Shown here: piece by piece, positions 1 through 64,000 of the stretch
Layout: every line of letters starts with the position of its first letter
Position numbering within the stretch: the first letter of the stretch is position 1
The notes under the pieces: generated by a model
The model's database searches: none
The model's input: only the letters and a program-made list of their open reading frames with translations
What the model was told of the DNA's origin: nothing
Assembly (NCBI GenBank): GCA_902628525.1
Contig: CACOMZ010000001.1
Coordinates: 62,001-126,000 of the forward strand
Reading direction: 5' to 3'
DNA from: an uncultured Pelagibacteraceae bacterium
GTDB taxonomy: Bacteria > Pseudomonadota > Alphaproteobacteria > Pelagibacterales > Pelagibacteraceae
Length of the DNA: 64,000 nucleotides
Made by a program: the position numbers and the translations under genes

Positions 1-1312
1 GCAAGCTAAAAATAAATCTGTCGATCTATTAAAAGAAGTTGGAATAAAAGATGCTGAAAAAAGATTTAATAACTATCCACATCAGTTTTCAGGTGGAATG
101 AGACAAAGAGTAGTCATTTCATTAGCGTTATGTTGCGAGCCTGAACTTTTGATAGCAGATGAACCAACTACAGCATTAGATGTTTCAATTCAATCTCAAA
201 TTTTAGATTTAATAAGAAGACTTACCAAAGAAAGGAATCTTGCCGTGATATTAATCACACATGATATGGGAGTAATTGCAGAGACAACTGATAGAGTTGC
301 AGTTATGAAAAATGGAAATTTAGTGGAAATTGGGAATACAAAAGATGTGTTAACACAACCAAAAAAAACATATACAAAAAGTTTAGTTAGTTCGGTACCA
401 CCAACAAATAAAAAAATTTCGAGATTTGTTATAATTGAAAAAGAAAATAAAAATGATTTTCAAAATAATATTAAAATTTTAAATAGATGGAATAAAAGAC
501 AAATTACTCATCAAAATTTGATAGAAATTAAAAATTTAAGTAAAAGTTTTGATGATAATTTTTTTACAGAAAATATTAAAAATTCAGTGAAGGCTGTTAA
601 TAATGTATCGTTTGAAGTAAAAGAGGGAGAGGCGTTTGGATTGGTCGGTGAAAGTGGTAGTGGAAAATCTACAATTGCAAAATTGATTGTAAATTTATAT
701 CAACCATCATCTGGAGATATATTTTTTGATAATATTTGTGTAACGAAAATAAAGAATAAAACTGAAATGATGAAATTTAGAAAACAAATACAAATGATAT
801 TCCAAGATCCTTATTCTTCTTTAAATGGTAGATTAAAAGTAAAAGATATTGTAGCTGAACCAATTAGACTTCACAATCCATCAATAACAAATTCGGATTT
901 AAATGATTATATATTTGACTTGCTAGAGTCTGTTGAACTTTCACAAAAATCTGCTGAAAGATATCCTCATGAATTTTCGGGGGGCCAAAGACAAAGAATT
1001 TCAATTGCAAGAGCATTAGCAACCCAACCAAGACTATTGGTGTGCGACGAGCCAACCTCTGCATTAGATGTAAGTATTCAAGCTCAAATATTAAATTTAT
1101 TAAAAGATTTACAAGAACAATTAAACCTAACAATATTATTTATAAGTCACGATTTACCTGTGGTAAGACAAATGTGTGATAGAATTGGAGTTTTAAAAGA
1201 TGGTAAATTATGTGAGGTCACAACTACAGAAGATCTTTTTATAAAACCACGGCATGAATACACTAAAGAACTTTTAAGGCTAATGCCAAAAATCGAGTCC
1301 ATTTTCGAGTAA
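1..1312 (+). CDS. Fused double-ATPase ABC transporter subunit, peptide/opine type (5' truncated)
   Basis: This is the ATP-hydrolysing subunit of a peptide/nickel-family importer with both ATPase domains in one chain, as in YejF. The reading frame is open from base 2, so the gene starts before the window; only the end of domain 1 is present (signature SGGMRQR, Walker B LLIADEPTTALD). Domain 2 is complete, with Walker A GESGSGKST, signature SGGQRQR and Walker B LLVCDEPTSALD. The usual C-terminal oligopeptide extension follows each domain. Permease and binding-protein genes would be expected upstream, outside the window. The substrate (di/oligopeptide or similar) cannot be told from the ATPase. 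The family call is secure. Confidence 0.93.
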   Translation, partial: QAKNKSVDLLKEVGIKDAEKRFNNYPHQFSGGMRQRVVISLALCCEPELLIADEPTTALDVSIQSQILDLIRRLTKERNLAVILITHDMGVIAETTDRVAVMKNGNLVEIGNTKDVLTQPKKTYTKSLVSSVPPTNKKISRFVIIEKENKNDFQNNIKILNRWNKRQITHQNLIEIKNLSKSFDDNFFTENIKNSVKAVNNVSFEVKEGEAFGLVGESGSGKSTIAKLIVNLYQPSSGDIFFDNICVTKIKNKTEMMKFRKQIQMIFQDPYSSLNGRLKVKDIVAEPIRLHNPSITNSDLNDYIFDLLESVELSQKSAERYPHEFSGGQRQRISIARALATQPRLLVCDEPTSALDVSIQAQILNLLKDLQEQLNLTILFISHDLPVVRQMCDRIGVLKDGKLCEVTTTEDLFIKPRHEYTKELLRLMPKIESIFE

Positions 1313-1364
1313 TTTTTGATAAGTCTAAAATAGTTAATAAAAAGTTGGAAATTCACTAATTATT

Positions 1365-1397
1365 TTGCAATCTCTATTATAGATTGTATTATAGATT
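1365..1397 (+). promoter_or_regulatory. Candidate promoter with an 11-nt direct repeat upstream of leuA
   Basis: A TTGCAA hexamer (1365-1370) lies 16 nt before TATTAT (1387-1392), giving a sigma70-like promoter with transcription starting just before the leuA ATG at 1415. The 11-mer TATTATAGATT occurs twice, at 1375-1385 and 1387-1397, one near-exact helical turn apart, which could be an operator. Assigned by eye only; AT-rich DNA gives many chance matches. Confidence 0.3.
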
Positions 1398-1414
1398 TTC
1401 AAAAAATTAAGGAT

Positions 1415-2992
1415 ATGAGCGACAAAGATAAAGTATATATTTTTGATACCACTATGAGAGATGGTGAGCAATCACCAGGTGCATCAATGAGTGTCGAGGA
1501 AAAAATTCAAATTTCAAGAGTGTTTGATGATATGGGAATTGACATTATTGAAGCTGGTTTTCCCATAACATCTCCTGGAGATTTTGAGGCCGTATCTGCC
1601 ATAAGTAAAGGTTTAAAAAATTCAATTCCTTGTGGTTTAGCAAGAGCTAAAAAAAAAGATATTGATGCATGCTACGAGTCTTTAAAATTCGCAAAGAGAT
1701 TTAGAATTCACACTTTTATTTCAACAAGCCCAGTTCATATGAAGCATAAACTTAATATGTCTGATGACCAGGTTATAGATGCAGTAAAAGAAAGTGTAAC
1801 TTATGCAAAAAAATTTACAGATGATGTTGAATGGTCTTGTGAGGATGGAACGAGAACAACCTTAGATTTCATGTGTAAAACAATTGAACTTGCAATTAAT
1901 TGTGGAGCAACAACTATTAATATTCCTGATACTGTAGGATATTCGATTCCAGAGGAATTTGCTAAAACAATTACTCATATTAAGAATAACGTTCCAAACA
2001 TTGATAAAGCAATAATATCTGCTCATTGTCATAATGATTTAGGATTAGCTGTAGCAAATGCTTTGGCTGGACTATCTGCAGGAGTAAGACAAATTGAATG
2101 TACAATCAATGGTATTGGAGAAAGAGCAGGGAATGCAGCTCTTGAAGAAATTGTGATGGCAATTAAAACTAGAAATGACCTAATGCCTTATGATACTGGA
2201 ATTAAAACTGAGCTAATTAGTAAAGCATCTAAAATGGTTTCAAATGCAACTGGTTTTCCTGTTCAGTTTAATAAAGCTATAGTTGGCAAAAATGCATTTG
2301 CGCACGAGTCTGGAATTCATCAAGATGGAATGTTAAAGAATAGAGAAACATATGAGATTATGTCTCCAGAAAGTGTTGGTGTTAAAAAAACTTCATTAGT
2401 TATGGGTAAACATTCAGGTCGACATGCATTTAAAGATAAATTAAACGATTTAGGATATACAGATGTGACCGATGACGTTATTCAAGAGGCTTTTGGTAAA
2501 TTCAAAGTTTTAGCTGATAAGAAAAAACAAATTTACGATGAGGATATAATTGCGTTAGTAGATGATAGTTTAATCGTAGATAATAAAATAAACGCTATAA
2601 ATTTAAAATCATTAAAAGTTTTTGCTGGTACAGGGGAACCTCAAAGAGCTGAAATGACATTGGATGTTTTTGGGGATATAAAACAAACTACTCAAACTGG
2701 AGATGGCCCAGTAGATGCAATTTTTAAATGTATAAAAAAACTATATGAACATGATGTAAAATTATCATTATACCAAGTTCATGCTGTTACCGAAGGTACA
2801 GATGCACAAGCAACTGTAAGTGTGAAAATTGAAGAAAACGATAGAACAACTGTAGGTCAATCTGCAGATACAGATACATTGGTTGCTTCTGCAAAAGCAT
2901 ATTTAAATGCATTGAATAAAATGTTGATAAAAAGGGAAAAAAAATCGCTTTCTGAAAATATTCAACATCAAAAAGTAAAAGAGGGAGTTTAA
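1415..2992 (+). CDS. leuA: 2-isopropylmalate synthase
   Basis: This enzyme condenses acetyl-CoA with 2-oxoisovalerate, the first committed step of leucine synthesis in the cytosol. At 525 residues it is full length. The DRE-TIM catalytic barrel is N-terminal, with RDGEQSPG near residue 16 and the metal-binding HCHNDLG and GIGERAGN motifs. The C-terminal third is the LeuA dimer domain that binds leucine for feedback inhibition. It stops at the base before the mreB start and carries the mreB ribosome-binding site in its last codons, so leucine synthesis appears co-transcribed with the cell-shape operon. No leader-peptide attenuator is visible upstream. Confidence 0.97.
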   Translation: MSDKDKVYIFDTTMRDGEQSPGASMSVEEKIQISRVFDDMGIDIIEAGFPITSPGDFEAVSAISKGLKNSIPCGLARAKKKDIDACYESLKFAKRFRIHTFISTSPVHMKHKLNMSDDQVIDAVKESVTYAKKFTDDVEWSCEDGTRTTLDFMCKTIELAINCGATTINIPDTVGYSIPEEFAKTITHIKNNVPNIDKAIISAHCHNDLGLAVANALAGLSAGVRQIECTINGIGERAGNAALEEIVMAIKTRNDLMPYDTGIKTELISKASKMVSNATGFPVQFNKAIVGKNAFAHESGIHQDGMLKNRETYEIMSPESVGVKKTSLVMGKHSGRHAFKDKLNDLGYTDVTDDVIQEAFGKFKVLADKKKQIYDEDIIALVDDSLIVDNKINAINLKSLKVFAGTGEPQRAEMTLDVFGDIKQTTQTGDGPVDAIFKCIKKLYEHDVKLSLYQVHAVTEGTDAQATVSVKIEENDRTTVGQSADTDTLVASAKAYLNALNKMLIKREKKSLSENIQHQKVKEGV

Positions 2993-4027
<1,035 letters not shown>

Positions 4028-4032
4028 AAGAA

Positions 4033-4881
4033 ATGGCTACTGGCAGAGATGATTTTGTAATTGCCATTAGATCTGCTTTTTTAAAAAAAAAAGATAAACA
4101 AAAATTTTCGCTATTAACATTAATTTTTTTATCAATTTTCGTCATTATTTTAAGTAACTTTAATTTTAAGGCAATTAAAATTATCAAATCAAGTATTAAT
4201 GAAGTAATTTATCGATCTTCATTTTTAATTTCTATTCCTGAAAATTATTTCAAAAATTTAAAACAAAATTTTGATGTTCATATGAATTTATATGAAAATT
4301 ATAATAAAACTAAAACTGAATTAGAAAGTTTTAAACAAAAAAAATTATCAGAAGACTTTTTGGTGAAAGAAAATGAAAAGTTAAGATCACTAATTGATGA
4401 AAATATTAAATCTAATGAAATATTTGCTAAAGTAATAATTGACAAAGAGAGTCCTTATTTAAAATCAATAGTTTTAAACAAAGGTACAAGAGATAAAGTA
4501 AAAATTGGCATGGCAATTATTGATGGAGTTTATTTGGTTGGACAGGTTATTGAAGTCAATTACACTAACTCTAGAGCACTTTTATTATCTGACCTAAATA
4601 GTAAAATACCCTCAGTTTTGGCGCCAAATAACATTCAAGCTGTAATATCTGGTACCGGTAGTGATTTTGGAATTATCGAACATACTCAATACGAATACGA
4701 GAAAAAATCACAAGAAGAAGATGTTATTGCATATACATCAGGTTTAGGAGGATTGTTTAAACCAGGAATTCCAATTGGAAAAATAAAAAAAGAGCAGAGT
4801 GGAAAAGTAAAATTTTTTTCAGATTTTACACAGTTAAATTATGTAAAAATAACATCTTATGAAATAGGAAGTAAAAAATAA
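4033..4881 (+). CDS. mreC: Rod-shape-determining protein MreC
   Basis: MreC is a bitopic inner-membrane protein whose periplasmic beta domain links MreB to PBP2. The 282-residue product has a short basic cytoplasmic tail, one transmembrane helix (about residues 25-45), a charged coiled coil (about 85-130) and the MreC beta-barrel domain, with the conserved Y-L-VGQV stretch. It starts 5 bases after mreB and its stop codon overlaps the mreD start, so translation is probably coupled. Identification rests on architecture and position as well as residual similarity, since MreC diverges quickly. Confidence 0.95.
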   Translation: MATGRDDFVIAIRSAFLKKKDKQKFSLLTLIFLSIFVIILSNFNFKAIKIIKSSINEVIYRSSFLISIPENYFKNLKQNFDVHMNLYENYNKTKTELESFKQKKLSEDFLVKENEKLRSLIDENIKSNEIFAKVIIDKESPYLKSIVLNKGTRDKVKIGMAIIDGVYLVGQVIEVNYTNSRALLLSDLNSKIPSVLAPNNIQAVISGTGSDFGIIEHTQYEYEKKSQEEDVIAYTSGLGGLFKPGIPIGKIKKEQSGKVKFFSDFTQLNYVKITSYEIGSKK

Positions 4882-5399
4882 TGTCTTCACTAAATAAAAG
4901 TCCATTTTTGCAAATTTTTTTCTCTTATTTACCCTTAATAATATTATTTTTTTCTGTATTTAATGAATTTGATTTTAATTATCTAAAGCTTGATTATTTT
5001 TCGTTTAATTTTGTATATTTATTAATCTTTTTTTGGACATTAAGAAATCCAGATCATCTAGGTTATTTAGCAATTTTTTTTGCAGGGATAATAAATGATG
5101 TTGTAATCGGAATACCATTAGGAATTAGTAGTTTTTGTTATTTACTTCTTTGTTCAGTTACAGCCTATATTAGAAATATCACCCTTTCTCCTAATTTTAT
5201 AAAGGATTGGATATCACTTTTATTTACAATCTTATTAATAAATTCAATTCAAGTAATAATACTTGATCTAATTTTTTTAATTCAAGTTGATTATACAAAC
5301 TACTTAATAAATTCTGGATTTACGTTTTTGTTTTATCCAATATTTTTTGTAATTTTTAATTTTTTAAACATTAGAATTGTGAGTAAAAAAAATGATTAA
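4881..5399 (+). CDS. mreD: Rod-shape-determining membrane protein MreD
   Basis: MreD is a small integral membrane partner of MreC in the elongasome. The 172-residue product is almost entirely hydrophobic, with five to six predicted membrane segments and the family pattern of a conserved G-I-I-N-D motif (around residue 70). It overlaps mreC by one base at the start and mrdA by 8 bases at the end. MreD sequences are poorly conserved, so the call depends on length, hydropathy and its position between mreC and the PBP2 gene. Confidence 0.93.
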   Translation: MSSLNKSPFLQIFFSYLPLIILFFSVFNEFDFNYLKLDYFSFNFVYLLIFFWTLRNPDHLGYLAIFFAGIINDVVIGIPLGISSFCYLLLCSVTAYIRNITLSPNFIKDWISLLFTILLINSIQVIILDLIFLIQVDYTNYLINSGFTFLFYPIFFVIFNFLNIRIVSKKND

Positions 5400-7296
5400 A
5401 TCCAATTCAGGAATTAGAAAAACTGATGTCATCAATAGAAGAATGTTTATAATTGGTGCAGCTAAAGTTATAATTTTTGCAGGAATTGTAGCTCGCTTAT
5501 TTTCATTACAAATAAACGAAAATAAAAAATATCTTACACTATCAGATAAAAATAGAATAAGAGAATGGAAGCTTCCTCCCACAAGAGGAAACATAGTTGA
5601 TTATTTTGGAAATATAATTGCAGGAAATTTAAAGGTTTATCAATTACATATTATTCCCGAACAAGTGGAAAATTTTAATTACTTATTATTGAGATTAAAA
5701 AATCTTTTAGATCTAAGTGAAAAAAAAATTACCAAGATTAAAAAATTAAAATCAGAGTTGAAACCTTGGGATAGTATAATTGTTTCTGAAAATTTAACTT
5801 GGAGTCAATTTGTTAAAATAAATAATTATTTATATGACTTGGTTGGAGTGAAACCAGTAATGACAATTTCTAGAAATTATCCTTTCAAAGATGTATATAC
5901 ACATGTTCTTGGATATGTTAGTCAACCAAATGAAGAGGAAATTTTAGCTAACGAAACAGTTCAGGAGAGATTTGTACCTGGAATGAAAATCGGTAAGTTA
6001 GGATTAGAAAAAAGACTTGAAAATCATTTAATAGGAACAAATGCAATTCAAAGATATGAAGTTAATGCTTACGGTAAAAGAATTAATCAACTTGAACATC
6101 AAAAAGGGAAACAAGGATCAAAAATTCGTTTAACTGTTGATACAGAGGTACAAAAAGCTTGTGGAGAGTTATTAAAAGGAAAAGCTGGTTCTATTAGTGT
6201 GATGGATATTTATACAGGAGATATAATTGCTATGTATTCTTCGCCTTCTTATGATCCAAATTTATTTCTTTTTGGTATAAGCCAAGACGAATGGCAATTA
6301 ATTAGAAATAACCCTTTAAAACCCTTAATAAATAAAACCCTTTCAGGTCTTTATTCTCCAGGCTCAACAATAAAACCAATTGTAGCATTATCTGCCTTAG
6401 AAAATAACGTTATAGACACTAAGTTTAAAGTTAAATGCACAGGTAAAATAGAATTATATGGTCAAACATTTCATTGTTGGAAAGAGAAAGGACATGGCTG
6501 GGTAAGTTTAAAAAATGCAATGAAGCAATCTTGTGATACTTATTTTTACGAAGTTGCAAGGCTATTGGGAGTTGATAGGTTAAATATTACAGCTGAAAAA
6601 TTTGGTTTAGGAAAAAAAGTTTTAGGAGAATATTTTGAAAACGAAAAGAAAGGACTATTCCCAAGCACAAAATGGAAAAAAAATAATCTTGATCGTGGTT
6701 GGGTTTTAGGAGAAACATTAATTACAGGAATAGGTCAAGGCTATATACAATCTACTCCATTGCAGCTTTGTATGATGACAGCACAAATTGCAAATGGTGG
6801 CTATGCAATTAAACCAAAAATAGTAGTAGATAATAATCCAATGACTTTGGAAGAGGCAAAGATATCCATGTTAGGTGGAGAATTGCACGGTTCAGATAAA
6901 AAATTATTTAAAAATAAAAAAAATATTAAAATAGTCCAAGAAGCAATTTTTAGTTCAACAAATGAAAGATTTGGAACTTCTTATAGATCTAGAATAGATG
7001 ATCCTAAATATCAATTTGCAGGTAAAACTGGAACAGCGCAGGTGAAAAGAATTAGTAAAAGGGAACGTGAATTAGACTTAGAACTAGAGCAAATTCCTTA
7101 CAAAGATAGAGATCATGCTTTGTATGTTGCGTACGGTCCATATATTAATCCAAGGTACGCTCTTAGCATAATTGTAGAGCATGGTGGATCTGGGAGTAAG
7201 GCAGCAGCACCTATTGCAAAAAAACTTTTTAAGTTAATTATTGACAGACATGAATTAAGAAAAAAACAATCTAATTTTGAGGAGATCAGTATTTAA
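5392..7296 (+). CDS. mrdA: Penicillin-binding protein 2, elongasome transpeptidase
   Basis: PBP2 cross-links peptidoglycan in the periplasm with RodA as its glycosyltransferase partner. The 634-residue class B PBP has a cytoplasmic N-terminus, one membrane anchor (about residues 19-38), a PBP dimer (pedestal) domain to about residue 230 and a C-terminal transpeptidase domain. Catalytic motifs are visible: S325-T-I-K328, SCD after QAMKQ-like context, and KTGTAQ. It overlaps mreD by 8 bases and is followed immediately by rodA. Length and motif order are normal for MrdA/SpoVD-type PBP2. Confidence 0.97.
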   Translation: MIKSNSGIRKTDVINRRMFIIGAAKVIIFAGIVARLFSLQINENKKYLTLSDKNRIREWKLPPTRGNIVDYFGNIIAGNLKVYQLHIIPEQVENFNYLLLRLKNLLDLSEKKITKIKKLKSELKPWDSIIVSENLTWSQFVKINNYLYDLVGVKPVMTISRNYPFKDVYTHVLGYVSQPNEEEILANETVQERFVPGMKIGKLGLEKRLENHLIGTNAIQRYEVNAYGKRINQLEHQKGKQGSKIRLTVDTEVQKACGELLKGKAGSISVMDIYTGDIIAMYSSPSYDPNLFLFGISQDEWQLIRNNPLKPLINKTLSGLYSPGSTIKPIVALSALENNVIDTKFKVKCTGKIELYGQTFHCWKEKGHGWVSLKNAMKQSCDTYFYEVARLLGVDRLNITAEKFGLGKKVLGEYFENEKKGLFPSTKWKKNNLDRGWVLGETLITGIGQGYIQSTPLQLCMMTAQIANGGYAIKPKIVVDNNPMTLEEAKISMLGGELHGSDKKLFKNKKNIKIVQEAIFSSTNERFGTSYRSRIDDPKYQFAGKTGTAQVKRISKRERELDLELEQIPYKDRDHALYVAYGPYINPRYALSIIVEHGGSGSKAAAPIAKKLFKLIIDRHELRKKQSNFEEISI

Positions 7297-8421
7297 ATGT
7301 ATCAAAAGGATAGATTGAATAATGAGATTACAATTTTACAAAAAATTAAAAACTTAGATTATATTCTGATAATATCAGTTGCATTACTATCTATAATTAG
7401 TTTATTTGTTATGTACTCGACCGACGGAGGTGAGGTACTTTTTCACACAAAAAACCATTTTATAAAACTTGCTGTTTTTTTTCCTCTTATGATTTTTGTT
7501 GCTTTTTTTAATATTAAATTTTGGCATAATTTTTCGTATATAATTTATTTGTTAATTATTCTGCTTTTAGTCTGGGTTTCATTTTTTGGAATTAAGTCCT
7601 CTGGTTCACAAAGATGGATGGACGTATATTTATTTGTCCTTCAACCGTCTGAATTAATGAAAGTAGCTATTATTCTGTGTTTAGCAAAATACTATCACAG
7701 ATTAAAAATTGAAAATGTTAACTCTTTCACTAGTATAATTTTTGTTCTATCATTGATAACAATACCTATTATTTTTGTAATATCTCAACCTGATCTTGGA
7801 ACATCAATATTAATAGCCTTAAGTGGTTTAATAATTTTATGGCTAGGAGGAGTGAAGTTTAAGTACTTTATGTACTCTTTTATTACTTTTTTAATATCTC
7901 TGCCGTTCATAATTTCATTTCTAAAACCCTATCAAAAATTAAGAATATTAACTTTTTTAGACCCAGACAGAGACCCTCTTGGTGCTGGGTATCAAATAAT
8001 ACAATCTAAAATAGCTATAGGATCAGGCGGACTTGATGGAAAAGGTTTTCTAAAAGGAACTCAAAGTTATCTAGATTTTTTACCAGAAAAACATACAGAT
8101 TTTATATTTACCTTGTTCTCAGAAGAGTTTGGTTTCATAGGTTCTGTTGGTCTTTTAATATTATATTCAATAATCATTTTTAGAATTGTGAGAATAGGGT
8201 CAATTTCAAGAAGTAATTTTGCTAGGCTTTTTTGTTTTGGTTACGCTTTTGCAATTTTTATTTACATTGTAGTAAACCTCTCGATGGTTCTTGGCTTATT
8301 GCCAATAGTAGGTTCACCATTACCAATATTGTCTTATGGAGGTTCTTCAATGTTGGCAACTATGATAGGTTTTGGTATCGTATTGAGTGCGAAAATCAAT
8401 CATAAGCAAATTATTGCCTAG
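7297..8421 (+). CDS. rodA: SEDS-family peptidoglycan glycosyltransferase RodA
   Basis: RodA polymerises lipid II into glycan strands for side-wall growth, as partner of PBP2. The 374-residue polytopic protein has about ten membrane helices and the SEDS signatures: GAGYQIIQSKIAIGSGG (about residues 228-244), the LPEKHTDFIF segment with the conserved catalytic aspartate, and a C-terminal PILSYGGSS motif. Its ATG comes directly after the mrdA stop codon. It is the last gene of the mre/rod operon; no clear terminator hairpin follows before the next gene. Confidence 0.97.
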   Translation: MYQKDRLNNEITILQKIKNLDYILIISVALLSIISLFVMYSTDGGEVLFHTKNHFIKLAVFFPLMIFVAFFNIKFWHNFSYIIYLLIILLLVWVSFFGIKSSGSQRWMDVYLFVLQPSELMKVAIILCLAKYYHRLKIENVNSFTSIIFVLSLITIPIIFVISQPDLGTSILIALSGLIILWLGGVKFKYFMYSFITFLISLPFIISFLKPYQKLRILTFLDPDRDPLGAGYQIIQSKIAIGSGGLDGKGFLKGTQSYLDFLPEKHTDFIFTLFSEEFGFIGSVGLLILYSIIIFRIVRIGSISRSNFARLFCFGYAFAIFIYIVVNLSMVLGLLPIVGSPLPILSYGGSSMLATMIGFGIVLSAKINHKQIIA

Positions 8422-8486
8422 TAAAAAATTAAATTTGCATAATTTGTCACTCTGATATTTTAATTTTTTACTTGTATAACAATCAC

Positions 8487-9728
8487 GTGGATAAAATATT
8501 TAAAGTAGGAATAGTTGGAGCTGGTATACAGGGTGTATCTAATGCTTTATTTTTACAAAAAAAAGGATTTGATGTAACTATTTTTGATAGAGATAATCCC
8601 GGTAGTCAGGCTGCCTCTTATGGTAATGCAGGCCATTTCTCTCCCTATGCTTCTCTTTCCTTAAATAGGACTGATGTTTTAGCAGATGTACCAGCCATGC
8701 TTTTAAGTTCCACAGGACCACTTGCTTTAAAATGGAATTATGTGCCTAAAATGATTCCTTGGTTTATAAAATTTATGATGAATACAACTAAGAATAAGAT
8801 GATGCATACGGCAAAAAATATGCATCAAATTTTAGATTTAGCCCTACCTGCATACGATGAATTATTTGATGAAATCGATTTGGAGGGGTTAGTTGAAAAT
8901 AAAGGAATTCTTTATATTTGGAATGATAAAGATTTAAAAAGTAGAGAGTTAGAAATTAGAGTAAGAGAAGAATTGGGGGTGAAGCAGCAGTTGGTTAATA
9001 AATCTGAAATTCATGATCTTGAACCACATATAAAACCTTTTTACCACGCTGGAGTATATTATTCTTATGCAAGACATGCGCGTAATCCAAAAAAAATTCT
9101 TTTAAAATTGTTTGATTTATTTTTAAAAAAAGGTGGAAAATTTAACAAAGTTAATATTACCGATATAGGTTTTGATAATGAAAAACCAATTTTTAAAACT
9201 GAAACACAAAATTATTTTTTTGATAAAGCTGTAATTGCTTGTGGAGCTTTTTCTAAAAAGTTAACTGATAACCTTGGTGAAAAAATACCTTTGGATACTG
9301 AAAGGGGGTATCACGTTCACTTCAAAAATTGTGACCATTTGTTAAGCAGACCAGTAATATTTTCTAACCGTGGATTTGGAATAACGCCAATGGAACAAGG
9401 ATTAAGAGTTGTTGGTACAGTAGAATTTGGTGGCTTGGAAAATCCCATGTCTAAATCTAGAGTAAAGAATTTGATAACCAATGCAAAGTACATGCTTGGT
9501 GATTTACCTGAACATCAGGACGAATGGTTGGGGTTTAGACCTACTTTGCCTGATTTTTTACCTGTAATGGGACCATCAAAAAATTACAAAAATATTTATT
9601 ATTGTTTCGGCCATCATCATTTGGGATGGACTTTAGGTCCAATTTCTGGAAAGATTGTGTCAGGAATGATAGCGAACGAAAATACAAATTTAAATTTAAA
9701 ACCTTATAGCTCGCTTAGATTTAGTTAA
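8487..9728 (+). CDS. DadA-like FAD-dependent amino-acid dehydrogenase/oxidase
   Basis: This is a DAO-superfamily flavoenzyme that would oxidatively deaminate a D-amino acid or N-substituted amino acid to a 2-oxo acid. It shows an N-terminal FAD Rossmann motif GIVGAGIQG, the DadA-like SYGNAGHFSPYA segment and a C-terminal HHHLGWTLGP that closes over the flavin. The GTG at 8487 gives 413 residues starting just before the Rossmann strand; an in-frame TTG at 8472 would add five residues, and neither has a good ribosome-binding site. It heads a plus-strand run with an EamA transporter and a hydroxyacid dehydrogenase. The exact substrate is unknown. Confidence 0.85.
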   Translation: MDKIFKVGIVGAGIQGVSNALFLQKKGFDVTIFDRDNPGSQAASYGNAGHFSPYASLSLNRTDVLADVPAMLLSSTGPLALKWNYVPKMIPWFIKFMMNTTKNKMMHTAKNMHQILDLALPAYDELFDEIDLEGLVENKGILYIWNDKDLKSRELEIRVREELGVKQQLVNKSEIHDLEPHIKPFYHAGVYYSYARHARNPKKILLKLFDLFLKKGGKFNKVNITDIGFDNEKPIFKTETQNYFFDKAVIACGAFSKKLTDNLGEKIPLDTERGYHVHFKNCDHLLSRPVIFSNRGFGITPMEQGLRVVGTVEFGGLENPMSKSRVKNLITNAKYMLGDLPEHQDEWLGFRPTLPDFLPVMGPSKNYKNIYYCFGHHHLGWTLGPISGKIVSGMIANENTNLNLKPYSSLRFS

Positions 9729-10631
9729 GTGACGAAAGACAATAATTTTTTAGCCTATTTATATCTATTTTTAACAGTAACTTTTTGGGCAGGAAACTTT
9801 GTGGTTGGTAAGCTTGCTAGTTTTTATGAGGTTCCACCTTTTTCTTTAAACTTTTATCGATGGTTTTTTGCTTGGTTAATTTTAGCACCTTTTACAATCC
9901 CCGAAATTTTATATAAGAGAAAGTATATATTAAACAACTATAAGCTTTTCATCATATTAGGAGTTACTAGTATAACAATATTTAACTCCATTGTTTATTA
10001 TTCTTTAAATTTTACTCAGGTTATAAGCGGTGTATTGATGATATCAACTATACCTGTAATGATCATGTTGTTTTCATCAATTTTAAAAATAGAGAAAACA
10101 AATATATTTCAGATTGTAGGAGTTATATTTTCTTTTATAGGAGTAATTACAATTATTACTAAAGCAAATTTAGAAATATTAAAAAATTTAGATTTTAATA
10201 AAGGTGACATTACTATGGTAATAGCAATGTTCTCCTGGGCATTATATTCTACATTATTAAAAAGTAAAAAATATGAGTTAACTCAAATTTCATTACTTCA
10301 GGTAGTAATAACCTTTGGTTTAATATTTTTAATACCTATTTATTTTATTGAGTATCAAATTGGTTTTAGAATTAATTTAGAGTTACCTTTCATTTTAATT
10401 TTATCCTATGTTGTTTTGTTTCCAGGATTGGCATCTTTTCTTTTATGGATAAAAGGAATTTCTATGATTGGTGCGAACCGTTCAGGTGTCTTTTTGCATT
10501 TAATGCCAATATTGAGCGCAATAATGGCAATGATTTTTTTTAGTGAAAAATTTATGTTTTATCATATTTTAGGCGCGTGTTTTATTATCTCAGGAATACT
10601 ACTATCAAATAAAAAGGTTAAAAATGCTTAA
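9729..10631 (+). CDS. EamA/DMT-family transporter
   Basis: This is a drug/metabolite-superfamily inner-membrane transporter, typically an exporter of amino acids or related metabolites. The 300-residue protein has ten predicted helices in two EamA repeats, with TFWAGNFVVGK at the start of repeat 1 and the matching F-W-ALYSTLLK at the start of repeat 2. A GTG start follows the stop of the DadA-like gene directly, and the gene overlaps the next one by 8 bases, so it belongs to the same transcription unit. The substrate is not predictable. Confidence 0.9.
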   Translation: MTKDNNFLAYLYLFLTVTFWAGNFVVGKLASFYEVPPFSLNFYRWFFAWLILAPFTIPEILYKRKYILNNYKLFIILGVTSITIFNSIVYYSLNFTQVISGVLMISTIPVMIMLFSSILKIEKTNIFQIVGVIFSFIGVITIITKANLEILKNLDFNKGDITMVIAMFSWALYSTLLKSKKYELTQISLLQVVITFGLIFLIPIYFIEYQIGFRINLELPFILILSYVVLFPGLASFLLWIKGISMIGANRSGVFLHLMPILSAIMAMIFFSEKFMFYHILGACFIISGILLSNKKVKNA

Positions 10632-11574
10632 AGTTGCTATATTAGATGATTACCAAAATGTTGCTCAACAATTTGTAGATTTAGAAAAGTTATCTGGAAA
10701 ATATGAGTTTAAGATTTTTAGTGAGCCTTTTACAGATGAAGCAGATGCAATTGAACAGTTAGCTGATTTCGAGGCTCTTTTAATAATGAGAGAAAGAACT
10801 CCAATTACAAAAAATTTAATCGAAAACTTAAGTAATTTAAAATTTGTAATCACAAGTGGATTAAGAAATAAATCTATTGATTTAGCTGCAGCAAAGAAAA
10901 GAAAAATTATAGTTTGTGGAACAGATATAAATGTTAATCCAACACCTGAACTTACATGGGCTTTAATTCTTGGTTTAGCAAGAAATTTTAAGGAAGAAAT
11001 TGACAATATGTATCAAGGATACTGGCAAACAACAATTGGCTTTGAATTAAAAGGCAAAATCTTAGGTTTAATTGGTTTGGGTAGGGTAGGTACAGAAGTA
11101 GCTAAAATTGGAAAAGCTTTTGGAATGCAAGTTATGGCATGGAGTGAAAATTTAAGTCTTGATAAATGCAAAGAATTAGATGTTCTCCCTTCTAGTAAGG
11201 ATGATTTAATTACGAATTCTGATGTACTTTCAATTCATGTTCAAGGAGGTGAAAGGTATAAAGATTGTATAACTTTGAAGGAATTAGATAAAATGAAAAA
11301 AACTTCCTTTTTAATTAATACCTCAAGAGGTCCTATTGTTAACGAGGATGACTTAATAATTGCATTATCAACAAATGTGATCGCAGGAGCTGGAATTGAT
11401 GTATATGATAAGGAACCATTGCCAGAAAATAATAAGCTCAGATTTTTACCTAATGCATTGCTTACGCCACATATAGGTTATGTGACAGCTGAAAATTATA
11501 GTATTTTTTATAATCAAATGATCGAAGGACTAGAGGCTTGTGTTAATGAAAAGCCAATTAGAGTTTTAGAATAA
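10624..11574 (+). CDS. D-2-hydroxyacid dehydrogenase family protein
   Basis: This is an NAD-dependent reductase of 2-oxo acids or oxidase of D-2-hydroxy acids. The 316-residue protein has the split catalytic domain and a central NAD-binding domain with GLIGLGRVGTEVAKIG (about residues 140-155), the INTSRGPIVNE segment carrying the conserved arginine, and the DVYDKEPLP...TPHIGY segment with the catalytic histidine. It is similar to SerA-like and glyoxylate-reductase-like paralogues but lacks an ACT domain. Next to a DadA-like deaminase it could reduce the resulting oxo acid, which is inference from context. Confidence 0.9.
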   Translation: MLKVAILDDYQNVAQQFVDLEKLSGKYEFKIFSEPFTDEADAIEQLADFEALLIMRERTPITKNLIENLSNLKFVITSGLRNKSIDLAAAKKRKIIVCGTDINVNPTPELTWALILGLARNFKEEIDNMYQGYWQTTIGFELKGKILGLIGLGRVGTEVAKIGKAFGMQVMAWSENLSLDKCKELDVLPSSKDDLITNSDVLSIHVQGGERYKDCITLKELDKMKKTSFLINTSRGPIVNEDDLIIALSTNVIAGAGIDVYDKEPLPENNKLRFLPNALLTPHIGYVTAENYSIFYNQMIEGLEACVNEKPIRVLE

Positions 11575-11576
11575 CC

Positions 11577-12476
11577 ATGGATTTACCCGTTGTAAATCAC
11601 GAGGATTATTTTGCAAAAATTGGAGACGATCATAAATTTCCGATTAAAAAGTTTGGAGAATTAGCAAATTATCTTATCAAAAATAAAATAGTCAAAAAAT
11701 TTCACAAACCATATGCTTGTTCAATTGAAACATTAAGTTACGCACATTCAAAAAATTATATCTCTGATATAAAAAACAAAACGCTTAGTAAGGAGGGTAT
11801 AAAAAAAATTGGATTTCCACTTGTAGATAGCGTTGTACAAAGATCTTTGGTTGCAACTGGTGGAACTGTTTTAGCATCTAAACTAGCAATTAATTATGGT
11901 ATTTCATGTAATACGGCAGGTGGTAGTCATCACGCTAATTATGATGGAGGTGCTGGGTATTGTGTTTTTAATGATGTAGCGGTTGCCGCACATTATTTAA
12001 TTAATAGAGGTTTAGCTAATAAAATTTTAATTGTTGATTTAGATGTTCACCAAGGAAATGGTAATTCAGAAATTTTCAAAGATAATAGAAGTGTTTTTAC
12101 ATTCAGTATGCACTCCAAAACAAATTATCCAGCCAAAAAATCAAATAGTGATTTGGATGTAGAGCTTGAGGATAATTTAGAAGATCATGCCTACATCAAA
12201 ACTTTAAAACACTATTTAAGCGAACTAAATAAAGAAAATTTTGATTTTATTTTTTATATAGCAGGAGTTGATATTCATTTTAATGACCGATTAGGTAAAT
12301 TAAAAATTTCTGATGAGGGCATTAGATTAAGAGATGAATTAGTTGTAGAAAATTTTTCTTCACAAAGAATACCATTTTGTGGAGTTTTAGGCGGTGGTTA
12401 TAATAAAGATTTTAACAAACTTATAGAATTACATTCAATATTGCACCAATCTTGTGCTAAATATATAGGATCATGA
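11577..12476 (+). CDS. Histone-deacetylase-like amidohydrolase
   Basis: This is a zinc-dependent arginase/deacetylase-fold hydrolase acting on acetylated small amines or lysines. The 299-residue product is close to class IV/bacterial HDAC length. The tandem histidines GGSHHA (about residue 119), the metal site DLDVHQGNG (about residue 155-163) and the AGVD motif (about 229) are all present, so it should be active. It starts 2 bases after the hydroxyacid dehydrogenase and overlaps msrB by 4 bases. Bacterial relatives include acetylpolyamine amidohydrolases; the true substrate is unknown. Confidence 0.9.
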   Translation: MDLPVVNHEDYFAKIGDDHKFPIKKFGELANYLIKNKIVKKFHKPYACSIETLSYAHSKNYISDIKNKTLSKEGIKKIGFPLVDSVVQRSLVATGGTVLASKLAINYGISCNTAGGSHHANYDGGAGYCVFNDVAVAAHYLINRGLANKILIVDLDVHQGNGNSEIFKDNRSVFTFSMHSKTNYPAKKSNSDLDVELEDNLEDHAYIKTLKHYLSELNKENFDFIFYIAGVDIHFNDRLGKLKISDEGIRLRDELVVENFSSQRIPFCGVLGGGYNKDFNKLIELHSILHQSCAKYIGS

Positions 12477-12847
12477 CAAAAAAAATAAATTCTAATTTAA
12501 CTGCAGAACAAAAATTAATTCTTTTTGAAGAAGGAACTGAGCTTGCAGGGTCAAGTGAACTTAATAATGAAAAAAGAGAGGGAAGTTTTCATTGTGCAAA
12601 TTGTGATGAAAAATTATTTGATTCAAAAACAAAATATGAGAGTGGTTCAGGTTGGCCCTCATTTTATGAATCTTTACCAGATGTCTTTGAGACTAAGACA
12701 GATCACCATATAGGATATGCAAGAACTGAGTACCATTGTAAAAAATGTGGTGGTCATCATGGTCATATTTTTGATGATGGTCCAGAGCCAACAGGAAAAA
12801 GATACTGTAATAATGGGGCATGTTTAGTTTTTAAACCTAAGACTTGA
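12473..12847 (+). CDS. msrB: Peptide-methionine (R)-S-oxide reductase
   Basis: MsrB repairs methionine R-sulfoxide in oxidised proteins. The 124-residue protein contains the structural zinc site C41-x2-C44 and C89-x2-C92, the SGSGWPSF substrate loop, the HHGHIF motif and the catalytic Cys112 in RYCNNGACL. A further Cys117 replaces the more usual serine or alanine in that stretch. The start codon lies within the end of the HDAC-like gene (ATGA overlap), and the stop overlaps the region before the dioxygenase gene. It is a standard full-length enzyme. Confidence 0.96.
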   Translation: MTKKINSNLTAEQKLILFEEGTELAGSSELNNEKREGSFHCANCDEKLFDSKTKYESGSGWPSFYESLPDVFETKTDHHIGYARTEYHCKKCGGHHGHIFDDGPEPTGKRYCNNGACLVFKPKT

Positions 12848-12852
12848 AATTA

Positions 12853-14085
12853 ATGTTTGAAAATATTGATATCGGATTAATCAAAAAAGAATTAAGAGAC
12901 CAATCAAAAAATTATAAACAAAATTTTATCAATATTGAACAATTTATAAAAAATGAAATACAAGAAATTTTAAATCTTAAGAAAAATAATAAGCCTATAA
13001 TTCCAGAGATAAGCTTTAATGATATAATTCAAAAAAAATCTAAATTATTAGAAGATATCAAAAAAAGAGGTTGTGTAATAATTAGAGATGTTTTTCAGGA
13101 TACATTTATTAGAAATTTAAATAATCAGCTGGAAAAATATATCGATGAAAATAATTATTATGAGGATCAAAGAAAGAAAGCTGATTTAGACAAATATTTT
13201 AGTGATTTAAAATCAGGAAAACCACAAATATATGGTTTGTATTGGTCTAAAGCTCAAATAGAAATTAGACATTCTAAGCAGATGGCTAAAGTACAAAGAT
13301 GGCTTAATAATCTTTGGATTTATGAAAATGAAGAATATAAAGTTTTTGATCCAAATAAAGAGCTGTCTTATGCTGATAGAGTAAGAAGAAGAGAGCCTGG
13401 TGACGATACATTGGGATTATCTCCTCATTGTGATGCAGGTTCAGTTGAAAGATGGACAGACAAAAATTATCAAAAAATTTATAAAGAAATATTTTCAGAT
13501 AATTTTGAAAAATATGATCCTTTTAATGCAAAATTTAGAGATAGAATAATAGAGTTTGAGTCGCCTGCAGTTGCACATGTGTTTAGAACCTTTCAAGGAT
13601 GGACTGCTTTGACAGAGCAAGGCCCAAAAGATGGAACCTTACAATTAATTCCAATAGCAAAAGGAATAGCATATGTTCTTACAAGAGCATTACAGAATGA
13701 TGTTCCGGAAAGTGAATTATGTGGTTCTAAACCTGGAAGAGCATTGTCAGTTAACAAAGATTACCATTCTTTACTTTTAAAAGGTTTAATTTCTATTCCT
13801 AAAATGAAACCAGGTGACACAATATGGTGGCATCCTGATGTTATCCATGCAGTAGAAGACAAACATTCAGGAAAAAATTTTTCTAATGTTATTTATGTTG
13901 GTGCAACCCCTTATTGTAAAAAAAATCTTGATTATACAAGAAAACAGTCAAAAAAATTTTTAGAAGGTAAAAGTCCACCAGATTTCGCAGCTGAAGACTA
14001 TGAGGTTAATTACAAAGGTAGAGTTAAATTAGAAGATTTAAGTTTATTAGCAAAAAAACAGCTTGCTTTAGAAGATTGGAATTAA
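12853..14085 (+). CDS. DUF1479 (YbiU-like) putative Fe(II)/2-oxoglutarate dioxygenase
   Basis: This matches the DUF1479 family, typified by E. coli YbiU, whose jelly-roll fold resembles phytanoyl-CoA-type oxygenases; its reaction is not established. The metal triad candidates are H-x-D in SPHCDAGS (about residues 192-197) and the distal histidine in WWHPDVIHAVE (about residues 325-335). The ATG at 12853 gives 410 residues; a TTG at 12844, overlapping the msrB stop, would add three. The stop codon overlaps that of the converging grxC gene. It lies in the oxidase/deacetylase/MsrB run, so a role in oxidising an amino-acid-like compound is possible. Confidence 0.85.
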   Translation: MFENIDIGLIKKELRDQSKNYKQNFINIEQFIKNEIQEILNLKKNNKPIIPEISFNDIIQKKSKLLEDIKKRGCVIIRDVFQDTFIRNLNNQLEKYIDENNYYEDQRKKADLDKYFSDLKSGKPQIYGLYWSKAQIEIRHSKQMAKVQRWLNNLWIYENEEYKVFDPNKELSYADRVRRREPGDDTLGLSPHCDAGSVERWTDKNYQKIYKEIFSDNFEKYDPFNAKFRDRIIEFESPAVAHVFRTFQGWTALTEQGPKDGTLQLIPIAKGIAYVLTRALQNDVPESELCGSKPGRALSVNKDYHSLLLKGLISIPKMKPGDTIWWHPDVIHAVEDKHSGKNFSNVIYVGATPYCKKNLDYTRKQSKKFLEGKSPPDFAAEDYEVNYKGRVKLEDLSLLAKKQLALEDWN

Positions 14086-14339
14086 TTATTTAATAAATCT
14101 TGAAGTTTATTTTCTTTTTCTAGAGCCCTAACTTCATCATAGCCACCAATATGTAGCTCATCAAAAAAAATTTGAGGAATTGTTCTTTTACCATTAGCTT
14201 TTTTTATCATTTCATCCATAGCTCCATCAACTTTTGAAATATCAATTTCATTATAAGGTGCATTGTTTCTTGTTAATAATCTTTTAGCAGCCTCACAGTA
14301 ACCACATCTTGGACCTGTATACATGGTAATTTTTTTCAT
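14082..14339 (-). CDS. grxC: Glutaredoxin 3
   Basis: This small dithiol oxidoreductase reduces protein disulfides and glutathione mixed disulfides in the cytosol. The 85-residue thioredoxin-fold protein has the active site C12-G-Y-C15, where glycine replaces the common proline. The cis-proline TIPQIF and the glutathione-binding IGGYDE motif are both present. Its stop codon overlaps the stop of the converging dioxygenase gene. It lies 3 bases downstream of the TIGR03643 gene on the same strand, so the two are probably co-transcribed. Confidence 0.95.
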   Translation of the reverse strand: MKKITMYTGPRCGYCEAAKRLLTRNNAPYNEIDISKVDGAMDEMIKKANGKRTIPQIFFDELHIGGYDEVRALEKENKLQDLLNN

Positions 14340-14342
14340 GGA

Positions 14343-14639
14343 CTATAGATAGTCACCTTTTTTAATTTTACTAGTGATTTCTTTTCTAGAGTATTCGAAC
14401 TTTTTTCGATGTTTTATACTTTTTTGATTTACTCTTTTTCTCCATAATCTGAAAGATGATGGTTTTAAGGATCTTCTCATAATTTTAATTACATCAGATT
14501 CTGTCTTTCCTGTTTTTTTTTCAATTTCTTCAAAAGTAATCCTGTCAGCCCAAGCTGCCCAAATGATCCAATCAGGATCGTCCATTTTGGGTTCTGGATT
14601 TTTGACTTTAGTTACTGGCCTGTGACCTTTTTTTTTCAT
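14343..14639 (-). CDS. TIGR03643 / DUF2805 family small protein
   Basis: This 98-residue basic protein belongs to the TIGR03643 (DUF2805) family, whose function is not established. The family core is visible: WIIWAAWADRITFEEIEKK-type helix, then T-E-x-D-V-I-K-IMRR and SSFRLWRKRV (about residues 27-75). The central segment resembles a helix-turn-helix, so nucleic-acid binding is possible but unproven. It is upstream of grxC with a 3-base gap on the minus strand and divergent from the LysE-type gene, with a 117-base gap that contains the hairpin described separately. Confidence 0.8.
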   Translation of the reverse strand: MKKKGHRPVTKVKNPEPKMDDPDWIIWAAWADRITFEEIEKKTGKTESDVIKIMRRSLKPSSFRLWRKRVNQKSIKHRKKFEYSRKEITSKIKKGDYL

Positions 14640-14701
14640 AAATCCTTTATATTTGAAAAAAAAAATTAATGCATTTTTTTTACTCTCTGATATTATGTGT
14701 T

Positions 14702-14756
14702 AGATAGTCCTTCTTAGCCATCTTTAGCTCCCGGTTTTTAAGGACTATCTTTTTTT
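14702..14756 (+). promoter_or_regulatory. 11-bp hairpin with T-tract, containing the LysE-gene ribosome-binding site (terminator/attenuator)
   Basis: The 11-mer AGATAGTCCTT (14702-14712) is perfectly complementary to AAGGACTATCT (14740-14750), with a 27-nt loop, and is followed by a T-tract ending at base 14756. The ATG of the LysE-type gene is at 14757. The 3' arm contains AAGGA (14740-14744), the only Shine-Dalgarno-like sequence before that ATG, 12 nt away. No plus-strand gene ends upstream, since both flanking genes upstream are on the minus strand. The structure therefore cannot be an ordinary gene terminator. It may be an attenuator, a translational switch or the end of a short RNA. Confidence 0.6.
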
Positions 14757-15371
14757 ATGCTTCCCCTAGATTTTATTCTTTATCTACAGATCATAATTTT
14801 TTTATTTATTACCCCTGGAACTCCTAGGATTGTTATTATCTCATATTCTATGAATTATGGAGTTGGTAAATGTATTTGGTCTGCTTTTGGAGATGTTACA
14901 GCAAATTTAATTCAAGCTACTTTAGTAATTTTTGTAATTGGATCTTTCTTTGCTGAAAGCTCTACAATATTAAATATTTTTAAATGGATAGGAATAATTT
15001 ATTTGTTATATCTTGCTTATGATATTTATAAGTCAAGGCCAAAAGATATTACTGACAAAAGTGAAATAAAAAAAAGTAACTTATCTTTTTATAAAGATGG
15101 TTTTTTAGTTGCAGGAACAAGTCCAAAAGCTTGGATGTTTTTTCCTTTTATTTTTCCCCAATTTATTGACTTTAATGAAAATTATTTAGCTCAATTCTTT
15201 ATTTTAATCACGACTTATATCGTTTTAGACTTCATATCTTTAATTGGTTATGCGCTACTTGCTCAAAAATTAATTAGCTGGATTAAAGCAAATCCTAAAA
15301 CAATTAATACAATTTCTGCGAGTGTTTTAGTAATTATTGCAGGAATAATCGTTGTTACTCAACAATATTAA
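14757..15371 (+). CDS. LysE/RhtB-family amino-acid exporter
   Basis: This inner-membrane exporter is of the LysE superfamily, whose members expel lysine, threonine, homoserine or similar compounds. The 204-residue protein has about six hydrophobic helices and the family N-terminal signature FITPGTPRIV (normally TPGPN), followed by G-V-G-x5-AFGD. A central hydrophilic loop lies around residues 95-120, and the SPKAW-FF motif typical of the family follows it. The start is fixed by an in-frame stop at 14739-14741, so the ATG at 14757 directly after the T-tract is the first possible ATG. Expression is likely controlled by the upstream hairpin. Confidence 0.88.
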   Translation: MLPLDFILYLQIIIFLFITPGTPRIVIISYSMNYGVGKCIWSAFGDVTANLIQATLVIFVIGSFFAESSTILNIFKWIGIIYLLYLAYDIYKSRPKDITDKSEIKKSNLSFYKDGFLVAGTSPKAWMFFPFIFPQFIDFNENYLAQFFILITTYIVLDFISLIGYALLAQKLISWIKANPKTINTISASVLVIIAGIIVVTQQY

Positions 15372-15445
15372 TTATCTAGAGGTCTTTATTGCCACTTGCA
15401 TAAAATACTTTTTCTTTATTTAATCAACTATTAATTAATTAATTT

Positions 15446-15452
15446 AAGAGGA
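15446..15452 (+). promoter_or_regulatory. Strong ribosome-binding site before the LIV binding-protein gene
   Basis: AAGAGGA lies 5 nt before the ATG at 15458, one of the few strong Shine-Dalgarno sequences in the window. It fits high expression of a periplasmic binding protein. Confidence 0.7.
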
Positions 15453-15457
15453 ATAAA

Positions 15458-16696
15458 ATGAGGTTAAATAAAATAATTTTAAGTTTTGTTTCTGCATTAG
15501 TAATTTTATTTTCAACATCTGTTGCATCTTTTGCAAAAGTTGTTGGTGACAAAATTATTTTAGGTGCTGCAATTTCCTTAACTGGTAAATACTCATCTAA
15601 TGGTGTTCATACTCAAAACGGTTATAACATGGCCGTTGACAGAATAAATAGCATGGGTGGTGTTAAAGTTGGTGGAAAAACTTATAAGTTTGACATTATT
15701 TATTATGATGATGAGTCAAACCCAAAAAGAGCTGCACAGCTTGCAGAAAGATTAATATCACAAGATGGTGTTGAGTTCATGCTTGGCCCATACAGTTCTG
15801 GTTTAACAAAAGCGATTGCACCAGTAACTGAAAAATATGGTGTTCCAATGGTTGAAGCAAACGGTGCATCTAGATCTTTGTTTACAAAAGGTTACAAATA
15901 TCTATTTGCTGTATTAGCTCCAGCTAATTTATATCTTGATGTCGCTATCGAAACAGCGGTTGAGTTAAATGGTGGAAAACCAGTAAAAATTGCACAAGCG
16001 TTTGAACAAGATGCATTCTCACAGGACGTTAGATTAGGAATTTTAGATGCTGCTGAAAGAACTGGCTCTAAAATAATAATCGACGATAAATTACCTAAAG
16101 AGCTAAATGATATGGCTGCTACTTTGGTTAAAGTAAAACAAATGAAACCAGATGTACTTGTTGTATCAGGTCACACAAAAGGTGCGTTAACTGCGATCAG
16201 ACAAATCGCTGAAATGAAAGTTGATGTTCCAATGTTGGCAATGACTCACTGTGATGCTGCTAAGCTATCTAAACAGCATGGTAAAAATTCACAGTATGCA
16301 CTTTGTGCTTCTCAATGGCACAAGTCACTAACTTATAAAGATGATTTCTTTAAAGATGGTATGACTTATGCTGCAGACTTTGAGAAGGAGTTTGGATATG
16401 ATCCACCTTACCAATCTGCTGAGTCTTCAGCTGCTTTATTGGTTTTCAAAGATGCATTTGAAAGAGCTAACTCTTTCGATCAAAAGAAAGTGAGAGATGC
16501 TCTTGCAGCTACTAACATGCAAACATTCTATGGAAATATTAAATTTGCACCTGGTGGTCAAAATGTTGACAAACCAATGGTACTTTTCCAAGTAATGTGT
16601 GATGCTTCAGGAAGTTGTGAAAATAAAGTTGTTGCTCCATTAAAATGGGCATCAGCTAAATTAATTCACCCAATTCCTAAGTGGTCAGAAAGATAA
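15458..16696 (+). CDS. Branched-chain/amino-acid ABC transporter substrate-binding protein (LivJ/K type)
   Basis: This periplasmic type I solute-binding protein captures an amino acid or amide for the LivHMGF importer that follows. The 412-residue precursor has a cleavable signal peptide (about residues 1-26, ending ASFA). The Peripla_BP_6 fold starts at GAAISLTGKYSSNG, with the ligand-binding LGPYSSGLT and EANGASRS segments (around residues 108-115 and 127-134). A strong ribosome-binding site precedes it, and a textbook terminator separates it from the permease genes, favouring excess binding protein. The ligand is not predictable from sequence alone. Confidence 0.93.
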   Translation: MRLNKIILSFVSALVILFSTSVASFAKVVGDKIILGAAISLTGKYSSNGVHTQNGYNMAVDRINSMGGVKVGGKTYKFDIIYYDDESNPKRAAQLAERLISQDGVEFMLGPYSSGLTKAIAPVTEKYGVPMVEANGASRSLFTKGYKYLFAVLAPANLYLDVAIETAVELNGGKPVKIAQAFEQDAFSQDVRLGILDAAERTGSKIIIDDKLPKELNDMAATLVKVKQMKPDVLVVSGHTKGALTAIRQIAEMKVDVPMLAMTHCDAAKLSKQHGKNSQYALCASQWHKSLTYKDDFFKDGMTYAADFEKEFGYDPPYQSAESSAALLVFKDAFERANSFDQKKVRDALAATNMQTFYGNIKFAPGGQNVDKPMVLFQVMCDASGSCENKVVAPLKWASAKLIHPIPKWSER

Positions 16697-16710
16697 AATA
16701 AAATAACAAA

Positions 16711-16738
16711 GCCCCCTAGTCATAGGGGGCTTTTTTTT
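16711..16738 (+). terminator. Rho-independent terminator after the LIV binding-protein gene
   Basis: GCCCCCTA (16711-16718), a GTCA loop and TAGGGGGC (16723-16730) form a perfect 8-bp GC-rich stem followed by eight T residues. It ends just 22 bases before the first permease gene. Partial read-through would give much more binding protein than permease. Confidence 0.95.
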
Positions 16739-16759
16739 ATATAACCCAAAAAAACTTTT

Positions 16760-17653
16760 ATGGATTTTCTTGTATTTCAATATCCAATGATAACAGTTCA
16801 AGCCTGTTTGGATGGAATTCTTTTAGGTGTTCTATTTGCATTAATTGCTTATGGAATGGCACTTCAATGGGGTGTGATGAATATAATTAATATTGCACAA
16901 GGAGATCTTGTTATTTTGGGAGGATACATAGCATATTTTATGTATCTCTACGGTATTCATCCAGCATGGGGTGTGATTGTTGCACCAGTAATAATGTATT
17001 TTGTTGGTATAGCAATTTACAAACTCGTAATAAATAAAGTAGTAGATAGAGACTTATTTATCTCAATCTTAGCAACATTTGGAATAAGTATTTTGTTCAT
17101 GCAATTGATGAATTTTGCATTTGGAGCAGACGTTGTGCTTGCAAACTCTGGGTATGGAACAACTATGTTGTTTGATAGCAACGTTGTTTTACCTAATTCA
17201 AAAATATTTTCAGCATTCATAAGCATTTTATTTGCTGCTTGTTTAGTAATTTACATGAAAAAATCTAAGCTTGGCCGAGCTATTAGAGCTACAGCTCAAA
17301 ATGCAAGAGCTGCTAAAATTTTAGGTGTTGATACAGAAAAAGTTTATGCAGCAACATTCGGTATAAATGCTGCTCTTTGTGGTGTTGCTGGAGCATTAAT
17401 TTCTATAACATTTACAATTCACCCTTATATGGGATTACCTTATACAATTCGATCATTTATGATCGTTATTGTTGCAGGTCTTGGAAATTTACCAGGTGTG
17501 GCAATGTCAGGCATGGGGTTAGGTGTATTTGAGGAATTCGCAGACTATATTTTAGGAACAGAATTTAGAATTGGTTCTGTATTTTTACTTTTAGTATTAA
17601 TTCTTGTTTATAGAAGATTCAAACTTTCAAGAAAAAGAGAGTACCTAAAATGA
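16760..17653 (+). CDS. livH: Branched-chain amino-acid-type ABC permease LivH
   Basis: This is one of two membrane subunits of the LIV importer. The 297-residue protein has about eight helices and the family motifs ALIAYGMALQWGVMNIINIAQGD near residue 30 and RAIRATAQNARAAKILGVD near residue 175, the latter being the coupling loop that contacts the ATPases. The ATG comes soon after the terminator and has no obvious ribosome-binding site. Its stop codon overlaps the next small gene (ATGA), indicating translational coupling. Confidence 0.95.
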   Translation: MDFLVFQYPMITVQACLDGILLGVLFALIAYGMALQWGVMNIINIAQGDLVILGGYIAYFMYLYGIHPAWGVIVAPVIMYFVGIAIYKLVINKVVDRDLFISILATFGISILFMQLMNFAFGADVVLANSGYGTTMLFDSNVVLPNSKIFSAFISILFAACLVIYMKKSKLGRAIRATAQNARAAKILGVDTEKVYAATFGINAALCGVAGALISITFTIHPYMGLPYTIRSFMIVIVAGLGNLPGVAMSGMGLGVFEEFADYILGTEFRIGSVFLLLVLILVYRRFKLSRKREYLK

Positions 17654-17832
17654 AAAAAGTTAAAATTACAGATGATACTGGAAACATAATTAAAGTTGAT
17701 ATCAAAAAATTCAAAAAACATTTAGATGAGTATCATTTAAATGGATCAAGCGTACATGAAGAAAATGGACATTATTTTACAGTTGATCAAAAATTTAGAG
17801 ATAAAATAAACAGCTTATATGAACAAGAATAA
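17650..17832 (+). CDS. Uncharacterised 60-residue protein embedded in the LIV operon
   Basis: I do not recognise this family. The 60-residue protein has a lysine-rich first half (KVDIKKFKKHLDEYH) and a histidine-containing second half (SSVHEENGHYFTVDQKFRDK), with no signal peptide or membrane helix. It overlaps livH at its start (ATGA) and livM at its end by 14 bases, so it is fully enclosed in a tightly coupled operon. That position, an AUG start and codon use like its neighbours argue for a real gene. A role as a small cytosolic modulator of the transporter is speculative. Confidence 0.7.
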   Translation: MKKVKITDDTGNIIKVDIKKFKKHLDEYHLNGSSVHEENGHYFTVDQKFRDKINSLYEQE

Positions 17833-18871
17833 TTTAGTTTTATACTCTGGTATTTTGATTTTTGGTTTAGCAGCCCCATTCCTCTTTCCAGCTTTTAAAG
17901 TTCAGTTATCTATACTTTGTGTATTAATTGTTCTTGCGACTACATGGAATATCCAAGGTGGTGAGATGGGATATAATTCATTTGGAAATATTTTGTTTTA
18001 TGGTCTCGGAATGTATCTTTGTGCATCTGTTCAGGTTGGAATGTTTTTTCCATTAGCAGAATGGACAGAGAGCGGCGGTGAAAAAACATTTGTACATACA
18101 CCAACCCAGTTTTTTCAAGGAATGGCTGTTGGTCTGGTCGTTGCCGCTATAGTTCCAACTATTGTTGCTGGTTTAATAGGATATTCTATTCTAGGTCTAA
18201 GAGGACATTACTTTGCAATATGCACATTGGGCTTAGGTGTGGCAGCAGGTGAAATATCTGGTGGTATAGAAATTATTGGAGCAGGTCAAGGTTTTACCAC
18301 ACCACCATTTCCAGACGTTGGTAGTTTAGAAGCTAGAGGAGAATTTTTTTATTTCTTAAGTTTCTTTACTTTAATTTTGACATTTATTGCAGTGCGTTCA
18401 ATTTATTCTACGAGATTCAAATTAATACTTAATGCTATCAGAGATAATGAAGACAAAGCTGAGGCAATGGGTATTGAAACAATGAAATATAAAATTATTG
18501 GCTGGATGATCTCAGCTTTCTTTTGTGGATTGGCTGGTGGAATAATGGGTGGCCTAGTTGGTTACATTGACTCTACAGACGTTGCATTTGATGGAAGAGA
18601 GATGGGAGTATTCATGGTACTAATGGCAATACTTGGAGGTAAAGGAACTCTTTGGGGCCCAATTATTGGTGCAACTATATTTCACATTTTTAAAGAAGGC
18701 TTTTGGACATTCTTTTTGGGTTGGCAGTATGTTGCTCTAGGAGTTTTGATTGTTGTGATTGTGATTTATTTCCCAGAAGGAATTATGGGATGGCTTAGAG
18801 AAAAATATCCAGAACGATTTGGTGAAGTAATTGATGAAAAAGATCGTAAAGCACAGGTAGAACTTAAATGA
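17819..18871 (+). CDS. livM: Branched-chain amino-acid-type ABC permease LivM
   Basis: This is the second membrane subunit of the first LIV importer. The 350-residue polytopic protein contains G-x-MGYNSFGNILFYG (about residues 48-62), the LRGHYFAICTLGLGVA segment and the coupling loop LNAIRDNEDKAEAMGIET near residue 205. It ends with the LivM-like P-E-G-I-MG motif and a charged tail. It overlaps the 60-residue gene at its start and livG by 4 bases at its end. Confidence 0.95.
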   Translation: MNKNNLVLYSGILIFGLAAPFLFPAFKVQLSILCVLIVLATTWNIQGGEMGYNSFGNILFYGLGMYLCASVQVGMFFPLAEWTESGGEKTFVHTPTQFFQGMAVGLVVAAIVPTIVAGLIGYSILGLRGHYFAICTLGLGVAAGEISGGIEIIGAGQGFTTPPFPDVGSLEARGEFFYFLSFFTLILTFIAVRSIYSTRFKLILNAIRDNEDKAEAMGIETMKYKIIGWMISAFFCGLAGGIMGGLVGYIDSTDVAFDGREMGVFMVLMAILGGKGTLWGPIIGATIFHIFKEGFWTFFLGWQYVALGVLIVVIVIYFPEGIMGWLREKYPERFGEVIDEKDRKAQVELK

Positions 18872-19608
18872 GTATTTTAGAAGTTAGTAACGTTAGTAAA
18901 TCGTTTGGTGGTGTTAAAGCTAACGTTGATATTTCAATGAATGTAGAAAAGGGTAAGATAGTTGGATTAATTGGGCCAAATGGTTCAGGAAAAACTACAT
19001 TATTTAATTCGATTGTAGGGACTTACCCAATAGATAATGGATCCATAAAATTTAATGGAAAAGAAGTTTCTGAGTTACCAGTCCCTGTAATTGCTAAGTT
19101 AGGTTTATTGAGAACTTTTCAGCAAACAAGAATTTATGGAAAGCTTAATTGTATAGAAAATATGCTTATTAGTCATAAAGGTAGTGACGCAGATTTAATG
19201 AAAATATTTTCAAAAATTCCTCAAGAATTAACAGACAAAGCTGAAAATTTATTAAATTTTGTAGGGTTATTTCAAAAAAGAAAGCTTAGAGCAGGAGATC
19301 TGTCTTTTGGTCAGCAAAAATTACTAGAGCTTGCTATGGCATTAATGAATGAACCAGAGATGTTATTACTAGATGAGCCCACAGCTGGAATTAATCCGAC
19401 ACTGATAAATGGTATTATTGATAGATTAATTAAAGTTAACCAGGATTTTGGAATTACTCTTTTGGTTATTGAACACAATATGAGAGTGATTATGCAATTA
19501 GCAGAAAATATTTTTTGTTTAGCACATGGAAAAATGTTAGCTAATGGTACACCTGAGGAAATTAAGAATGACAAGCGTGTTATCGATGCATATTTGGGGG
19601 CACAATAA
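18868..19608 (+). CDS. livG: LIV-type ABC ATPase LivG
   Basis: This cytosolic ATPase subunit powers the LIV importer. The 246-residue protein has Walker A GPNGSGKTT (about residues 35-43), signature LSFGQQKLLE, Walker B LLLDEPTAGINP and the H-loop VIEHNM. The LSFGQ variant signature is normal for LivG. It overlaps livM by 4 bases and livF by one base. It should pair with LivF as the heterodimeric ATPase. Confidence 0.95.
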   Translation: MSILEVSNVSKSFGGVKANVDISMNVEKGKIVGLIGPNGSGKTTLFNSIVGTYPIDNGSIKFNGKEVSELPVPVIAKLGLLRTFQQTRIYGKLNCIENMLISHKGSDADLMKIFSKIPQELTDKAENLLNFVGLFQKRKLRAGDLSFGQQKLLELAMALMNEPEMLLLDEPTAGINPTLINGIIDRLIKVNQDFGITLLVIEHNMRVIMQLAENIFCLAHGKMLANGTPEEIKNDKRVIDAYLGAQ

Positions 19609-20393
19609 TGGCAAACCAATACGAAGTTTTAGGTAAGGCTCCAACTGCAGACGATTTAAAAAAATTATCTCCTAATGAAATTCATTTAACAATTAAAAAT
19701 TTAAATGCAGGTTATGGTAAAATGGAAATTCTGCATAATTTTGATTTATTTGTAAATAAAGCACAATCATTATGTTTGATTGGTCCAAATGGTGCTGGAA
19801 AGTCCACTATTCTTCACTCAATATATGGTTTTACAAATATTTTTTCTGGTCAAATTGAACTTGAGGGAAAAGAAATAACAAATCTTACACCTGCTGAAAA
19901 ATTAAAGTCTGTTGGGATAGCTTATATATTGCAGGATAACTCTGTATTTCCAGATATGACAGTAGAAGAAAACTTATTAATGGGAGGATATATAAAAGAA
20001 AAAACAGATGAGTCATTTGAAGAGGCTGAGAGAATTTTTGAAAAGTATGAAAGGCTAAGAAATAGAAGAAACCAACCCGCAAAAGTTTTATCTGGTGGGG
20101 AGAGAAGACTTTTAGAGATATCAAGAGCCTTAGTAATGAAACCTTCAGTGCTTTTAGTTGATGAGCCTTCAATAGGACTTGAACCCAGATATATTGAAAT
20201 GGTTTTTGAAATATTAAGAGATCTTCAAGAGAATGAAAAAAAAACAATTATACTTGTAGAGCAAAATGCAAAAAAAGGTTTAGAGTTTGCTGACATTGGA
20301 TACGTTCTAGTATCAGGTCAAACTGCAATAGCTGGAAAAGGTGATGATTTACTTAAAAACCCTGATGTTGGAAGACTGTTTCTTGGTGGTTAA
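19608..20393 (+). CDS. livF: LIV-type ABC ATPase LivF with N-terminal extension
   Basis: This is the second ATPase subunit of the first LIV importer. The 261-residue protein has Walker A GPNGAGKST, signature LSGGERRLLE, Walker B LLVDEPSIGLEP and the LVEQNAK H/Q-loop region. About 26 residues precede the usual LivF start (the ATPase domain begins near LTIKNLNAGYG), including a PTADDLKKLSPNE stretch absent from the second LivF in this window. It overlaps livG and azlC by one base each. Confidence 0.94.
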   Translation: MANQYEVLGKAPTADDLKKLSPNEIHLTIKNLNAGYGKMEILHNFDLFVNKAQSLCLIGPNGAGKSTILHSIYGFTNIFSGQIELEGKEITNLTPAEKLKSVGIAYILQDNSVFPDMTVEENLLMGGYIKEKTDESFEEAERIFEKYERLRNRRNQPAKVLSGGERRLLEISRALVMKPSVLLVDEPSIGLEPRYIEMVFEILRDLQENEKKTIILVEQNAKKGLEFADIGYVLVSGQTAIAGKGDDLLKNPDVGRLFLGG

Positions 20394-21097
20394 TGGTCAG
20401 CAAAAAATATTATTTTAAAGGATACAGGTCTATCCTTACTCATGATAGTCCAGCAATTGCTCTTACCTGTTGTTTCATTGCAATTGGAGCACTTTTTAAA
20501 AATCTAGGTTTTAATATTCAAGAAAGTATCTTTTCTACAGTTTTAACATACGCTTTGCCTGGCTCTTTAGTTATGGCTGAGTCTATGTTGATAGGTGCTT
20601 CTCTATTAAATATTTTTTTAGCTGTTTGGTTTGTTAATGCTCGACTATACCCTATGGCTGTATCTTTGTTTCCTTTAATGATGCATAAAAGCCAACCTAA
20701 GTGGAAATATTACTTCTCTTGTCACTTTATTGCAGTTTCTGCTTGGTTAATAATGAAAAGTAATTATAAAAAAATACCAAAAGAGTACAGGATTGATTAT
20801 TGGATTGGAATAGGTAGTGCCACTGTAAGCGTATCTGTAATCGGTACATTTATTGGATTTTCTTTTTCTGAATATTTGAACAAAGATATGATGATGGGCT
20901 TAGCAATTCTTAATCCAGTTTACTTTCTATGTATGATGGTTGGAGCCGCAAAAACTATTCAAATTACTTTGTCAGTTGTACTAGGTTTAATTTTAGGTCC
21001 AATTATTTATTTATTATCGCCTGAATGGTCAATTTTATTAGCAGGCATTATAGGCGGGACCGTCGCTTATTTGTTAGGAGAATATAATGTCAGCTAA
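20393..21097 (+). CDS. azlC: AzlC-family branched-chain amino-acid exporter, large subunit
   Basis: AzlC forms, with AzlD, a two-component exporter of branched-chain amino acids (4-azaleucine resistance family). The 234-residue membrane protein shows the family start (H-D-SPAIAL), several helices and a central SCHFIAVSAWLI segment. It starts on the last base of livF and overlaps azlD by 11 bases. Coupling an exporter to a LIV importer operon suggests control of an internal amino-acid pool, or that the pair accompanies uptake of the same solute; this is inference. Confidence 0.88.
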   Translation: MVSKKYYFKGYRSILTHDSPAIALTCCFIAIGALFKNLGFNIQESIFSTVLTYALPGSLVMAESMLIGASLLNIFLAVWFVNARLYPMAVSLFPLMMHKSQPKWKYYFSCHFIAVSAWLIMKSNYKKIPKEYRIDYWIGIGSATVSVSVIGTFIGFSFSEYLNKDMMMGLAILNPVYFLCMMVGAAKTIQITLSVVLGLILGPIIYLLSPEWSILLAGIIGGTVAYLLGEYNVS

Positions 21098-21410
21098 TAT
21101 CGTTTATGCAATTTTAGTTACATCTTTAGCAACTTTTTTATCAAGATTCTTAGGCGCTGTTACATCTCAAGGTATAAAAGAAACATCTAAATTATTTAAA
21201 TGGTTTAATTGTTTAGCTTATGCGACTTTGGCAGCATTAATTGCGAGAACCATAATTTTTCCTGCTGGTATTTTAATGGACGCAAGCTATTCAAGCAGGT
21301 TATCAGTGGTTTTATTATCTGTATTTGTATTTTTTATTTCAAAGAAAAATTTTGTCTATCCAACTATTTTCTCAGCTATTTGTATGGCAGTTATAAATAA
21401 TTACATTTAA
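21087..21410 (+). CDS. azlD: AzlD-family small membrane subunit
   Basis: AzlD is the small integral partner of AzlC. The 107-residue product has three to four hydrophobic helices with the family pattern T-F-L-SRFLGA near the start and LAYATLAALIART in the middle. It overlaps azlC by 11 bases and ends the operon. The call rests on hydropathy, length and pairing with azlC. Confidence 0.85.
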   Translation: MSANIVYAILVTSLATFLSRFLGAVTSQGIKETSKLFKWFNCLAYATLAALIARTIIFPAGILMDASYSSRLSVVLLSVFVFFISKKNFVYPTIFSAICMAVINNYI

Positions 21411-21450
21411 TTAAAATTGATTTATAGAATAAGGTAAAATAAAATTTAGT

Positions 21451-22362
21451 ATGCAAAATATTAAAGGAATAGAAATAGCTAAACACGATAAGTCAAATAG
21501 GATTATCAAAATAAGTTTAGAAAATGAAATTATTGATAAATTAATCTTTCCTTTTAATAAATTCGATTTAACAGCATTAGAGCTAAGACCGTTCACAAGA
21601 TTTACTATAGCAAAAAGCTTAGATGATTTAACAAATAATAAATTAAGTGAATTGATGAATTCGATTATAAGAGATAGATCGACTGGATGTTTTATGATTG
21701 GCCCTAAAAATATAACTTCGAAGATTAATGATACTTTCTTAGTAAAACTTTCAACTGCAATTGCTCATTTAATTGGTGTACCTAATCATGATGCTATGAC
21801 AGGAAAATATTATGCAAGGTTTCAAGTAAAACATGAGGACAGTAGTGACTCTTATTTAAGAAAGGCTTATAGAAATATGGATCTTCATACAGATGGAACG
21901 TATGTAAAAGAAGTTACAGACTGGTTAATTATGACAAAAATTGATGAACAAAATGTGGAAGGGGGAGAAACAGCAATGTTACACCTTGATGACTGGGAAC
22001 ATTGTGATGATTTATATGAAGATCCCGTTGGAAAGCAAAATTTTGTATGGGGATCACCTAAAAGTAAAAATATTGATTATAAAGTTGAGCATCCAGTTTT
22101 TTCAAGTGATAAAGAGGGAAGGCCAACAATATCTTACATTGACCAATTCCCTGAGCCACAAAATATGGAGCAAGGAAATTTTTTACAGAGATTATCTGAT
22201 GGTTTAGAGGAGAGTAAAAACAAAATTGTTACCAAATTACCAGTCGGCTATTCTGTAATCGCTAATAATTATTTTTGGCTTCATGGTAGAAAACCTTTTA
22301 AAGAAAATACTGAATTAAGTAGGGAATTACTAAGAATTAGAGGTTCTTTTTTTGTTAATTAA
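21451..22362 (+). CDS. glaH: Glutarate 2-hydroxylase GlaH (CsiD family)
   Basis: GlaH is an Fe(II)/2-oxoglutarate dioxygenase that hydroxylates glutarate to L-2-hydroxyglutarate in lysine/cadaverine breakdown. The 303-residue product is slightly shorter than E. coli CsiD (325). It keeps the CsiD hallmarks: YYARFQVK, H146-x-D148 in DLHTDGTYV, KIDEQNVEGGET, YIDQFPEPQ and the distal LHGRKPF histidine. Normal partners (2-hydroxyglutarate oxidase LhgO, GabT/GabD) are not in the window. It sits upstream of a ProC-like gene and a second LIV importer, which might bring in a lysine-derived or dicarboxylate compound. Confidence 0.92.
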   Translation: MQNIKGIEIAKHDKSNRIIKISLENEIIDKLIFPFNKFDLTALELRPFTRFTIAKSLDDLTNNKLSELMNSIIRDRSTGCFMIGPKNITSKINDTFLVKLSTAIAHLIGVPNHDAMTGKYYARFQVKHEDSSDSYLRKAYRNMDLHTDGTYVKEVTDWLIMTKIDEQNVEGGETAMLHLDDWEHCDDLYEDPVGKQNFVWGSPKSKNIDYKVEHPVFSSDKEGRPTISYIDQFPEPQNMEQGNFLQRLSDGLEESKNKIVTKLPVGYSVIANNYFWLHGRKPFKENTELSRELLRIRGSFFVN

Positions 22363-22394
22363 TTAAATAATATCAATATAAAGTAACCAAATTT

Positions 22395-23162
22395 ATGAAA
22401 TTAGGATTTATTGGTACTGGGAAAATAGCATCTTCTGTAATAACTGGAATATGTAAATCTAAAATTAAATTTAATAAGATTTTAGTTTCAGCAAGAAACA
22501 AAACAGTAGCTCAAAATCTAAATAAAAAATTTAAAAAAGTAACTATTGCTAAAAATAATCAGCAAATTGTAGATGACTGTAATTGGGTTTTTCTTTCAGT
22601 AACCCCAAGTGTTGGAGAAAAAATCATTAAAAATTTAAAATTCAAATCTAAACAAACTATTATTAGTTTTATCTCTACTATAACTTTGGCTCGATTAAAA
22701 AAGGATATTAAAGTTAGAGCACAGATCGTTAGAGCTATTCCATTACCTCCAATATCGTTAAAAAAAGGCCCTGTTCCTATTTGTCCACCAAATAGAAAAG
22801 TAAAGGAATTTTTCAATCATCTTGGAACAACAGTAGAAATCAAAAACGAAAAATCCTCAATAAATTTTTGGTCTACTTCAGGCATGATGGCTCCTTTTTA
22901 TGAGTTATTAAGAGTTATGACAGATTGGTTAGTCAAACGTGGAGTAAAAAGAGATAATGCACAAAAATATATAACATCTTTATTTTTGGCTTTATCTGAG
23001 GATGCTGTAGTCAATTCAAAATTAAATTTAAAACATTTGGTAAAAGAATCTCAAACACCAAAAGGATTAAATGAACAAGGAGTGAGAGAGCTCACAAAAG
23101 CAAAATTTTACAAGTCAATCGAAAAAACATTAAACAGTATCCATAAAAGATTAAGCAAATAA
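22395..23162 (+). CDS. Divergent ProC-like NAD(P)-dependent reductase
   Basis: This resembles pyrroline-5-carboxylate reductase: an N-terminal Rossmann motif LGFIGTGKIASS and a VRAIPLPP segment corresponding to the usual VRAMPNTP. The C-terminal dimerisation domain has ESQTPKGLNEQGV in place of the typical VTSPGGTT loop that contacts substrate. At 255 residues it is near normal length. The altered substrate loop suggests a substrate other than pyrroline-5-carboxylate, perhaps a related cyclic imine. It starts 32 bases after glaH and ends 5 bases before a LivG gene, so it probably shares their operon. Confidence 0.75.
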   Translation: MKLGFIGTGKIASSVITGICKSKIKFNKILVSARNKTVAQNLNKKFKKVTIAKNNQQIVDDCNWVFLSVTPSVGEKIIKNLKFKSKQTIISFISTITLARLKKDIKVRAQIVRAIPLPPISLKKGPVPICPPNRKVKEFFNHLGTTVEIKNEKSSINFWSTSGMMAPFYELLRVMTDWLVKRGVKRDNAQKYITSLFLALSEDAVVNSKLNLKHLVKESQTPKGLNEQGVRELTKAKFYKSIEKTLNSIHKRLSK

Positions 23163-23167
23163 TTTAA

Positions 23168-23956
23168 ATGTCAGATAATATTTTAGAAATTAATGAATTA
23201 TCAAAATATTTTGGAGGGTTAGCTGCAGTTTCAGACTGTTCACTAAAAGTTAAGAGAGGCACCATTACAGGGATTATAGGTCCAAACGGATCTGGAAAAA
23301 CTACTTTGTTTAATTTAATAGCCGGAAATTTAAAGTCTTCATCAGGAGACGTAATTTTTAATGAAGAAAATATTACGGATATCCCGGCTCATGAATTATT
23401 TGGAAAAGGGTTATTAAGAACTTTTCAAATAGCTCACGAATTTTCAAATTTATCAGTATTAGAAAATTTAATGATGGTTCCAGCTAATCAAACTGGTGAA
23501 ACTTTATTAAATGCTTTTATTAAACCAAGCATAGTTAAAAAAGAAGAAGAGCAGATAAGGGTTAAAGCTTATGAGGTGGTTGAATTTTTAAACCTTAAAC
23601 ATCTAGCTAACGAAAGGGCAGGAAACTTATCTGGAGGACAAAAAAAATTATTAGAACTCGGTAGAACAATGATGGTTGATGCAAAACTTGTGCTCTTAGA
23701 TGAGGTGGGAGCAGGAGTTAACAGAACATTGCTTAAAGACTTGGGCACAGCTATTTTAAAATTAAATAAAGAAAAGAATTATACTTTTTGTATGATTGAA
23801 CATGACATGGATTTTATTAGTAGAATGTGTGATCCTGTTATTGTCATGGCAGAAGGATCTGTTTTATTTGAAGGAACTTCAGACGAAGTTAAAAAAAATG
23901 AAAAAGTTATAGAAAGTTATTTAGGTAGATCTAATGTTACAGGAGATAAAGCGTAA
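23168..23956 (+). CDS. livG: LIV-type ABC ATPase LivG (second importer)
   Basis: This is the ATPase of the second LIV importer. The 262-residue protein has Walker A GPNGSGKTT, the LivG-type LLRTFQIAHEF Q-loop region, signature LSGGQKKLLE, Walker B LVLLDEVGAGVNR (a valine where DEP is usual) and H-loop MIEHDM. Replacement of the DEP proline by DEV is seen in some LivG proteins and does not remove the catalytic glutamate. It is first of the livGFHM order and overlaps livF by one base. Confidence 0.93.
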   Translation: MSDNILEINELSKYFGGLAAVSDCSLKVKRGTITGIIGPNGSGKTTLFNLIAGNLKSSSGDVIFNEENITDIPAHELFGKGLLRTFQIAHEFSNLSVLENLMMVPANQTGETLLNAFIKPSIVKKEEEQIRVKAYEVVEFLNLKHLANERAGNLSGGQKKLLELGRTMMVDAKLVLLDEVGAGVNRTLLKDLGTAILKLNKEKNYTFCMIEHDMDFISRMCDPVIVMAEGSVLFEGTSDEVKKNEKVIESYLGRSNVTGDKA

Positions 23957-24663
23957 TGGCTTTTTTTGAGGGAACACAAATGACAGCTGGTTATGGAGAT
24001 GGTCCTGATATTATTAGCTCATGTAGCATAAGCGCAAATAGAGGAGAGATAGTTGCAATTTTAGGTCCTAATGGAGCGGGAAAATCTACCGCAATGAAAG
24101 CAATGTTAGGGCTTTTAAATTTAAAGTCTGGAAGTGTAACTCTTGATGGAGAGGATATTTCTAAAATTTCACCACAAGACAGAGTGAAACAAGGTATTTC
24201 ATTTGTACCTCAAACAAGAAATGTATTTGCAGAACTTACAGTTAGAGAAAACTTAGAAATTGGAGGCTTTTTAAGAGAAGAGGGTTTAGATCAAATGATA
24301 GAAAATATATACAATTTATTTCCTATATTAAGTGAAAAAAAATCTCAAATAGTTGGACAATTATCTGGTGGTCAAAGGCAACAAGTAGCTCTTGGTAGAG
24401 CATTAATGAGCGAACCTTCTGTTTTAATGTTAGATGAACCAACTGCCGGTGTTTCTCCGATCGTGATGGATGAACTATTTGAGCATATTATTAAAGTTAA
24501 AAAGACAAATGTTGCGATAATAATGGTAGAACAAAATGCTAAACAAGCTCTAAGCATATCAGATCGAGGATACGTTTTAGTAACAGGACAAAATAAATTT
24601 GAAGGATCGGGTGAAGAATTGCTAAATGATCCAGAGGTAAGACGATCGTTTTTAGGAGGATAA
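23956..24663 (+). CDS. livF: LIV-type ABC ATPase LivF (second importer)
   Basis: This is the partner ATPase of the second LIV importer. The 235-residue protein has the standard LivF length, with Walker A GPNGAGKST, Q-loop FVPQTRNVF, signature LSGGQRQQVAL, Walker B LMLDEPTAGVSP and MVEQNAK. It overlaps livG and livH by one base each, indicating strict translational coupling. Unlike the LivF at 19608 it has no N-terminal extension. Confidence 0.94.
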   Translation: MAFFEGTQMTAGYGDGPDIISSCSISANRGEIVAILGPNGAGKSTAMKAMLGLLNLKSGSVTLDGEDISKISPQDRVKQGISFVPQTRNVFAELTVRENLEIGGFLREEGLDQMIENIYNLFPILSEKKSQIVGQLSGGQRQQVALGRALMSEPSVLMLDEPTAGVSPIVMDELFEHIIKVKKTNVAIIMVEQNAKQALSISDRGYVLVTGQNKFEGSGEELLNDPEVRRSFLGG

Positions 24664-25673
24664 TGGATTTTATAAACGCAATAGTTGTTCTAACAAATTT
24701 TACAATAATACCGGCCTTAGCTTATGGATCTCAATTAGCATTAGGTGCAATTTTTGTAACTTTAATTTATGCAGTTTTGAGATTTGCAAATTTTGCTACT
24801 GGAGACATGATGTCATTTGGAACTATGTTTGCAGTGCTATTAACATATTATTTCCAATCAATTGGTTTAGGTCTTGGTTTTTTACCTACAGCACTTTTGA
24901 CAATCCCTTTTGCTATCATAATGATGATTTTATATATGCTGTTAATTGATAAATTTGTTTTTAGCTATTACAGGATAAAAAAAAGTCCTCCAGTTCAATT
25001 CGCAATGGTAAGTGTAGGTGTAATGTTTGTTACTCAAGCAATTATAAGAATTATTATAGGTCCATCTGATAGAAGATTTTTAGATGGAGAAAAATTTATT
25101 TTAAAAGCAACAGAATTTAAGGAAATGACTGGTTTAAATGAAGGTCTAACACTTAAATCAACCCAAGCAATAACAATTGTAGTAACTTTGATTATAGTTT
25201 CAATAATGTTTTGGTTTCTTAATAAAACAAAAACTGGGACCAGTATGCGAGCTTATTCAGATAATGAGGATTTAGCTTTACTTTCAGGTATAGATCCAAA
25301 AAGAGTTGTGCTTATAACTTGGGTAATTGCTGGAATTTTAGCTACTGTTGGTGGTATTTTATACGGTTTGGACAAAAGTTATCGACCATTTGTATACTTT
25401 AATAACATGTTACCTATATTTGCAGCCGCAATAGTTGGAGGAATTGGAAATCCTTTTGGAGCTTTTCTTGGTGGATATGTAATAGCTTTTGCAGAAATAC
25501 TTATAACATATGCTTATAAAAGATTTATTGCCTACTTGGTGCCTGAAAGCATGGAACCAGACTCCCTTATGCAGTTATTATCTACTGATTATAAATTTGC
25601 AGTTTCATTTTCAATTTTAGTAATAGTCTTACTGATACGACCTTCTGGGATATTTAAAGGAAAAACAATATGA
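24663..25673 (+). CDS. livH: LIV-type ABC permease LivH (second importer)
   Basis: This is a membrane subunit of the second LIV importer. The 336-residue protein has about eight helices, the LRFANFATGDMMSFG motif (about residues 38-52) and a coupling loop MRAYSDNEDLALLSGIDP. It is some 40 residues longer than the LivH at 16760, mostly from an extra hydrophilic stretch around residues 120-160. It overlaps livF by one base and livM by 4 bases. Confidence 0.93.
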   Translation: MDFINAIVVLTNFTIIPALAYGSQLALGAIFVTLIYAVLRFANFATGDMMSFGTMFAVLLTYYFQSIGLGLGFLPTALLTIPFAIIMMILYMLLIDKFVFSYYRIKKSPPVQFAMVSVGVMFVTQAIIRIIIGPSDRRFLDGEKFILKATEFKEMTGLNEGLTLKSTQAITIVVTLIIVSIMFWFLNKTKTGTSMRAYSDNEDLALLSGIDPKRVVLITWVIAGILATVGGILYGLDKSYRPFVYFNNMLPIFAAAIVGGIGNPFGAFLGGYVIAFAEILITYAYKRFIAYLVPESMEPDSLMQLLSTDYKFAVSFSILVIVLLIRPSGIFKGKTI

Positions 25674-27040
25674 GAAAGTATTCAAATATAATAGCCGCTT
25701 ATTCAATAATGCTAGTATTAATTTTATTAGTTGGGATCTTTCAATCCTGGTCAATTGCCCTAACAATTCTAAATTATTGCTTAATTTCTGCAGTTATGAC
25801 AATTGGAGCTAACATACAATGGGGTTATGCTGGACTAATAAATTTTGGAATAATGGGTTACACAGCCCTAGGTGGTTTAGCAGTTGTCCTGGTATCCGTA
25901 GATCCTGTGCAACAAGCATGGCAAGCTGGTGGATTGAATATTCTTATTTGTTTTTGGATAATTGTAGTGATGGTGGTTTTAATTCGTTACTTATTAAAAT
26001 ATTTTAATAAATCTAAATATAGAACTTACGGCATTGCATTTGTAATAATTGGCGGAATTTTGTTATTAAGATTGACTGCAACTCCAGGAATAGAAGCAAT
26101 AGAGGCAGTTGATCCTGCTAAAACAGGATTTCTTGGAGGCATGGGATTGCCAGTTTTATTCTCTTGGATAGGTGGAGCTTTTTTAGCTGGTGGTTTAGCT
26201 TTTATTGTTGGTAAAATAGCATTAGGGCTTAGAGCTGATTATTTGGCTATTGCTACATTATTAATTGCGGAAATAGTTGTTTCTATAATAAAGCATGAAG
26301 AATGGTTGGCAAGAGGTGTTAAAAATGTAATTGGTTTAAAAAGACCAGCACCTTACGAAATAGATCTTCAAACTTCACAATGGTTTATTAATTTAGTTGA
26401 GAAATTTCACTCTAAAAAACTAAGTGTGATTAATTCAATTACTGAGAGACAAGACGCTCTTAGTCAATTTGTAATTGATGCCTCTTCAGTTTACGTCAAA
26501 CTTTGTTTTACAGGATTATTTTTATCTGTCGTAATTGTTTTATTGATTGTGACACAAAAGGCTCTTTATTCACCTTGGGGAAGAAAAATGAGGGCAATAA
26601 GAGATAATGAAGAAGCAGCAAGTGCTATGGGTAAAAATATAGTTAAAGAACATTTATTTATTTTTATTTTAGGTTCGGCAATTGTTGGTATTGCTGGAGC
26701 TATGATGGTAACAAACGATGGTTTATTTACTCCAGGAAGTTATCGACCAATGAGATATACTTTTGTAATTTGGGTAATGGTAATTGTTGGTGGTACAGGA
26801 AATAATTTTGGCGCAATATTAGGTGGTTTTGTAGTTTGGTTCTTATGGGTAGAGGCTGCTCCGATTGCTTTATTTTTAATAAACTTTTTTACATCACACT
26901 TACCCGAAACAAACTCAGTTAGAGTTCATTTAATTGAAAGTGCACCATATTTCAGGTTTTTAGTAATCGGTATAGGGTTGTTAACAATTATGAGGTATAG
27001 ACCAAAAGGTATACTTCCAGAAAAAATAGAAATAAAGTAG
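25670..27040 (+). CDS. livM: LIV-type ABC permease LivM (second importer, long form)
   Basis: This is the second membrane subunit of the importer. At 456 residues it is about 100 longer than a typical LivM. The extra length comes from additional hydrophobic segments around residues 75-130 and an amphipathic insert around residues 225-270, before the coupling loop MRAIRDNEEAASAMGKN. The N-terminal INFGIMGYTALGG and C-terminal RPKGILPE motifs are normal. It overlaps livH by 4 bases. A 23-residue gene follows it after 5 bases. Confidence 0.92.
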   Translation: MRKYSNIIAAYSIMLVLILLVGIFQSWSIALTILNYCLISAVMTIGANIQWGYAGLINFGIMGYTALGGLAVVLVSVDPVQQAWQAGGLNILICFWIIVVMVVLIRYLLKYFNKSKYRTYGIAFVIIGGILLLRLTATPGIEAIEAVDPAKTGFLGGMGLPVLFSWIGGAFLAGGLAFIVGKIALGLRADYLAIATLLIAEIVVSIIKHEEWLARGVKNVIGLKRPAPYEIDLQTSQWFINLVEKFHSKKLSVINSITERQDALSQFVIDASSVYVKLCFTGLFLSVVIVLLIVTQKALYSPWGRKMRAIRDNEEAASAMGKNIVKEHLFIFILGSAIVGIAGAMMVTNDGLFTPGSYRPMRYTFVIWVMVIVGGTGNNFGAILGGFVVWFLWVEAAPIALFLINFFTSHLPETNSVRVHLIESAPYFRFLVIGIGLLTIMRYRPKGILPEKIEIK

Positions 27041-27045
27041 CTTTT

Positions 27046-27117
27046 ATGAAATACATTATATTAGGTGCCGCGATAGCTTGGGCCCTGTACATGGCTGACA
27101 AGTATTTATTTTTTTAA
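27046..27117 (+). CDS. 23-residue single-helix membrane peptide between livM and an MFS gene
   Basis: This is a very short open frame: an ATG at 27046 and a TAA whose last base is the first base of the MFS gene ATG (TAATG overlap). The predicted peptide begins MKYIILGAAIAWALYM and ends with an aspartate-lysine-aromatic tail, the pattern of a small one-helix membrane protein. Exact abutment between livM (5-base gap) and the MFS gene (1-base overlap) is hard to explain unless it is translated. I know no function. It could stabilise the transporter or serve to couple translation of the MFS gene. Confidence 0.55.
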   Translation: MKYIILGAAIAWALYMADKYLFF

Positions 27118-28298
27118 TGAATAAAAATCTTTGGTTATTAATTTTAAGTCAAGTTTTTGGCTTCACTGCAGCTAATGTGACTGTTTTTCTGAGTGGTATT
27201 ATTGGTAGTCAAATTTCTCCAATTAAATCATTATCAACCTTTCCACCATCAATTTATGTGGTCGGAATTGCATTATCAACAATATTTGCAGCAAAAATAA
27301 TGTCAATAATTGGAAGAAAACTTGGTTTTGTTTTAGCATCAATAGGTAGCACTCTTGCATGTTTGTTAGCAGCTTTTGCAATTTTAAACAAAAATTTTAC
27401 AATTTTTTCTTTGTCATGTTTTTTTCTTGGAACAGGAATGGCATTTATTCATCAGTATAGATTTGCTGCTGCTGAAAGTGTTGAAAAACAAAAAGCTCCA
27501 AAAGCTGTTTCAATGCTTTTACTAGCAGGTATTGTATCCGCTTTTATAGGTATAAGTTTAGCTAATTATACAAAAAACTTAGTGAATGATCATCTTTATG
27601 TCGGGTCTTATCTTGCTCTCGCATGTTTTACGATTATGCCAGCAATATTTTTGAGCTTTTATAAGAACATAAATATTCAAGAGAATAAAAATTCTACAAA
27701 CAAAGCAGCTAGGAGTTACAAAGAATTTATTTCAGATCCTAAATTTCTACAGGCGATGTTTTCAGCAACATTTGGTTATGTTGTGATGGCTTTTTTAATG
27801 ACTGCTACACCAATTAGCATGCATTACATACATAATATTAGTGTAGATAAGGTTGGTATTGTAATTCAATTCCATGTTCTTGGAATGTTTTTACCATCAT
27901 TGATTACTGGTAATTTAATTAACAAATATGGTCCATCAAAAATGATGTATGCAGGAACCTTTTTTTATTTTTTAACAATTATAATGAGTATATTTGAGCC
28001 TAATTTTTTTAATTATTTTATATCTCTTATATTACTTGGTATTGGATGGAATTTTCTTTATATTTCGGGGACTAGTTTACTGGTTACAACTTATCAAGAG
28101 CATGAAAAGTTTAAAGCGCAGGGATTGAATGATCTTGTTGTTTTTTCTGCTACAGCTCTTGGAAGTCTCTCAGCTGGAATATTGATCTCACTAACAAGTT
28201 GGAAAATAATTAATTTTATGTGTATTCCTTTTATAATTTTGATCTTAGCGTCAATTATTAGAGCAGATCGAAAATATAAAAAGTTTGAAAAATTTTAA
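27117..28298 (+). CDS. MFS transporter
   Basis: This is a 393-residue major facilitator permease with about twelve membrane helices. An SIIGRKLGF stretch in loop 2-3 corresponds to the MFS loop motif, and a central cytoplasmic loop around residues 190-205 (IQENKNSTNK) separates the two halves. Its ATG overlaps the stop of the 23-residue gene. It is last in the glaH-proC-like-livGFHM run and is followed by a bidirectional terminator. The substrate is unknown; position suggests transport related to the LIV system or to its catabolic product. Confidence 0.88.
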   Translation: MNKNLWLLILSQVFGFTAANVTVFLSGIIGSQISPIKSLSTFPPSIYVVGIALSTIFAAKIMSIIGRKLGFVLASIGSTLACLLAAFAILNKNFTIFSLSCFFLGTGMAFIHQYRFAAAESVEKQKAPKAVSMLLLAGIVSAFIGISLANYTKNLVNDHLYVGSYLALACFTIMPAIFLSFYKNINIQENKNSTNKAARSYKEFISDPKFLQAMFSATFGYVVMAFLMTATPISMHYIHNISVDKVGIVIQFHVLGMFLPSLITGNLINKYGPSKMMYAGTFFYFLTIIMSIFEPNFFNYFISLILLGIGWNFLYISGTSLLVTTYQEHEKFKAQGLNDLVVFSATALGSLSAGILISLTSWKIINFMCIPFIILILASIIRADRKYKKFEKF

Positions 28299-28310
28299 TT
28301 TTAATAAAAA

Positions 28311-28338
28311 AAAACCCCAGTAAAATTACTGGGGTTTT
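28311..28338. terminator. Bidirectional terminator between convergent MFS and binding-protein genes
   Basis: AAAACCCCAGTAA (28311-28323) pairs with TTACTGGGGTTTT (28326-28338). The GC-rich CCCCAGT core is flanked by an A-tract on the left and a T-tract on the right, so it works in both directions between the converging genes. Confidence 0.93.
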
Positions 28339-28353
28339 TTAAATTAGATAAAA

Positions 28354-29544
28354 TTATCTTTGTTTTTTAGTCTTAAATTTTCCACCTTTGATTTCTTTCT
28401 CTAGGAAAGATCCAAAAGCTTCACCAACATCTGTAAATTCGACAGCAGTTGCGCCTTCATAATTTATTTGCTTACCTTTAGCTAATAAATCAAGACCTTT
28501 TTTAAGTTCACCTGGATAGATTTTTGTTCCTGGTGCGTTAGCAACGGCCATTACATTTGCTTGTACAGTTGCTCTGTCTGCTTTACCACCAGCTTGCATC
28601 GCTAAAGCAATTAAAGCAGCAGCATCATATGATTCACCAGTATATGGTCCTGAAGAGTCAATTCCTGCAGCTTTTGCAACTTCTGCAAATTTACCTGCAC
28701 CTTTACCAGTTGATCCTGGAAGAGATCCAAATGATTTATTAAGATCTTTACCAAATCTATCTGTTAAAGAATCACCAATCATACCATCAGATAAAACAAA
28801 AGTATCAAATGATCCAGCATCTAATGATCCTTGGATAATCATTCCACCCGCTTGATCTAAGTAACCTAAAACAGCTAAAGCATCACCACCTGCTGCAGCA
28901 AGTGTTGCAACTTCAGCACCATAGTCAGCCTTACCTTCTTCGTGAGCTGTTACTGCTGTTACTTTAATTCCATGAGCTTTAACACCTGCAACATAAACAT
29001 CTGCTAAACCTTTACCATAGTCATTATTTGTATGTGTAACTGCTATAGTTTTTACTTTTCTATCTTTCGTAATATCAGCTAAAACTTGACCACCTCTAGC
29101 ATCTGATGGAGCTGTTCTAAAGAAATACCCATTATCCGCTAAAGTAGTTAATCCTGGAGAAGTAGCAGATGGTGAAATCATAACAACACCATTTGGCACT
29201 GCTGCATTTGTTGCAATTGCACCAGTTACACCAGAGCAGTCTGCTCCCATGATTGCTACAACACCACCAGCAATTAAACCTTCAGCTGCTGTTGTTGCTG
29301 CTGCAGAGTCAACACAAGTTGAGTCAGCTCTTTCAGCTTTAATATATTTTCCACCTAGTAATGAACCTGAGTCAGAAGCTTCTTTAAATGCAAGCTCTGC
29401 TGAGGCAGCCATTGCTGGAGTAAGAGACTCAATAGGACCTGTAAATCCTAAAATGATTCCCATCTTGATACCATGTCCGTCTGCAAAAGAGTTTGTTGTA
29501 AAAGCCGAAACAAACATAAATGCAGCAATAAATAGTTTTCTCAT
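28354..29544 (-). CDS. LIV-type ABC substrate-binding protein (second importer)
   Basis: This periplasmic Peripla_BP_6 protein is the likely receptor for the LivGFHM genes on the opposite strand. The 396-residue precursor has a signal peptide (about residues 1-21, ending SFADG), then MGIILGFTGPIESLTP, the IMGADCSGVT ligand-loop segment and SPSATSPGLT. A strong AGAGGAAG ribosome-binding site precedes the start. It converges on the transporter operon and shares its bidirectional terminator. It therefore has its own promoter in the 106-base gap beyond base 29544, allowing separate, higher expression. Confidence 0.93.
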   Translation of the reverse strand: MRKLFIAAFMFVSAFTTNSFADGHGIKMGIILGFTGPIESLTPAMAASAELAFKEASDSGSLLGGKYIKAERADSTCVDSAAATTAAEGLIAGGVVAIMGADCSGVTGAIATNAAVPNGVVMISPSATSPGLTTLADNGYFFRTAPSDARGGQVLADITKDRKVKTIAVTHTNNDYGKGLADVYVAGVKAHGIKVTAVTAHEEGKADYGAEVATLAAAGGDALAVLGYLDQAGGMIIQGSLDAGSFDTFVLSDGMIGDSLTDRFGKDLNKSFGSLPGSTGKGAGKFAEVAKAAGIDSSGPYTGESYDAAALIALAMQAGGKADRATVQANVMAVANAPGTKIYPGELKKGLDLLAKGKQINYEGATAVEFTDVGEAFGSFLEKEIKGGKFKTKKQR

Positions 29545-29650
29545 TATCTTCCTCTATATTGTTAACAATTTATAAAAACGTAATTTAAGTATGAATAAAT
29601 TTAATATTCAACGACAAAATTAGCTCATTTAACTGATAATTTTGAAAATA

Positions 29651-31132
29651 TTATCTAATTGAAAAGGGGTCTAGAGAGGGTTCGTCTGAAGTGTAAAACC
29701 AAGTAGTTTTTACTCTAGTATAGTCTTTAATTGAGTCGATCCCAGCTTCTTTGCCGTATCCACTATCCTTTATACCTCCAAATGGAGCAGAAGGTGAAAT
29801 TAATCTATATGTATTTACAAAAGTTATCCCTGCTCTTATTGCTTTAGATACCCTCATTCCTCTAGATAAATTGCTCGTGTAAACTCCAGAAGATAAACCA
29901 TATTGATTATCATTCATTTTCGAAATTACTTCTTCTTCAGTTTCAAATTTCATAACTGATAATACAGGTCCAAATAATTCATTTTCTGCTACAGGTAGAT
30001 TGTGATTATCACATTCTATAATTGTTGGTGGAAAGTAATATCCTTTATTAGAAAATGAATGTCTTTCACCACCACATTTAATTTTTCCACCTTGATCAAT
30101 TGTATCTTTTATATTTTTTTCAATTACCTCTAATTGTTTAAAATTACTTAAAGGACCCATTTCTGTTTCTGGATCCATTGGTGCTCCAATTTTTATTTTT
30201 GATGCACGTTTTGAAAGTTTATCTAAAAATTCATCATAAATTCCTTTTTGTAAATAAAGTCTTGAACCAGCTATACAGCTCTGTCCGCTGGCACCAAAAA
30301 TTCCAGCTGTAATCCCATTTATTGCATTTTCTTGCTCTGCATCATCAAAGACTGCTACTGGACTTTTTCCACCTAGCTCTAAGCTGACCTCTGATAAATT
30401 TTCTGCAGAGTTCCTAATTATATGCCTCGCTGTTTCAGGGCCGCCAGTAAAAGCAACTTTTTCAACCAAGTTGTGAGTAGTTAAACTTTTACCACAAGGA
30501 TCTCCAAATCCTGTAATTACATTTACCACACCTTTGGGGATACCAGTTTTTTCAATTAATTTTGCGAATTCAAACAAAACAGCTGGGGCAAGTTCTGAAG
30601 ATTTAATTACAACTGTATTCCCCATAGCGAGTGCTGGTGCTAATTTAGTAGCGGTTAAAAACATTTGAGAATTCCATGGAATAATTGCTGCCACAACTCC
30701 AATAGGAATCCTGGTTGTAATTGCTTGAATGTTTGGTTTGTCTATAGGAAGAACAGTTCCCTCAACTTTATCTGCTAAACCCGCATAATAGTCGTAGTAT
30801 TCTGCTATATACACTGCTTGTTTTTTTGTTTCTCTATAGAGTTTTCCTGTATCTATTGTTTCTATTTCTCCTAGCATTTCTGCATTCTCTCTTAATTGAT
30901 CTCCAATAGCTCTTAAGTATTTAGCTCTTTCTCTAGGAAGTAATTTGGGCCATTCACCCTCGAATGCTTTTTGAGCAGCCTTGACTGCATTATCAACATC
31001 TTTAGCACTTGCTTCTGGAACAACTGCCCACGGCTCATTATGTTCTGGATTTAGAGTTTCAAATTTTCTTTTACTTTCAGAATCAACCCACTCACCATTA
31101 ATAAACATTTTATATTGTTTAAGTTTACTCAT
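29651..31132 (-). CDS. Aldehyde dehydrogenase (NAD(P)-dependent)
   Basis: This aldehyde dehydrogenase oxidises an aldehyde to a carboxylate in the cytosol. The 493-residue protein has PWNSQMF at the cofactor site, FTGGPETARH, the general-base ELGGKSP and the catalytic cysteine in GASGQSCIAGSR. It is the last gene of the minus-strand operon that begins at 35367, overlapping the alpha/beta hydrolase by 8 bases. By context it would oxidise an aldehyde produced by the upstream monooxygenase or lyase. Closest relatives are betaine-aldehyde and hydroxymuconic-semialdehyde type enzymes; the substrate is unknown. Confidence 0.92.
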   Translation of the reverse strand: MSKLKQYKMFINGEWVDSESKRKFETLNPEHNEPWAVVPEASAKDVDNAVKAAQKAFEGEWPKLLPRERAKYLRAIGDQLRENAEMLGEIETIDTGKLYRETKKQAVYIAEYYDYYAGLADKVEGTVLPIDKPNIQAITTRIPIGVVAAIIPWNSQMFLTATKLAPALAMGNTVVIKSSELAPAVLFEFAKLIEKTGIPKGVVNVITGFGDPCGKSLTTHNLVEKVAFTGGPETARHIIRNSAENLSEVSLELGGKSPVAVFDDAEQENAINGITAGIFGASGQSCIAGSRLYLQKGIYDEFLDKLSKRASKIKIGAPMDPETEMGPLSNFKQLEVIEKNIKDTIDQGGKIKCGGERHSFSNKGYYFPPTIIECDNHNLPVAENELFGPVLSVMKFETEEEVISKMNDNQYGLSSGVYTSNLSRGMRVSKAIRAGITFVNTYRLISPSAPFGGIKDSGYGKEAGIDSIKDYTRVKTTWFYTSDEPSLDPFSIR

Positions 31133-31907
31133 CTGATCTAATAAAATTTTTGATAGTTAAATTTACATCATCAGCACACTCAATACCACAAAGATGTTTT
31201 CCATCTTTAATGATCTTTAATTGACTTTTAGAGATTAAAGCATTCAATTCGTGAGACATTTTTACAGTTGAGCCAATATCATATTCACCTGTCATAACTA
31301 GTGTATTAGCTTTAATCTTATTAAAATCTTCATCATTTTTATGATTAACAAATAGCTCGTAAACCTTTAGAAAATTATTCATATTATTTGCAGATAAAAT
31401 TGAACTTATTTTTTTATATATTTCTGGATTATTTTCTAAATATTTATCAGTAAACCATCTCTTTAAAGCTTGCTTTGAAAGTTTTAATACTTGTTTTGCT
31501 TGTTCAAACCTTTGATTAACAATTTTTTGTTGTTCCTCAGTTCTTTTATAAATCGAACACAAAAGAGTTAATGTCTGTAAACGCTCATTATGTTTAGTTG
31601 CAAAATTTCTGGCTATTAAAGACCCTATAGAGAAACCTACAAGATGTATTTTTTTTATATTAAGATGGTCCATTAACTCAATTAATTGGTCAGAAAAATC
31701 ATCAAAACTTATTTCCTTATTTTCTAATGAAGATTTTCCATGGCCTAAAATGTCATATGCAAGAGTTGAATGATAATTAAAAAATTCAAGCTGAGGCTGC
31801 CATATTTCGTGAGTAAGACCTACACCATGCACAAATACTATTGGCACATCTTGATCCTTTTTATTGTATAAGTAATAAGTTCCTGAAGCAGTAGTTCCCG
31901 TCGTCAT
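31125..31907 (-). CDS. Alpha/beta-fold hydrolase
   Basis: This 260-residue esterase or lactonase-type alpha/beta hydrolase carries the oxyanion HGVGLTHEIW near residue 28, the nucleophile elbow GFSIGS (Ser near 95), a lid around residues 120-190, and acid and histidine residues in TGEYDIGS and DGKHLCG. The pattern resembles 3-oxoadipate enol-lactonase PcaD. The ATG at 31907 is preferred over a TTG one codon earlier. It overlaps the aldehyde dehydrogenase by 8 bases and follows the DUF1185 gene after a 6-base gap. Confidence 0.87.
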   Translation of the reverse strand: MTTGTTASGTYYLYNKKDQDVPIVFVHGVGLTHEIWQPQLEFFNYHSTLAYDILGHGKSSLENKEISFDDFSDQLIELMDHLNIKKIHLVGFSIGSLIARNFATKHNERLQTLTLLCSIYKRTEEQQKIVNQRFEQAKQVLKLSKQALKRWFTDKYLENNPEIYKKISSILSANNMNNFLKVYELFVNHKNDEDFNKIKANTLVMTGEYDIGSTVKMSHELNALISKSQLKIIKDGKHLCGIECADDVNLTIKNFIRSDE

Positions 31908-31913
31908 CAAGAA

Positions 31914-32501
31914 TTATTTTGGCTCAATACCCATTTCTTTCATATCTTGATATCTGTCACCAGTTCTTGCATGTGCTCTACCACTTGATGCCCCACCAAT
32001 TGCAATAACCACCTCATCATCGAAGGGTGCATCATGAATAGTAAATTCATGAGTTAGGTAATATGGTCTCAATCCAGAATCTGTTTTATGCATCATAGGA
32101 ATCGCAATCTTTGATCCAGCAGGTCCCCTGGTATTTGTAAAACTTAAATAGGAAGTTCCACCTACCGCATCTCTAAATTTATTTCCAAACCTTAAAGTAT
32201 GAATAAAAGCTGAAGCATGCTCTATTTCACCGTTCAATCCAACTATACCTGCCTTACCATAAGCTAATATTTTTTCAGGTGATCCTATTTCTTTTATCAA
32301 TTCTGGAACAAGTAAATCACCTAGCTTTGGCGCAAGATCTAAAATAGTTGGTCTAAGATCTTCAACAAAACCCTGACCATGCCATGGATTTTTAAACACT
32401 GCTGCAACTGATACCATTAAAACTGGTTCTTTCGCTTCTTTACCACCTTCAATAAAAGTTTTGTCTACAAATTTGGAAAATTTTCTTAATTCTAATTTCA
32501 T
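31914..32501 (-). CDS. DUF1185 (AA_synth) family protein
   Basis: This 195-residue protein matches the DUF1185 / AA_synth family, loosely named amino-acid synthesis proteins but without an established reaction. Recognisable stretches are KNPWHGQGFVEDLRP (about residues 37-51), GKAGIVGLNGEIEHASAF and the C-terminal GGASSGRAHARTGDR. The glycine- and histidine-rich segments look catalytic. It overlaps the ThDP enzyme by 4 bases. Its fixed place in this operon suggests a step in the same catabolic route, but the step is unknown. Confidence 0.82.
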   Translation of the reverse strand: MKLELRKFSKFVDKTFIEGGKEAKEPVLMVSVAAVFKNPWHGQGFVEDLRPTILDLAPKLGDLLVPELIKEIGSPEKILAYGKAGIVGLNGEIEHASAFIHTLRFGNKFRDAVGGTSYLSFTNTRGPAGSKIAIPMMHKTDSGLRPYYLTHEFTIHDAPFDDEVVIAIGGASSGRAHARTGDRYQDMKEMGIEPK

Positions 32502-34201
32502 TTTTTTACTCTATGTTTGAAACTATCTCTTCTAAAACTGTATAATGCTTTTGGATCTACATCAACATCTATCACTGATGGCTTATTTGATTTAATTGCA
32601 GCTCGTACAGCTTCATTAATTTCAGAAATTTTTTTTACTTTAAATCCTTTCGCACCGTAGAGTTCTGCAACCTTGTCAAACGATGGACTAGTAATGTCTG
32701 CACCTAAATATCTTTTCCCAAAAAAATCTTTTTGATAAGCTTTTTCTGCTCCCCAGCTTTGATTATTCATAACAATAGTTGTTGTATTAATTCCATATTC
32801 AACAGCAGTGCTTAATTCTGATATTGTCATTCCAAAACCTCCATCACCCATTAAACTTACAACCGTTTTTTTTGGTTTTGCAACTTTCACTCCAAGACCG
32901 CATGCAAATGAAAAACCAACAAGGCCAAAATCTAATGGAGTAAATAAAGAGGGAGGATCGTAATATTCTAGAGCATCAGTTGCTTGCAGGCATAATGTTC
33001 CAGCATCTAATGTAATTGCAGAGTTTTTTGGAAGCACTCTTCTTAATTGTTTAAATAGACCTTTGGGCTGTATAGGAAAATTTAAACCTAAATTTTCTTT
33101 ATCTCTTTTTTGTAAATACTCTTTTCTTTCTTTTAAATACAAGTTTGTCCAATTTCTTATATTTAATTTAATCTTATTTTTCTTAATTTGATCATAAATT
33201 TGATTTGTTGCTGTGGCAGCATCAGCATGAATTTTAATGGTTGTGGGAAAATATTTTCCTAACATTGTTTTCTCTAACTCAATTTGAATTATTTTTGCAT
33301 GTTTATTTATATTTTCGTATGAGTAAAAAGTTGAATTAAATCCTAAACGTGTCCCAATTGCTAAAATAACGTCTGCATTCTTAACTAATCTTGATGCAAC
33401 AGGATTTCCTCTAGGACCCATTTGTCCAGCATTTAACTTATGTCCAAATGGAATTGCATCTCCATGACCTGCTGCTGTAACAACAGGCATGTTGCAAAGT
33501 TCAGCTAATTTAATTACGTCTCTATATTTAGAATTGTATTTAATCCCTGCACCAACAATAATTACTGAACATTTTGAAGCTTCAATTAATTTCGCAGCCT
33601 TTTTGATACTATCTTGATTACCTTTTTGTTTATTCTCATTTGTGAATGATGGTTTTTTAGTATTTATATTATAAGAGTTTGACTCAGCTAATATATTTCT
33701 TGGTAAATTTATACAAACAGGTCCTCTCCTAGGTTTCATAGACAAATTAAATGCATCACTCATGAGATTTGGAATATTTTTTGAATTTTTTATAGTCCAC
33801 GTTTTTTTTGTAATTGGTGAAAATAAAGACTGTTGATCTAATCCCTGAAATGCGTCCTCCATTTTATCTTTTGTTGAATAGGAGCCTGCAATTGCAACCA
33901 CTGGCGAAAAAGCTGCATTTGCTTGAGCAACTCCTGTAACTAAATTTGTAGCACCTGGTCCGTTCTGACCTGCAATAATTACACCATGTTTATTTGAAGC
34001 TCTTGCGTATCCGTCAGCCATATGAGTGCCTGTTCGTTCATCTCTTACTCCAATAAATTTTATACTCTTTTCGTGATAAAGAGCGTCAAACATTTCCATT
34101 GTTGCTGAACCAATGAGTCCAAAAACATGTCTTACTCTCTCTTTTTTTAATGATTGAACAGCGGCCTGACCACCGCTAATTCTTTTTCGTTTTGTTTTCA
34201 C
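32498..34201 (-). CDS. Thiamine-diphosphate-dependent enzyme (acetolactate synthase / Xsc-like)
   Basis: This is a 567-residue ThDP enzyme with the three domains of the acetolactate-synthase group. The N-terminal PYR domain begins FGLIGSATMEMFDAL and carries the activating glutamate in GVRDERTG. A central domain follows, and the PP domain has the GDGGFGMT...NNQSWG metal/ThDP motif. The GSA-M and AQNGPG-like stretches (GQNGPGATN) recall sulfoacetaldehyde acetyltransferase Xsc, but assignment is open among 2-oxoacid decarboxylases, carboligases and Xsc. The GTG start overlaps the upstream monooxygenase stop (GTGA). Confidence 0.85.
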   Translation of the reverse strand: MKTKRKRISGGQAAVQSLKKERVRHVFGLIGSATMEMFDALYHEKSIKFIGVRDERTGTHMADGYARASNKHGVIIAGQNGPGATNLVTGVAQANAAFSPVVAIAGSYSTKDKMEDAFQGLDQQSLFSPITKKTWTIKNSKNIPNLMSDAFNLSMKPRRGPVCINLPRNILAESNSYNINTKKPSFTNENKQKGNQDSIKKAAKLIEASKCSVIIVGAGIKYNSKYRDVIKLAELCNMPVVTAAGHGDAIPFGHKLNAGQMGPRGNPVASRLVKNADVILAIGTRLGFNSTFYSYENINKHAKIIQIELEKTMLGKYFPTTIKIHADAATATNQIYDQIKKNKIKLNIRNWTNLYLKERKEYLQKRDKENLGLNFPIQPKGLFKQLRRVLPKNSAITLDAGTLCLQATDALEYYDPPSLFTPLDFGLVGFSFACGLGVKVAKPKKTVVSLMGDGGFGMTISELSTAVEYGINTTTIVMNNQSWGAEKAYQKDFFGKRYLGADITSPSFDKVAELYGAKGFKVKKISEINEAVRAAIKSNKPSVIDVDVDPKALYSFRRDSFKHRVKK

Positions 34202-35367
34202 GAAACTTTTTTTACTTCAGTATCAAAATCATCCTTAAAGTGAGGCATAACTTTTTCAGTGAAAAGTTTAATACTTTTCATACAATCTTTATGTTTCACA
34301 CCTGGAAAATTAGACCAAACTTGTAAATTTTGTAAATTAAGTTCAGTTTTTAATTCATGAATTTTATCAATCACATATTCTGGAGTTCCAAATAGCATAT
34401 TTCTTTTATGTAAAAATTCATAATTCAATAAATCTAATTTACCTTTTGTTTCAGGTAATTCCTCACCTGGATCCATATGATTTCCTAAACCTCTCCAATG
34501 ACATACCCATCTCATGTAATTAACCATATGTTCTCCAGCTTTTTCTTTAGCTTCTTCCATCGTGTCTGCAACAAACATGTCTCTCACAAGGGAAACACCC
34601 TCACCAAGAGGAACATTTTTTTTTGTAACTTCTGATCTTTTATTTTTATAAGCTTCAAATCTTACTTTTAAAGCCTTTACGGTTGGTATCCACATTATAA
34701 CATTTATATTTTGTTCAGCAGCCCATTCTATTGATCTTATTCCATCTACAACTTGATGAATTGGTGGGTGAGGATCTTGATATGGCTTAGGTAATACACT
34801 TATTTTTTTCATTGTACTATCTTCCATATTCATAAATTCTTCACTTGGAGGACTCATATCATGTTGCCAAACATAATTTGGCGAAGGGTAAGTATAGAAC
34901 TCTCCCTCATGTTTAAAGAATTTTTCTGTCCAAGATTTTTTTAAAACTTCTAACGTTTCAGCAAATAATCTAAAGTTCTTTGCCTGATCTTTTAGATCTG
35001 CCTCTTTATTTAAATTTATTGCTTCTCTCCCATAAACTCCTCGTGCAACACCTACTTCAACTCTTCCTTTTGAAAGCTGATCTAATGTTGCAATATCTTC
35101 CGCAAGTCTTATAGGATTATGAAAAGTTATTACATTTGCTGCTTGACCAATTCGAATATTTTTTGTTCTTGCAGCTGCATCAGCACCCATCATTAAAGGG
35201 TTAGTACAAGACTCCATTCCCTCATGATTAAAGTGATGTTCTGTAAACCATATTGAATTCCATTTATTTTGATCACAATATTCTGTGATTTCCTTAGTTT
35301 CGTCTAGTAATTGATGATAAGGTTTTTGTTTCCAGTTTGTAGTATTACAGAAATAACCAAATTTCAT
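34198..35367 (-). CDS. LLM-class flavin-dependent monooxygenase
   Basis: This bacterial-luciferase-like FMNH2-dependent monooxygenase of 389 residues has MKFGYFCNTTNW at its N-terminus, SIWFTEHHFN near residue 40, GQAANVITFHNPIRLAED and GRVEVGVARG. These family motifs form the TIM-barrel flavin site. The start is fixed by a strong AAAGGAGG ribosome-binding site (reverse strand, about 35372-35379) just before the ATG ending at 35367; an in-frame ATG at 35409 is less likely. It is the first gene of the five-gene operon. No dedicated flavin reductase gene is adjacent. The substrate (sulfonate, amine or ketone) cannot be told. Confidence 0.88.
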   Translation of the reverse strand: MKFGYFCNTTNWKQKPYHQLLDETKEITEYCDQNKWNSIWFTEHHFNHEGMESCTNPLMMGADAAARTKNIRIGQAANVITFHNPIRLAEDIATLDQLSKGRVEVGVARGVYGREAINLNKEADLKDQAKNFRLFAETLEVLKKSWTEKFFKHEGEFYTYPSPNYVWQHDMSPPSEEFMNMEDSTMKKISVLPKPYQDPHPPIHQVVDGIRSIEWAAEQNINVIMWIPTVKALKVRFEAYKNKRSEVTKKNVPLGEGVSLVRDMFVADTMEEAKEKAGEHMVNYMRWVCHWRGLGNHMDPGEELPETKGKLDLLNYEFLHKRNMLFGTPEYVIDKIHELKTELNLQNLQVWSNFPGVKHKDCMKSIKLFTEKVMPHFKDDFDTEVKKVS

Positions 35368-35472
35368 AAAGCCTCCTTTAAATGTTAATTTAAAGACGAC
35401 CGATCCCACTTTCGTAAATCTATGAATTTAACGACGAGTTATGTATCGCTTTATATCTAAACTTTATAATTA

Positions 35473-36441
35473 CTAACGTTGATATTCAATAAATTTCTTC
35501 AGTGATTTGTTGAGAAATTTCTCATAAATTTCACCATTATTTTTAAATTTACTTCCATTTAAAAATGATTTGTTCATTTTGAAATCGTAGGAAGGCTCAA
35601 AGAAAAAAGGAACAGAGAGTCTCTTGCTTTTATTCCACAAAACTCTGTGATTAGTTGCTTTAAATTTGCCTTTGCTTAAAAATTCTAGAGCTCTACCAGT
35701 ATTTACGACCAAAGCTTTTTTGTTAAATGGTACATCATACCATTTTTTGTTTTTTCTATTTTGAACTTGTAATCCACCTTTTTTATCTTGATAGAGAACT
35801 GTAAATACTCCGCTGTCTACATGAGTTTCACATCCAAGAGCAACCCCATCTTGTTTTGATACTTCTACTGGCTTAGTTTGATTAGGGTAATAGTTAAATC
35901 TCAATGTACTTAATGTTTTTAATCTTGAAAAAGCTTTCTTTGAAATATTTGGATTCTTTCTATTAAGTTTGATTATACTTTTAAATAAAGTTTCACTTAT
36001 ATCGTAAATATTATCAAAATATTTATTTAAAATCTTAATTGATTTTTTATTAAAACATTTATCTAAATTAAGATACTCTATATATTGATTGTTTAGATTT
36101 GAAGAATATTTTTTTGTTACCTTTAAATCACCTATGTCTAAACCTTCTTTTCCATTAACATCGTTAGGAAAATAACCCCTGTAGAAATTTTTATTATTTT
36201 TATTCCATTTTTTTGGTGATAATTTTCTTTTATTATTATCTGATAAATTAAAAAATTTATTTCCAACCTGACAGATTTTGTAAATTTCCTTCAAATTGAC
36301 TCCATGCCCTGTAATTTGAAAAAATCCAATATTAACACAAGCTTTTTCAATTTCTTTAATGGTTTTTAATGCACTTTGGGTTTCAAAATTATTTTCAATT
36401 AACGAGGATATATCAATTGTTGGTATATAGCTTTTTTTCAT
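35473..36441 (-). CDS. 2-oxoglutarate/Fe(II) oxygenase, isopenicillin-N-synthase-like family
   Basis: This 322-residue jelly-roll non-haem iron oxygenase begins with the DIOX_N region (IPTIDISSLI, then GFFQITGHGV). The catalytic domain has the H-x-D pair in ETHVDSGVFT (about residues 209-218), the distal histidine in ATNHRVLW and the 2-oxoglutarate R-x-S in KRLSVPFFFEP. All iron and cosubstrate residues are present. It overlaps the adjacent EamA gene by 4 bases, so it is probably in one unit with the two EamA transporters. Relatives act on many small metabolites, and this substrate is unknown. Confidence 0.9.
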   Translation of the reverse strand: MKKSYIPTIDISSLIENNFETQSALKTIKEIEKACVNIGFFQITGHGVNLKEIYKICQVGNKFFNLSDNNKRKLSPKKWNKNNKNFYRGYFPNDVNGKEGLDIGDLKVTKKYSSNLNNQYIEYLNLDKCFNKKSIKILNKYFDNIYDISETLFKSIIKLNRKNPNISKKAFSRLKTLSTLRFNYYPNQTKPVEVSKQDGVALGCETHVDSGVFTVLYQDKKGGLQVQNRKNKKWYDVPFNKKALVVNTGRALEFLSKGKFKATNHRVLWNKSKRLSVPFFFEPSYDFKMNKSFLNGSKFKNNGEIYEKFLNKSLKKFIEYQR

Positions 36442-37391
36442 CTTCTCACAGGTGTTTCTGTTGCAATGTATTGATCTCTAGCTTTTTCTCTAAAGTAAAT
36501 ATAAATTCCAGCAGCTATTATACACGCAACTCCAAAAAATGTTCTACCTGATGGAATTTCATTAAATAAAAAATATCCAGGTATCATTGACATAATAATT
36601 AATGAATATTCAAACAGAGAAACTACAGAAGGTGAAGCCACAATGTAAGCTGAAAATATGCAGAGAAAAGCTATAGAGGCAACAAAACCAAAAAATAAGA
36701 TAAATTTCCAGGTATATTCAATGTTTGAGAACCACTCTCTAAAAATAAACTGTGTAGTTGGATCAAAGTCTGGGTTATTCAATTGTCCATTTCCCATAAA
36801 TAAATATATAAGACCACATAAAATTAGGGCTATTAAATAAAAATAAAATAGTTGAGTATTTACATCGTCTTTATCAGATGTGTATTTTGTTATTGTCATT
36901 GATGCGGCATAAAAAAATGCACATAACACTGGAAGCAAACTTTTATATTCAAAGTCAGAAAAGTTTGGATCAAGCACAATAAAAACTCCCGCAAAACCAA
37001 ATACAATTGCTGACCATCTTCTTATCCCAATAAACTCTTTCAAAAAAAATTTAGCAAAAATAGATACAAAAAAAGGACAAGAGAAAAATAGGGCATTTGC
37101 CGTTGCTAAGGGCATATAAGTAAGAGAAATAAAGAAAGCTGAAAATGCTAAAAAGTGAAGAACTACTCTAACAATTGTTAAAATAGGATAATGAGTTTTT
37201 AATGAAACTTTTTGTTTTCTAAATTTTATGTAACTAAAAAGCAAAACAGCTGCAACAAAATATCTTCCAAAAAAAATCTCATAAAGAGATGATTTTTCAA
37301 AAATATATTTAATTAAAGAGTCTTGCATGGCAAACAAAGTCATTGCAATGATAATTAAAAATATACCTTTAGAATTATTGTCCTTTGTCAT
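36438..37391 (-). CDS. EamA/DMT-family transporter (tandem copy 2)
   Basis: This 317-residue DMT transporter has ten helices and two EamA repeats. It is clearly paralogous to the neighbouring gene at 37392: shared stretches include GIRRWSAI, FIFREWF, IASPSVVS-like ASPSVVSLFEYS, and the C-terminal ATE-x-P tail. The start codon directly abuts the stop of that paralogue. It overlaps the IPNS-like gene by 4 bases. The substrate is unknown; the pair may form a heterodimer or transport related compounds. Confidence 0.9.
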   Translation of the reverse strand: MTKDNNSKGIFLIIIAMTLFAMQDSLIKYIFEKSSLYEIFFGRYFVAAVLLFSYIKFRKQKVSLKTHYPILTIVRVVLHFLAFSAFFISLTYMPLATANALFFSCPFFVSIFAKFFLKEFIGIRRWSAIVFGFAGVFIVLDPNFSDFEYKSLLPVLCAFFYAASMTITKYTSDKDDVNTQLFYFYLIALILCGLIYLFMGNGQLNNPDFDPTTQFIFREWFSNIEYTWKFILFFGFVASIAFLCIFSAYIVASPSVVSLFEYSLIIMSMIPGYFLFNEIPSGRTFFGVACIIAAGIYIYFREKARDQYIATETPVRR

Positions 37392-38342
37392 TTATCTTAG
37401 AGGTTTTTCTGTAGCAATTGATTGATTTTGTGCTTTTTCACGCATAAAAATATAAATACCACTTGATACAATAATTAAAATTCCAATCACTGTATTTAAT
37501 GAAGGTATTTCATCAAAATATAACCACCCAACCAGAGGTGACCAAAATAATATTGAATATTCGAAAGGCGAAACAACAGAAGGAGAAGCTATGCTGTAAG
37601 CTGTAAATAAAAAAAAGAAAGCAATAGTAGCTGTAACACCAGTTGCAGTCATTAATAGGATATTGGAATTAAAATTAACAAACCATTCTCTAAATATAAA
37701 TTGAGAAGCTGGATGATTTAAAGTATTGTATTGACCGTCACCAATAACAAAATAGAAAATTATACTTAGAACAATTGCACCAATATAAAATGTAAAAGTT
37801 TGGGTATAAACACTATCCTTATCAGATGTTTTTTTTATAATGATCATAGATAATGAATAACAAAACGCACATAAAATAGGTAATAAACTTAAATAATTAA
37901 AATTACTGAAATCAGGATTTAATGTCACATAAACACCAATAAATCCCACAACCACAGCAGACCATCTTCTCAATCCTATTTCTTCTTTTAAAAAAAAATG
38001 AGCAAATATTGTAATTAAAAATGGAGTAACAAAAAATAAAGCTGTAGCAGTCCCAAGCGGTAACACAGTCAGAGAAACATAAAAAGAACTAAAACCAAAG
38101 AAAAAAAGTATTACACGGGTAAAAGTTAAAAGAGGATATTGGCTTTTAAATACTATTGGTTTTTTTGTAATTATTAAAAATAGTAAAATAAGCACAAAAC
38201 TTACTACTGTCCTCACTAAGTAAACTTCATAAAGTGAAACAAAATTATAAATATGCTTCATAATTCCGTCCTGTACAGAAAAAACCATCATGGCAATTAA
38301 TATGTAAGCTATTCCTTTTGGATTATTATTTGGAGTACTCAT
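37392..38342 (-). CDS. EamA/DMT-family transporter (tandem copy 1)
   Basis: This 316-residue DMT transporter is the first gene of the minus-strand group with its paralogue (36438) and the IPNS-like oxygenase. It has ten helices, NPKGIAYILIAM at the start, the LRRWSAVVVGFIGVYV segment and a short cytosolic tail ending ATEKPLR. It is divergent from the ureohydrolase gene across a 63-base gap that must hold both promoters. The substrate is unknown. Confidence 0.9.
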   Translation of the reverse strand: MSTPNNNPKGIAYILIAMMVFSVQDGIMKHIYNFVSLYEVYLVRTVVSFVLILLFLIITKKPIVFKSQYPLLTFTRVILFFFGFSSFYVSLTVLPLGTATALFFVTPFLITIFAHFFLKEEIGLRRWSAVVVGFIGVYVTLNPDFSNFNYLSLLPILCAFCYSLSMIIIKKTSDKDSVYTQTFTFYIGAIVLSIIFYFVIGDGQYNTLNHPASQFIFREWFVNFNSNILLMTATGVTATIAFFFLFTAYSIASPSVVSPFEYSILFWSPLVGWLYFDEIPSLNTVIGILIIVSSGIYIFMREKAQNQSIATEKPLR

Positions 38343-38405
38343 TGATGACCTATATCAAAAAAGAATATGTTTTTAAATTTATTAAATTTATGACATATTC
38401 ATCAT

Positions 38406-39392
38406 ATGAGTTCAGATGAAGATAAGATAATGATGGAAACTCTGTATTGGTGGGGTATTCCAACTTTATTTAGATGTAAAAATGATCCAGAACCAAAGAA
38501 CTGCGATATAGCTCTAGTTGGAGTTCCACACAGCACTGGAAACGGTACTACAGAAAGAGATCAACATTTGGGACCAAGAGCAGTTAGAAATATTTCAGCA
38601 ATGCTAAAACGCTCTCACTTTGACTATAAAATTGATCCTTGGAAAGAAAATAGAATTCATGATTTGGGGGATGTTCCTTTTCCAGAAGCAAATAACAATG
38701 AAAAATGTATTGAAAGGATTTCAGCTTTTTATAATCAAATTGAGGAAGCAGAAAAACCAGTTGTATCAATAGGAGGAGATCATTCTATAACAGGTGGAAT
38801 TGTTCAAAGCTTAGCAAAAAAAAATTCAAAACTCACAAAAGGTAAAAAAATAACTTTCGTTCATTTTGATGCTCATACTGATTGTTTTGAAAAATTAGAT
38901 CATTTTCTTGGAGCAAAAAAATCTGCTGCTCATTGGGCTTCTTACTTAGTTAAACAGGGAAACGTTGATCCACATACAAGTACTCAAATAGGTATAAGAG
39001 GAAATCCAAGAACATTAGATTGGCTTCAAGCTAGTTATGATATTGGTTATCAAGTAATAACTATGGATGAGTATAGAAAATGGGGCCATGAAAAATGTTC
39101 AAAAATGATTTTGGACAGGTTAGGGGACAATCCAATTTATATAACTTTTGATTTAGATTGTTTAGATCCATCGGTTGCACCAGGTGTTGCTAATATTGAA
39201 CCAGCATATAAAGGATTTAATATGGATGAGGTCAGAAAACTTCTTCAGTCCTTAAAAGGAAAAAATATTATTGGTGGTGATGTAGTGTGTTTAATGCCAA
39301 CTAAAGATAGTTCAAATCAAATAACAGCTATGGTAGCAGCCTCAATAATGTTTGAAATTATTTGTTTGATTTCTATAAATCGTAATAAATAA
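38406..39392 (+). CDS. Ureohydrolase (agmatinase/arginase superfamily)
   Basis: This dimanganese hydrolase releases urea from a guanidino compound. The 328-residue product has all metal ligands: H126 (SIGGDHS), D155, H157, D159 (HFDAHTDC) and D249, D251 (TFDLDCLDPSVAPG). The usual agmatinase substrate-loop motif around HGT-x-F is absent; the corresponding region reads HFLGAKKSAAHWASYL (about residues 166-181). The guanidino substrate may therefore differ from agmatine (for example guanidinobutyrate, guanidinopropionate or guanidine). It ends 1 base before the converging GMC oxidoreductase gene. Confidence 0.9.
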   Translation: MSSDEDKIMMETLYWWGIPTLFRCKNDPEPKNCDIALVGVPHSTGNGTTERDQHLGPRAVRNISAMLKRSHFDYKIDPWKENRIHDLGDVPFPEANNNEKCIERISAFYNQIEEAEKPVVSIGGDHSITGGIVQSLAKKNSKLTKGKKITFVHFDAHTDCFEKLDHFLGAKKSAAHWASYLVKQGNVDPHTSTQIGIRGNPRTLDWLQASYDIGYQVITMDEYRKWGHEKCSKMILDRLGDNPIYITFDLDCLDPSVAPGVANIEPAYKGFNMDEVRKLLQSLKGKNIIGGDVVCLMPTKDSSNQITAMVAASIMFEIICLISINRNK

Positions 39393-39393
39393 A

Positions 39394-40974
39394 TTAATTT
39401 AAAATAAAGTTCGACGCTCTTTCAGCAATCATTAATGTTGGAGCATTTAAGTTTCCACTTGTAATTTCAGGCATTACAGAGGCATCAACAACTCTAAGAT
39501 TTTCTAAACCATGTACTTTTAGTTTATCATCAACAACTGCTTGTTCATCAGTTCCCATCTTTAAAGTACAAGATGGATGATAAGCAGTTTCAGCTTTAGA
39601 TCGAATATACTCCTCAAATACTTCATTAGTGTCAGCATGTTCTCCGGGTCCAATTTCTTTTCCCGCAAATGGTTTTAAAGAATTTTGTCCTAAAATTTTT
39701 CTTGCAACATGAATGCACTCAATAGTTTGTTTTAAATCATCCTCATGCTCCAAGTAATTAAATTGAATTTTAGGATAGTCATATGGATTTGAGCTATTTA
39801 AGGTAACATGACCTCTGCTCTTAGGATGGTTTGGACTTGCATGTAATTGATATCCATGTCTATCTGGATCTACAAGTCCGTGGTCAATTACAAATGCAGG
39901 AAAAAAATGAAATTGAATGTTAGGATATTCTCTTTCAGGTGAGGATTTACAAAATCCACCAGCCTCTAAAAATGACGTTGAGCATGGACCTGTTTTTGAT
40001 AAAAACCACTGGATACCGATCCTTAACATATTTAATTTATTAATATAAGAATACAGAGTGTCAGATGTTTTACACTCTTGTTGAACGTAGGTTTCTAAAT
40101 GATCCTGCAAATTTTTACCAACACCTTCAAGATGATGCACAACATCAATTCCTTTGTCTTTCAAATGTTGACTAGGTCCAACTCCTGAAAGCATTAACAA
40201 CTGAGGTGAATTAATTGCACCACCACTCAGTATAACTTCTTTATTTGCATAAATTTTTTCAACTTTATTTTTTATTTTTACTTCAATACCTATTGCTTTT
40301 TTTCCATCAAAAATAATTTTTTCAACAAATGAGTCGGTAAAAATATTTAAATTTTTTCTTTTTTTTGCAGGATTTAAATAATATTTTGAAACACTCGCTC
40401 TTTCTCCATTATGAATAGTTACGTCATACATACCAAAGCCTTCTTGCTCCTTACCATTCATATCATTATTTATTTTATAACCAGCCTCTCCAGCTGAATC
40501 GATAAATGCTTTAAATAAAGGATTTTTATTTTTAGATTGATTAACTGGCAATATACCGTTACCACCTCTGTATTCATTCTCTCCTCCAGACCAAGTCTCA
40601 ATTTTTTTAAAATAAGGTAATACCTTTTCATATGACCAATCTGTTAATCCAAAAGATGCCCATCTTTGATAATCGTTTGGATTTCCTCTTACAAAAACCA
40701 TTCCATTGTGAGCAGAGCATCCCCCAATCATTTTTCCTCTTGGGCAAAATAATTTTCTGTTATTTAAATAAGGTTCTGGCTCTGAATAATATTTGTAATT
40801 ATATTTGGGATCATGCATCGTGTACAAAATTGCTAGTGGCATATTAACTTTCCAAATATCACTAGGTTTACCGGCTTCGAATATTGCTACAGTATTTTTA
40901 CCACTTTCAGTTAATCTATTTGCTAGCACACAACCCGCTGAACCAGCGCCAATAACTAAATAGTCATATTTCAT
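39394..40974 (-). CDS. GMC-family FAD-dependent choline/alcohol dehydrogenase
   Basis: This 526-residue glucose-methanol-choline oxidoreductase would oxidise an alcohol such as choline to the aldehyde. It has the FAD Rossmann motif VIGAGSAGCVLANRL at the N-terminus, the GMC signature 1 around RGKMIGGCSAHNGM, signature 2 GGAINSPQLLMLSGVGP, and the catalytic region AYHPSCTLKMG (His). It matches BetA-like proteins in length and motifs. It overlaps the HD-oxygenase gene by 4 bases and stands downstream of the TauD-like and thioesterase genes in one minus-strand run. Choline is a plausible but unproven substrate. Confidence 0.88.
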   Translation of the reverse strand: MKYDYLVIGAGSAGCVLANRLTESGKNTVAIFEAGKPSDIWKVNMPLAILYTMHDPKYNYKYYSEPEPYLNNRKLFCPRGKMIGGCSAHNGMVFVRGNPNDYQRWASFGLTDWSYEKVLPYFKKIETWSGGENEYRGGNGILPVNQSKNKNPLFKAFIDSAGEAGYKINNDMNGKEQEGFGMYDVTIHNGERASVSKYYLNPAKKRKNLNIFTDSFVEKIIFDGKKAIGIEVKIKNKVEKIYANKEVILSGGAINSPQLLMLSGVGPSQHLKDKGIDVVHHLEGVGKNLQDHLETYVQQECKTSDTLYSYINKLNMLRIGIQWFLSKTGPCSTSFLEAGGFCKSSPEREYPNIQFHFFPAFVIDHGLVDPDRHGYQLHASPNHPKSRGHVTLNSSNPYDYPKIQFNYLEHEDDLKQTIECIHVARKILGQNSLKPFAGKEIGPGEHADTNEVFEEYIRSKAETAYHPSCTLKMGTDEQAVVDDKLKVHGLENLRVVDASVMPEITSGNLNAPTLMIAERASNFILN

Positions 40975-41507
40975 ATAAGACTTGATGTTAGTAATTTTTT
41001 ATATTGATGAATAGATTTCATCTCAATATCTGTTTTTTTTGCCGCTTCATCAAATTTTCTTACAAGAATTGATGATTTAAAATATTTCTTTCTCTCAAAT
41101 TCTTTACATTCATCATCATTCAAAACACCACCCTGGAGATTTAAGCTTATTTTAGATGCTTCAGAAAGCTTATTAAAATATTTTTTATCCCTTGCTAAAT
41201 AACGTTTAGCGAGAACATGGTATTTAATTGGTTCTACAATCTCCTCTTTAAAAAAACTTTTTAAATATTCATAACCTATATTTTCATGTTCGCCATCCAA
41301 ATTTGACTCAACTAATTCATCTGGATTTTCAATAATGAAATGTCCATAATCATGCAACAGACATGAGCATATGACCTCTTTTTTACATTTAGCTTTTTCT
41401 GCTAACATTGCGGCCTGTATCATGTGTTGAGACATCGTTACATTTTCACCAATATAAAGTGATTGGTTGTTTGTAAAATTTGATATTATTTTTTCAACTA
41501 CTTGCAT
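40971..41507 (-). CDS. PhnZ/TmpB-type HD-domain mixed-valent di-iron oxygenase
   Basis: This 178-residue HD-domain protein has the features of phosphonate-cleaving oxygenases rather than of HD phosphohydrolases. The iron ligands are H28, H52, D53, H74, H97 and D153, and Y18-I-G-E21 corresponds to the PhnZ/TmpB tyrosine-glutamate motif that caps the iron site. LQGGVLNDDE and AKRYL also match the family. PhnZ and TmpB split the C-P bond of 1-hydroxylated phosphonates, giving phosphate and glycine or glycine betaine. The gene follows a TauD-like dioxygenase by 5 bases, which could supply the hydroxylated substrate. The precise phosphonate is inferred. Confidence 0.8.
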   Translation of the reverse strand: MQVVEKIISNFTNNQSLYIGENVTMSQHMIQAAMLAEKAKCKKEVICSCLLHDYGHFIIENPDELVESNLDGEHENIGYEYLKSFFKEEIVEPIKYHVLAKRYLARDKKYFNKLSEASKISLNLQGGVLNDDECKEFERKKYFKSSILVRKFDEAAKKTDIEMKSIHQYKKLLTSSLI

Positions 41508-41512
41508 TATAA

Positions 41513-42349
41513 TTATTGAGGTCTGTCTCCTTCAATTGCAATTCTATCCATAATTCTCTCATATCCCAAACCTCTACCAGGAAAAAAGTCAGCTATTGCA
41601 TAATGAATAACACTTCTATTATCCCAGATTGCAACAGTATTTTCTGTCCAGCTAAATCTACATGTTAGATCCAATCTTGCTTGATGCTCAAATATTTCCT
41701 TTAATATTTTATCACTTTCCTTTTTTTCTAATCCAATAATTTTTTTGGTATAAGTCCAATTAACAAATAAAATTTTTTTACCCGTTTCTGGATGCGTTCT
41801 TACAATTGGATGTTCGTTTGAATAAGAGTCATAATTTCTTTTTTCATTTCCTTCCATATATTTATAGTTATCTATGAAAAATTCTGCACCAAGTGAGCTA
41901 TGAATTGCTTTTTTATCTTTTATTTTCTCTTTAATTTTATCATCTAGTGTTTCCCAAGCTAATTCCATATTTGAAAAACAAGTATCACCACCAACAGGAG
42001 GGATTTTTAAAGATTTTAATATTACCGCTTTTGTTGGTTTTGCGTTGTAACTAACGTCACTATGCCAATTCTCACCCCATTGGTTTTTTTCTTCTTTACC
42101 TTTTATTATTCTGACAATTTCAGGATATTTTTCTAATCCTTTTACATAAGCATGTGTTTCCAAGGGACCGAACTTTTCCGCAAGGGCTATTTGTTGATCT
42201 TTTGTTATTGGCTGATCTCTAAAAAAAATTACTTTGTGTTCCAACAATAATTCATTAATCTTTTTAAAATTTTCGTCTGAAACATCTTTTAAATCTATAC
42301 CTTTAATTTCTGCTCCTAAAGCTCCAGATAATAATTTAATTTCCATCAT
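41513..42349 (-). CDS. TauD/TfdA-family 2-oxoglutarate dioxygenase
   Basis: This 278-residue Fe(II)/2-oxoglutarate dioxygenase has the H96-x-D98 pair in NWHSDVS, the distal H249 in WDNRSVIHYA and R265 for 2-oxoglutarate. It is of TauD length and architecture. TauD-family substrates include taurine, sulfonates and other organic acids. Placement 5 bases upstream of a PhnZ/TmpB-type oxygenase suggests it may hydroxylate a phosphonate for C-P cleavage. The thioesterase gene overlaps its start by 4 bases, so carnitine-pathway context is also present. Tandem ATGs at 42349 and 42346 leave the start uncertain by one residue. Confidence 0.88.
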   Translation of the reverse strand: MMEIKLLSGALGAEIKGIDLKDVSDENFKKINELLLEHKVIFFRDQPITKDQQIALAEKFGPLETHAYVKGLEKYPEIVRIIKGKEEKNQWGENWHSDVSYNAKPTKAVILKSLKIPPVGGDTCFSNMELAWETLDDKIKEKIKDKKAIHSSLGAEFFIDNYKYMEGNEKRNYDSYSNEHPIVRTHPETGKKILFVNWTYTKKIIGLEKKESDKILKEIFEHQARLDLTCRFSWTENTVAIWDNRSVIHYAIADFFPGRGLGYERIMDRIAIEGDRPQ

Positions 42350-42813
42350 TTTTTTAACTTACCTTTTATTAAAAGATCATTTTCATTAAAATTTATTTTG
42401 TTAGAATTTATAAAATCATCCATAATTTTTATTTTATCTTCCTCGAATTCTGATACTTTTCTTAAATTAAGGTTAATATATAAAGATAACATTTCAATTG
42501 TGGCTGAAAGTTTTTTTGAAGATTTTTCGATCATTTCCAATTTAAAATGTAATCTTTTTTTATCATGATCAAAAAAGGTTAAATTTATTTCTACTTCTTC
42601 CCCTTCTTTAACTTCATTGTTATAAGTAGTGTGAGTTTCCACTACCATAGTGCTTCTTTTTGAAGTTTTAGCTGAATTTTCACCCATTTTAAATTTATCA
42701 AGAACATTTTCCCAAACCCTGTCAAATACCAACACATAATAAGCCATGTTCATATGGTTATTGTAATCTGTCCACTCTTTTTTAATTATTTGATTTGCGA
42801 TATGCACTGACAT
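42346..42813 (-). CDS. Hotdog-fold thioesterase, probable betainyl-CoA thioesterase
   Basis: This 155-residue hotdog thioesterase of the 4-hydroxybenzoyl-CoA type has the N-terminal EWTDYNNHMNMAYYVLVFD (about residues 13-31), with the family D-x-NNHMN catalytic stretch. It is divergent from the BKACE gene across 47 bases, and next to that are L-carnitine dehydrogenase and the BKACE itself. This matches the carnitine operon of pseudomonads (CdhA, CdhB, CdhC), in which CdhB hydrolyses betainyl-CoA to glycine betaine. Specificity is assigned from context. Confidence 0.8.
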   Translation of the reverse strand: MSVHIANQIIKKEWTDYNNHMNMAYYVLVFDRVWENVLDKFKMGENSAKTSKRSTMVVETHTTYNNEVKEGEEVEINLTFFDHDKKRLHFKLEMIEKSSKKLSATIEMLSLYINLNLRKVSEFEEDKIKIMDDFINSNKINFNENDLLIKGKLKK

Positions 42814-42860
42814 TTTTTTATTCCCTCAACCTTTTTATTATAATATAAATTTAATCCTAA

Positions 42861-43748
42861 ATGAGCAATAAGGTATTTATATCGTGTGCGGTTACAGGTT
42901 CAGGTGATACAGCTAGTAAGCATCCAGATTTGCCTAAAACTCCTGAACAAATCGCCAAAGCATCAATAGAGGCAGCAAAAGCAGGTGCTGCAATTGCTCA
43001 CATTCATGTTAGAGAGGATGATGGAACTCCTAGTAGGCGCTTAGAATTATATAAAGAAGTTATAGATAGAATTAGATCAAGTGACACTGATGTGATTTTA
43101 AATTTAACAACTGGTATGGGAGGGGATTTAGATATTGGCCAAGGTAAAAATCCTTTGGAATTTGGTCCAATGACTGATATGGCCAATGTAATGGAAAGGA
43201 TTGCAAATGCAGAACAATTTCTTCCTGAAATCTGCACACTTGATGCTGGAACATTAAACTTTGGGGATAGTTCTGTTATTACGGTAAATACTCCAAACGA
43301 TTTAAGAAAAGCTGCAAAAAAACTTCAAGAAATTAAAGTTAAACCAGAGGTAGAGGCTTTTGATTTGGGTAATATGTGGTTTGGTTCTCAATTATATAAA
43401 GAGGGATTATTAAGTGATCCACCGTTGTTTCAAATGTGTTTAGGAATACCATGGGGCGCACCCGCAACAACTTTAGCAATGCAAGCAATGAAAGATATAA
43501 TGCCAAAAGAGGGCGTATGGTCAGGCTTTGCAATCTCAAGAAATGAAATGCCATTTGTTGCACAGACTGTTTTAATGGGAGGTAACCCAAGAGTTGGTTT
43601 AGAAGATAATTTATATTTATCTAAAGGAAAATTAGCTACAAATGCCCAGCTAGTTGAAAAAGCTATAAGAATAGTAGATGAAATTGGTTACGCACCAATG
43701 TCACCAGCTGAAACAAGAGAAAAATTAAAACTTGTTAAACACAAGTAA
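42861..43748 (+). CDS. Beta-keto acid cleavage enzyme (BKACE), probable 3-dehydrocarnitine:acetyl-CoA type
   Basis: BKACE (DUF849) enzymes condense a beta-keto acid with acetyl-CoA and split it into acetoacetate and a new CoA thioester. The 295-residue protein has the zinc ligands H47-I-H49 and the E229 in SRNEMPF, plus the ICTLDAGTLNFG segment. With L-carnitine dehydrogenase immediately downstream (the two genes share a base) and a thioesterase divergently upstream, the likely reaction is 3-dehydrocarnitine plus acetyl-CoA to betainyl-CoA plus acetoacetate, as for CdhC. Substrate assignment is by context and overall similarity. Confidence 0.87.
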   Translation: MSNKVFISCAVTGSGDTASKHPDLPKTPEQIAKASIEAAKAGAAIAHIHVREDDGTPSRRLELYKEVIDRIRSSDTDVILNLTTGMGGDLDIGQGKNPLEFGPMTDMANVMERIANAEQFLPEICTLDAGTLNFGDSSVITVNTPNDLRKAAKKLQEIKVKPEVEAFDLGNMWFGSQLYKEGLLSDPPLFQMCLGIPWGAPATTLAMQAMKDIMPKEGVWSGFAISRNEMPFVAQTVLMGGNPRVGLEDNLYLSKGKLATNAQLVEKAIRIVDEIGYAPMSPAETREKLKLVKHK

Positions 43749-44692
43749 TGTCACAATTTAAAAAAGTTGCAGTTATTGGAACTGGGGTTATTGGCACAGG
43801 TTGGATCATTCGTTTTCTTGCTCATAATAAAACTGTTTATGCATTTGATAAAGATATTAAATTAAAAAAAAATGTACTTAAAGAAATCAAAAGAACTTGG
43901 CCATCAGTAAAAAAATTATTTAATAAAAAAAAATTAAATTTAAATAATTTTTATTTTTTCACATCATTAGAACAAACTCTGAAAAATGCCGATTTTGTTC
44001 AAGAATGTGCTAGTGAAAATTATGCTTTAAAAACTAAGTTAATGAACTTAATTGGAAAATATGCTAAATCAAATGCAATAATTTCCTCTAGTTCATCAGG
44101 TTTATTGCCAACAAAAATTTATTCAAAATGTAAAAATCCAGAGAGAGGAATTATAGGACATCCATTTAATCCTGTTTATTTATTACCAGCAGTTGAAATT
44201 GTTCCTGGAAAAAAAACTTCAAAAAAAAACATCAATTTAGCAAAAAATTTTTACAAATCTATTTCTATGAATCCAATTATGGTAAAAAACGAATTACCCG
44301 GATATTTATCCGACAGATTACAAGAAGCTTTATGGAGAGAAGGGCTTCATATTATTAACGAAGGGTACGCAACTACTGAGGAATTAGACAGAGCGATTGA
44401 GGATGGTCCAGGACTAAGATGGTCCTTAATGGGTACATTTTTAACTTTTCATCTAGCAGGTGGAAAAACTGGGATGAAACATATGCTTGAACAATTTGGA
44501 CCTGCTTTAAAATTACCTTGGACAAAATTAAAAGCTCCAAAATTATCAAAAAAACTATCATCTAAACTTATTTCAGGGACAGCAAAACAAACCAAAGGTA
44601 AATCGGTTGCAATGATATCAAATATAAGAGATCAGTATTTAGTTGATCTTCAAAAGTTAAGAAAAAAATACGAAAGTAAAATTAGAAGATAA
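43748..44692 (+). CDS. lcdH: L-carnitine 3-dehydrogenase
   Basis: This NAD-dependent enzyme oxidises L-carnitine to 3-dehydrocarnitine. The 314-residue 3-hydroxyacyl-CoA-dehydrogenase-fold protein has the Rossmann GTGVIGTGW (residues 11-19), SSSSSGLLP, the catalytic-histidine GHPFNPVYLLP, ALWREGLHIINEG, and GLRWSLMGTFLTFHLAGG. The last three stretches are characteristic of carnitine dehydrogenases (CdhA) rather than of beta-oxidation enzymes. It overlaps the BKACE gene by one base and the GFA-family gene by one base. No thioesterase domain is fused, unlike some LcdH; a separate thioesterase is encoded at 42346. Confidence 0.9.
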   Translation: MSQFKKVAVIGTGVIGTGWIIRFLAHNKTVYAFDKDIKLKKNVLKEIKRTWPSVKKLFNKKKLNLNNFYFFTSLEQTLKNADFVQECASENYALKTKLMNLIGKYAKSNAIISSSSSGLLPTKIYSKCKNPERGIIGHPFNPVYLLPAVEIVPGKKTSKKNINLAKNFYKSISMNPIMVKNELPGYLSDRLQEALWREGLHIINEGYATTEELDRAIEDGPGLRWSLMGTFLTFHLAGGKTGMKHMLEQFGPALKLPWTKLKAPKLSKKLSSKLISGTAKQTKGKSVAMISNIRDQYLVDLQKLRKKYESKIRR

Positions 44693-45090
44693 TGAAGAGA
44701 ACTTTGATAGCGAGTTGTTTGTGTAGAGGAGTTAAGTTTAAAACTAGCGGTGAACATAGAAACGTTTCAAATTGTCATTGTATTCAGTGTAGAAAAACTC
44801 ATGGATCATATGGTGCTTATTCTAATGTCAAAGATAAGGATATTAAATATATAAACAAAAAAACACTAAAATGGTTTAAATCATCAAACAATGCAAAAAG
44901 AGGATTTTGTAATAAATGTGGAGCTAGTATTTTTTTTAAATTTAAAAACTCAGATAATATTTCGATAGCAGCAGGCATGTTTAACGGAAAAACAGGCCTT
45001 AAAACAATGCGAAATATATTTGTCAGTTCTAAGTCAGATTTTTATAAAATAACTGATAAACTTCCAAAGTATAAAAGATTTTCAAATTAA
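44692..45090 (+). CDS. GFA / CENP-V-type zinc-binding protein (DUF636)
   Basis: This 132-residue protein is of the glutathione-dependent formaldehyde-activating (GFA) fold. Its cysteines are arranged as a C-x-C pair near residue 9, NCHCIQCRK (about residues 27-35) and GFCNKCGASIF (about residues 63-73), which would bind two zinc ions. It overlaps lcdH by one base. Breakdown of N-methylated amines elsewhere in the cell releases formaldehyde, so a detoxification link is tempting. However, many GFA proteins have no such activity. Its stop overlaps that of the converging SDR gene. Confidence 0.82.
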   Translation: MKRTLIASCLCRGVKFKTSGEHRNVSNCHCIQCRKTHGSYGAYSNVKDKDIKYINKKTLKWFKSSNNAKRGFCNKCGASIFFKFKNSDNISIAAGMFNGKTGLKTMRNIFVSSKSDFYKITDKLPKYKRFSN

Positions 45091-45875
45091 TCGTTTCTCT
45101 CTGTATGCCCATCTACAGAAATTACTTGTCCCGAAACTTTACTTGAGTCATCTGATATTAGAAAAGCACACATTTTTCCAATATCTTCCTCGAGAATCCA
45201 CTTTTTCATAGAACTCATTGAAATAAATTCTTTTTCAACTGTTTTCGAGGAAACTTTTGTAAATTTTGCTTTATCTCTTATTACTCTTTTCATTCTCTTT
45301 CCTTTAATTGAACCAGGACATACTGCATTTACTCGTATATTGAATTTTCCAAGTTCCATTGCTAATGTTTTAGTAACTCCAATTATAGCCCATTTACTTG
45401 CTGCATAAGGTGATCTTAACGGAAAACCAAGTATACCAGCTGTTGATGAAATATTAATTATTGATCCGTTTCTTGATTTTTTAATTAAAGGTATAGCTCT
45501 TTTGGTAAAATAAAAATGACTATTAACATCTACTTGAATAGTTTTTTCCCAATCTTTAGAATTTAATTTTTCAAGTGATCCGGTTGGTCCAGCAATTCCA
45601 ACATTATTTATTAAAGCATCAATTTTTTTTGTTTTCTTAACTATTTTCTTAAATAAATCTGATACTTGACTTTCATCTGATGCATCACAGTTAAATGTAA
45701 AAAGTCTCTTATTTTTAAGAGAATGTTTGTTTAATTTATTTAAAGACTTATTATCAACATCACAAAGATACACATATGCTCCACGTGAAAGACAAACTTT
45801 TGCTGTTGCTAATCCAATGCCAGATGCACCAGCAGATATTATAATTTTTTTATTCTTTAATGATTTATTAATCAT
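45087..45875 (-). CDS. Short-chain dehydrogenase/reductase
   Basis: This 262-residue classical SDR has the N-terminal cofactor motif SAGASGIGLATA, an NNVGIAGPTG strand, the catalytic serine in INISSTAG, the Y-x3-K of SPYAASKWAI and the NAVCPGSIKG segment. A final SGQVISVDGHTE closes the fold. It would oxidise or reduce an alcohol/ketone with NAD(P). It follows ProV by 3 bases on the minus strand, so it may be the last gene of the proXWV unit. A role in hydroxylated quaternary amine metabolism is inferred from neighbours only. Confidence 0.9.
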   Translation of the reverse strand: MINKSLKNKKIIISAGASGIGLATAKVCLSRGAYVYLCDVDNKSLNKLNKHSLKNKRLFTFNCDASDESQVSDLFKKIVKKTKKIDALINNVGIAGPTGSLEKLNSKDWEKTIQVDVNSHFYFTKRAIPLIKKSRNGSIINISSTAGILGFPLRSPYAASKWAIIGVTKTLAMELGKFNIRVNAVCPGSIKGKRMKRVIRDKAKFTKVSSKTVEKEFISMSSMKKWILEEDIGKMCAFLISDDSSKVSGQVISVDGHTERND

Positions 45876-45878
45876 TAA

Positions 45879-46904
45879 TTATGATTTTGTTAATGATGTC
45901 TGTAATTCTTTATTAGATATATATCCTTTAATATTTCCACTTTTGTCAACCACTTCACAATTAGAATTTGAGCATACAATTTGTGGTAAAAATTCTTCAA
46001 TAAATTGATCTTCATTTACTTTAATTAAATTTGTTTTATCAATATCATCTGACTCGTTAGTGCTTTTCATAATTATTTTAGCTTTAATTACTTTTGCTCT
46101 ATTCACGTCTTTAACAAATGCCTTCACATAATCATCTGCTGGGTTCATGATTATGTCTACAGGGGTTCCAACTTGAACCAATTTTCCTGCATTTAAAATC
46201 CCAATATGATCTCCTAATCTAAGAGATTCATCTAGATCATGCGTTATAAATACAATTGTTTTTTTCAATTCAGATTGAAGGTCTAATAATTGTTTTTGCA
46301 TGTCACTTCTAATCAAAGGATCTAATGCACTAAAAGCTTCATCCATTAACATTATGTCACTATCCGTCGCTAAGGCTCTCGCAAGACCTACACGTTGTTG
46401 CATACCACCAGATAATTGATTTGGAAATTGATTTTCAAAGCCACTTAAACCTACTGCTTCAATTTTTTCCATGGCAATTTTATTTAATTCTTCAATTGGT
46501 TTACCTTGCATCTCTAAACCATAGCCAACATTTTGAATTACTGTTTTATGTGGAAACAAACCAAATCTTTGAAAAACCATACTCATTTTATGTCTTCTAA
46601 ATTCTATTAATTGTTCTTTGTTAAAAGACATAACATTTGTTCCTTCAACAATAATTTCTCCATCTGTAGGGTCGATTAGTCTATTTAAATGTCTAATTAA
46701 AGTTGATTTTCCGGACCCTGATAAACCCATGCAAACAAATGTTTCACCTTCTTCTATTTTTAAAGAGACATTATCTAGACCAACTGTATGACCTGTTTGC
46801 TCTAATACTTCCTCTTTGTTTGCCCCTTCTTTTACCATTGGCATAACTGATTGAGGATTGTTACCAAAAATTTTGTAAACATTATTGATCTCAATTTTTG
46901 ACAT
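45879..46904 (-). CDS. proV: Glycine betaine/carnitine-type ABC ATPase ProV
   Basis: This is the ATPase subunit of a betaine/proline/carnitine importer. The 341-residue protein has the long ProV N-terminal segment ahead of Walker A GLSGSGKST (about residues 60-68). FQRFGLFPH, signature LSGGMQQRV and Walker B IMLMDEAFSALDP follow. The C-terminal region (about 270-335) looks like a single degenerate CBS unit, shorter than the double CBS of osmosensing ProV or OpuA. It overlaps proW by one base. In this island the likely cargo is carnitine, gamma-butyrobetaine or glycine betaine. Confidence 0.93.
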   Translation of the reverse strand: MSKIEINNVYKIFGNNPQSVMPMVKEGANKEEVLEQTGHTVGLDNVSLKIEEGETFVCMGLSGSGKSTLIRHLNRLIDPTDGEIIVEGTNVMSFNKEQLIEFRRHKMSMVFQRFGLFPHKTVIQNVGYGLEMQGKPIEELNKIAMEKIEAVGLSGFENQFPNQLSGGMQQRVGLARALATDSDIMLMDEAFSALDPLIRSDMQKQLLDLQSELKKTIVFITHDLDESLRLGDHIGILNAGKLVQVGTPVDIIMNPADDYVKAFVKDVNRAKVIKAKIIMKSTNESDDIDKTNLIKVNEDQFIEEFLPQIVCSNSNCEVVDKSGNIKGYISNKELQTSLTKS

Positions 46905-47935
46905 TATTTACCTTTCTTTGTATTTGGTGCTGTTCTCTCTTGAAGTGTTTCTCCATAAGATTGAGTAATTCTATCAAGAACTATTGCTAGGAGGACAATT
47001 GCAATACCTGCTTCAGCTGCTCTTCCTACATTTAATTGTTGAAGACCAAGTAAAACTTCGTCTCCTAAACCTCTAGTACCTATCATGGATGCAATGACAA
47101 CCATAGCTAATGCCATCATTGTACACTGGTTAATACCTTGCATTATATTTGGTAAAGCTAAAGGCATTTGCACCCCCCATAGCTTTTGTTTTTTACTTGC
47201 ACCAAATGCATCTGCAGCTTCGATAACCTCAGTATCAACAAGCCTTATTCCTAAATCTGTAAGTCTTACTAAAGGAGGAACTGCATAAATAAATGTTGCT
47301 ATAATTGCTGGAACTGCACCTAGGCCAAACAACATTATACCCGGAATTAAGTAACAGAAACTAGGAATAGTTTGCATTAAATCTAAAACAGGTAAAATTA
47401 CATTTCTGGTTCTTGCGCTTCGTGCCATAGCTATTCCCAATGGAATGCCTGCAACAACACAAAGAAATATTCCAATTAACATTATTGCAGTTGTTTCAAT
47501 TGCTTTTTGCCAAAATATTGGGTGGAGAAAACCTATAAAAAAAGTACAAAATCCTACAAATACTGTTGTTCCAACTTTTCTACTACTTGCAAAATAAGTT
47601 AGAACTATCACACCAAGTATAACTAATGGCCATGGAGCTTGAATTAAAAAGTTTTTTACAAGCATTAACATATATAAAAGAACATTATTAATAGCTTCAA
47701 ATATGTACCCATATTTTTCGTTAAGAGTTTTGAAACCAGAATTAATCCAATTCATTAATGGTAAATCTAACCATTTTGGCCATTTACCTCCTAACCAAGA
47801 AAAATCATTTAATAATTCTCCAATATTGTCAGGTTTTCTTTTTGATTGAGAATAGCTAGTTATTAATAACCATACAAAAATAACCAACAAACCAATATTA
47901 AAAAATATTTTTTTATTTTTCTTTAGTGCTTCCAT
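46904..47935 (-). CDS. proW: Glycine betaine/carnitine-type ABC permease ProW
   Basis: This 343-residue permease has an N-terminal membrane segment (about residues 10-27), a large external part to about residue 75 and six to seven further helices. The coupling segment reads ASKKQKLWGVQMPLALPNIMQGI (in two parts around residues 240-262), and LMQTIPSFCYLIPGIMLFG is strongly conserved in ProW. It starts 62 bases after proX; the gap contains a hairpin that could lower permease and ATPase expression relative to the binding protein. Confidence 0.94.
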   Translation of the reverse strand: MEALKKNKKIFFNIGLLVIFVWLLITSYSQSKRKPDNIGELLNDFSWLGGKWPKWLDLPLMNWINSGFKTLNEKYGYIFEAINNVLLYMLMLVKNFLIQAPWPLVILGVIVLTYFASSRKVGTTVFVGFCTFFIGFLHPIFWQKAIETTAIMLIGIFLCVVAGIPLGIAMARSARTRNVILPVLDLMQTIPSFCYLIPGIMLFGLGAVPAIIATFIYAVPPLVRLTDLGIRLVDTEVIEAADAFGASKKQKLWGVQMPLALPNIMQGINQCTMMALAMVVIASMIGTRGLGDEVLLGLQQLNVGRAAEAGIAIVLLAIVLDRITQSYGETLQERTAPNTKKGK

Positions 47936-47956
47936 ATTTGTTTTTTACTTAAAGAA

Positions 47957-47974
47957 AGAGCCCCGAAGGGCTCT
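47957..47974 (-). terminator. Hairpin between proX and proW (partial terminator or 3'-end stabiliser)
   Basis: AGAGCCC, the loop TTCG (on the minus strand) and GGGCTCT form a 7-bp stem capped by a stable UUCG-type tetraloop. On the minus strand the stem is followed by TTCTTT, a weak T-tract. It lies between the proX stop and the proW start. Confidence 0.7.
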
Positions 47975-47997
47975 ATCTTATAAATTTAATTTAGTGA

Positions 47998-49014
47998 TTA
48001 TAATGCTGCTGAAACTTTTTTAGCAACATCAGCTGGTACCCAGTCTTTCCACATAGTTTCTGTTTTCAAGAACTCTATTGCAGTAGCTTCCATATCACCA
48101 CCTGACTCATCTTCATAGAATGCTAACATTTTGTTAACAGTAGCTGTTGGAATCGTATATTTTCCAATGAACTCATTTTCTTTTGGATGAGCTTTTGCCC
48201 AAGTAGCAAGAACGGATTTAGTTAAAGCCATATCTCTGTACTCACTAGCGCAAGAAGGTTTATAAGCATCTGGACCATTTGCTTTAATGTCTTCTACAAC
48301 TGCTGACATTGCATCCCAGCATGCTTGATCAAATTTAGGCTCAGATAATCTTACAAGATCAACTTTACCCATTAAACCAGTTGGTGCCCAGTAGTATGTA
48401 AAGATTGGTTTTTTCTTAGCAAACGCACCTGCTATTGCAGCATCTAATGCACCTCCTGAACCTGGATCAAAGTTTGTATAGTATTTATCTAAACCATACT
48501 CTTTTTGTTTAACCAAGTTAACAGTGTAGCAAGTCCAACCAGATATACAGCTAGTCATTCTACCTTTTGAAGGATCCTCTGGATCTTTAAATAGCGCAGC
48601 TATTTTTGGATCTTTCATATCTTCAACAGATTTTAAATTGTATTTGTCAGCAGTAGCTTTATCTACATAGAATGCTTGCTGAGAGTCTGGAGTGTTTGTT
48701 CCCATATGGATAATTGTACCCGCTTCTTCGTGAGGCTTGTAATTACCAATAATGTTGTCATACCAAACTTCTGTAATTACGTCTAATTGACCGTCGTAAT
48801 GAGCAGCCATAATTGGAGTTGTACTACCTTTTGTTACAGACACTTCACAGCCATATCCTTTTTCAAGAATAAATGTTGTGATAGCTGTATGTATGTTTGC
48901 ACTACTCCAGTCAAAATCTCCCAATCTCGCCTTACAATCACCTGCGTTTGCGCTAGACACAGCCATAGATGATAAAAGGAAAATTGAGATACCTAATCTT
49001 TTTAAAAACTTCAT
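47998..49014 (-). CDS. proX: Glycine betaine/carnitine-type substrate-binding protein ProX
   Basis: This 338-residue periplasmic binding protein has a signal peptide of about 24 residues (ending ANA) and the OpuAC-family fold. DFDWSSANIHTAI at the start and several aromatic residues (W in TEVWYDN, Y-W in TYYWAPTG) could form the cage that holds a quaternary ammonium head group. A strong AAGGAGAT ribosome-binding site precedes it. It is first in the proXWV unit and divergent from the gamma-butyrobetaine-hydroxylase-like gene. Cargo is probably carnitine, gamma-butyrobetaine or betaine. Confidence 0.93.
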   Translation of the reverse strand: MKFLKRLGISIFLLSSMAVSSANAGDCKARLGDFDWSSANIHTAITTFILEKGYGCEVSVTKGSTTPIMAAHYDGQLDVITEVWYDNIIGNYKPHEEAGTIIHMGTNTPDSQQAFYVDKATADKYNLKSVEDMKDPKIAALFKDPEDPSKGRMTSCISGWTCYTVNLVKQKEYGLDKYYTNFDPGSGGALDAAIAGAFAKKKPIFTYYWAPTGLMGKVDLVRLSEPKFDQACWDAMSAVVEDIKANGPDAYKPSCASEYRDMALTKSVLATWAKAHPKENEFIGKYTIPTATVNKMLAFYEDESGGDMEATAIEFLKTETMWKDWVPADVAKKVSAAL

Positions 49015-49105
49015 TAAATTATCTCCTTAAGGTTAAGTTTTAATATGAAGATTTAATAATGAATAAAGATAAAAAACAAGCTTTGAATTTAAATACAACC
49101 ATTAA

Positions 49106-49133
49106 TTGAGTTGATTTGATTCCCCATTTATAT
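49106..49133 (+). promoter_or_regulatory. Candidate promoter for the gamma-butyrobetaine-hydroxylase-like gene
   Basis: TTGAGT (49106-49111) and TTATAT (49128-49133) are 16 nt apart in the gap between the divergent proX and oxygenase genes. Transcription would begin about 10 nt before the ATG at 49151, giving an almost leaderless mRNA. Assigned by eye; low certainty in AT-rich DNA. Confidence 0.25.
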
Positions 49134-49150
49134 AAATATTAATATTGATT

Positions 49151-50275
49151 ATGATTTCTAAATTAGAAAAAAATTCAACATTTTTAAAAGTTATCTGGAA
49201 GGATGGTGAAGAAAGTAAATTCAATTATCTTTGGCTAAGGGATAATTGTCCCACCGCACATGATAAAGACTCAAGACATAGAATGTTTAATATTCTTGAA
49301 GTATCTCAAGGCATTAATCCGAAAAATTATTCAATAGGTTCAGATGGAAAATTAGAAATTGAATGGAGTGAGGGAGATCATACAAGTTATTATGACCCCA
49401 AATGGTTAAGAGAAAATTGTTATACTTTAAAACATAAACAAAAATATGTTTCACCATATAAACTGTGGGATAGCTCATTAGAAAAAAATTTAAAATCAAT
49501 TCAAATTGATCATGATGAAATCATAAATACCGATGATGGATTAATTAAATGGTTAGAACTCTTGCACCACACTGGAATTGCAATTGTTAAAAATTCACCA
49601 GTCGAAAAAAATTCTGCATTAAAAGTTTTAAACCGTATAAGTCACACTCGAGAAACTTTTTTTAAAACCCCTTTTGAGGTGATTAATATTCCAAAACCAA
49701 ATAATTCAGCATATACCGCGCATGCCTTAAGAAATCATATGGATTTACCTTGGTTTGAAAATCCACCTGGTTATCAATTTTTACATTGTTTAATTAATTC
49801 AGCAAAGGGAGGGAACTCCTCTGCTGTAGATGCTTTCGCTGTTGCAGATTTTTTAAGAAATAATGAGAAGGATACTTTTGATATCTTAGTTAATACGCCA
49901 TTAAAATTCAGAGATAAAGACTACACACAAGAAGCGGTCAGAAGTGTTCATGGTACAGCAATATCACTAACTAAAGATGGAGATTATAATGACATTCGTT
50001 ATAGTATCGCCACACTAGATGCACTTGATTGTCATCCAGATATAATGGATTCTGTTTATAAAGCTCATCATCGATTTGGAAATTTATTACATGACCCAAA
50101 ATTCCAAATTAATTTCAGACTTGAGCCCGGCGATATTTTTTCTTTTAATAATAGAAGATTACTTCATGGAAGAACGGAATTTGATCCTAATTCAGGTCAC
50201 AGACACCTACAAGGTTATTATATGGATAGAGACGAAATTATTGGAAGATTAAATTATCTTAAACAGATTTCATAA
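49151..50275 (+). CDS. Gamma-butyrobetaine hydroxylase / TmpA-like 2-oxoglutarate dioxygenase
   Basis: This 374-residue dioxygenase has an N-terminal DUF971-type domain (NYLWLRDNC) and a TauD-like catalytic domain with H-x-D in RNHMDLPW (about residues 196-198), the distal histidine in RRLLHGR and a following HRHLQGYYMDRD. BBOX makes L-carnitine from gamma-butyrobetaine; the close relative TmpA hydroxylates trimethylaminoethylphosphonate. The N-terminal zinc site of BBOX (C-x-C-x2-C) is reduced to one cysteine, NCPTAHD. The start is set at the ATG 49151; a TTG at 49145 adds two residues. It is divergent from proX. Both substrates fit the neighbourhood. Confidence 0.88.
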   Translation: MISKLEKNSTFLKVIWKDGEESKFNYLWLRDNCPTAHDKDSRHRMFNILEVSQGINPKNYSIGSDGKLEIEWSEGDHTSYYDPKWLRENCYTLKHKQKYVSPYKLWDSSLEKNLKSIQIDHDEIINTDDGLIKWLELLHHTGIAIVKNSPVEKNSALKVLNRISHTRETFFKTPFEVINIPKPNNSAYTAHALRNHMDLPWFENPPGYQFLHCLINSAKGGNSSAVDAFAVADFLRNNEKDTFDILVNTPLKFRDKDYTQEAVRSVHGTAISLTKDGDYNDIRYSIATLDALDCHPDIMDSVYKAHHRFGNLLHDPKFQINFRLEPGDIFSFNNRRLLHGRTEFDPNSGHRHLQGYYMDRDEIIGRLNYLKQIS

Positions 50276-50911
50276 GTTTTCAAATATAAGATTATTTTTC
50301 ATTTTATATTTGTTAAACTCTGATTTTTTTTTAATTGTATAAAAATATTTTTGAATTTTGATGGTTTGAATTTTTTTATTTGTTAAATAAAATTTATCAA
50401 GAATTAAACAATTAATATTTTTAATTTTTGACTTCATAATTATTGATTTTACACTTGCTGGAGGTGAAAAAGATAAACCAACTTTTATTTTCTTATTTAT
50501 TTTAAGAAGATTTAAAATATTTTGATGCTTAAATGAAATAAAAACACATTTTGAATATTTTGATGTTTCTTTAACTAATTTTCTAAGAAGTTCTGGCGAA
50601 AAATTTGGCTTTATCTCAATAAACAAAAAGTGTTGATTTTTTGAGGCTTTTAATAACTCATTAAGAAGGGGAATAGGTTTTTTATTTCCATGACTTATTT
50701 CTTTTAATTTTTGATACGTTAGGTTTTTGATACTTTGTTTTTTTTTAAAAATTCTATTTAAAGTAAAGTCATGATAACACACAAATTTATGATCTTTGGT
50801 TGAATGTATATCTGTTTCAACACCATATCCTTTTTTAAATGCTAGCTTAAAAGATTTTAAAAGATTTTCTTGATATTTTTTATTTACAATACCCCGATGA
50901 ATAAGGTGCAT
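50270..50911 (-). CDS. Glycerophosphodiester phosphodiesterase
   Basis: This GDPD-family hydrolase splits glycerophosphodiesters into glycerol-3-phosphate and an alcohol. The 213-residue protein shows the family residues HRG at the start, ENLLKSF, the metal-binding ETDIH and the second histidine in CYHDFTLNR. The C-terminal half, rich in lysine and aromatic residues, is divergent. There is no signal peptide, so action is cytosolic. It lies 9 bases beyond an aldehyde dehydrogenase gene. In this context glycerophosphocholine could be the substrate, feeding choline to the neighbouring GMC enzyme; this is inference. Its stop abuts that of the converging dioxygenase. Confidence 0.87.
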   Translation of the reverse strand: MHLIHRGIVNKKYQENLLKSFKLAFKKGYGVETDIHSTKDHKFVCYHDFTLNRIFKKKQSIKNLTYQKLKEISHGNKKPIPLLNELLKASKNQHFLFIEIKPNFSPELLRKLVKETSKYSKCVFISFKHQNILNLLKINKKIKVGLSFSPPASVKSIIMKSKIKNINCLILDKFYLTNKKIQTIKIQKYFYTIKKKSEFNKYKMKNNLIFENL

Positions 50912-50920
50912 AAATGTAAT

Positions 50921-52351
50921 TTATTTCCAACCAGTTACGGTTTTAACCTCCAAATACTCTTCTAATCCCCAAACTCCACCTTCTCTTCCATTTCCCGATT
51001 GTCTGTAACCTCCAAAAGGAGTTCCTGCGTCAGCAGCCTTACCATTAATATAAACACATCCAGAACGTAATTTTTTTGCAACTCTATGTGCTTTATCTTT
51101 ATCTTCGGTTTGTAAATAATTCCCAAGACCGTAAGAAGTATCATTTACAATATTGATCGCTTCATTTTCAGTTTCAAACGGAATAATAGATAAAACAGGC
51201 CCAAAAATTTCTTCTTTAGCAATTCTCATTTCGTTAGTTACGTCAGTAAAAATTGTTGGTTTAATAAAATATCCCTTATTCAAACCATTTGGTAACTCAG
51301 GTCCACCTGCTGCAAGAGTTGCACCTTCTGAAATTCCACTTTCAATAAGATTTATTATTTTATCATATTGAATTTTGGATATTACAGGACCTATGTGATC
51401 ACCTTTTTTAGAAGCTTGATCTACTTTAATTTTATTTGCTTCATCAATTGCTTCATCAACAGCTCTCTCATAAATTGATTTTTCCACAAGCATTCTTGTT
51501 GGTGCATCACAAGATTGACCAGAATTACTCATTACATTTCGTATACCATCTCTAACAGCATCTTTATAACTATCTGCAAAAACTATATTTCCACCTTTTC
51601 CACCCAACTCTAGACAAACTCTTTTAATTGTTTCTGCAGCATTCTTAGAAATTAATTTTCCTGCTCTTGTTGAGCCCGTAAAGGAGACCATATCAATATC
51701 AGGATGACCTGAGATATGTGTTCCTACTCCTGCACCATCTCCATTTATTAAATTAAATACCCCTTTTGGAAAACCTACCTCATCAATCATCTCTGCAAAT
51801 AGCATTCCAGAGATTGGAGCAATTTCAGATGGTTTTAATATCATTGTACACCCAGTTGCAAATGCAGGAATTACTTTCAAGGCAATTTGATTAATTGGCC
51901 AATTCCATGGAGTGATTAACCCACAAACTCCAATTGGTTCATAATAGATATGATTATTAGATTTTTCATCAAAATGTTCGTCAAATTTAAAATCTTTTAA
52001 TCTTAAAATAAAATCTTCTAAATGATCTCTGCCAGACGCAGTTTGTACTTCTGTTGCCCAATCCATAGGTGCGCCCATCTCTAAAGAAATAGCCTTAGCC
52101 ATTTCACTAAATCTTTTTTTATAAACTGATAATAGTTTACTTAATAAACCCAGCCTTTCTTCCTTGCTTGTTTCTTTCCATGTTTCAAAAGCATTTTTTG
52201 CAGATTTTACTGCTAAATCAGTATCTTCTTTTGACCCTAAAGAAATAACTGCAAAAGGATCTTCATTACATGGATTTATTACATTAAAATCATTTTTTTT
52301 AAGTGGATCAACCCACTGACCATTTATGTAAAATTTTCTTTTATCTAACAT
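50921..52351 (-). CDS. Aldehyde dehydrogenase, possibly betaine-aldehyde or trimethylaminobutyraldehyde type
   Basis: This 476-residue NAD(P)-dependent aldehyde dehydrogenase has ITPWNWPINQ, FTGSTRAGK, the general base LELGGKGG, the catalytic cysteine in SGQSCDAPTR, and the C-terminal GGYRQSGNGREGG. It could oxidise betaine aldehyde from the choline dehydrogenase-like enzyme, or 4-trimethylaminobutyraldehyde upstream of gamma-butyrobetaine. Sequence alone does not decide, and the family is broad. It is 9 bases upstream of the GDPD gene on the same strand and 20 bases downstream of a beta-hydroxyacid dehydrogenase gene. Confidence 0.9.
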   Translation of the reverse strand: MLDKRKFYINGQWVDPLKKNDFNVINPCNEDPFAVISLGSKEDTDLAVKSAKNAFETWKETSKEERLGLLSKLLSVYKKRFSEMAKAISLEMGAPMDWATEVQTASGRDHLEDFILRLKDFKFDEHFDEKSNNHIYYEPIGVCGLITPWNWPINQIALKVIPAFATGCTMILKPSEIAPISGMLFAEMIDEVGFPKGVFNLINGDGAGVGTHISGHPDIDMVSFTGSTRAGKLISKNAAETIKRVCLELGGKGGNIVFADSYKDAVRDGIRNVMSNSGQSCDAPTRMLVEKSIYERAVDEAIDEANKIKVDQASKKGDHIGPVISKIQYDKIINLIESGISEGATLAAGGPELPNGLNKGYFIKPTIFTDVTNEMRIAKEEIFGPVLSIIPFETENEAINIVNDTSYGLGNYLQTEDKDKAHRVAKKLRSGCVYINGKAADAGTPFGGYRQSGNGREGGVWGLEEYLEVKTVTGWK

Positions 52352-52371
52352 TTTCTATATTAACACATTAA

Positions 52372-53313
52372 TTAAATTTCATATCCTTTTTCCTCTGGCT
52401 CAGTATCAACTAGCTCATCAGGAAACCCATTAGCTCTAAAATTAATATTATTTAAATCTTCCATCCTTTTTACAATCATTGATGACCAAGCTCTGGACCC
52501 ATATTTTTTTTGACCATCTTCAAAAATTTTAACTATTTGTGGTGAAATTTCTAAAGGAGCATTAAGTTTTTTTGCAAGATTATCAAACAAACCAGTATCT
52601 TTTAAAACTAAATCTATTGTAAAATTTATATTATAAGATCCATTTAATATTACCTGGCTTTCGGTTTCATGTACAAATGAGTTACCTGAGGAAATAGCAA
52701 TTCCTTTAAAAGTTTTTGCTAGGTCTAAATTAGATTTTTTTGCAACAGTCCAAGCTTCACCTAATGCAACTAAATGAACAGAAGCTAAGTAATTTGTAAT
52801 TACTTTTAATACACTTGCAGACCCTAGCTCACCTGTGTGTAGCACTTTTCTACCCATAATAGTTAAGACAGGTAAAATTTTTTCAAATGCTTTTCTGTCT
52901 CCACCAACAAAAATAGCAATATTACCTGTTGCTGCTCTATGGCACCCACCACTTACAGGCCCATCCATTGGTATAGCTTTTTTTTCAATTACTTTTTTTC
53001 CGAGTCTTTTAATTTCATTTTCGTCAGTTGTACTCATTTCTAGCCAAATTTTATTTTCTGATAAACCATTTATAATTCCATCTTCTGATTCCATGACTTC
53101 AGCAGATACCTCAGGGGAAGGAAGAGAAGTAATTATTAAATCAGTTTGTTCTGTTAAATCTTTTGGTGATTTTGCAACTTTAGCCCCTAAGTCTTTTAAA
53201 GAATTTGTTATACTTTCATCTAAATCTCTTACTGTAAGATCAAAGTTATTTCTTAATAAGCTACCTGCAAGTTTGCCTCCGACATTACCTAAACCGATAA
53301 AACCTATTTTCAT
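52372..53313 (-). CDS. Beta-hydroxyacid dehydrogenase (3-hydroxyisobutyrate dehydrogenase family)
   Basis: This 313-residue NAD(P)-dependent dehydrogenase has the Rossmann motif IGFIGLGNVGGKLAGSLL, the substrate-binding DGPVSGGCHRA (normally DAPVSGG) and the catalytic lysine in LKVITNYLA. The family includes 3-hydroxyisobutyrate, tartronate semialdehyde and 4-hydroxybutyrate-type enzymes. The added CHRA after the GG motif marks a subfamily I cannot name. It overlaps the adjacent EamA transporter by 4 bases and is followed by an aldehyde dehydrogenase gene, so all three could form one unit. Confidence 0.88.
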   Translation of the reverse strand: MKIGFIGLGNVGGKLAGSLLRNNFDLTVRDLDESITNSLKDLGAKVAKSPKDLTEQTDLIITSLPSPEVSAEVMESEDGIINGLSENKIWLEMSTTDENEIKRLGKKVIEKKAIPMDGPVSGGCHRAATGNIAIFVGGDRKAFEKILPVLTIMGRKVLHTGELGSASVLKVITNYLASVHLVALGEAWTVAKKSNLDLAKTFKGIAISSGNSFVHETESQVILNGSYNINFTIDLVLKDTGLFDNLAKKLNAPLEISPQIVKIFEDGQKKYGSRAWSSMIVKRMEDLNNINFRANGFPDELVDTEPEEKGYEI

Positions 53314-54182
53314 TTTATTACCTCGCCTTTTTTGTTTTTTGTAAATACAATTAAAATCACACCAACTATTATTATTGCACCACCAATAAATAATTCTGGC
53401 GTTGGTTCTTCACCTAAAAGAAAAATAGCAGCCAGTAATCCTGTTGGGGGTATACCCATAGTAACAATGGGAAGCACTTTATAAAGTGGGTTATTTTTTA
53501 AAACATAATAGAAACAACCATAAGTAATTGGTTGCATGATGAAACCTATATAAATTGCAATGATCCAATGATCAACTTTGGCGTTTGTAAAATAATTAAT
53601 TGTATTTCCATCAATTATTGACGACAGCACTATTAAAATTGGTCCAGAGAATAAAGCTAACCAAGCAACTAAAGCTATAGGATTTATTTCTTTACTTAAA
53701 GGTTTAACCATAACTTGTCCAAGGGCCCATACAGCTGATCCTAAAATTGTAAGTCCAATGCCTATAAATTTTCCATCAAGATTTGGTGATCCAGTTAAAA
53801 TATAAACACCAACAAATGCAATGGATATACCTAACAAAGCCCTAACAGTTGGTTTCTCCTTAAGCATAAAGTATGCAAAAATAACTCCAAATGGAACTTC
53901 CATTTGAACTAAAAGAACAGCTGCAGATGCATCAATTAAGTCTAACCCGGAATATGTAATACTATATTGCAAAGTATTAGCTATTAATGAGGCAACAAAT
54001 ATTCTTTTCAAATATCCTTTTGGAATTGGAAACCACCAAATTAATAATGATGCTGCGAAGGTAAATCTTATACCCATTAAAAGAATTGGTGGAAAAGACT
54101 CAAATGCTGGTTTAGCTATCACAAAACCAAAGCCTAAAAAAATAGGTACTAAGGAAGCAATAAAAGTATCTTTTAAATTCAT
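53310..54182 (-). CDS. EamA/DMT-family transporter
   Basis: This 290-residue DMT transporter has ten helices in two EamA repeats. It begins LKDTFIASLVPIFLGFGFVIAKPAF and resembles the RarD/YdcZ-like amino-acid metabolite exporters (similar to EamA itself). It is divergent from the EutA-like gene across 60 bases and overlaps the beta-hydroxyacid dehydrogenase by 4 bases. The substrate is not predictable. Confidence 0.88.
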   Translation of the reverse strand: MNLKDTFIASLVPIFLGFGFVIAKPAFESFPPILLMGIRFTFAASLLIWWFPIPKGYLKRIFVASLIANTLQYSITYSGLDLIDASAAVLLVQMEVPFGVIFAYFMLKEKPTVRALLGISIAFVGVYILTGSPNLDGKFIGIGLTILGSAVWALGQVMVKPLSKEINPIALVAWLALFSGPILIVLSSIIDGNTINYFTNAKVDHWIIAIYIGFIMQPITYGCFYYVLKNNPLYKVLPIVTMGIPPTGLLAAIFLLGEEPTPELFIGGAIIIVGVILIVFTKNKKGEVIK

Positions 54183-54242
54183 ATCAATGTTTTTAATAAT
54201 AATGATTAATAAAGAACTTATGATATATTCACTTTTTAAAAT

Positions 54243-54989
54243 ATGAATTCAACAAAAATAGATCCTAAATATATCACTAAATCAAATCCAAGAATTGGAC
54301 TTATTGCGCTAGCTAGTGATTTTATGATTGAAAGAGATTTTATCAACGTAATTAAAGATAAAGAGGTTGATTTTTTTGTAAATCGTATTGAATGTTTTAA
54401 TCCATTAACAAAAGAAAATTTGATCAAAATGTCAAATAAAGTTACAGAGGTCACAAAAGATATATTACCTGATCAAGATATTGACTGTGTTGTGTATGGT
54501 TGTACTTCTGGAACAATAGCTGCAGGCTATGAATCCATTGAGAAAAAAGTAAAAGCTGCAAAGCCTATGGCAGAAGTTACAACACCAAGCACTGCTGCAA
54601 TTAAAGCCTTAAAGAAATTAAATATAAATAAAATAAGTTTATTTACACCTTATAGTAAAAAACTTAATGATGAAGTTTTAGACTACTTTAAACAAGAAGG
54701 TTTTGAAATCACATCAAATTCTTACTTTGATATAGAGGCTGATTACGATATCGGAAAAGTCGATCAGAATTATTTGTATAACGTTCTATCCGAAATTGAT
54801 TTAAATGGGGCTGAAGCACTTTTTGTTTCTTGTACTGCCTTACCTGTTTTGCCAATAATTGACAAATTAGAGAAAAAATTAAATACAACAGTTTTATCTA
54901 GCAATCAGGCTTTAATTTGGGATACCCTTGTAAAAATAAATAAAAATAATTCAATTGTGGGATTTGGAAAATTATTTAAAGAAAATTAA
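54243..54989 (+). CDS. Asp/Glu racemase-superfamily protein, EutA / maleate-isomerase-like
   Basis: This 248-residue two-cysteine isomerase or decarboxylase has the paired catalytic cysteines C87 in YGCTSGT and C197 in SCTALP. It matches maleate isomerase, arylmalonate decarboxylase and the EutA protein of ectoine-utilisation clusters. It is followed after 5 bases by a DoeA-like M24 hydrolase, the same neighbour as EutA in ectoine operons, and then by a PotADBC-type importer. EutB, EutC and DoeB are not present, so ectoine is one candidate only. Confidence 0.83.
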   Translation: MNSTKIDPKYITKSNPRIGLIALASDFMIERDFINVIKDKEVDFFVNRIECFNPLTKENLIKMSNKVTEVTKDILPDQDIDCVVYGCTSGTIAAGYESIEKKVKAAKPMAEVTTPSTAAIKALKKLNINKISLFTPYSKKLNDEVLDYFKQEGFEITSNSYFDIEADYDIGKVDQNYLYNVLSEIDLNGAEALFVSCTALPVLPIIDKLEKKLNTTVLSSNQALIWDTLVKINKNNSIVGFGKLFKEN

Positions 54990-54994
54990 AATTA

Positions 54995-56164
54995 ATGTTG
55001 TTCACAAAAGAAGAATATAAGCAAAGATTAAAAAAAGTTAAAAATATGATGCAAGAAAAAGGCATCGATCTATTGATCTCACATGATACTAATAACATGA
55101 ATTATTTAACTGGTTATGATGCTTGGTCTTTTTATTATGCACAATGTGCAATTGTTCATATAGATGCTGATGAACCTTTATGTTTTGTTAGAGCTCAAGA
55201 TGCAGGTGGTGCATATATTAAAACTTATTTAAAAAATGAAAATATTTTAGTTTATGATGAAAATTATATTCATACCTGGCCTAAACATCCATATGATAAC
55301 TTAGTAGATATTTTAAAAGAGAGAAAATGGGACAAGTTAAGCATTGGTTTAGAAATGGATGCACATTATTTCACTGCATTTTGTTACGAAAAAATAAAGC
55401 AGGGATTACCTAATGCAAAGATTAAAGATAGCGATCGTCTAGTTAATTGGGCAAGATTGGTAAAATCAGACGCCGAAATAGGATTTATGAAATCTGCTGC
55501 TAAAATTTCTGAAAAAGGCATGAAAACTGCAATGGAGGTTATTAAACCAGGTGTTAGGCAGTGCGATGCAGTTGGTGAAATTCAAAAAACTTTATTTTAC
55601 GGAACAGAGGAATTTGGAGGAGAATATTCCAGTATTGCAACTTTACTTCCAACAGGAAAAGGTACTTCAGCATCACATTTAACAGCTACTCAGGATAAAT
55701 TTGTCGAGGGCGAGGCTACAATTATTGAATTATCAGGAGTTTATAAGAGATATCATGCTCCAATGGCGAGAACAGTTTTGCTAGGAAAGCCCAACCAATT
55801 AAAGATTGATACAATGAATAAGACAATCGAAGCATTAAATGCAGGTATAAGTCAAATTAAACCTGGGAATAAAGCAGATGATGTTGCACAAGCTTTTTGG
55901 AAAATATTAGATAAATACGGAATAGAAAAAAAATCTAGAACAGGTTACTCCATCGGAATTGGTTATCCTCCTGATTGGGGAGAACATACTCTTAATATAT
56001 ACAAAGGAGATATGACAGTTCTTGAACCTAATGTTTGTTTTCACATGATAGCCGTAATGCAGTTTGGCGATTGGGGCGTTGAAGCTTCTGAGGCTATAAG
56101 AGTTACTGAGAAAGGATCAGAATTATTCTGTAATTTTCCAAAAGAGCTTCATATAAAGAGTTAA
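54995..56164 (+). CDS. M24-family hydrolase, DoeA (ectoine hydrolase)/Xaa-Pro peptidase-like
   Basis: This 389-residue creatinase-fold protein has an N-terminal domain (TNNMNYLTGYDAW near residue 30) and a C-terminal pita-bread domain (LVKSDAEIGFMKSAAKIS onward). The C-terminal GYPPDWGEHTLNI and FHMIAVMQFGDWGVEASEAI stretches resemble DoeA/EutD ectoine hydrolases more than prolidases. Several metal ligands of true aminopeptidases are replaced, consistent with a metal-independent amide or amidine hydrolase like creatinase. It lies between the EutA-like gene and potA. The substrate is inferred to be the compound imported by the Pot system. Confidence 0.85.
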   Translation: MLFTKEEYKQRLKKVKNMMQEKGIDLLISHDTNNMNYLTGYDAWSFYYAQCAIVHIDADEPLCFVRAQDAGGAYIKTYLKNENILVYDENYIHTWPKHPYDNLVDILKERKWDKLSIGLEMDAHYFTAFCYEKIKQGLPNAKIKDSDRLVNWARLVKSDAEIGFMKSAAKISEKGMKTAMEVIKPGVRQCDAVGEIQKTLFYGTEEFGGEYSSIATLLPTGKGTSASHLTATQDKFVEGEATIIELSGVYKRYHAPMARTVLLGKPNQLKIDTMNKTIEALNAGISQIKPGNKADDVAQAFWKILDKYGIEKKSRTGYSIGIGYPPDWGEHTLNIYKGDMTVLEPNVCFHMIAVMQFGDWGVEASEAIRVTEKGSELFCNFPKELHIKS

Positions 56165-56209
56165 TTAACTATTGAATTATATCTATACAAATGTTTTATA
56201 TTTAATCAT

Positions 56210-57295
56210 ATGGGTAAAAATCCGGAATTTGTAAAGTTTGATAAAGTAGACAAAAGTTATGATGGCAAAGTTCTTGTTGTCAAAGATTTACAACTAGATA
56301 TTGCAGAAGGTGAATTTATTACAATGCTTGGTCCGTCTGGCTCAGGTAAAACAACCTGCTTAATGATGTTAGCAGGATTTGAAACCCCAACTCATGGAGA
56401 AATATTATTAGATGGGAATATAATCTCTAATATTCCACCACATAAAAGAGGAATTGGAATGGTATTTCAAAATTATGCATTGTTTCCACATATGACAGTT
56501 TATGAAAATTTAGCTTTTCCGCTAAGAGTAAGGAAAATAGAAAAAGATGAAATTGATAAAAAAGTTGATAAAGCATTGTCAATGGTCTCACTAAACGGAT
56601 TTGAAACTAGAATGCCTGCTCAACTTTCAGGAGGTCAACAACAAAGGGTAGCTGTTGCAAGAGCTTTAGTTTTTGACCCAGCTGTAGTTTTAATGGATGA
56701 GCCTTTAGGTGCATTAGATAAAAATTTAAGAGAAAGTATGCAATACGAAATTAAACACATCCATGAAAGTATTGGAGTAACAGTTGTTTACGTAACACAT
56801 GATCAAAGCGAAGCTTTAACCATGTCTAATAGAATTGCCGTTTTTAATGATGGAAAAGTTCAGCAACTTTCAAATCCTGCAGAACTTTATGAGAAGCCAG
56901 TAAATTCTTTTGTAGCTGAGTTTATTGGTGAAAATAATACTTTTAATGGAGAAGTTATCGATATTGATAAAAATAAATGTAGGGTAAAATTAGCAAATTC
57001 AGAAATATTAGCTAATCCAATTTCGGTCAAAAACAAAGGTGAAAAAACCACTGTCTCATTGAGGCCAGAAAGAGCATTAATTAATCCAACTGATAAAATG
57101 GATAATATGTTCACTGGAAAAATTGAAGAGGTAATTTATCACGGTGATCACACAAGAGTAAGATTAAATCTTTTAGGAAGTTCAGAATTTATTTTGAAAG
57201 TTCCTAATAGCACTTCAAATTTAGAATTAAAAGTCTCTCAAGATATAAATATTGGATGGAATAGTGCTGATGCTAGAGCATTAGACCCAAAATAA
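56210..57295 (+). CDS. potA: Polyamine-type ABC ATPase (PotA family)
   Basis: This 361-residue ATPase of the spermidine/putrescine group has Walker A GPSGSGKTT (about residues 44-52), FQNYALFPHMTV, signature LSGGQQQRV and Walker B VVLMDEPLGALD. A C-terminal TOBE domain starts around residue 285. It is 45 bases after the M24 gene. Gene order here is potA, binding protein, potB, potC. Substrates of this family include polyamines, other amines and opines, so PotA is a family label. Confidence 0.92.
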   Translation: MGKNPEFVKFDKVDKSYDGKVLVVKDLQLDIAEGEFITMLGPSGSGKTTCLMMLAGFETPTHGEILLDGNIISNIPPHKRGIGMVFQNYALFPHMTVYENLAFPLRVRKIEKDEIDKKVDKALSMVSLNGFETRMPAQLSGGQQQRVAVARALVFDPAVVLMDEPLGALDKNLRESMQYEIKHIHESIGVTVVYVTHDQSEALTMSNRIAVFNDGKVQQLSNPAELYEKPVNSFVAEFIGENNTFNGEVIDIDKNKCRVKLANSEILANPISVKNKGEKTTVSLRPERALINPTDKMDNMFTGKIEEVIYHGDHTRVRLNLLGSSEFILKVPNSTSNLELKVSQDINIGWNSADARALDPK

Positions 57296-57329
57296 TTTCT
57301 TTAATAATTTTTATACATATTCAATGACA

Positions 57330-57361
57330 AAATAGGCTGTTGACTTCAGCGAGTCTATTTG
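57330..57361 (+). terminator. Bulged hairpin downstream of potA
   Basis: AATAG-GCTG and CAGC-GAGT-CTATT form a two-part stem (4 bp plus 5 bp with a 4-nt bulge) around a TTGACTT loop, followed by a short T-rich run. It may slow or end potA transcripts before the binding-protein gene. The same region includes a TTGACT / TGTACT hexamer pair 17 nt apart (57340-57368) that could be a promoter for the binding-protein gene. Confidence 0.35.
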
Positions 57362-57400
57362 TTGTACTTTAATTATATAAATTATTTATATTAACGTTTA

Positions 57401-57410
57401 AACGGAGGAA
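57401..57410 (+). promoter_or_regulatory. Strong ribosome-binding site before the PotD-like binding-protein gene
   Basis: AACGGAGGAA ends 2 nt before the ATG at 57413 and holds a near-perfect GGAGGA core. Such a strong site is rare in this window and fits high binding-protein expression. Confidence 0.7.
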
Positions 57411-57412
57411 TA

Positions 57413-58534
57413 ATGAAAAAACTAAGTAAGTTATTACTAGCTCTTTCTTTTGCTTTTTCTATAACTTCATCAGCATTTGCAGTAACTATTGCATCTTGGG
57501 GTGGAGCTTATACAGAGTCTCAAAAGTTAGGGTATGGTGACCCAACTGCTAAAGCACTTGGAGTAGATATCAATTGGGTAGACTACTCAGGTGGTTTATC
57601 TGAAATTAAAGCACAAAAAGAGGCAGGTGCTATAACTTGGGATATTATCGACCTATTTGCATTTGATACAATTAATGGATGTGATGAAGGTTTATTTGTT
57701 AAATTTGATTTTGACAAAGATTTCCCACCTGCGCCAGACGGAACTCCTGCTAGTGAAGATTTCTTCACAGGAATGCCGAGTGAATGTGCTGTAGGTAATA
57801 TTTTATACTCATGGAACTACGCTTATGACACAAGAAAATTTAGTGGTTCAAAAGCTCCTACAAAAATAAAGGACTTTTTTAATACTAAAAAATTCCCAGG
57901 AAAAAGAGCAATCTATACTAGTGCATTAACTAATTTAGAAATTGCTTTAGCTGCGGATGGTGTGAAACTAGGTGATGGTGGAACTAGAGTTTATAGAAAA
58001 CTTTTAGAAGATGGTGGAATCGAAAGAGCAATGAATAAAATCAAAGCTCTATGTACAGATCCAAATGGTGGATGTGTTTTCTGGTCTGCAGGTGCTCAAC
58101 CACCTGAATTATTAGTTGCTGGTGAAGTTGTAATGGCAACTGGTTGGAACGGAAGATTCTTTAACGCTGAAGTTGGTGAAAATGCACCAATTAAACAAGT
58201 ATGGGATGGTCAAGGACTTGACTATGAATATTTTGCACTTGTTAAAGGTGGACCAGATGAAGCAAATGCAAAAAAAGCTTTAGCTATGATGACTAACACT
58301 GAAATGTTAGCTGGTAGTGCGAAGTACATTGCATATGCTCCATGGAGAAAATCATCTCTTGATGTAATTACTGCTGGTGAGCCATGGTACAAAGATGGTA
58401 AAACTAACATGATGCCACAAATGCCAACTGCTCCTGCGAACACTAAGAACTATTTCTTAGTAGACCCATTCTTCTGGGCTGATAACAATACTGAAATCAG
58501 TGAGATGTGGGAAGCAATGAAAGCAGGTCTATAA
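57413..58534 (+). CDS. potD: PotD-family periplasmic substrate-binding protein
   Basis: This 373-residue periplasmic binding protein has a signal peptide (about residues 1-23, ending AFA) and the PotD-like start TIASWGGAYTESQ. Its ligand-domain segments include DIIDLFAFDTINGCDEG and NILYSWNYAYDT, with CALCTDPNGGC-type cysteines (C223 and C229 region) that may form a disulfide. It is the second gene of the Pot group and is followed by a strong terminator before potB. The cargo is unknown; polyamines, ectoine-like solutes or related amines fit the family. Confidence 0.92.
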   Translation: MKKLSKLLLALSFAFSITSSAFAVTIASWGGAYTESQKLGYGDPTAKALGVDINWVDYSGGLSEIKAQKEAGAITWDIIDLFAFDTINGCDEGLFVKFDFDKDFPPAPDGTPASEDFFTGMPSECAVGNILYSWNYAYDTRKFSGSKAPTKIKDFFNTKKFPGKRAIYTSALTNLEIALAADGVKLGDGGTRVYRKLLEDGGIERAMNKIKALCTDPNGGCVFWSAGAQPPELLVAGEVVMATGWNGRFFNAEVGENAPIKQVWDGQGLDYEYFALVKGGPDEANAKKALAMMTNTEMLAGSAKYIAYAPWRKSSLDVITAGEPWYKDGKTNMMPQMPTAPANTKNYFLVDPFFWADNNTEISEMWEAMKAGL

Positions 58535-58569
58535 TTTCAGTTTTAAACACTGAATTTATATAATATATT

Positions 58570-58602
58570 TAGGGCGGTTATTTATAACCGCCCTATTTTT
58601 TT
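58570..58602 (+). terminator. Rho-independent terminator abutting the potB start codon
   Basis: TAGGGCGGTTAT (58570-58581) and ATAACCGCCCTA (58584-58595) form a long GC-rich stem, followed by seven T residues (58596-58602). The potB ATG begins at 58603, the very next base. Read-through would be needed to express potB and potC. Confidence 0.95.
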
Positions 58603-59868
58603 ATGAGCTCTGAAACAAAACAAATTTTAACAACAGATGGAATACCTCTAGAGGTAAGTTTAAAGAAAGCTGAAAAAAAGAATAAAATAAAGGCATTTCT
58701 TCTTGTGGCGCCATTGCTATTGTTTCTTGTAATTACCTATATATTTCCAATTGGCGATATGTTTATGAGGAGTGTTGATGACCGAATGGTCACAAATATG
58801 CTTCCTAAAACTTTTAAAGCAATGGAAAATTGGGAAAATTTAGACGAATTACCTCCTGAAGAAGTATATAGGGGGTTCTATGAGGATTATAAATTACTAG
58901 CTGAAAATCAACAGCATGGAAAATTGGGACAAAGATTAAACAAAGAAAAAAATGGTTTTAATACAATTACTAAAAAACTTTTTAGGCAAATAAAAAGAAA
59001 CAAAATTGACGAAAGCGTCAGCATAAAAGAGCAAATTAACAAAATTCATAAAAGATGGAGAAATGTAGAATATTGGCAAGCAATTAAAAGAACAGCTCCA
59101 CCTTACACTGCTGCTAAATATTTAAAGGGAATGGATATGTATTTTGCTGCAGATGGAAGTATTGCCCAAGTAAATGAGGATAGAAGAATTCATAGAATTT
59201 TGTGGCTTAGAACATTAGAAATAGCATTTTTTGTTACACTATTTTGTTTTATCATGGGTTACCCAATTGCTCACTTGTTAGCAACATTACCTATGAAATA
59301 TAGCAACTTACTAATGATATGTGTTTTACTGCCATTTTGGACATCGTTATTAGTCAGAACGGCTAGTTGGATGATTTTGTTACAACAGCAAGGAATAGTA
59401 AATGATTTCTTTGTGATGATTGGTTTAGTAACAGACGATAACCGACCTGAAATGATGTATAATAAAGTTGGAACTTATGTTGCAATGACTCAAATATTAT
59501 TGCCATTTATGGTTCTGCCTTTGTACAGCGTGATGAAAACAATATCACCAAGCTTAATGAGAGCCGGAAAGTCTTTAGGTGGAACACCTTTTGTTGCATT
59601 TCTCAAAGTTTATTTTCCCCTGACAATACCTGGAATTGGTGCGGGATGTCTTTTAGTTTTCATATTAGCAATAGGATACTACATAACTCCAGCGCTAGTC
59701 GGTGGGGCCTCAGGAACATTAATAAGTAATCAGATCGCATTTCATATGAAAACAACTCTTGATTGGAGTTTTGCATCAGCAATGGGATTAATGTTACTGT
59801 CTGGAGTTTTAATTATCTATTGGATTTATAATAAATTAGTTGGAGTTGATAATATTAAATTAGGATAA
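58603..59868 (+). CDS. potB: Polyamine-type ABC permease PotB, long form
   Basis: This is a membrane subunit of the Pot-type importer. At 421 residues it is about 120 longer than classic PotB. The first helix (about residues 31-50) is followed by a hydrophilic periplasmic insert (about 51-199, charged and rich in lysine) before the remaining five to six helices and the EAA loop MRAGKSLGGTPFVAFLKVYFPL-like segment (in two parts). The ATG directly follows the terminator T-tract and has no ribosome-binding site. The next gene starts one base after its stop. Confidence 0.92.
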   Translation: MSSETKQILTTDGIPLEVSLKKAEKKNKIKAFLLVAPLLLFLVITYIFPIGDMFMRSVDDRMVTNMLPKTFKAMENWENLDELPPEEVYRGFYEDYKLLAENQQHGKLGQRLNKEKNGFNTITKKLFRQIKRNKIDESVSIKEQINKIHKRWRNVEYWQAIKRTAPPYTAAKYLKGMDMYFAADGSIAQVNEDRRIHRILWLRTLEIAFFVTLFCFIMGYPIAHLLATLPMKYSNLLMICVLLPFWTSLLVRTASWMILLQQQGIVNDFFVMIGLVTDDNRPEMMYNKVGTYVAMTQILLPFMVLPLYSVMKTISPSLMRAGKSLGGTPFVAFLKVYFPLTIPGIGAGCLLVFILAIGYYITPALVGGASGTLISNQIAFHMKTTLDWSFASAMGLMLLSGVLIIYWIYNKLVGVDNIKLG

Positions 59869-59869
59869 G

Positions 59870-60724
59870 ATGGCATTACCAAGTTATACAGAGACAAGAT
59901 ATAGAATTTGGCACTATGTTTATATTGCTATTTGCACATTTGTATTTTTCTTTTTAATCGCTCCTTTGTTTGTAATCTTTCCATTGTCATTTAATGCTGA
60001 AGAATTTTTAGTTTTTTCTGAGGGAATGAAAAATCTTGATCCAGATGCGTTTTCATTAAGATGGTATAAGGATATGATTTATGGAACTAAAAATCCATGG
60101 GGTCTAGCTGCGAAAAATAGTTTTATAATTGCAATATTTGCAACTATTGGATCAATAATATTAGGTACATTAGCAGCTTTAGGATTAAGCAGTAGACATA
60201 TGCCCTATAAAGGCTTGATCATGGCAACTCTAATCTCACCGATGATTGTTCCATTAATTATATCTGGTGTTGCAATTTTCTTTTTTATGGCAAAAGCAGG
60301 TTTAGCTGCAACACACACAGGAATAGTGTTGGCACATATTATATTAGGCACTCCATTTGTTGTAATTACTGTTACTGCAACACTTTCAGGATTTGATCAC
60401 AGTGTAACAAGAGCAGCTGCAAGTCTAGGAAGTAACCCATTAAATACATTTATGAAAATTACTCTTCCATTAATATTACCTGGAGTAATATCTGGAGGAT
60501 TGTTTGCTTTTGTAACCTCTTTTGATGAGGTTGTGGTGGTACTGTTTTTAGCAGGCCTAGAAAATACAACTATCCCAATTCAAATGTGGACAGGTTTAAG
60601 AGAGCAATTAAGTCCAACAATTCTTGCTGTTGCAACATGTCTTATAATCCTATCTACTCTTATTTTACTCAGCGCAGAATTATTGAGAAGAAGATCTGAG
60701 AGATTAAGAGGAATTAATAGATAA
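59870..60724 (+). CDS. potC: Polyamine-type ABC permease PotC
   Basis: This second membrane subunit, 284 residues, has six helices and the PotC-like EAA loop TRAAASLGSNPLNTF followed by ITLPLILPGVISG. It starts one base after the potB stop and ends 5 bases before the converging thiolase gene. Length and motifs are normal for PotC. With potA, potD and potB it completes the importer. Confidence 0.93.
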   Translation: MALPSYTETRYRIWHYVYIAICTFVFFFLIAPLFVIFPLSFNAEEFLVFSEGMKNLDPDAFSLRWYKDMIYGTKNPWGLAAKNSFIIAIFATIGSIILGTLAALGLSSRHMPYKGLIMATLISPMIVPLIISGVAIFFFMAKAGLAATHTGIVLAHIILGTPFVVITVTATLSGFDHSVTRAAASLGSNPLNTFMKITLPLILPGVISGGLFAFVTSFDEVVVVLFLAGLENTTIPIQMWTGLREQLSPTILAVATCLIILSTLILLSAELLRRRSERLRGINR

Positions 60725-60729
60725 AGAAA

Positions 60730-61857
60730 TTATACAGACTCAATAATAGTAGCAATACCCATTCCCAATCCAATGCATTGAGTTGAAAGTGCGTATTTTT
60801 TATCTTCTCTTTTAAGTAAATCTGCTGCTTTACCAGTGATTCTAGCACCTGTAGCTCCTAAAGGATGGCCTAATGCAATTGCTCCGCCATCAATATTTAT
60901 CTTTTGTTTTTCAAAACCTAAATCTTTAATGCAAGCTAAAGATTGTGAGGCAAAAGCTTCGTTTAACTCAATAATGTCTATATCTTTAATTGTAAGATTT
61001 GCTCTTTTAAGAGCCTTTTTAGTCGCTGATATTGGTCCTAAACCCATAAAATTCGGGTCACAACCCTCTACCGCTGTAGATTTAATTCTACCAAGAATTT
61101 CTAAATTATTTTCTTTAGCAAAATTTTCCTCACATATTAATGTTACAGCCGCACCGTCCGTAAGAGGTGATGAAGTAGCTGCAGTTACAGTGCCATTTTC
61201 ATCAAAAGCCAATTTTAGACTATCTAATTTTTCCATTGTACTATTTGGTCTTATATTGCCATCAACTTCACAATTAGCAATTTTTGTAATTTCATTTTTA
61301 AAATTTCCATTTACTTGTGCCTTATTTGCTTTGGAGTGACTTTCAAGAGCAAATTCTTGTTGTTCGTTTCTTGAAATTTTGTATTTTTTTGCAACATTCT
61401 CTGCAGTAAGTCCCATTGAAAGATATAGGTGTGGGTTTTGTTTGTCAGAGTCAGAATAAGGGTATGGTATAGGTTCAAAACCAGTTCTAACTCTTGTCAT
61501 ACTTTCAACTCCGCCGCATAAAAAAACTTTACCAGATCCCATTGAAATTTTTCCTGCCGCAATATGAATTGCTTCCATCGAAGAACCGCACCATCTATCA
61601 ACAGTCATGCCTGAAGTTTTTATTTTTAAGTCAGATAAAAAAGTTACTAATCTACCAATATTAAAACATTGTTCACCTACCTGAAAAGCACAACCAACTA
61701 TCACATCTTCTATAGTTTCAGGATTTATTTTTGATTTCGATACAAGATTTTTAATAACATCTGCCAATAAATTTACTGGTTTTACATCAATTAGCTCTCC
61801 TTTATTTGCCATCGTAAATGGAGATCTTGAATATCCAGCAATTACAGAATTATACAT
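60730..61857 (-). CDS. Acetyl-CoA acyltransferase (thiolase)
   Basis: This 375-residue thiolase has the acyl-binding cysteine in VDRWCGSSM (about residue 88), the GGVESMT segment, the NEAFA motif, the catalytic histidine in GGAIALGHPLGATGAR and the second cysteine in STQCIGLGMG. It carries out the last step of beta-oxidation or the reverse condensation. It is divergent from a FadN-type bifunctional enzyme across 108 bases, the usual FadA/FadB pairing, so beta-oxidation is the likely role. Whether it prefers long-chain or acetoacetyl substrates is not clear. Confidence 0.92.
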   Translation of the reverse strand: MYNSVIAGYSRSPFTMANKGELIDVKPVNLLADVIKNLVSKSKINPETIEDVIVGCAFQVGEQCFNIGRLVTFLSDLKIKTSGMTVDRWCGSSMEAIHIAAGKISMGSGKVFLCGGVESMTRVRTGFEPIPYPYSDSDKQNPHLYLSMGLTAENVAKKYKISRNEQQEFALESHSKANKAQVNGNFKNEITKIANCEVDGNIRPNSTMEKLDSLKLAFDENGTVTAATSSPLTDGAAVTLICEENFAKENNLEILGRIKSTAVEGCDPNFMGLGPISATKKALKRANLTIKDIDIIELNEAFASQSLACIKDLGFEKQKINIDGGAIALGHPLGATGARITGKAADLLKREDKKYALSTQCIGLGMGIATIIESV

Positions 61858-61965
61858 TTTTAACTTTAAAATTTTCTTTATATATATACTTTATTAAAAT
61901 TAATTAAGCAGGAAATTTGTCTTATTTCAAGTTTTTGATTAATGAACTAAAAAGTTAGAATATTT

Positions 61966-64000
61966 ATGGACATAAAAAAAGTAGTTGTAATAGGCTCTGG
62001 AACCATGGGTAGTGGTATAGCAGCTCATTTATGCAATGCAGGCATACCGGTTACTTTACTAGATCTAACCACAGAAATAAGTGAAAAAGCTAGAGAAAGA
62101 ATTCATAAATCGAGACCTCCACTGTTAATAGATAAAACCAAAATCAACAATATCAATGTTGGAAACATTAATGAAAATTTTGATGTTGTAAAAGATGCAG
62201 ATTGGGTTGTAGAGGCAGTAGTAGAAAGAATAGATATAAAACATAATATTTATGAAAAAATATTTAAGAACAGAAAAAAAGGGGCAATAGTTTCGTCAAA
62301 CACCTCATCAATTCCAATAAAAGTTTTATCTGAAAAATTATCAAATGAAGAAAAAAAAGATTTTTGCATAACCCACTTCTTCAATCCTGTAAGATATATG
62401 GGATTATTAGAAATTGTTAAAAATGAAAATAATGATTTAAATAAAATTAATTCTCTAAAGAAATTTTGTGAAGTTGAACTTGGAAAAGGAGCTATAGTTT
62501 GTAACGATACTCCAGGTTTTTTAGGCAATAGGATTGGTGTTTATGCGATGCAGGTTGCAATGACAGAAGCTTTTAAAATGAAACTTACTATAGAGGAAGC
62601 GGACGCAGTTTTCGGTAGACCAATGGGTATACCCAAAACGGGAGTGTTTGGATTATATGATCTAATAGGGATTGATTTGATGGCTGATGTATTGAAAAGC
62701 TTTATGAAAGAACTATCAGATCAAGACGAATTTAAAATTGTTGCAAAAGAAATTCCACTAGTAAAAAAATTAATTGATACAGGCTATACAGGCCGTAAAG
62801 GAAAAGGTGGATTTTATAGAATGAATAAAAATGGAGATCAAAAAATTTTAGAAGCTATAAATCTAGAAACAGGAGATTACTCACCATCGAAAAAAATAGA
62901 GTTAGGAATTGATACAGTTGACATAAATAGTTTAATAAACCGAAAAGATAAGTTTGGAGAATATGCTTGGATAGTAACTTCTAAAATAATTAAATATGCA
63001 TCCTCACTTGTTCCTGGAATCACAGATAAGTTCAATGATATTGATGAAGCTATGAGATTGGGTTTCAACTGGGCGATGGGTCCATTTGAAATGTTGAGAT
63101 CAATAGGAGTAAAGAATTTTTTTGATAGAATTGATAATTTTGAAAATAATAAATTTTTAGAAAATTTATCAAAAACAAAAGATGAAAATTTTTATGGGGA
63201 AAGACAACTTTATACAAGTATTCAAACTTTAGGAAAAATAAGACCATCGGCAATTAAACTAGATAAAAACAATTCTGCAGAAATTCATCGATTTAAAGAT
63301 TTTAATATTGTTGAGTTTACGACAAAAGCTTGTGCATTAGATTATGACTCTATGGATGCTTTAAAAAATGCAACCGATAAACCTTTAATTGTTATGAATG
63401 AAAGTATGCAATTTTCAGCTGGTGTAAACTTAAGTTATACTATGAATTTTGCCGATAAAGGTGATTTTAAATCAATTGAAAAATTTATTAAATATTTTCA
63501 AGATACTTGTAAAACTTTAAAATATTCTAAATTTCCTGTTGTGTCAGCTCCATCTGGACTCACTTTAGGAGGAGGTTTTGAAGTTTTAGTGCAAAGTAAC
63601 TTCGTTGCTTCACATACAAATTTAGTAATTGGTTTAGTTGAAACTATTGTTGGATTAGTTCCAGCGGGTGGAGGATGTAAAGAAATGTTATGGAGATGGT
63701 CTCAAACTGAAGAGGCAAAATCAGATCCTGACTACGCTCCATTAAAAGTTTTTGATATAATTGGATATGCTAAAACTGCTACATCACCAATAGAGGCTGA
63801 ACCTTTAAAGTATTTAAAACAAGAAGATAGAAAAATAATGAATAGAAATAGTCTTTTCGAAGAAGCAAAAAAACTAATCGATGAAAATACTAAATTTATT
63901 CCTCCAGAGGAATGCAGGTTTAACCTTTCTGGAAAACCTTTGAAAAATAAAATGGTTAAGATTTTAGAAAAATTATATAACGAAAAAGTAATTCTAGATC
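61966..64000 (+). CDS. 3-hydroxyacyl-CoA dehydrogenase / enoyl-CoA hydratase fusion, FadN-type (3' truncated)
   Basis: This bifunctional beta-oxidation enzyme runs off the window after 678 codons with no stop; relatives are about 750-800 residues. The order is dehydrogenase first, as in FadN, the reverse of FadB. The N-terminal Rossmann motif is VVVIGSGTMGSGIAAHL, with the catalytic-histidine THFFNPVRYMG near residue 137 and a second C-terminal dehydrogenase domain from about residue 310. The crotonase part follows, with oxyanion and catalytic glutamates in LTLGGGFEVL and LVETIVGLVPAGGG. It is divergent from the thiolase. The ATG at 61966 has no clear ribosome-binding site. Confidence 0.92.
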   Translation, partial: MDIKKVVVIGSGTMGSGIAAHLCNAGIPVTLLDLTTEISEKARERIHKSRPPLLIDKTKINNINVGNINENFDVVKDADWVVEAVVERIDIKHNIYEKIFKNRKKGAIVSSNTSSIPIKVLSEKLSNEEKKDFCITHFFNPVRYMGLLEIVKNENNDLNKINSLKKFCEVELGKGAIVCNDTPGFLGNRIGVYAMQVAMTEAFKMKLTIEEADAVFGRPMGIPKTGVFGLYDLIGIDLMADVLKSFMKELSDQDEFKIVAKEIPLVKKLIDTGYTGRKGKGGFYRMNKNGDQKILEAINLETGDYSPSKKIELGIDTVDINSLINRKDKFGEYAWIVTSKIIKYASSLVPGITDKFNDIDEAMRLGFNWAMGPFEMLRSIGVKNFFDRIDNFENNKFLENLSKTKDENFYGERQLYTSIQTLGKIRPSAIKLDKNNSAEIHRFKDFNIVEFTTKACALDYDSMDALKNATDKPLIVMNESMQFSAGVNLSYTMNFADKGDFKSIEKFIKYFQDTCKTLKYSKFPVVSAPSGLTLGGGFEVLVQSNFVASHTNLVIGLVETIVGLVPAGGGCKEMLWRWSQTEEAKSDPDYAPLKVFDIIGYAKTATSPIEAEPLKYLKQEDRKIMNRNSLFEEAKKLIDENTKFIPPEECRFNLSGKPLKNKMVKILEKLYNEKVILD

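Follow-up and report, generated by a model that had tools for sequence, protein, structure and literature searches.

A reverse-strand gene run flanked by betaine and carnitine genes

The analyzed window, a stretch of 64,000 nucleotides from a SAR11 bacterium (Pelagibacteraceae), carries a compact reverse-strand run in the order thioesterase–TauD–HD–GMC. The first gene (42346–42813) encodes a 4HBT thioesterase (PF13279, 3.3e-23) that resembles the C-terminal part of carnitine 3-dehydrogenase (NF005716 positions 345–469, under the cut-off); we propose that it is a betainyl-CoA thioesterase. It is followed by a TauD-clade Fe(II)/2-oxoglutarate dioxygenase (41513–42349, 278 aa), an HD-domain oxygenase that is TmpB-type by signature (40971–41507, 178 aa) and a GMC flavoprotein resembling choline dehydrogenase, BetA (39394–40974, 526 aa). 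The thioesterase and TauD genes overlap by 4 bases, as do the HD and GMC genes, and TauD and HD are separated by 5 bases. The GMC protein passes the NCBIfam choline dehydrogenase subfamily (741.5, cut-off 605) and misses the betA equivalog (679.7, cut-off 732.1); its best PDB match is an oxygen-dependent choline dehydrogenase (509 bits, runner-up 338). The open reading frames, the Pfam HD, TauD (7.2e-59) and GMC matches and the tight spacing thus bear out the first-pass annotation, which had described an HD protein and a TauD-like dioxygenase beside a choline-dehydrogenase-like gene.

The same annotation placed the run among carnitine and betaine genes, and the NCBIfam and Pfam matches of the neighbors agree. 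On one flank, the forward strand encodes a beta-keto acid cleavage enzyme (BKACE; 42861–43748, PF05853, 305.1 bits) and an L-carnitine dehydrogenase-like protein with 3HCDH domains (43748–44692; NF005471, 347.4 bits, cut-off 414). Further along lies a reverse-strand ABC transporter of the betaine/proline/choline type (45879–49014). Its ATPase exceeds the proV subfamily cut-off (359.3 bits, cut-off 326.6), its permease has the choline permease as best profile (265.3 bits vs a cut-off of 363), and its binding protein matches OpuAC (PF04069).

The HD protein leans toward TmpB

Two kinds of HD oxygenase serve as references. TmpA and TmpB of Leisingera caerulea convert trimethylaminoethylphosphonate (TMAEP) to phosphate and glycine betaine. 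PhnY and PhnZ convert 2-aminoethylphosphonate (2-AEP) to phosphate and glycine, and PhnY/PhnZ of G. maris act on methylphosphonate. The iron ligands and Y18-x2-E21 motif reported earlier for the window protein are all in place (Y18, E21, H28, H52, D53, H74, H97 and D153) and are invariant in alignments of 13 and 25 rows; two HD rows, L141 (no Glu in YxxE) and L053 (YxxE segment missing), stand outside the latter. A review gives YxxE for PhnZ and TmpB and not for MIOX (PMC8177086). The ligand set together with YxxE is not specific to TmpB, as it is also present in PhnZ. Residues H56, K101, S118 and R150, likewise invariant in the 25-row alignment, align with His62, Lys108, Ser126 and Arg158 of PhnZ, which we take to be its phosphonate-binding residues; the matches listed in a literature search for these residue numbers included no relevant paper. 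The protein passes no NCBIfam cut-off, and its best three profile matches, Phn-HD (TIGR03276, 170.6 bits, cut-off 214.6), TmpB (NF049941, 159.8 bits, cut-off 300) and hydroxymethylphosphonate dioxygenase (141.2 bits, cut-off 300), all fall under threshold. A query for close relatives found none on viral contigs.

The closest solved sequence is TmpB (6npa; 1.5e-34, 122 bits, 47% identity over 146 compared residues), with PhnZ at 7.4e-27 and 97 bits (34% over 158). Moreover, positions 25 and 29 are Met/Met in the window protein vs Gln/Ser in PhnZ, and position 29 is Ala in the PhnZ-like SAR11 HD; the use of these two residues as a PhnZ marker is proposed here and has no published definition. Among the best 80 of 584 scan matches, Met29 occurs in 14 of 16 TmpA-adjacent vs 2 of 25 other non-SAR11 HDs, a tally covering 41 of the 43 non-SAR11 proteins (the fused L131 and L139 are left out), and the two Met29 proteins not adjoining TmpA fall inside the TmpB clade. 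In the window protein's own SAR11 clade, every one of the 31 rows has Met29. In a sister SAR11 subclade, two of seven rows divergently adjoin a TmpA gene above the cut-off of 400 (541.7 and 533.6 bits); Met25 is found in just one of seven rows of this TmpA-linked subclade.

Whole-protein similarity does not favor the TmpB clade, because the top-scoring non-SAR11 matches (within the best 80 of 584) belong to Bacteroidota HDs beside which no TmpA was seen, and because an unlinked HD (L116) and a TmpA-linked one (L143) tie at 135 bits. The tree proposed in the first-pass annotation was built from 75 rows, excluding duplicate SAR11 loci and proteins outside 150–299 aa (the fused L131 and L139), and later thinned to 50. 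It gathers the SAR11 HDs into a clade of their own (support 100/100) and rejects neither a grouping with TmpB (1.13 lnL worse, p-AU 0.432) nor one with PhnZ and the PhnZ-like SAR11 HD (9.93 lnL worse, p-AU 0.224). The predicted structure is good (pLDDT 93.8); TmpB and PhnZ score alike against it (2.2e-11 and 2.4e-11), and we dropped fold comparison as a discriminator. Membership in the PhnZ/TmpB group, as first annotated, is therefore upheld by YxxE, the ligands, the nearest solved structure and Met29, and which of the two types applies is not settled by tree or similarity. The nearest solved sequence, Met29 and the TmpA-linked sister subclade make the protein lean to the TmpB type.

A TauD-clade neighbor and possible partner, frequent though not obligate

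It turned out that the order TauD–HD–GMC is present in 32 of 37 SAR11 loci vs 0 of 43 others among the best 80 of 584 scan matches, some of which stop at contig ends close to the HD gene. Such recurrence argues that the order is not due to chance. ("TmpA-like" in the locus listing means that, of the references, one SAR11 TmpA gave the best match.) Across 197 genomes of the window's family, 23 have the HD, 26 the TauD and 16 both (Fisher 7e-12, kinship not corrected); the HD tally leaves out three matches of ~18 bits (G051, G154, G164), and the TauD tally the G042 paralogs (38–39%) and a 70-aa piece in G116. The locus and genome sets overlap (L096/G119, L099/G073, L100/G057), and L052 and L100 represent one HD.

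A TauD ortholog and/or an over-cut-off TmpA accompanies the HD in 20 of 23 genomes. At the same time, 10 of the 26 TauD genomes have no window-type HD, with GMC directly following TauD in eight of them, and HD–GMC occurs without TauD and without an over-cut-off TmpA in G069 and G123. These loci rule out an obligate TauD–HD pair and suggest that TauD probably has another use. Thus, the pairing first noted stands as adjacency, confined to SAR11 in our sample, and fails as an exclusive partnership, since each gene adjoins GMC without the other. No over-cut-off TmpA was found in the window's genome (67.62% complete); relatives G042 and G082 have one. Four more genomes have an over-cut-off TmpA with no window-type HD in the readable flanks (both flanks in three, the fourth lying at a contig end); each has one HD match, within a GMC-linked run. 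In five loci (four genomes), homocysteine-methyltransferase-family and DAO/GcvT proteins are encoded directly upstream of TauD. Over-cut-off C-P lyase (PhnJ) and PhnD were found in none of nine searched genomes with a window-type HD, so that no phosphonate importer is known for these nine.

The dioxygenase itself is TauD-like, as first annotated. Its Fe triad (H96/D98/H249), 2-oxoglutarate residues (T123/R265) and anion site (H66/R269) are conserved in 43 of 43 rows and in 53 of 53 rows of a further set, which omits the distant G042 paralogs and truncated TauDs. In E. coli TauD, His70 and Arg270 hold the taurine sulfonate, and a network of Asp94, Asn95 and Ser158 serves the amine (PMC9304159). 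The equivalents of His70 and Arg270 are kept in all 53 rows, as are the replacements of Asp94 by Trp and Asn95 by Gly; Tyr73 is replaced by Val, Ser158 is variable, and the NCBIfam taurine dioxygenase cut-off is missed (230 bits, cut-off 313). None of the pocket columns checked changes with the presence of HD, where "no HD" in the 53-row set means none within 1.5 kb and includes L046, L183 and L184, which have an HD elsewhere in the genome. TauDs without a nearby HD fall in several separate parts of the TauD tree.

A dedicated trimethylammonium cage was also considered. Among 29 same-class relatives, Phe or Trp at position 91 (26), Gly92 (27), His66 (21) and Arg269 (29) are common, so these residues argue little for such a cage; Tyr101 (7/29) and Tyr200 (4/29) are rarer, and the position 162 column is not reliably aligned in this comparison. 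The predicted TauD structure was poor (58.9) and was left unused.

A possible route to glycine betaine and its alternatives

From the gene order, its conservation, the intact active-site residues and the TmpB-linked Met29, all of them observed, we infer every substrate, product and reaction of the following scheme. The run may be a SAR11 module yielding glycine betaine, a tentative reading to which we give a probability of about 0.4. TauD would hydroxylate TMAEP next to phosphorus, the step taken elsewhere by TmpA, and most likely makes the HD substrate. The HD protein, as a TmpB-type mixed-valent diiron oxygenase, would use O2 to cleave the C-P bond of a compound like (R)-1-hydroxy-2-trimethylammonioethylphosphonate, releasing phosphate and glycine betaine. 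The thioesterase would free betaine from betainyl-CoA, and GMC would oxidize either choline or betaine aldehyde.

TauD probably also acts on an HD-independent analog, such as a sulfonate that falls apart once hydroxylated. A more speculative and rather unlikely extension is that this SAR11 hydroxylase of the taurine dioxygenase type takes trimethylammonium sulfonates or phosphonates alike, the sulfonate adduct decaying by itself and the phosphonate adduct needing an optional TmpB-type HD. If so, most SAR11 "phnZ" genes would be TMAEP-to-betaine rather than 2-AEP genes, and TMAEP would be a widespread ocean phosphonate. The matches listed in literature searches on taurobetaine/trimethyltaurine, on TMAEP names and on PhnZ with TauD included nothing relevant.

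It is also conceivable, if doubtful, that the HD is TmpB-type but that TauD and GMC belong to a module of their own, leading for example from trimethyltaurine or choline-O-sulfate through betaine aldehyde to glycine betaine. The HD would then be co-located solely by the shared product, its hydroxylated substrate coming from another hydroxylase or from seawater. The TauD–GMC loci without HD, the HD–GMC loci without TauD, the several tree positions of HD-less TauDs and the retained sulfonate-binding His and Arg all fit this explanation, but co-occurrence far above chance in the 197 genomes (kinship not corrected), the 5-base spacing in the window and the TauD or TmpA in 20 of 23 HD genomes speak against it.

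A PhnY/PhnZ-like route for 2-AEP or another phosphonate, in which TauD hydroxylates 2-AEP and the HD releases phosphate and glycine, appears improbable. 2-AEP is an isostere of taurine and the TauD anion site is retained, the HD model fits PhnZ as well as TmpB, and the tree does not reject a grouping with PhnZ (p 0.224). However, the window has Met25/Met29 where PhnZ has Gln/Ser, the amine network described for TauD (PMC9304159) is lost at Asp94 and Asn95 and variable at Ser158, and the surroundings are betaine genes. Cleavage of a non-C-P bond in carnitine or betaine catabolism, by analogy with the C-C cleavage of MIOX, is distinctly improbable: the carnitine and betaine setting and the lack of PhnJ and PhnD matches in the nine genomes would suit it, but the HD has the YxxE motif, which a review assigns to PhnZ and TmpB but not to MIOX (PMC8177086), and the presumed phosphonate-binding residues of PhnZ map to invariant positions.

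Finally, the GBB/TmpA-like 2OG dioxygenase encoded at 49151–50275 on the forward strand is very improbable as the HD's hydroxylase: TmpA is its closest solved structure (178.7 bits, GBB dioxygenases next at 171.6), but it misses both NCBIfam cut-offs (TmpA, NF049936, 269.4 vs 400 bits; GBB, 318.2 vs 414.75), it has orthologs (77–78%) in G063, G105, G180 and G190, four genomes that gave no HD match, and the same gene type is also present in genomes that have a true TmpA (G073 and G122, for example). The likeness first noted therefore holds, below cut-off, and the sub-cut-off score and the HD-less genomes indicate that the gene is probably not the HD's partner.

The TMAEP reading bears on ocean surveys. 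In passages of one study, Pelagibacterales account for 45% of marine phnZ sequences and phnZ is treated as the leading 2-AEP route (PMC9381506). A review gives surface-water phnZ estimates from <1% to ~20% and states that the study splitting substrate subtypes still arrived at a lower total (PMC10574752). In our 197 genomes, 23 of 26 counted HD genes have Met29 (one of these 23, in G006, is interrupted) and three are PhnZ-like. Should TMAEP be the substrate of the Met29 type, much of the oceanic "phnZ" may be credited to the wrong compound. The run, from the abundant SAR11 bacteria and with an unusual possible partner in TauD, thus bears on the disputed counts, and genes of this kind may enter surveys as degraders of another phosphonate.

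Compared with known systems, the run resembles TmpA/TmpB in the ligands, YxxE and the window's Met25/Met29, in its betaine surroundings and in having a sister subclade with true TmpA (two of seven rows). It differs in that the HD neighbor is TauD-clade rather than a GBBH-like TmpA, a choline-dehydrogenase-like GMC follows, and the HD scores 159.8 vs 300 for TmpB. With PhnY/PhnZ it would share the two-step chemistry of hydroxylation and cleavage, and it shares the HD fold and iron site, whereas its HD neighbor is TauD-clade and PhnZ has Gln/Ser at positions 25/29. The dioxygenase is 35% identical to E. coli TauD and keeps its Fe and 2OG ligands and the His70/Arg270 equivalents, yet departs from it at Asp94 (Trp), Asn95 (Gly), Tyr73 (Val) and the variable Ser158, and in its score of 230 bits vs the cut-off of 313.

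A run of four genes in a glycine betaine setting

The source genome of the window (861 kb in 32 contigs) is 67.62% complete, and the names of its close matches place them in Pelagibacteraceae. On the minus strand, in transcription order, the run consists of a 4HBT thioesterase (42346-42813), the TauD-family dioxygenase (41513-42349), the HD protein (40971-41507) and the GMC flavoprotein (39394-40974). Thioesterase and TauD overlap by 4 bases, TauD and HD are separated by 5, and HD and GMC overlap by 4. Divergent from the run are genes for a beta-keto acid cleavage enzyme and an L-carnitine-dehydrogenase-like protein (347.4 bits, cut-off 414); past them lie a betaine/proline/choline-type ABC transporter, with its ATPase at 359.3 (above the subfamily cut-off of 326.6), and an aldehyde dehydrogenase nearest to betaine-aldehyde dehydrogenase (429.5, cut-off 668.6). 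With these genes nearby, the betaine and carnitine setting proposed in the first-pass annotation was borne out. For the GMC enzyme itself, oxygen-dependent choline dehydrogenase is the best match by a wide margin; a second GMC (about 41% identity, four tested) scored lower on both choline models (betA 479-518, subfamily 564-612).

At 35473-39392 the window also carries a tandem EamA-type gene pair beside a small 2-oxoglutarate (2OG) dioxygenase and an arginase-family gene, and their conservation next to the run varies among related genomes. In some SAR11 lineages, an HpcH/HpaI-family lyase gene (CitE/RipC-like) immediately precedes the thioesterase (loci L038, L039, L077, L078, L082, L093, L177, L179 and L182); five of these nine loci are without TauD.

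The HD protein between TmpB and PhnZ

The iron ligands and the YxxE motif that had been pointed out in the HD protein are all present, and they are invariant across a 25-row alignment spanning five named phyla. By sequence, the closest solved structure is TmpB (122 bits), followed by PhnZ (97). Phosphonate HD oxygenases are also the nearest NCBIfam families, yet every curated cut-off was missed. The predicted structure (pLDDT 93.8) matches TmpB and PhnZ equally (~2e-11), while its match to MIOX is far weaker (E 0.18). Among the best 80 of 584 scan matches, the best ones outside SAR11 are Bacteroidota HDs with no TmpA seen adjoining; an unlinked protein (L116) reaches 135 bits, as does a TmpA-linked one (L143), with the TmpB part at 127 and the PhnZ part at 103. 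Judged by sequence, whole-protein similarity does not discriminate, and it speaks against a plain TmpB label.

The residue following the first ligand His, at position 29, separates HD groups. Outside SAR11 it is Met in 14 of 16 TmpA-adjacent HDs vs 2 of 25 others (p 3.5e-7, without correction for kinship), and both of these exceptions belong to the TmpB clade. Within the window HD's clade, Met29 is present in all 31 SAR11 rows; PhnZ has Ser and the PhnZ-like SAR11 HD has Ala. Position 25 is Met in 16/17 TmpB-group rows and Gln in PhnZ and 20/25 others. It is Met (19) or Ile (5) in the 24 SAR11 rows linked to TauD/GMC, but it is the weaker marker because the SAR11 TmpA-linked subclade (n=7) has Met just once (Ile 5, Thr 1).

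A tree of HD oxygenases had been suggested in the first-pass annotation as a check. SAR11 HDs form a single clade (100/100 in both the 75-row and the 50-row tree), in which a subclade of seven rows, two of them the same identical HD, has no GMC adjoining and TmpA adjacent in two; the remaining rows are GMC-linked, mostly with TauD too. In the 50-row tree this clade falls inside a 29-row group (83/87) containing all TmpA-adjacent HDs of that tree, a group not recovered in the 75-row tree. When the SAR11 clade was constrained to group with TmpB (p 0.432) or with PhnZ (p 0.224, 9.93 lnL worse), neither arrangement was rejected. The phylogeny leans toward TmpB without showing it.

Partners of TauD and of the HD protein

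Gene neighbourhoods were compared in the best 80 of 584 confirmed scan loci (37 SAR11, 43 non-SAR11). TauD-HD-GMC occurs in 32 of the 37 SAR11 loci, HD-GMC without TauD in three, and two belong to the other subclade. The 32 include L099, despite a TauD split over two frames. In the same genome (G073, with the split TauD at L041:844-1670) HD is intact and a TmpA over the NCBIfam cut-off of 400 lies ~16 kb away; the split is either real decay or an assembly error. Within the same best 80 of 584, none of the 43 non-SAR11 loci has a TauD of the window kind beside HD, and 18 have a gene best matching SAR11 TmpA there.

The proposal that TauD is the paired dioxygenase of HD agrees with those 32 of 37 loci, but the pairing is not strict. 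The 197-genome family draw contains window-type HD in 23 genomes, PhnZ-like HD in 3, a TauD orthologue in 26, and HD together with TauD in 16. Window-type HD is absent from 10 of the 26 TauD genomes (G035, G105, G126, G127, G152, G166, G170, G178, G180 and G190). GMC directly follows TauD in eight of these; in G126 the contig breaks off, and G178 is without GMC. Two of the ten, G035 and G166, carry a PhnZ-like HD at another site in the genome. TauD and GMC stand together with HD elsewhere in G057 and G130, HD-GMC occurs without TauD or TmpA in G069 and G123, and TauD rows without a nearby HD are scattered over several places in the TauD tree. TauD-GMC is the more constant pair, with HD a frequent insert. 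From TauD-GMC without HD, HD-GMC without TauD and the scattered HD-less rows, it follows that TauD must have a use independent of window-type HD. The G178 orthologue (72%; L175:7200-8027) has unrelated surroundings: an alginate-lyase-like gene flanks it on one side and a glycosyltransferase on the other, and there is neither HD nor GMC.

TmpA over the cut-off was found in 6 of 30 SAR11 genomes searched. It adjoins HD in G042 and G082 and lies away from it in G073, G092, G116 and G122, each with one HD match, in a GMC-linked run. Where TmpA flanks were readable on both sides (three of these four), they held no window-type HD, although ~5 kb off there is another HD-domain protein ('HD2'), which lacks YxxE. 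The four genomes are 55-76% complete and a second HD could be missing from the assembly; with this reservation, a single HD may serve TmpA's product. Overall, HD is accompanied by a TauD orthologue, TmpA or both in 20 of the 23 genomes that have it, and by neither in G006 (HD interrupted), G069 and G123.

In G057, a TmpA-like dioxygenase (L052:11324-12975) stands beside another HD-domain protein, which keeps the HD ligands, lacks YxxE and matched no NCBIfam family. Dioxygenases of this kind score 329-352 bits, below 400, in 19 of 30 SAR11 genomes searched (including G000:C1:226782), and occur also in G003, G017 and G063, genomes without an HD match.

Proposed chemistry and known systems

Immediately upstream of TauD there are two further genes in L043 and L096 (one genome), L050, L183 and L184; the last two loci have no HD in the run. 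In L050 and L183 the pair was assigned to homocysteine S-methyltransferase and DAO plus GCV_T, with no NCBIfam cut-off met, as would be expected for betaine and dimethylglycine breakdown. All four run genes can be interpreted as leading into glycine betaine. TauD would convert trimethylaminoethylphosphonate (TMAEP), O2 and 2OG to (R)-1-hydroxy-TMAEP, which HD, by analogy with TmpB, would cleave with O2 to phosphate and glycine betaine; GMC would oxidize choline or betaine aldehyde. In genomes without HD, we would guess at a substrate needing TauD and GMC alone: a sulfate ester, or a sulfonate, for instance N,N,N-trimethyltaurine.

Of 12 SAR11 genomes searched, two had PhnJ (C-P lyase) and PhnD above their cut-offs: G035 and G140, each of which carries the PhnZ-like HD. 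None of the nine searched genomes with window-type HD, G000 among them, had either. This absence suits a carbon/betaine role; it also somewhat weakens the phosphonate reading. Import might use another system, e.g. the adjoining betaine-type transporter.

A further HD oxygenase of SAR11, which has YxxE and the PhnZ-like residues Gln/Ala, is found at L030:9911-10462 (G035), L031 (G140) and L032 (G166). Its distance from PhnJ is ~9-10 kb in G035 and G140, where PhnD is also near; no PhnJ turned up in G166. The L030 copy overlaps an MFS-like gene and adjoins a small arsenate-reductase-like gene (names by reading), with no hydroxylase recognised beside it.

In SAR11 TauD orthologues, aligned with E. 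coli TauD (35% identity), the iron and 2OG ligands are intact, as are the His and Arg making bonds to taurine. PMC9304159 gives Asp94, Asn95 and Ser158 as the amine network of the E. coli enzyme; here they are replaced by Trp, Gly and a variable residue; Tyr73 is Val, and Phe104, Phe159 and Phe206 are Tyr. Invariant columns are the same whether or not an HD is nearby (53 rows). A trimethylammonium cage was considered and weakened by a control, since much of it is shared with 29 same-class relatives of 37-45% identity (aromatic at 91 in 26, Gly92 in 27, His66 in 21, Arg269 in 29). What stands, from aligned residues, is a putative pocket that is not a taurine site and has its anion site kept; a quaternary amine ligand is suggested mainly by gene context.

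In the open-licence papers searched, a scope that does not establish absence, we came across no account of a TmpB-type gene linked to TauD in SAR11. PMC10574752 and PMC8177086 describe the already published TmpA/TmpB, PhnY/PhnZ and G. maris pairs, and we file the TauD-linked TmpB-type HD of SAR11 as a putative variant of these hydroxylate-then-cleave pairs.
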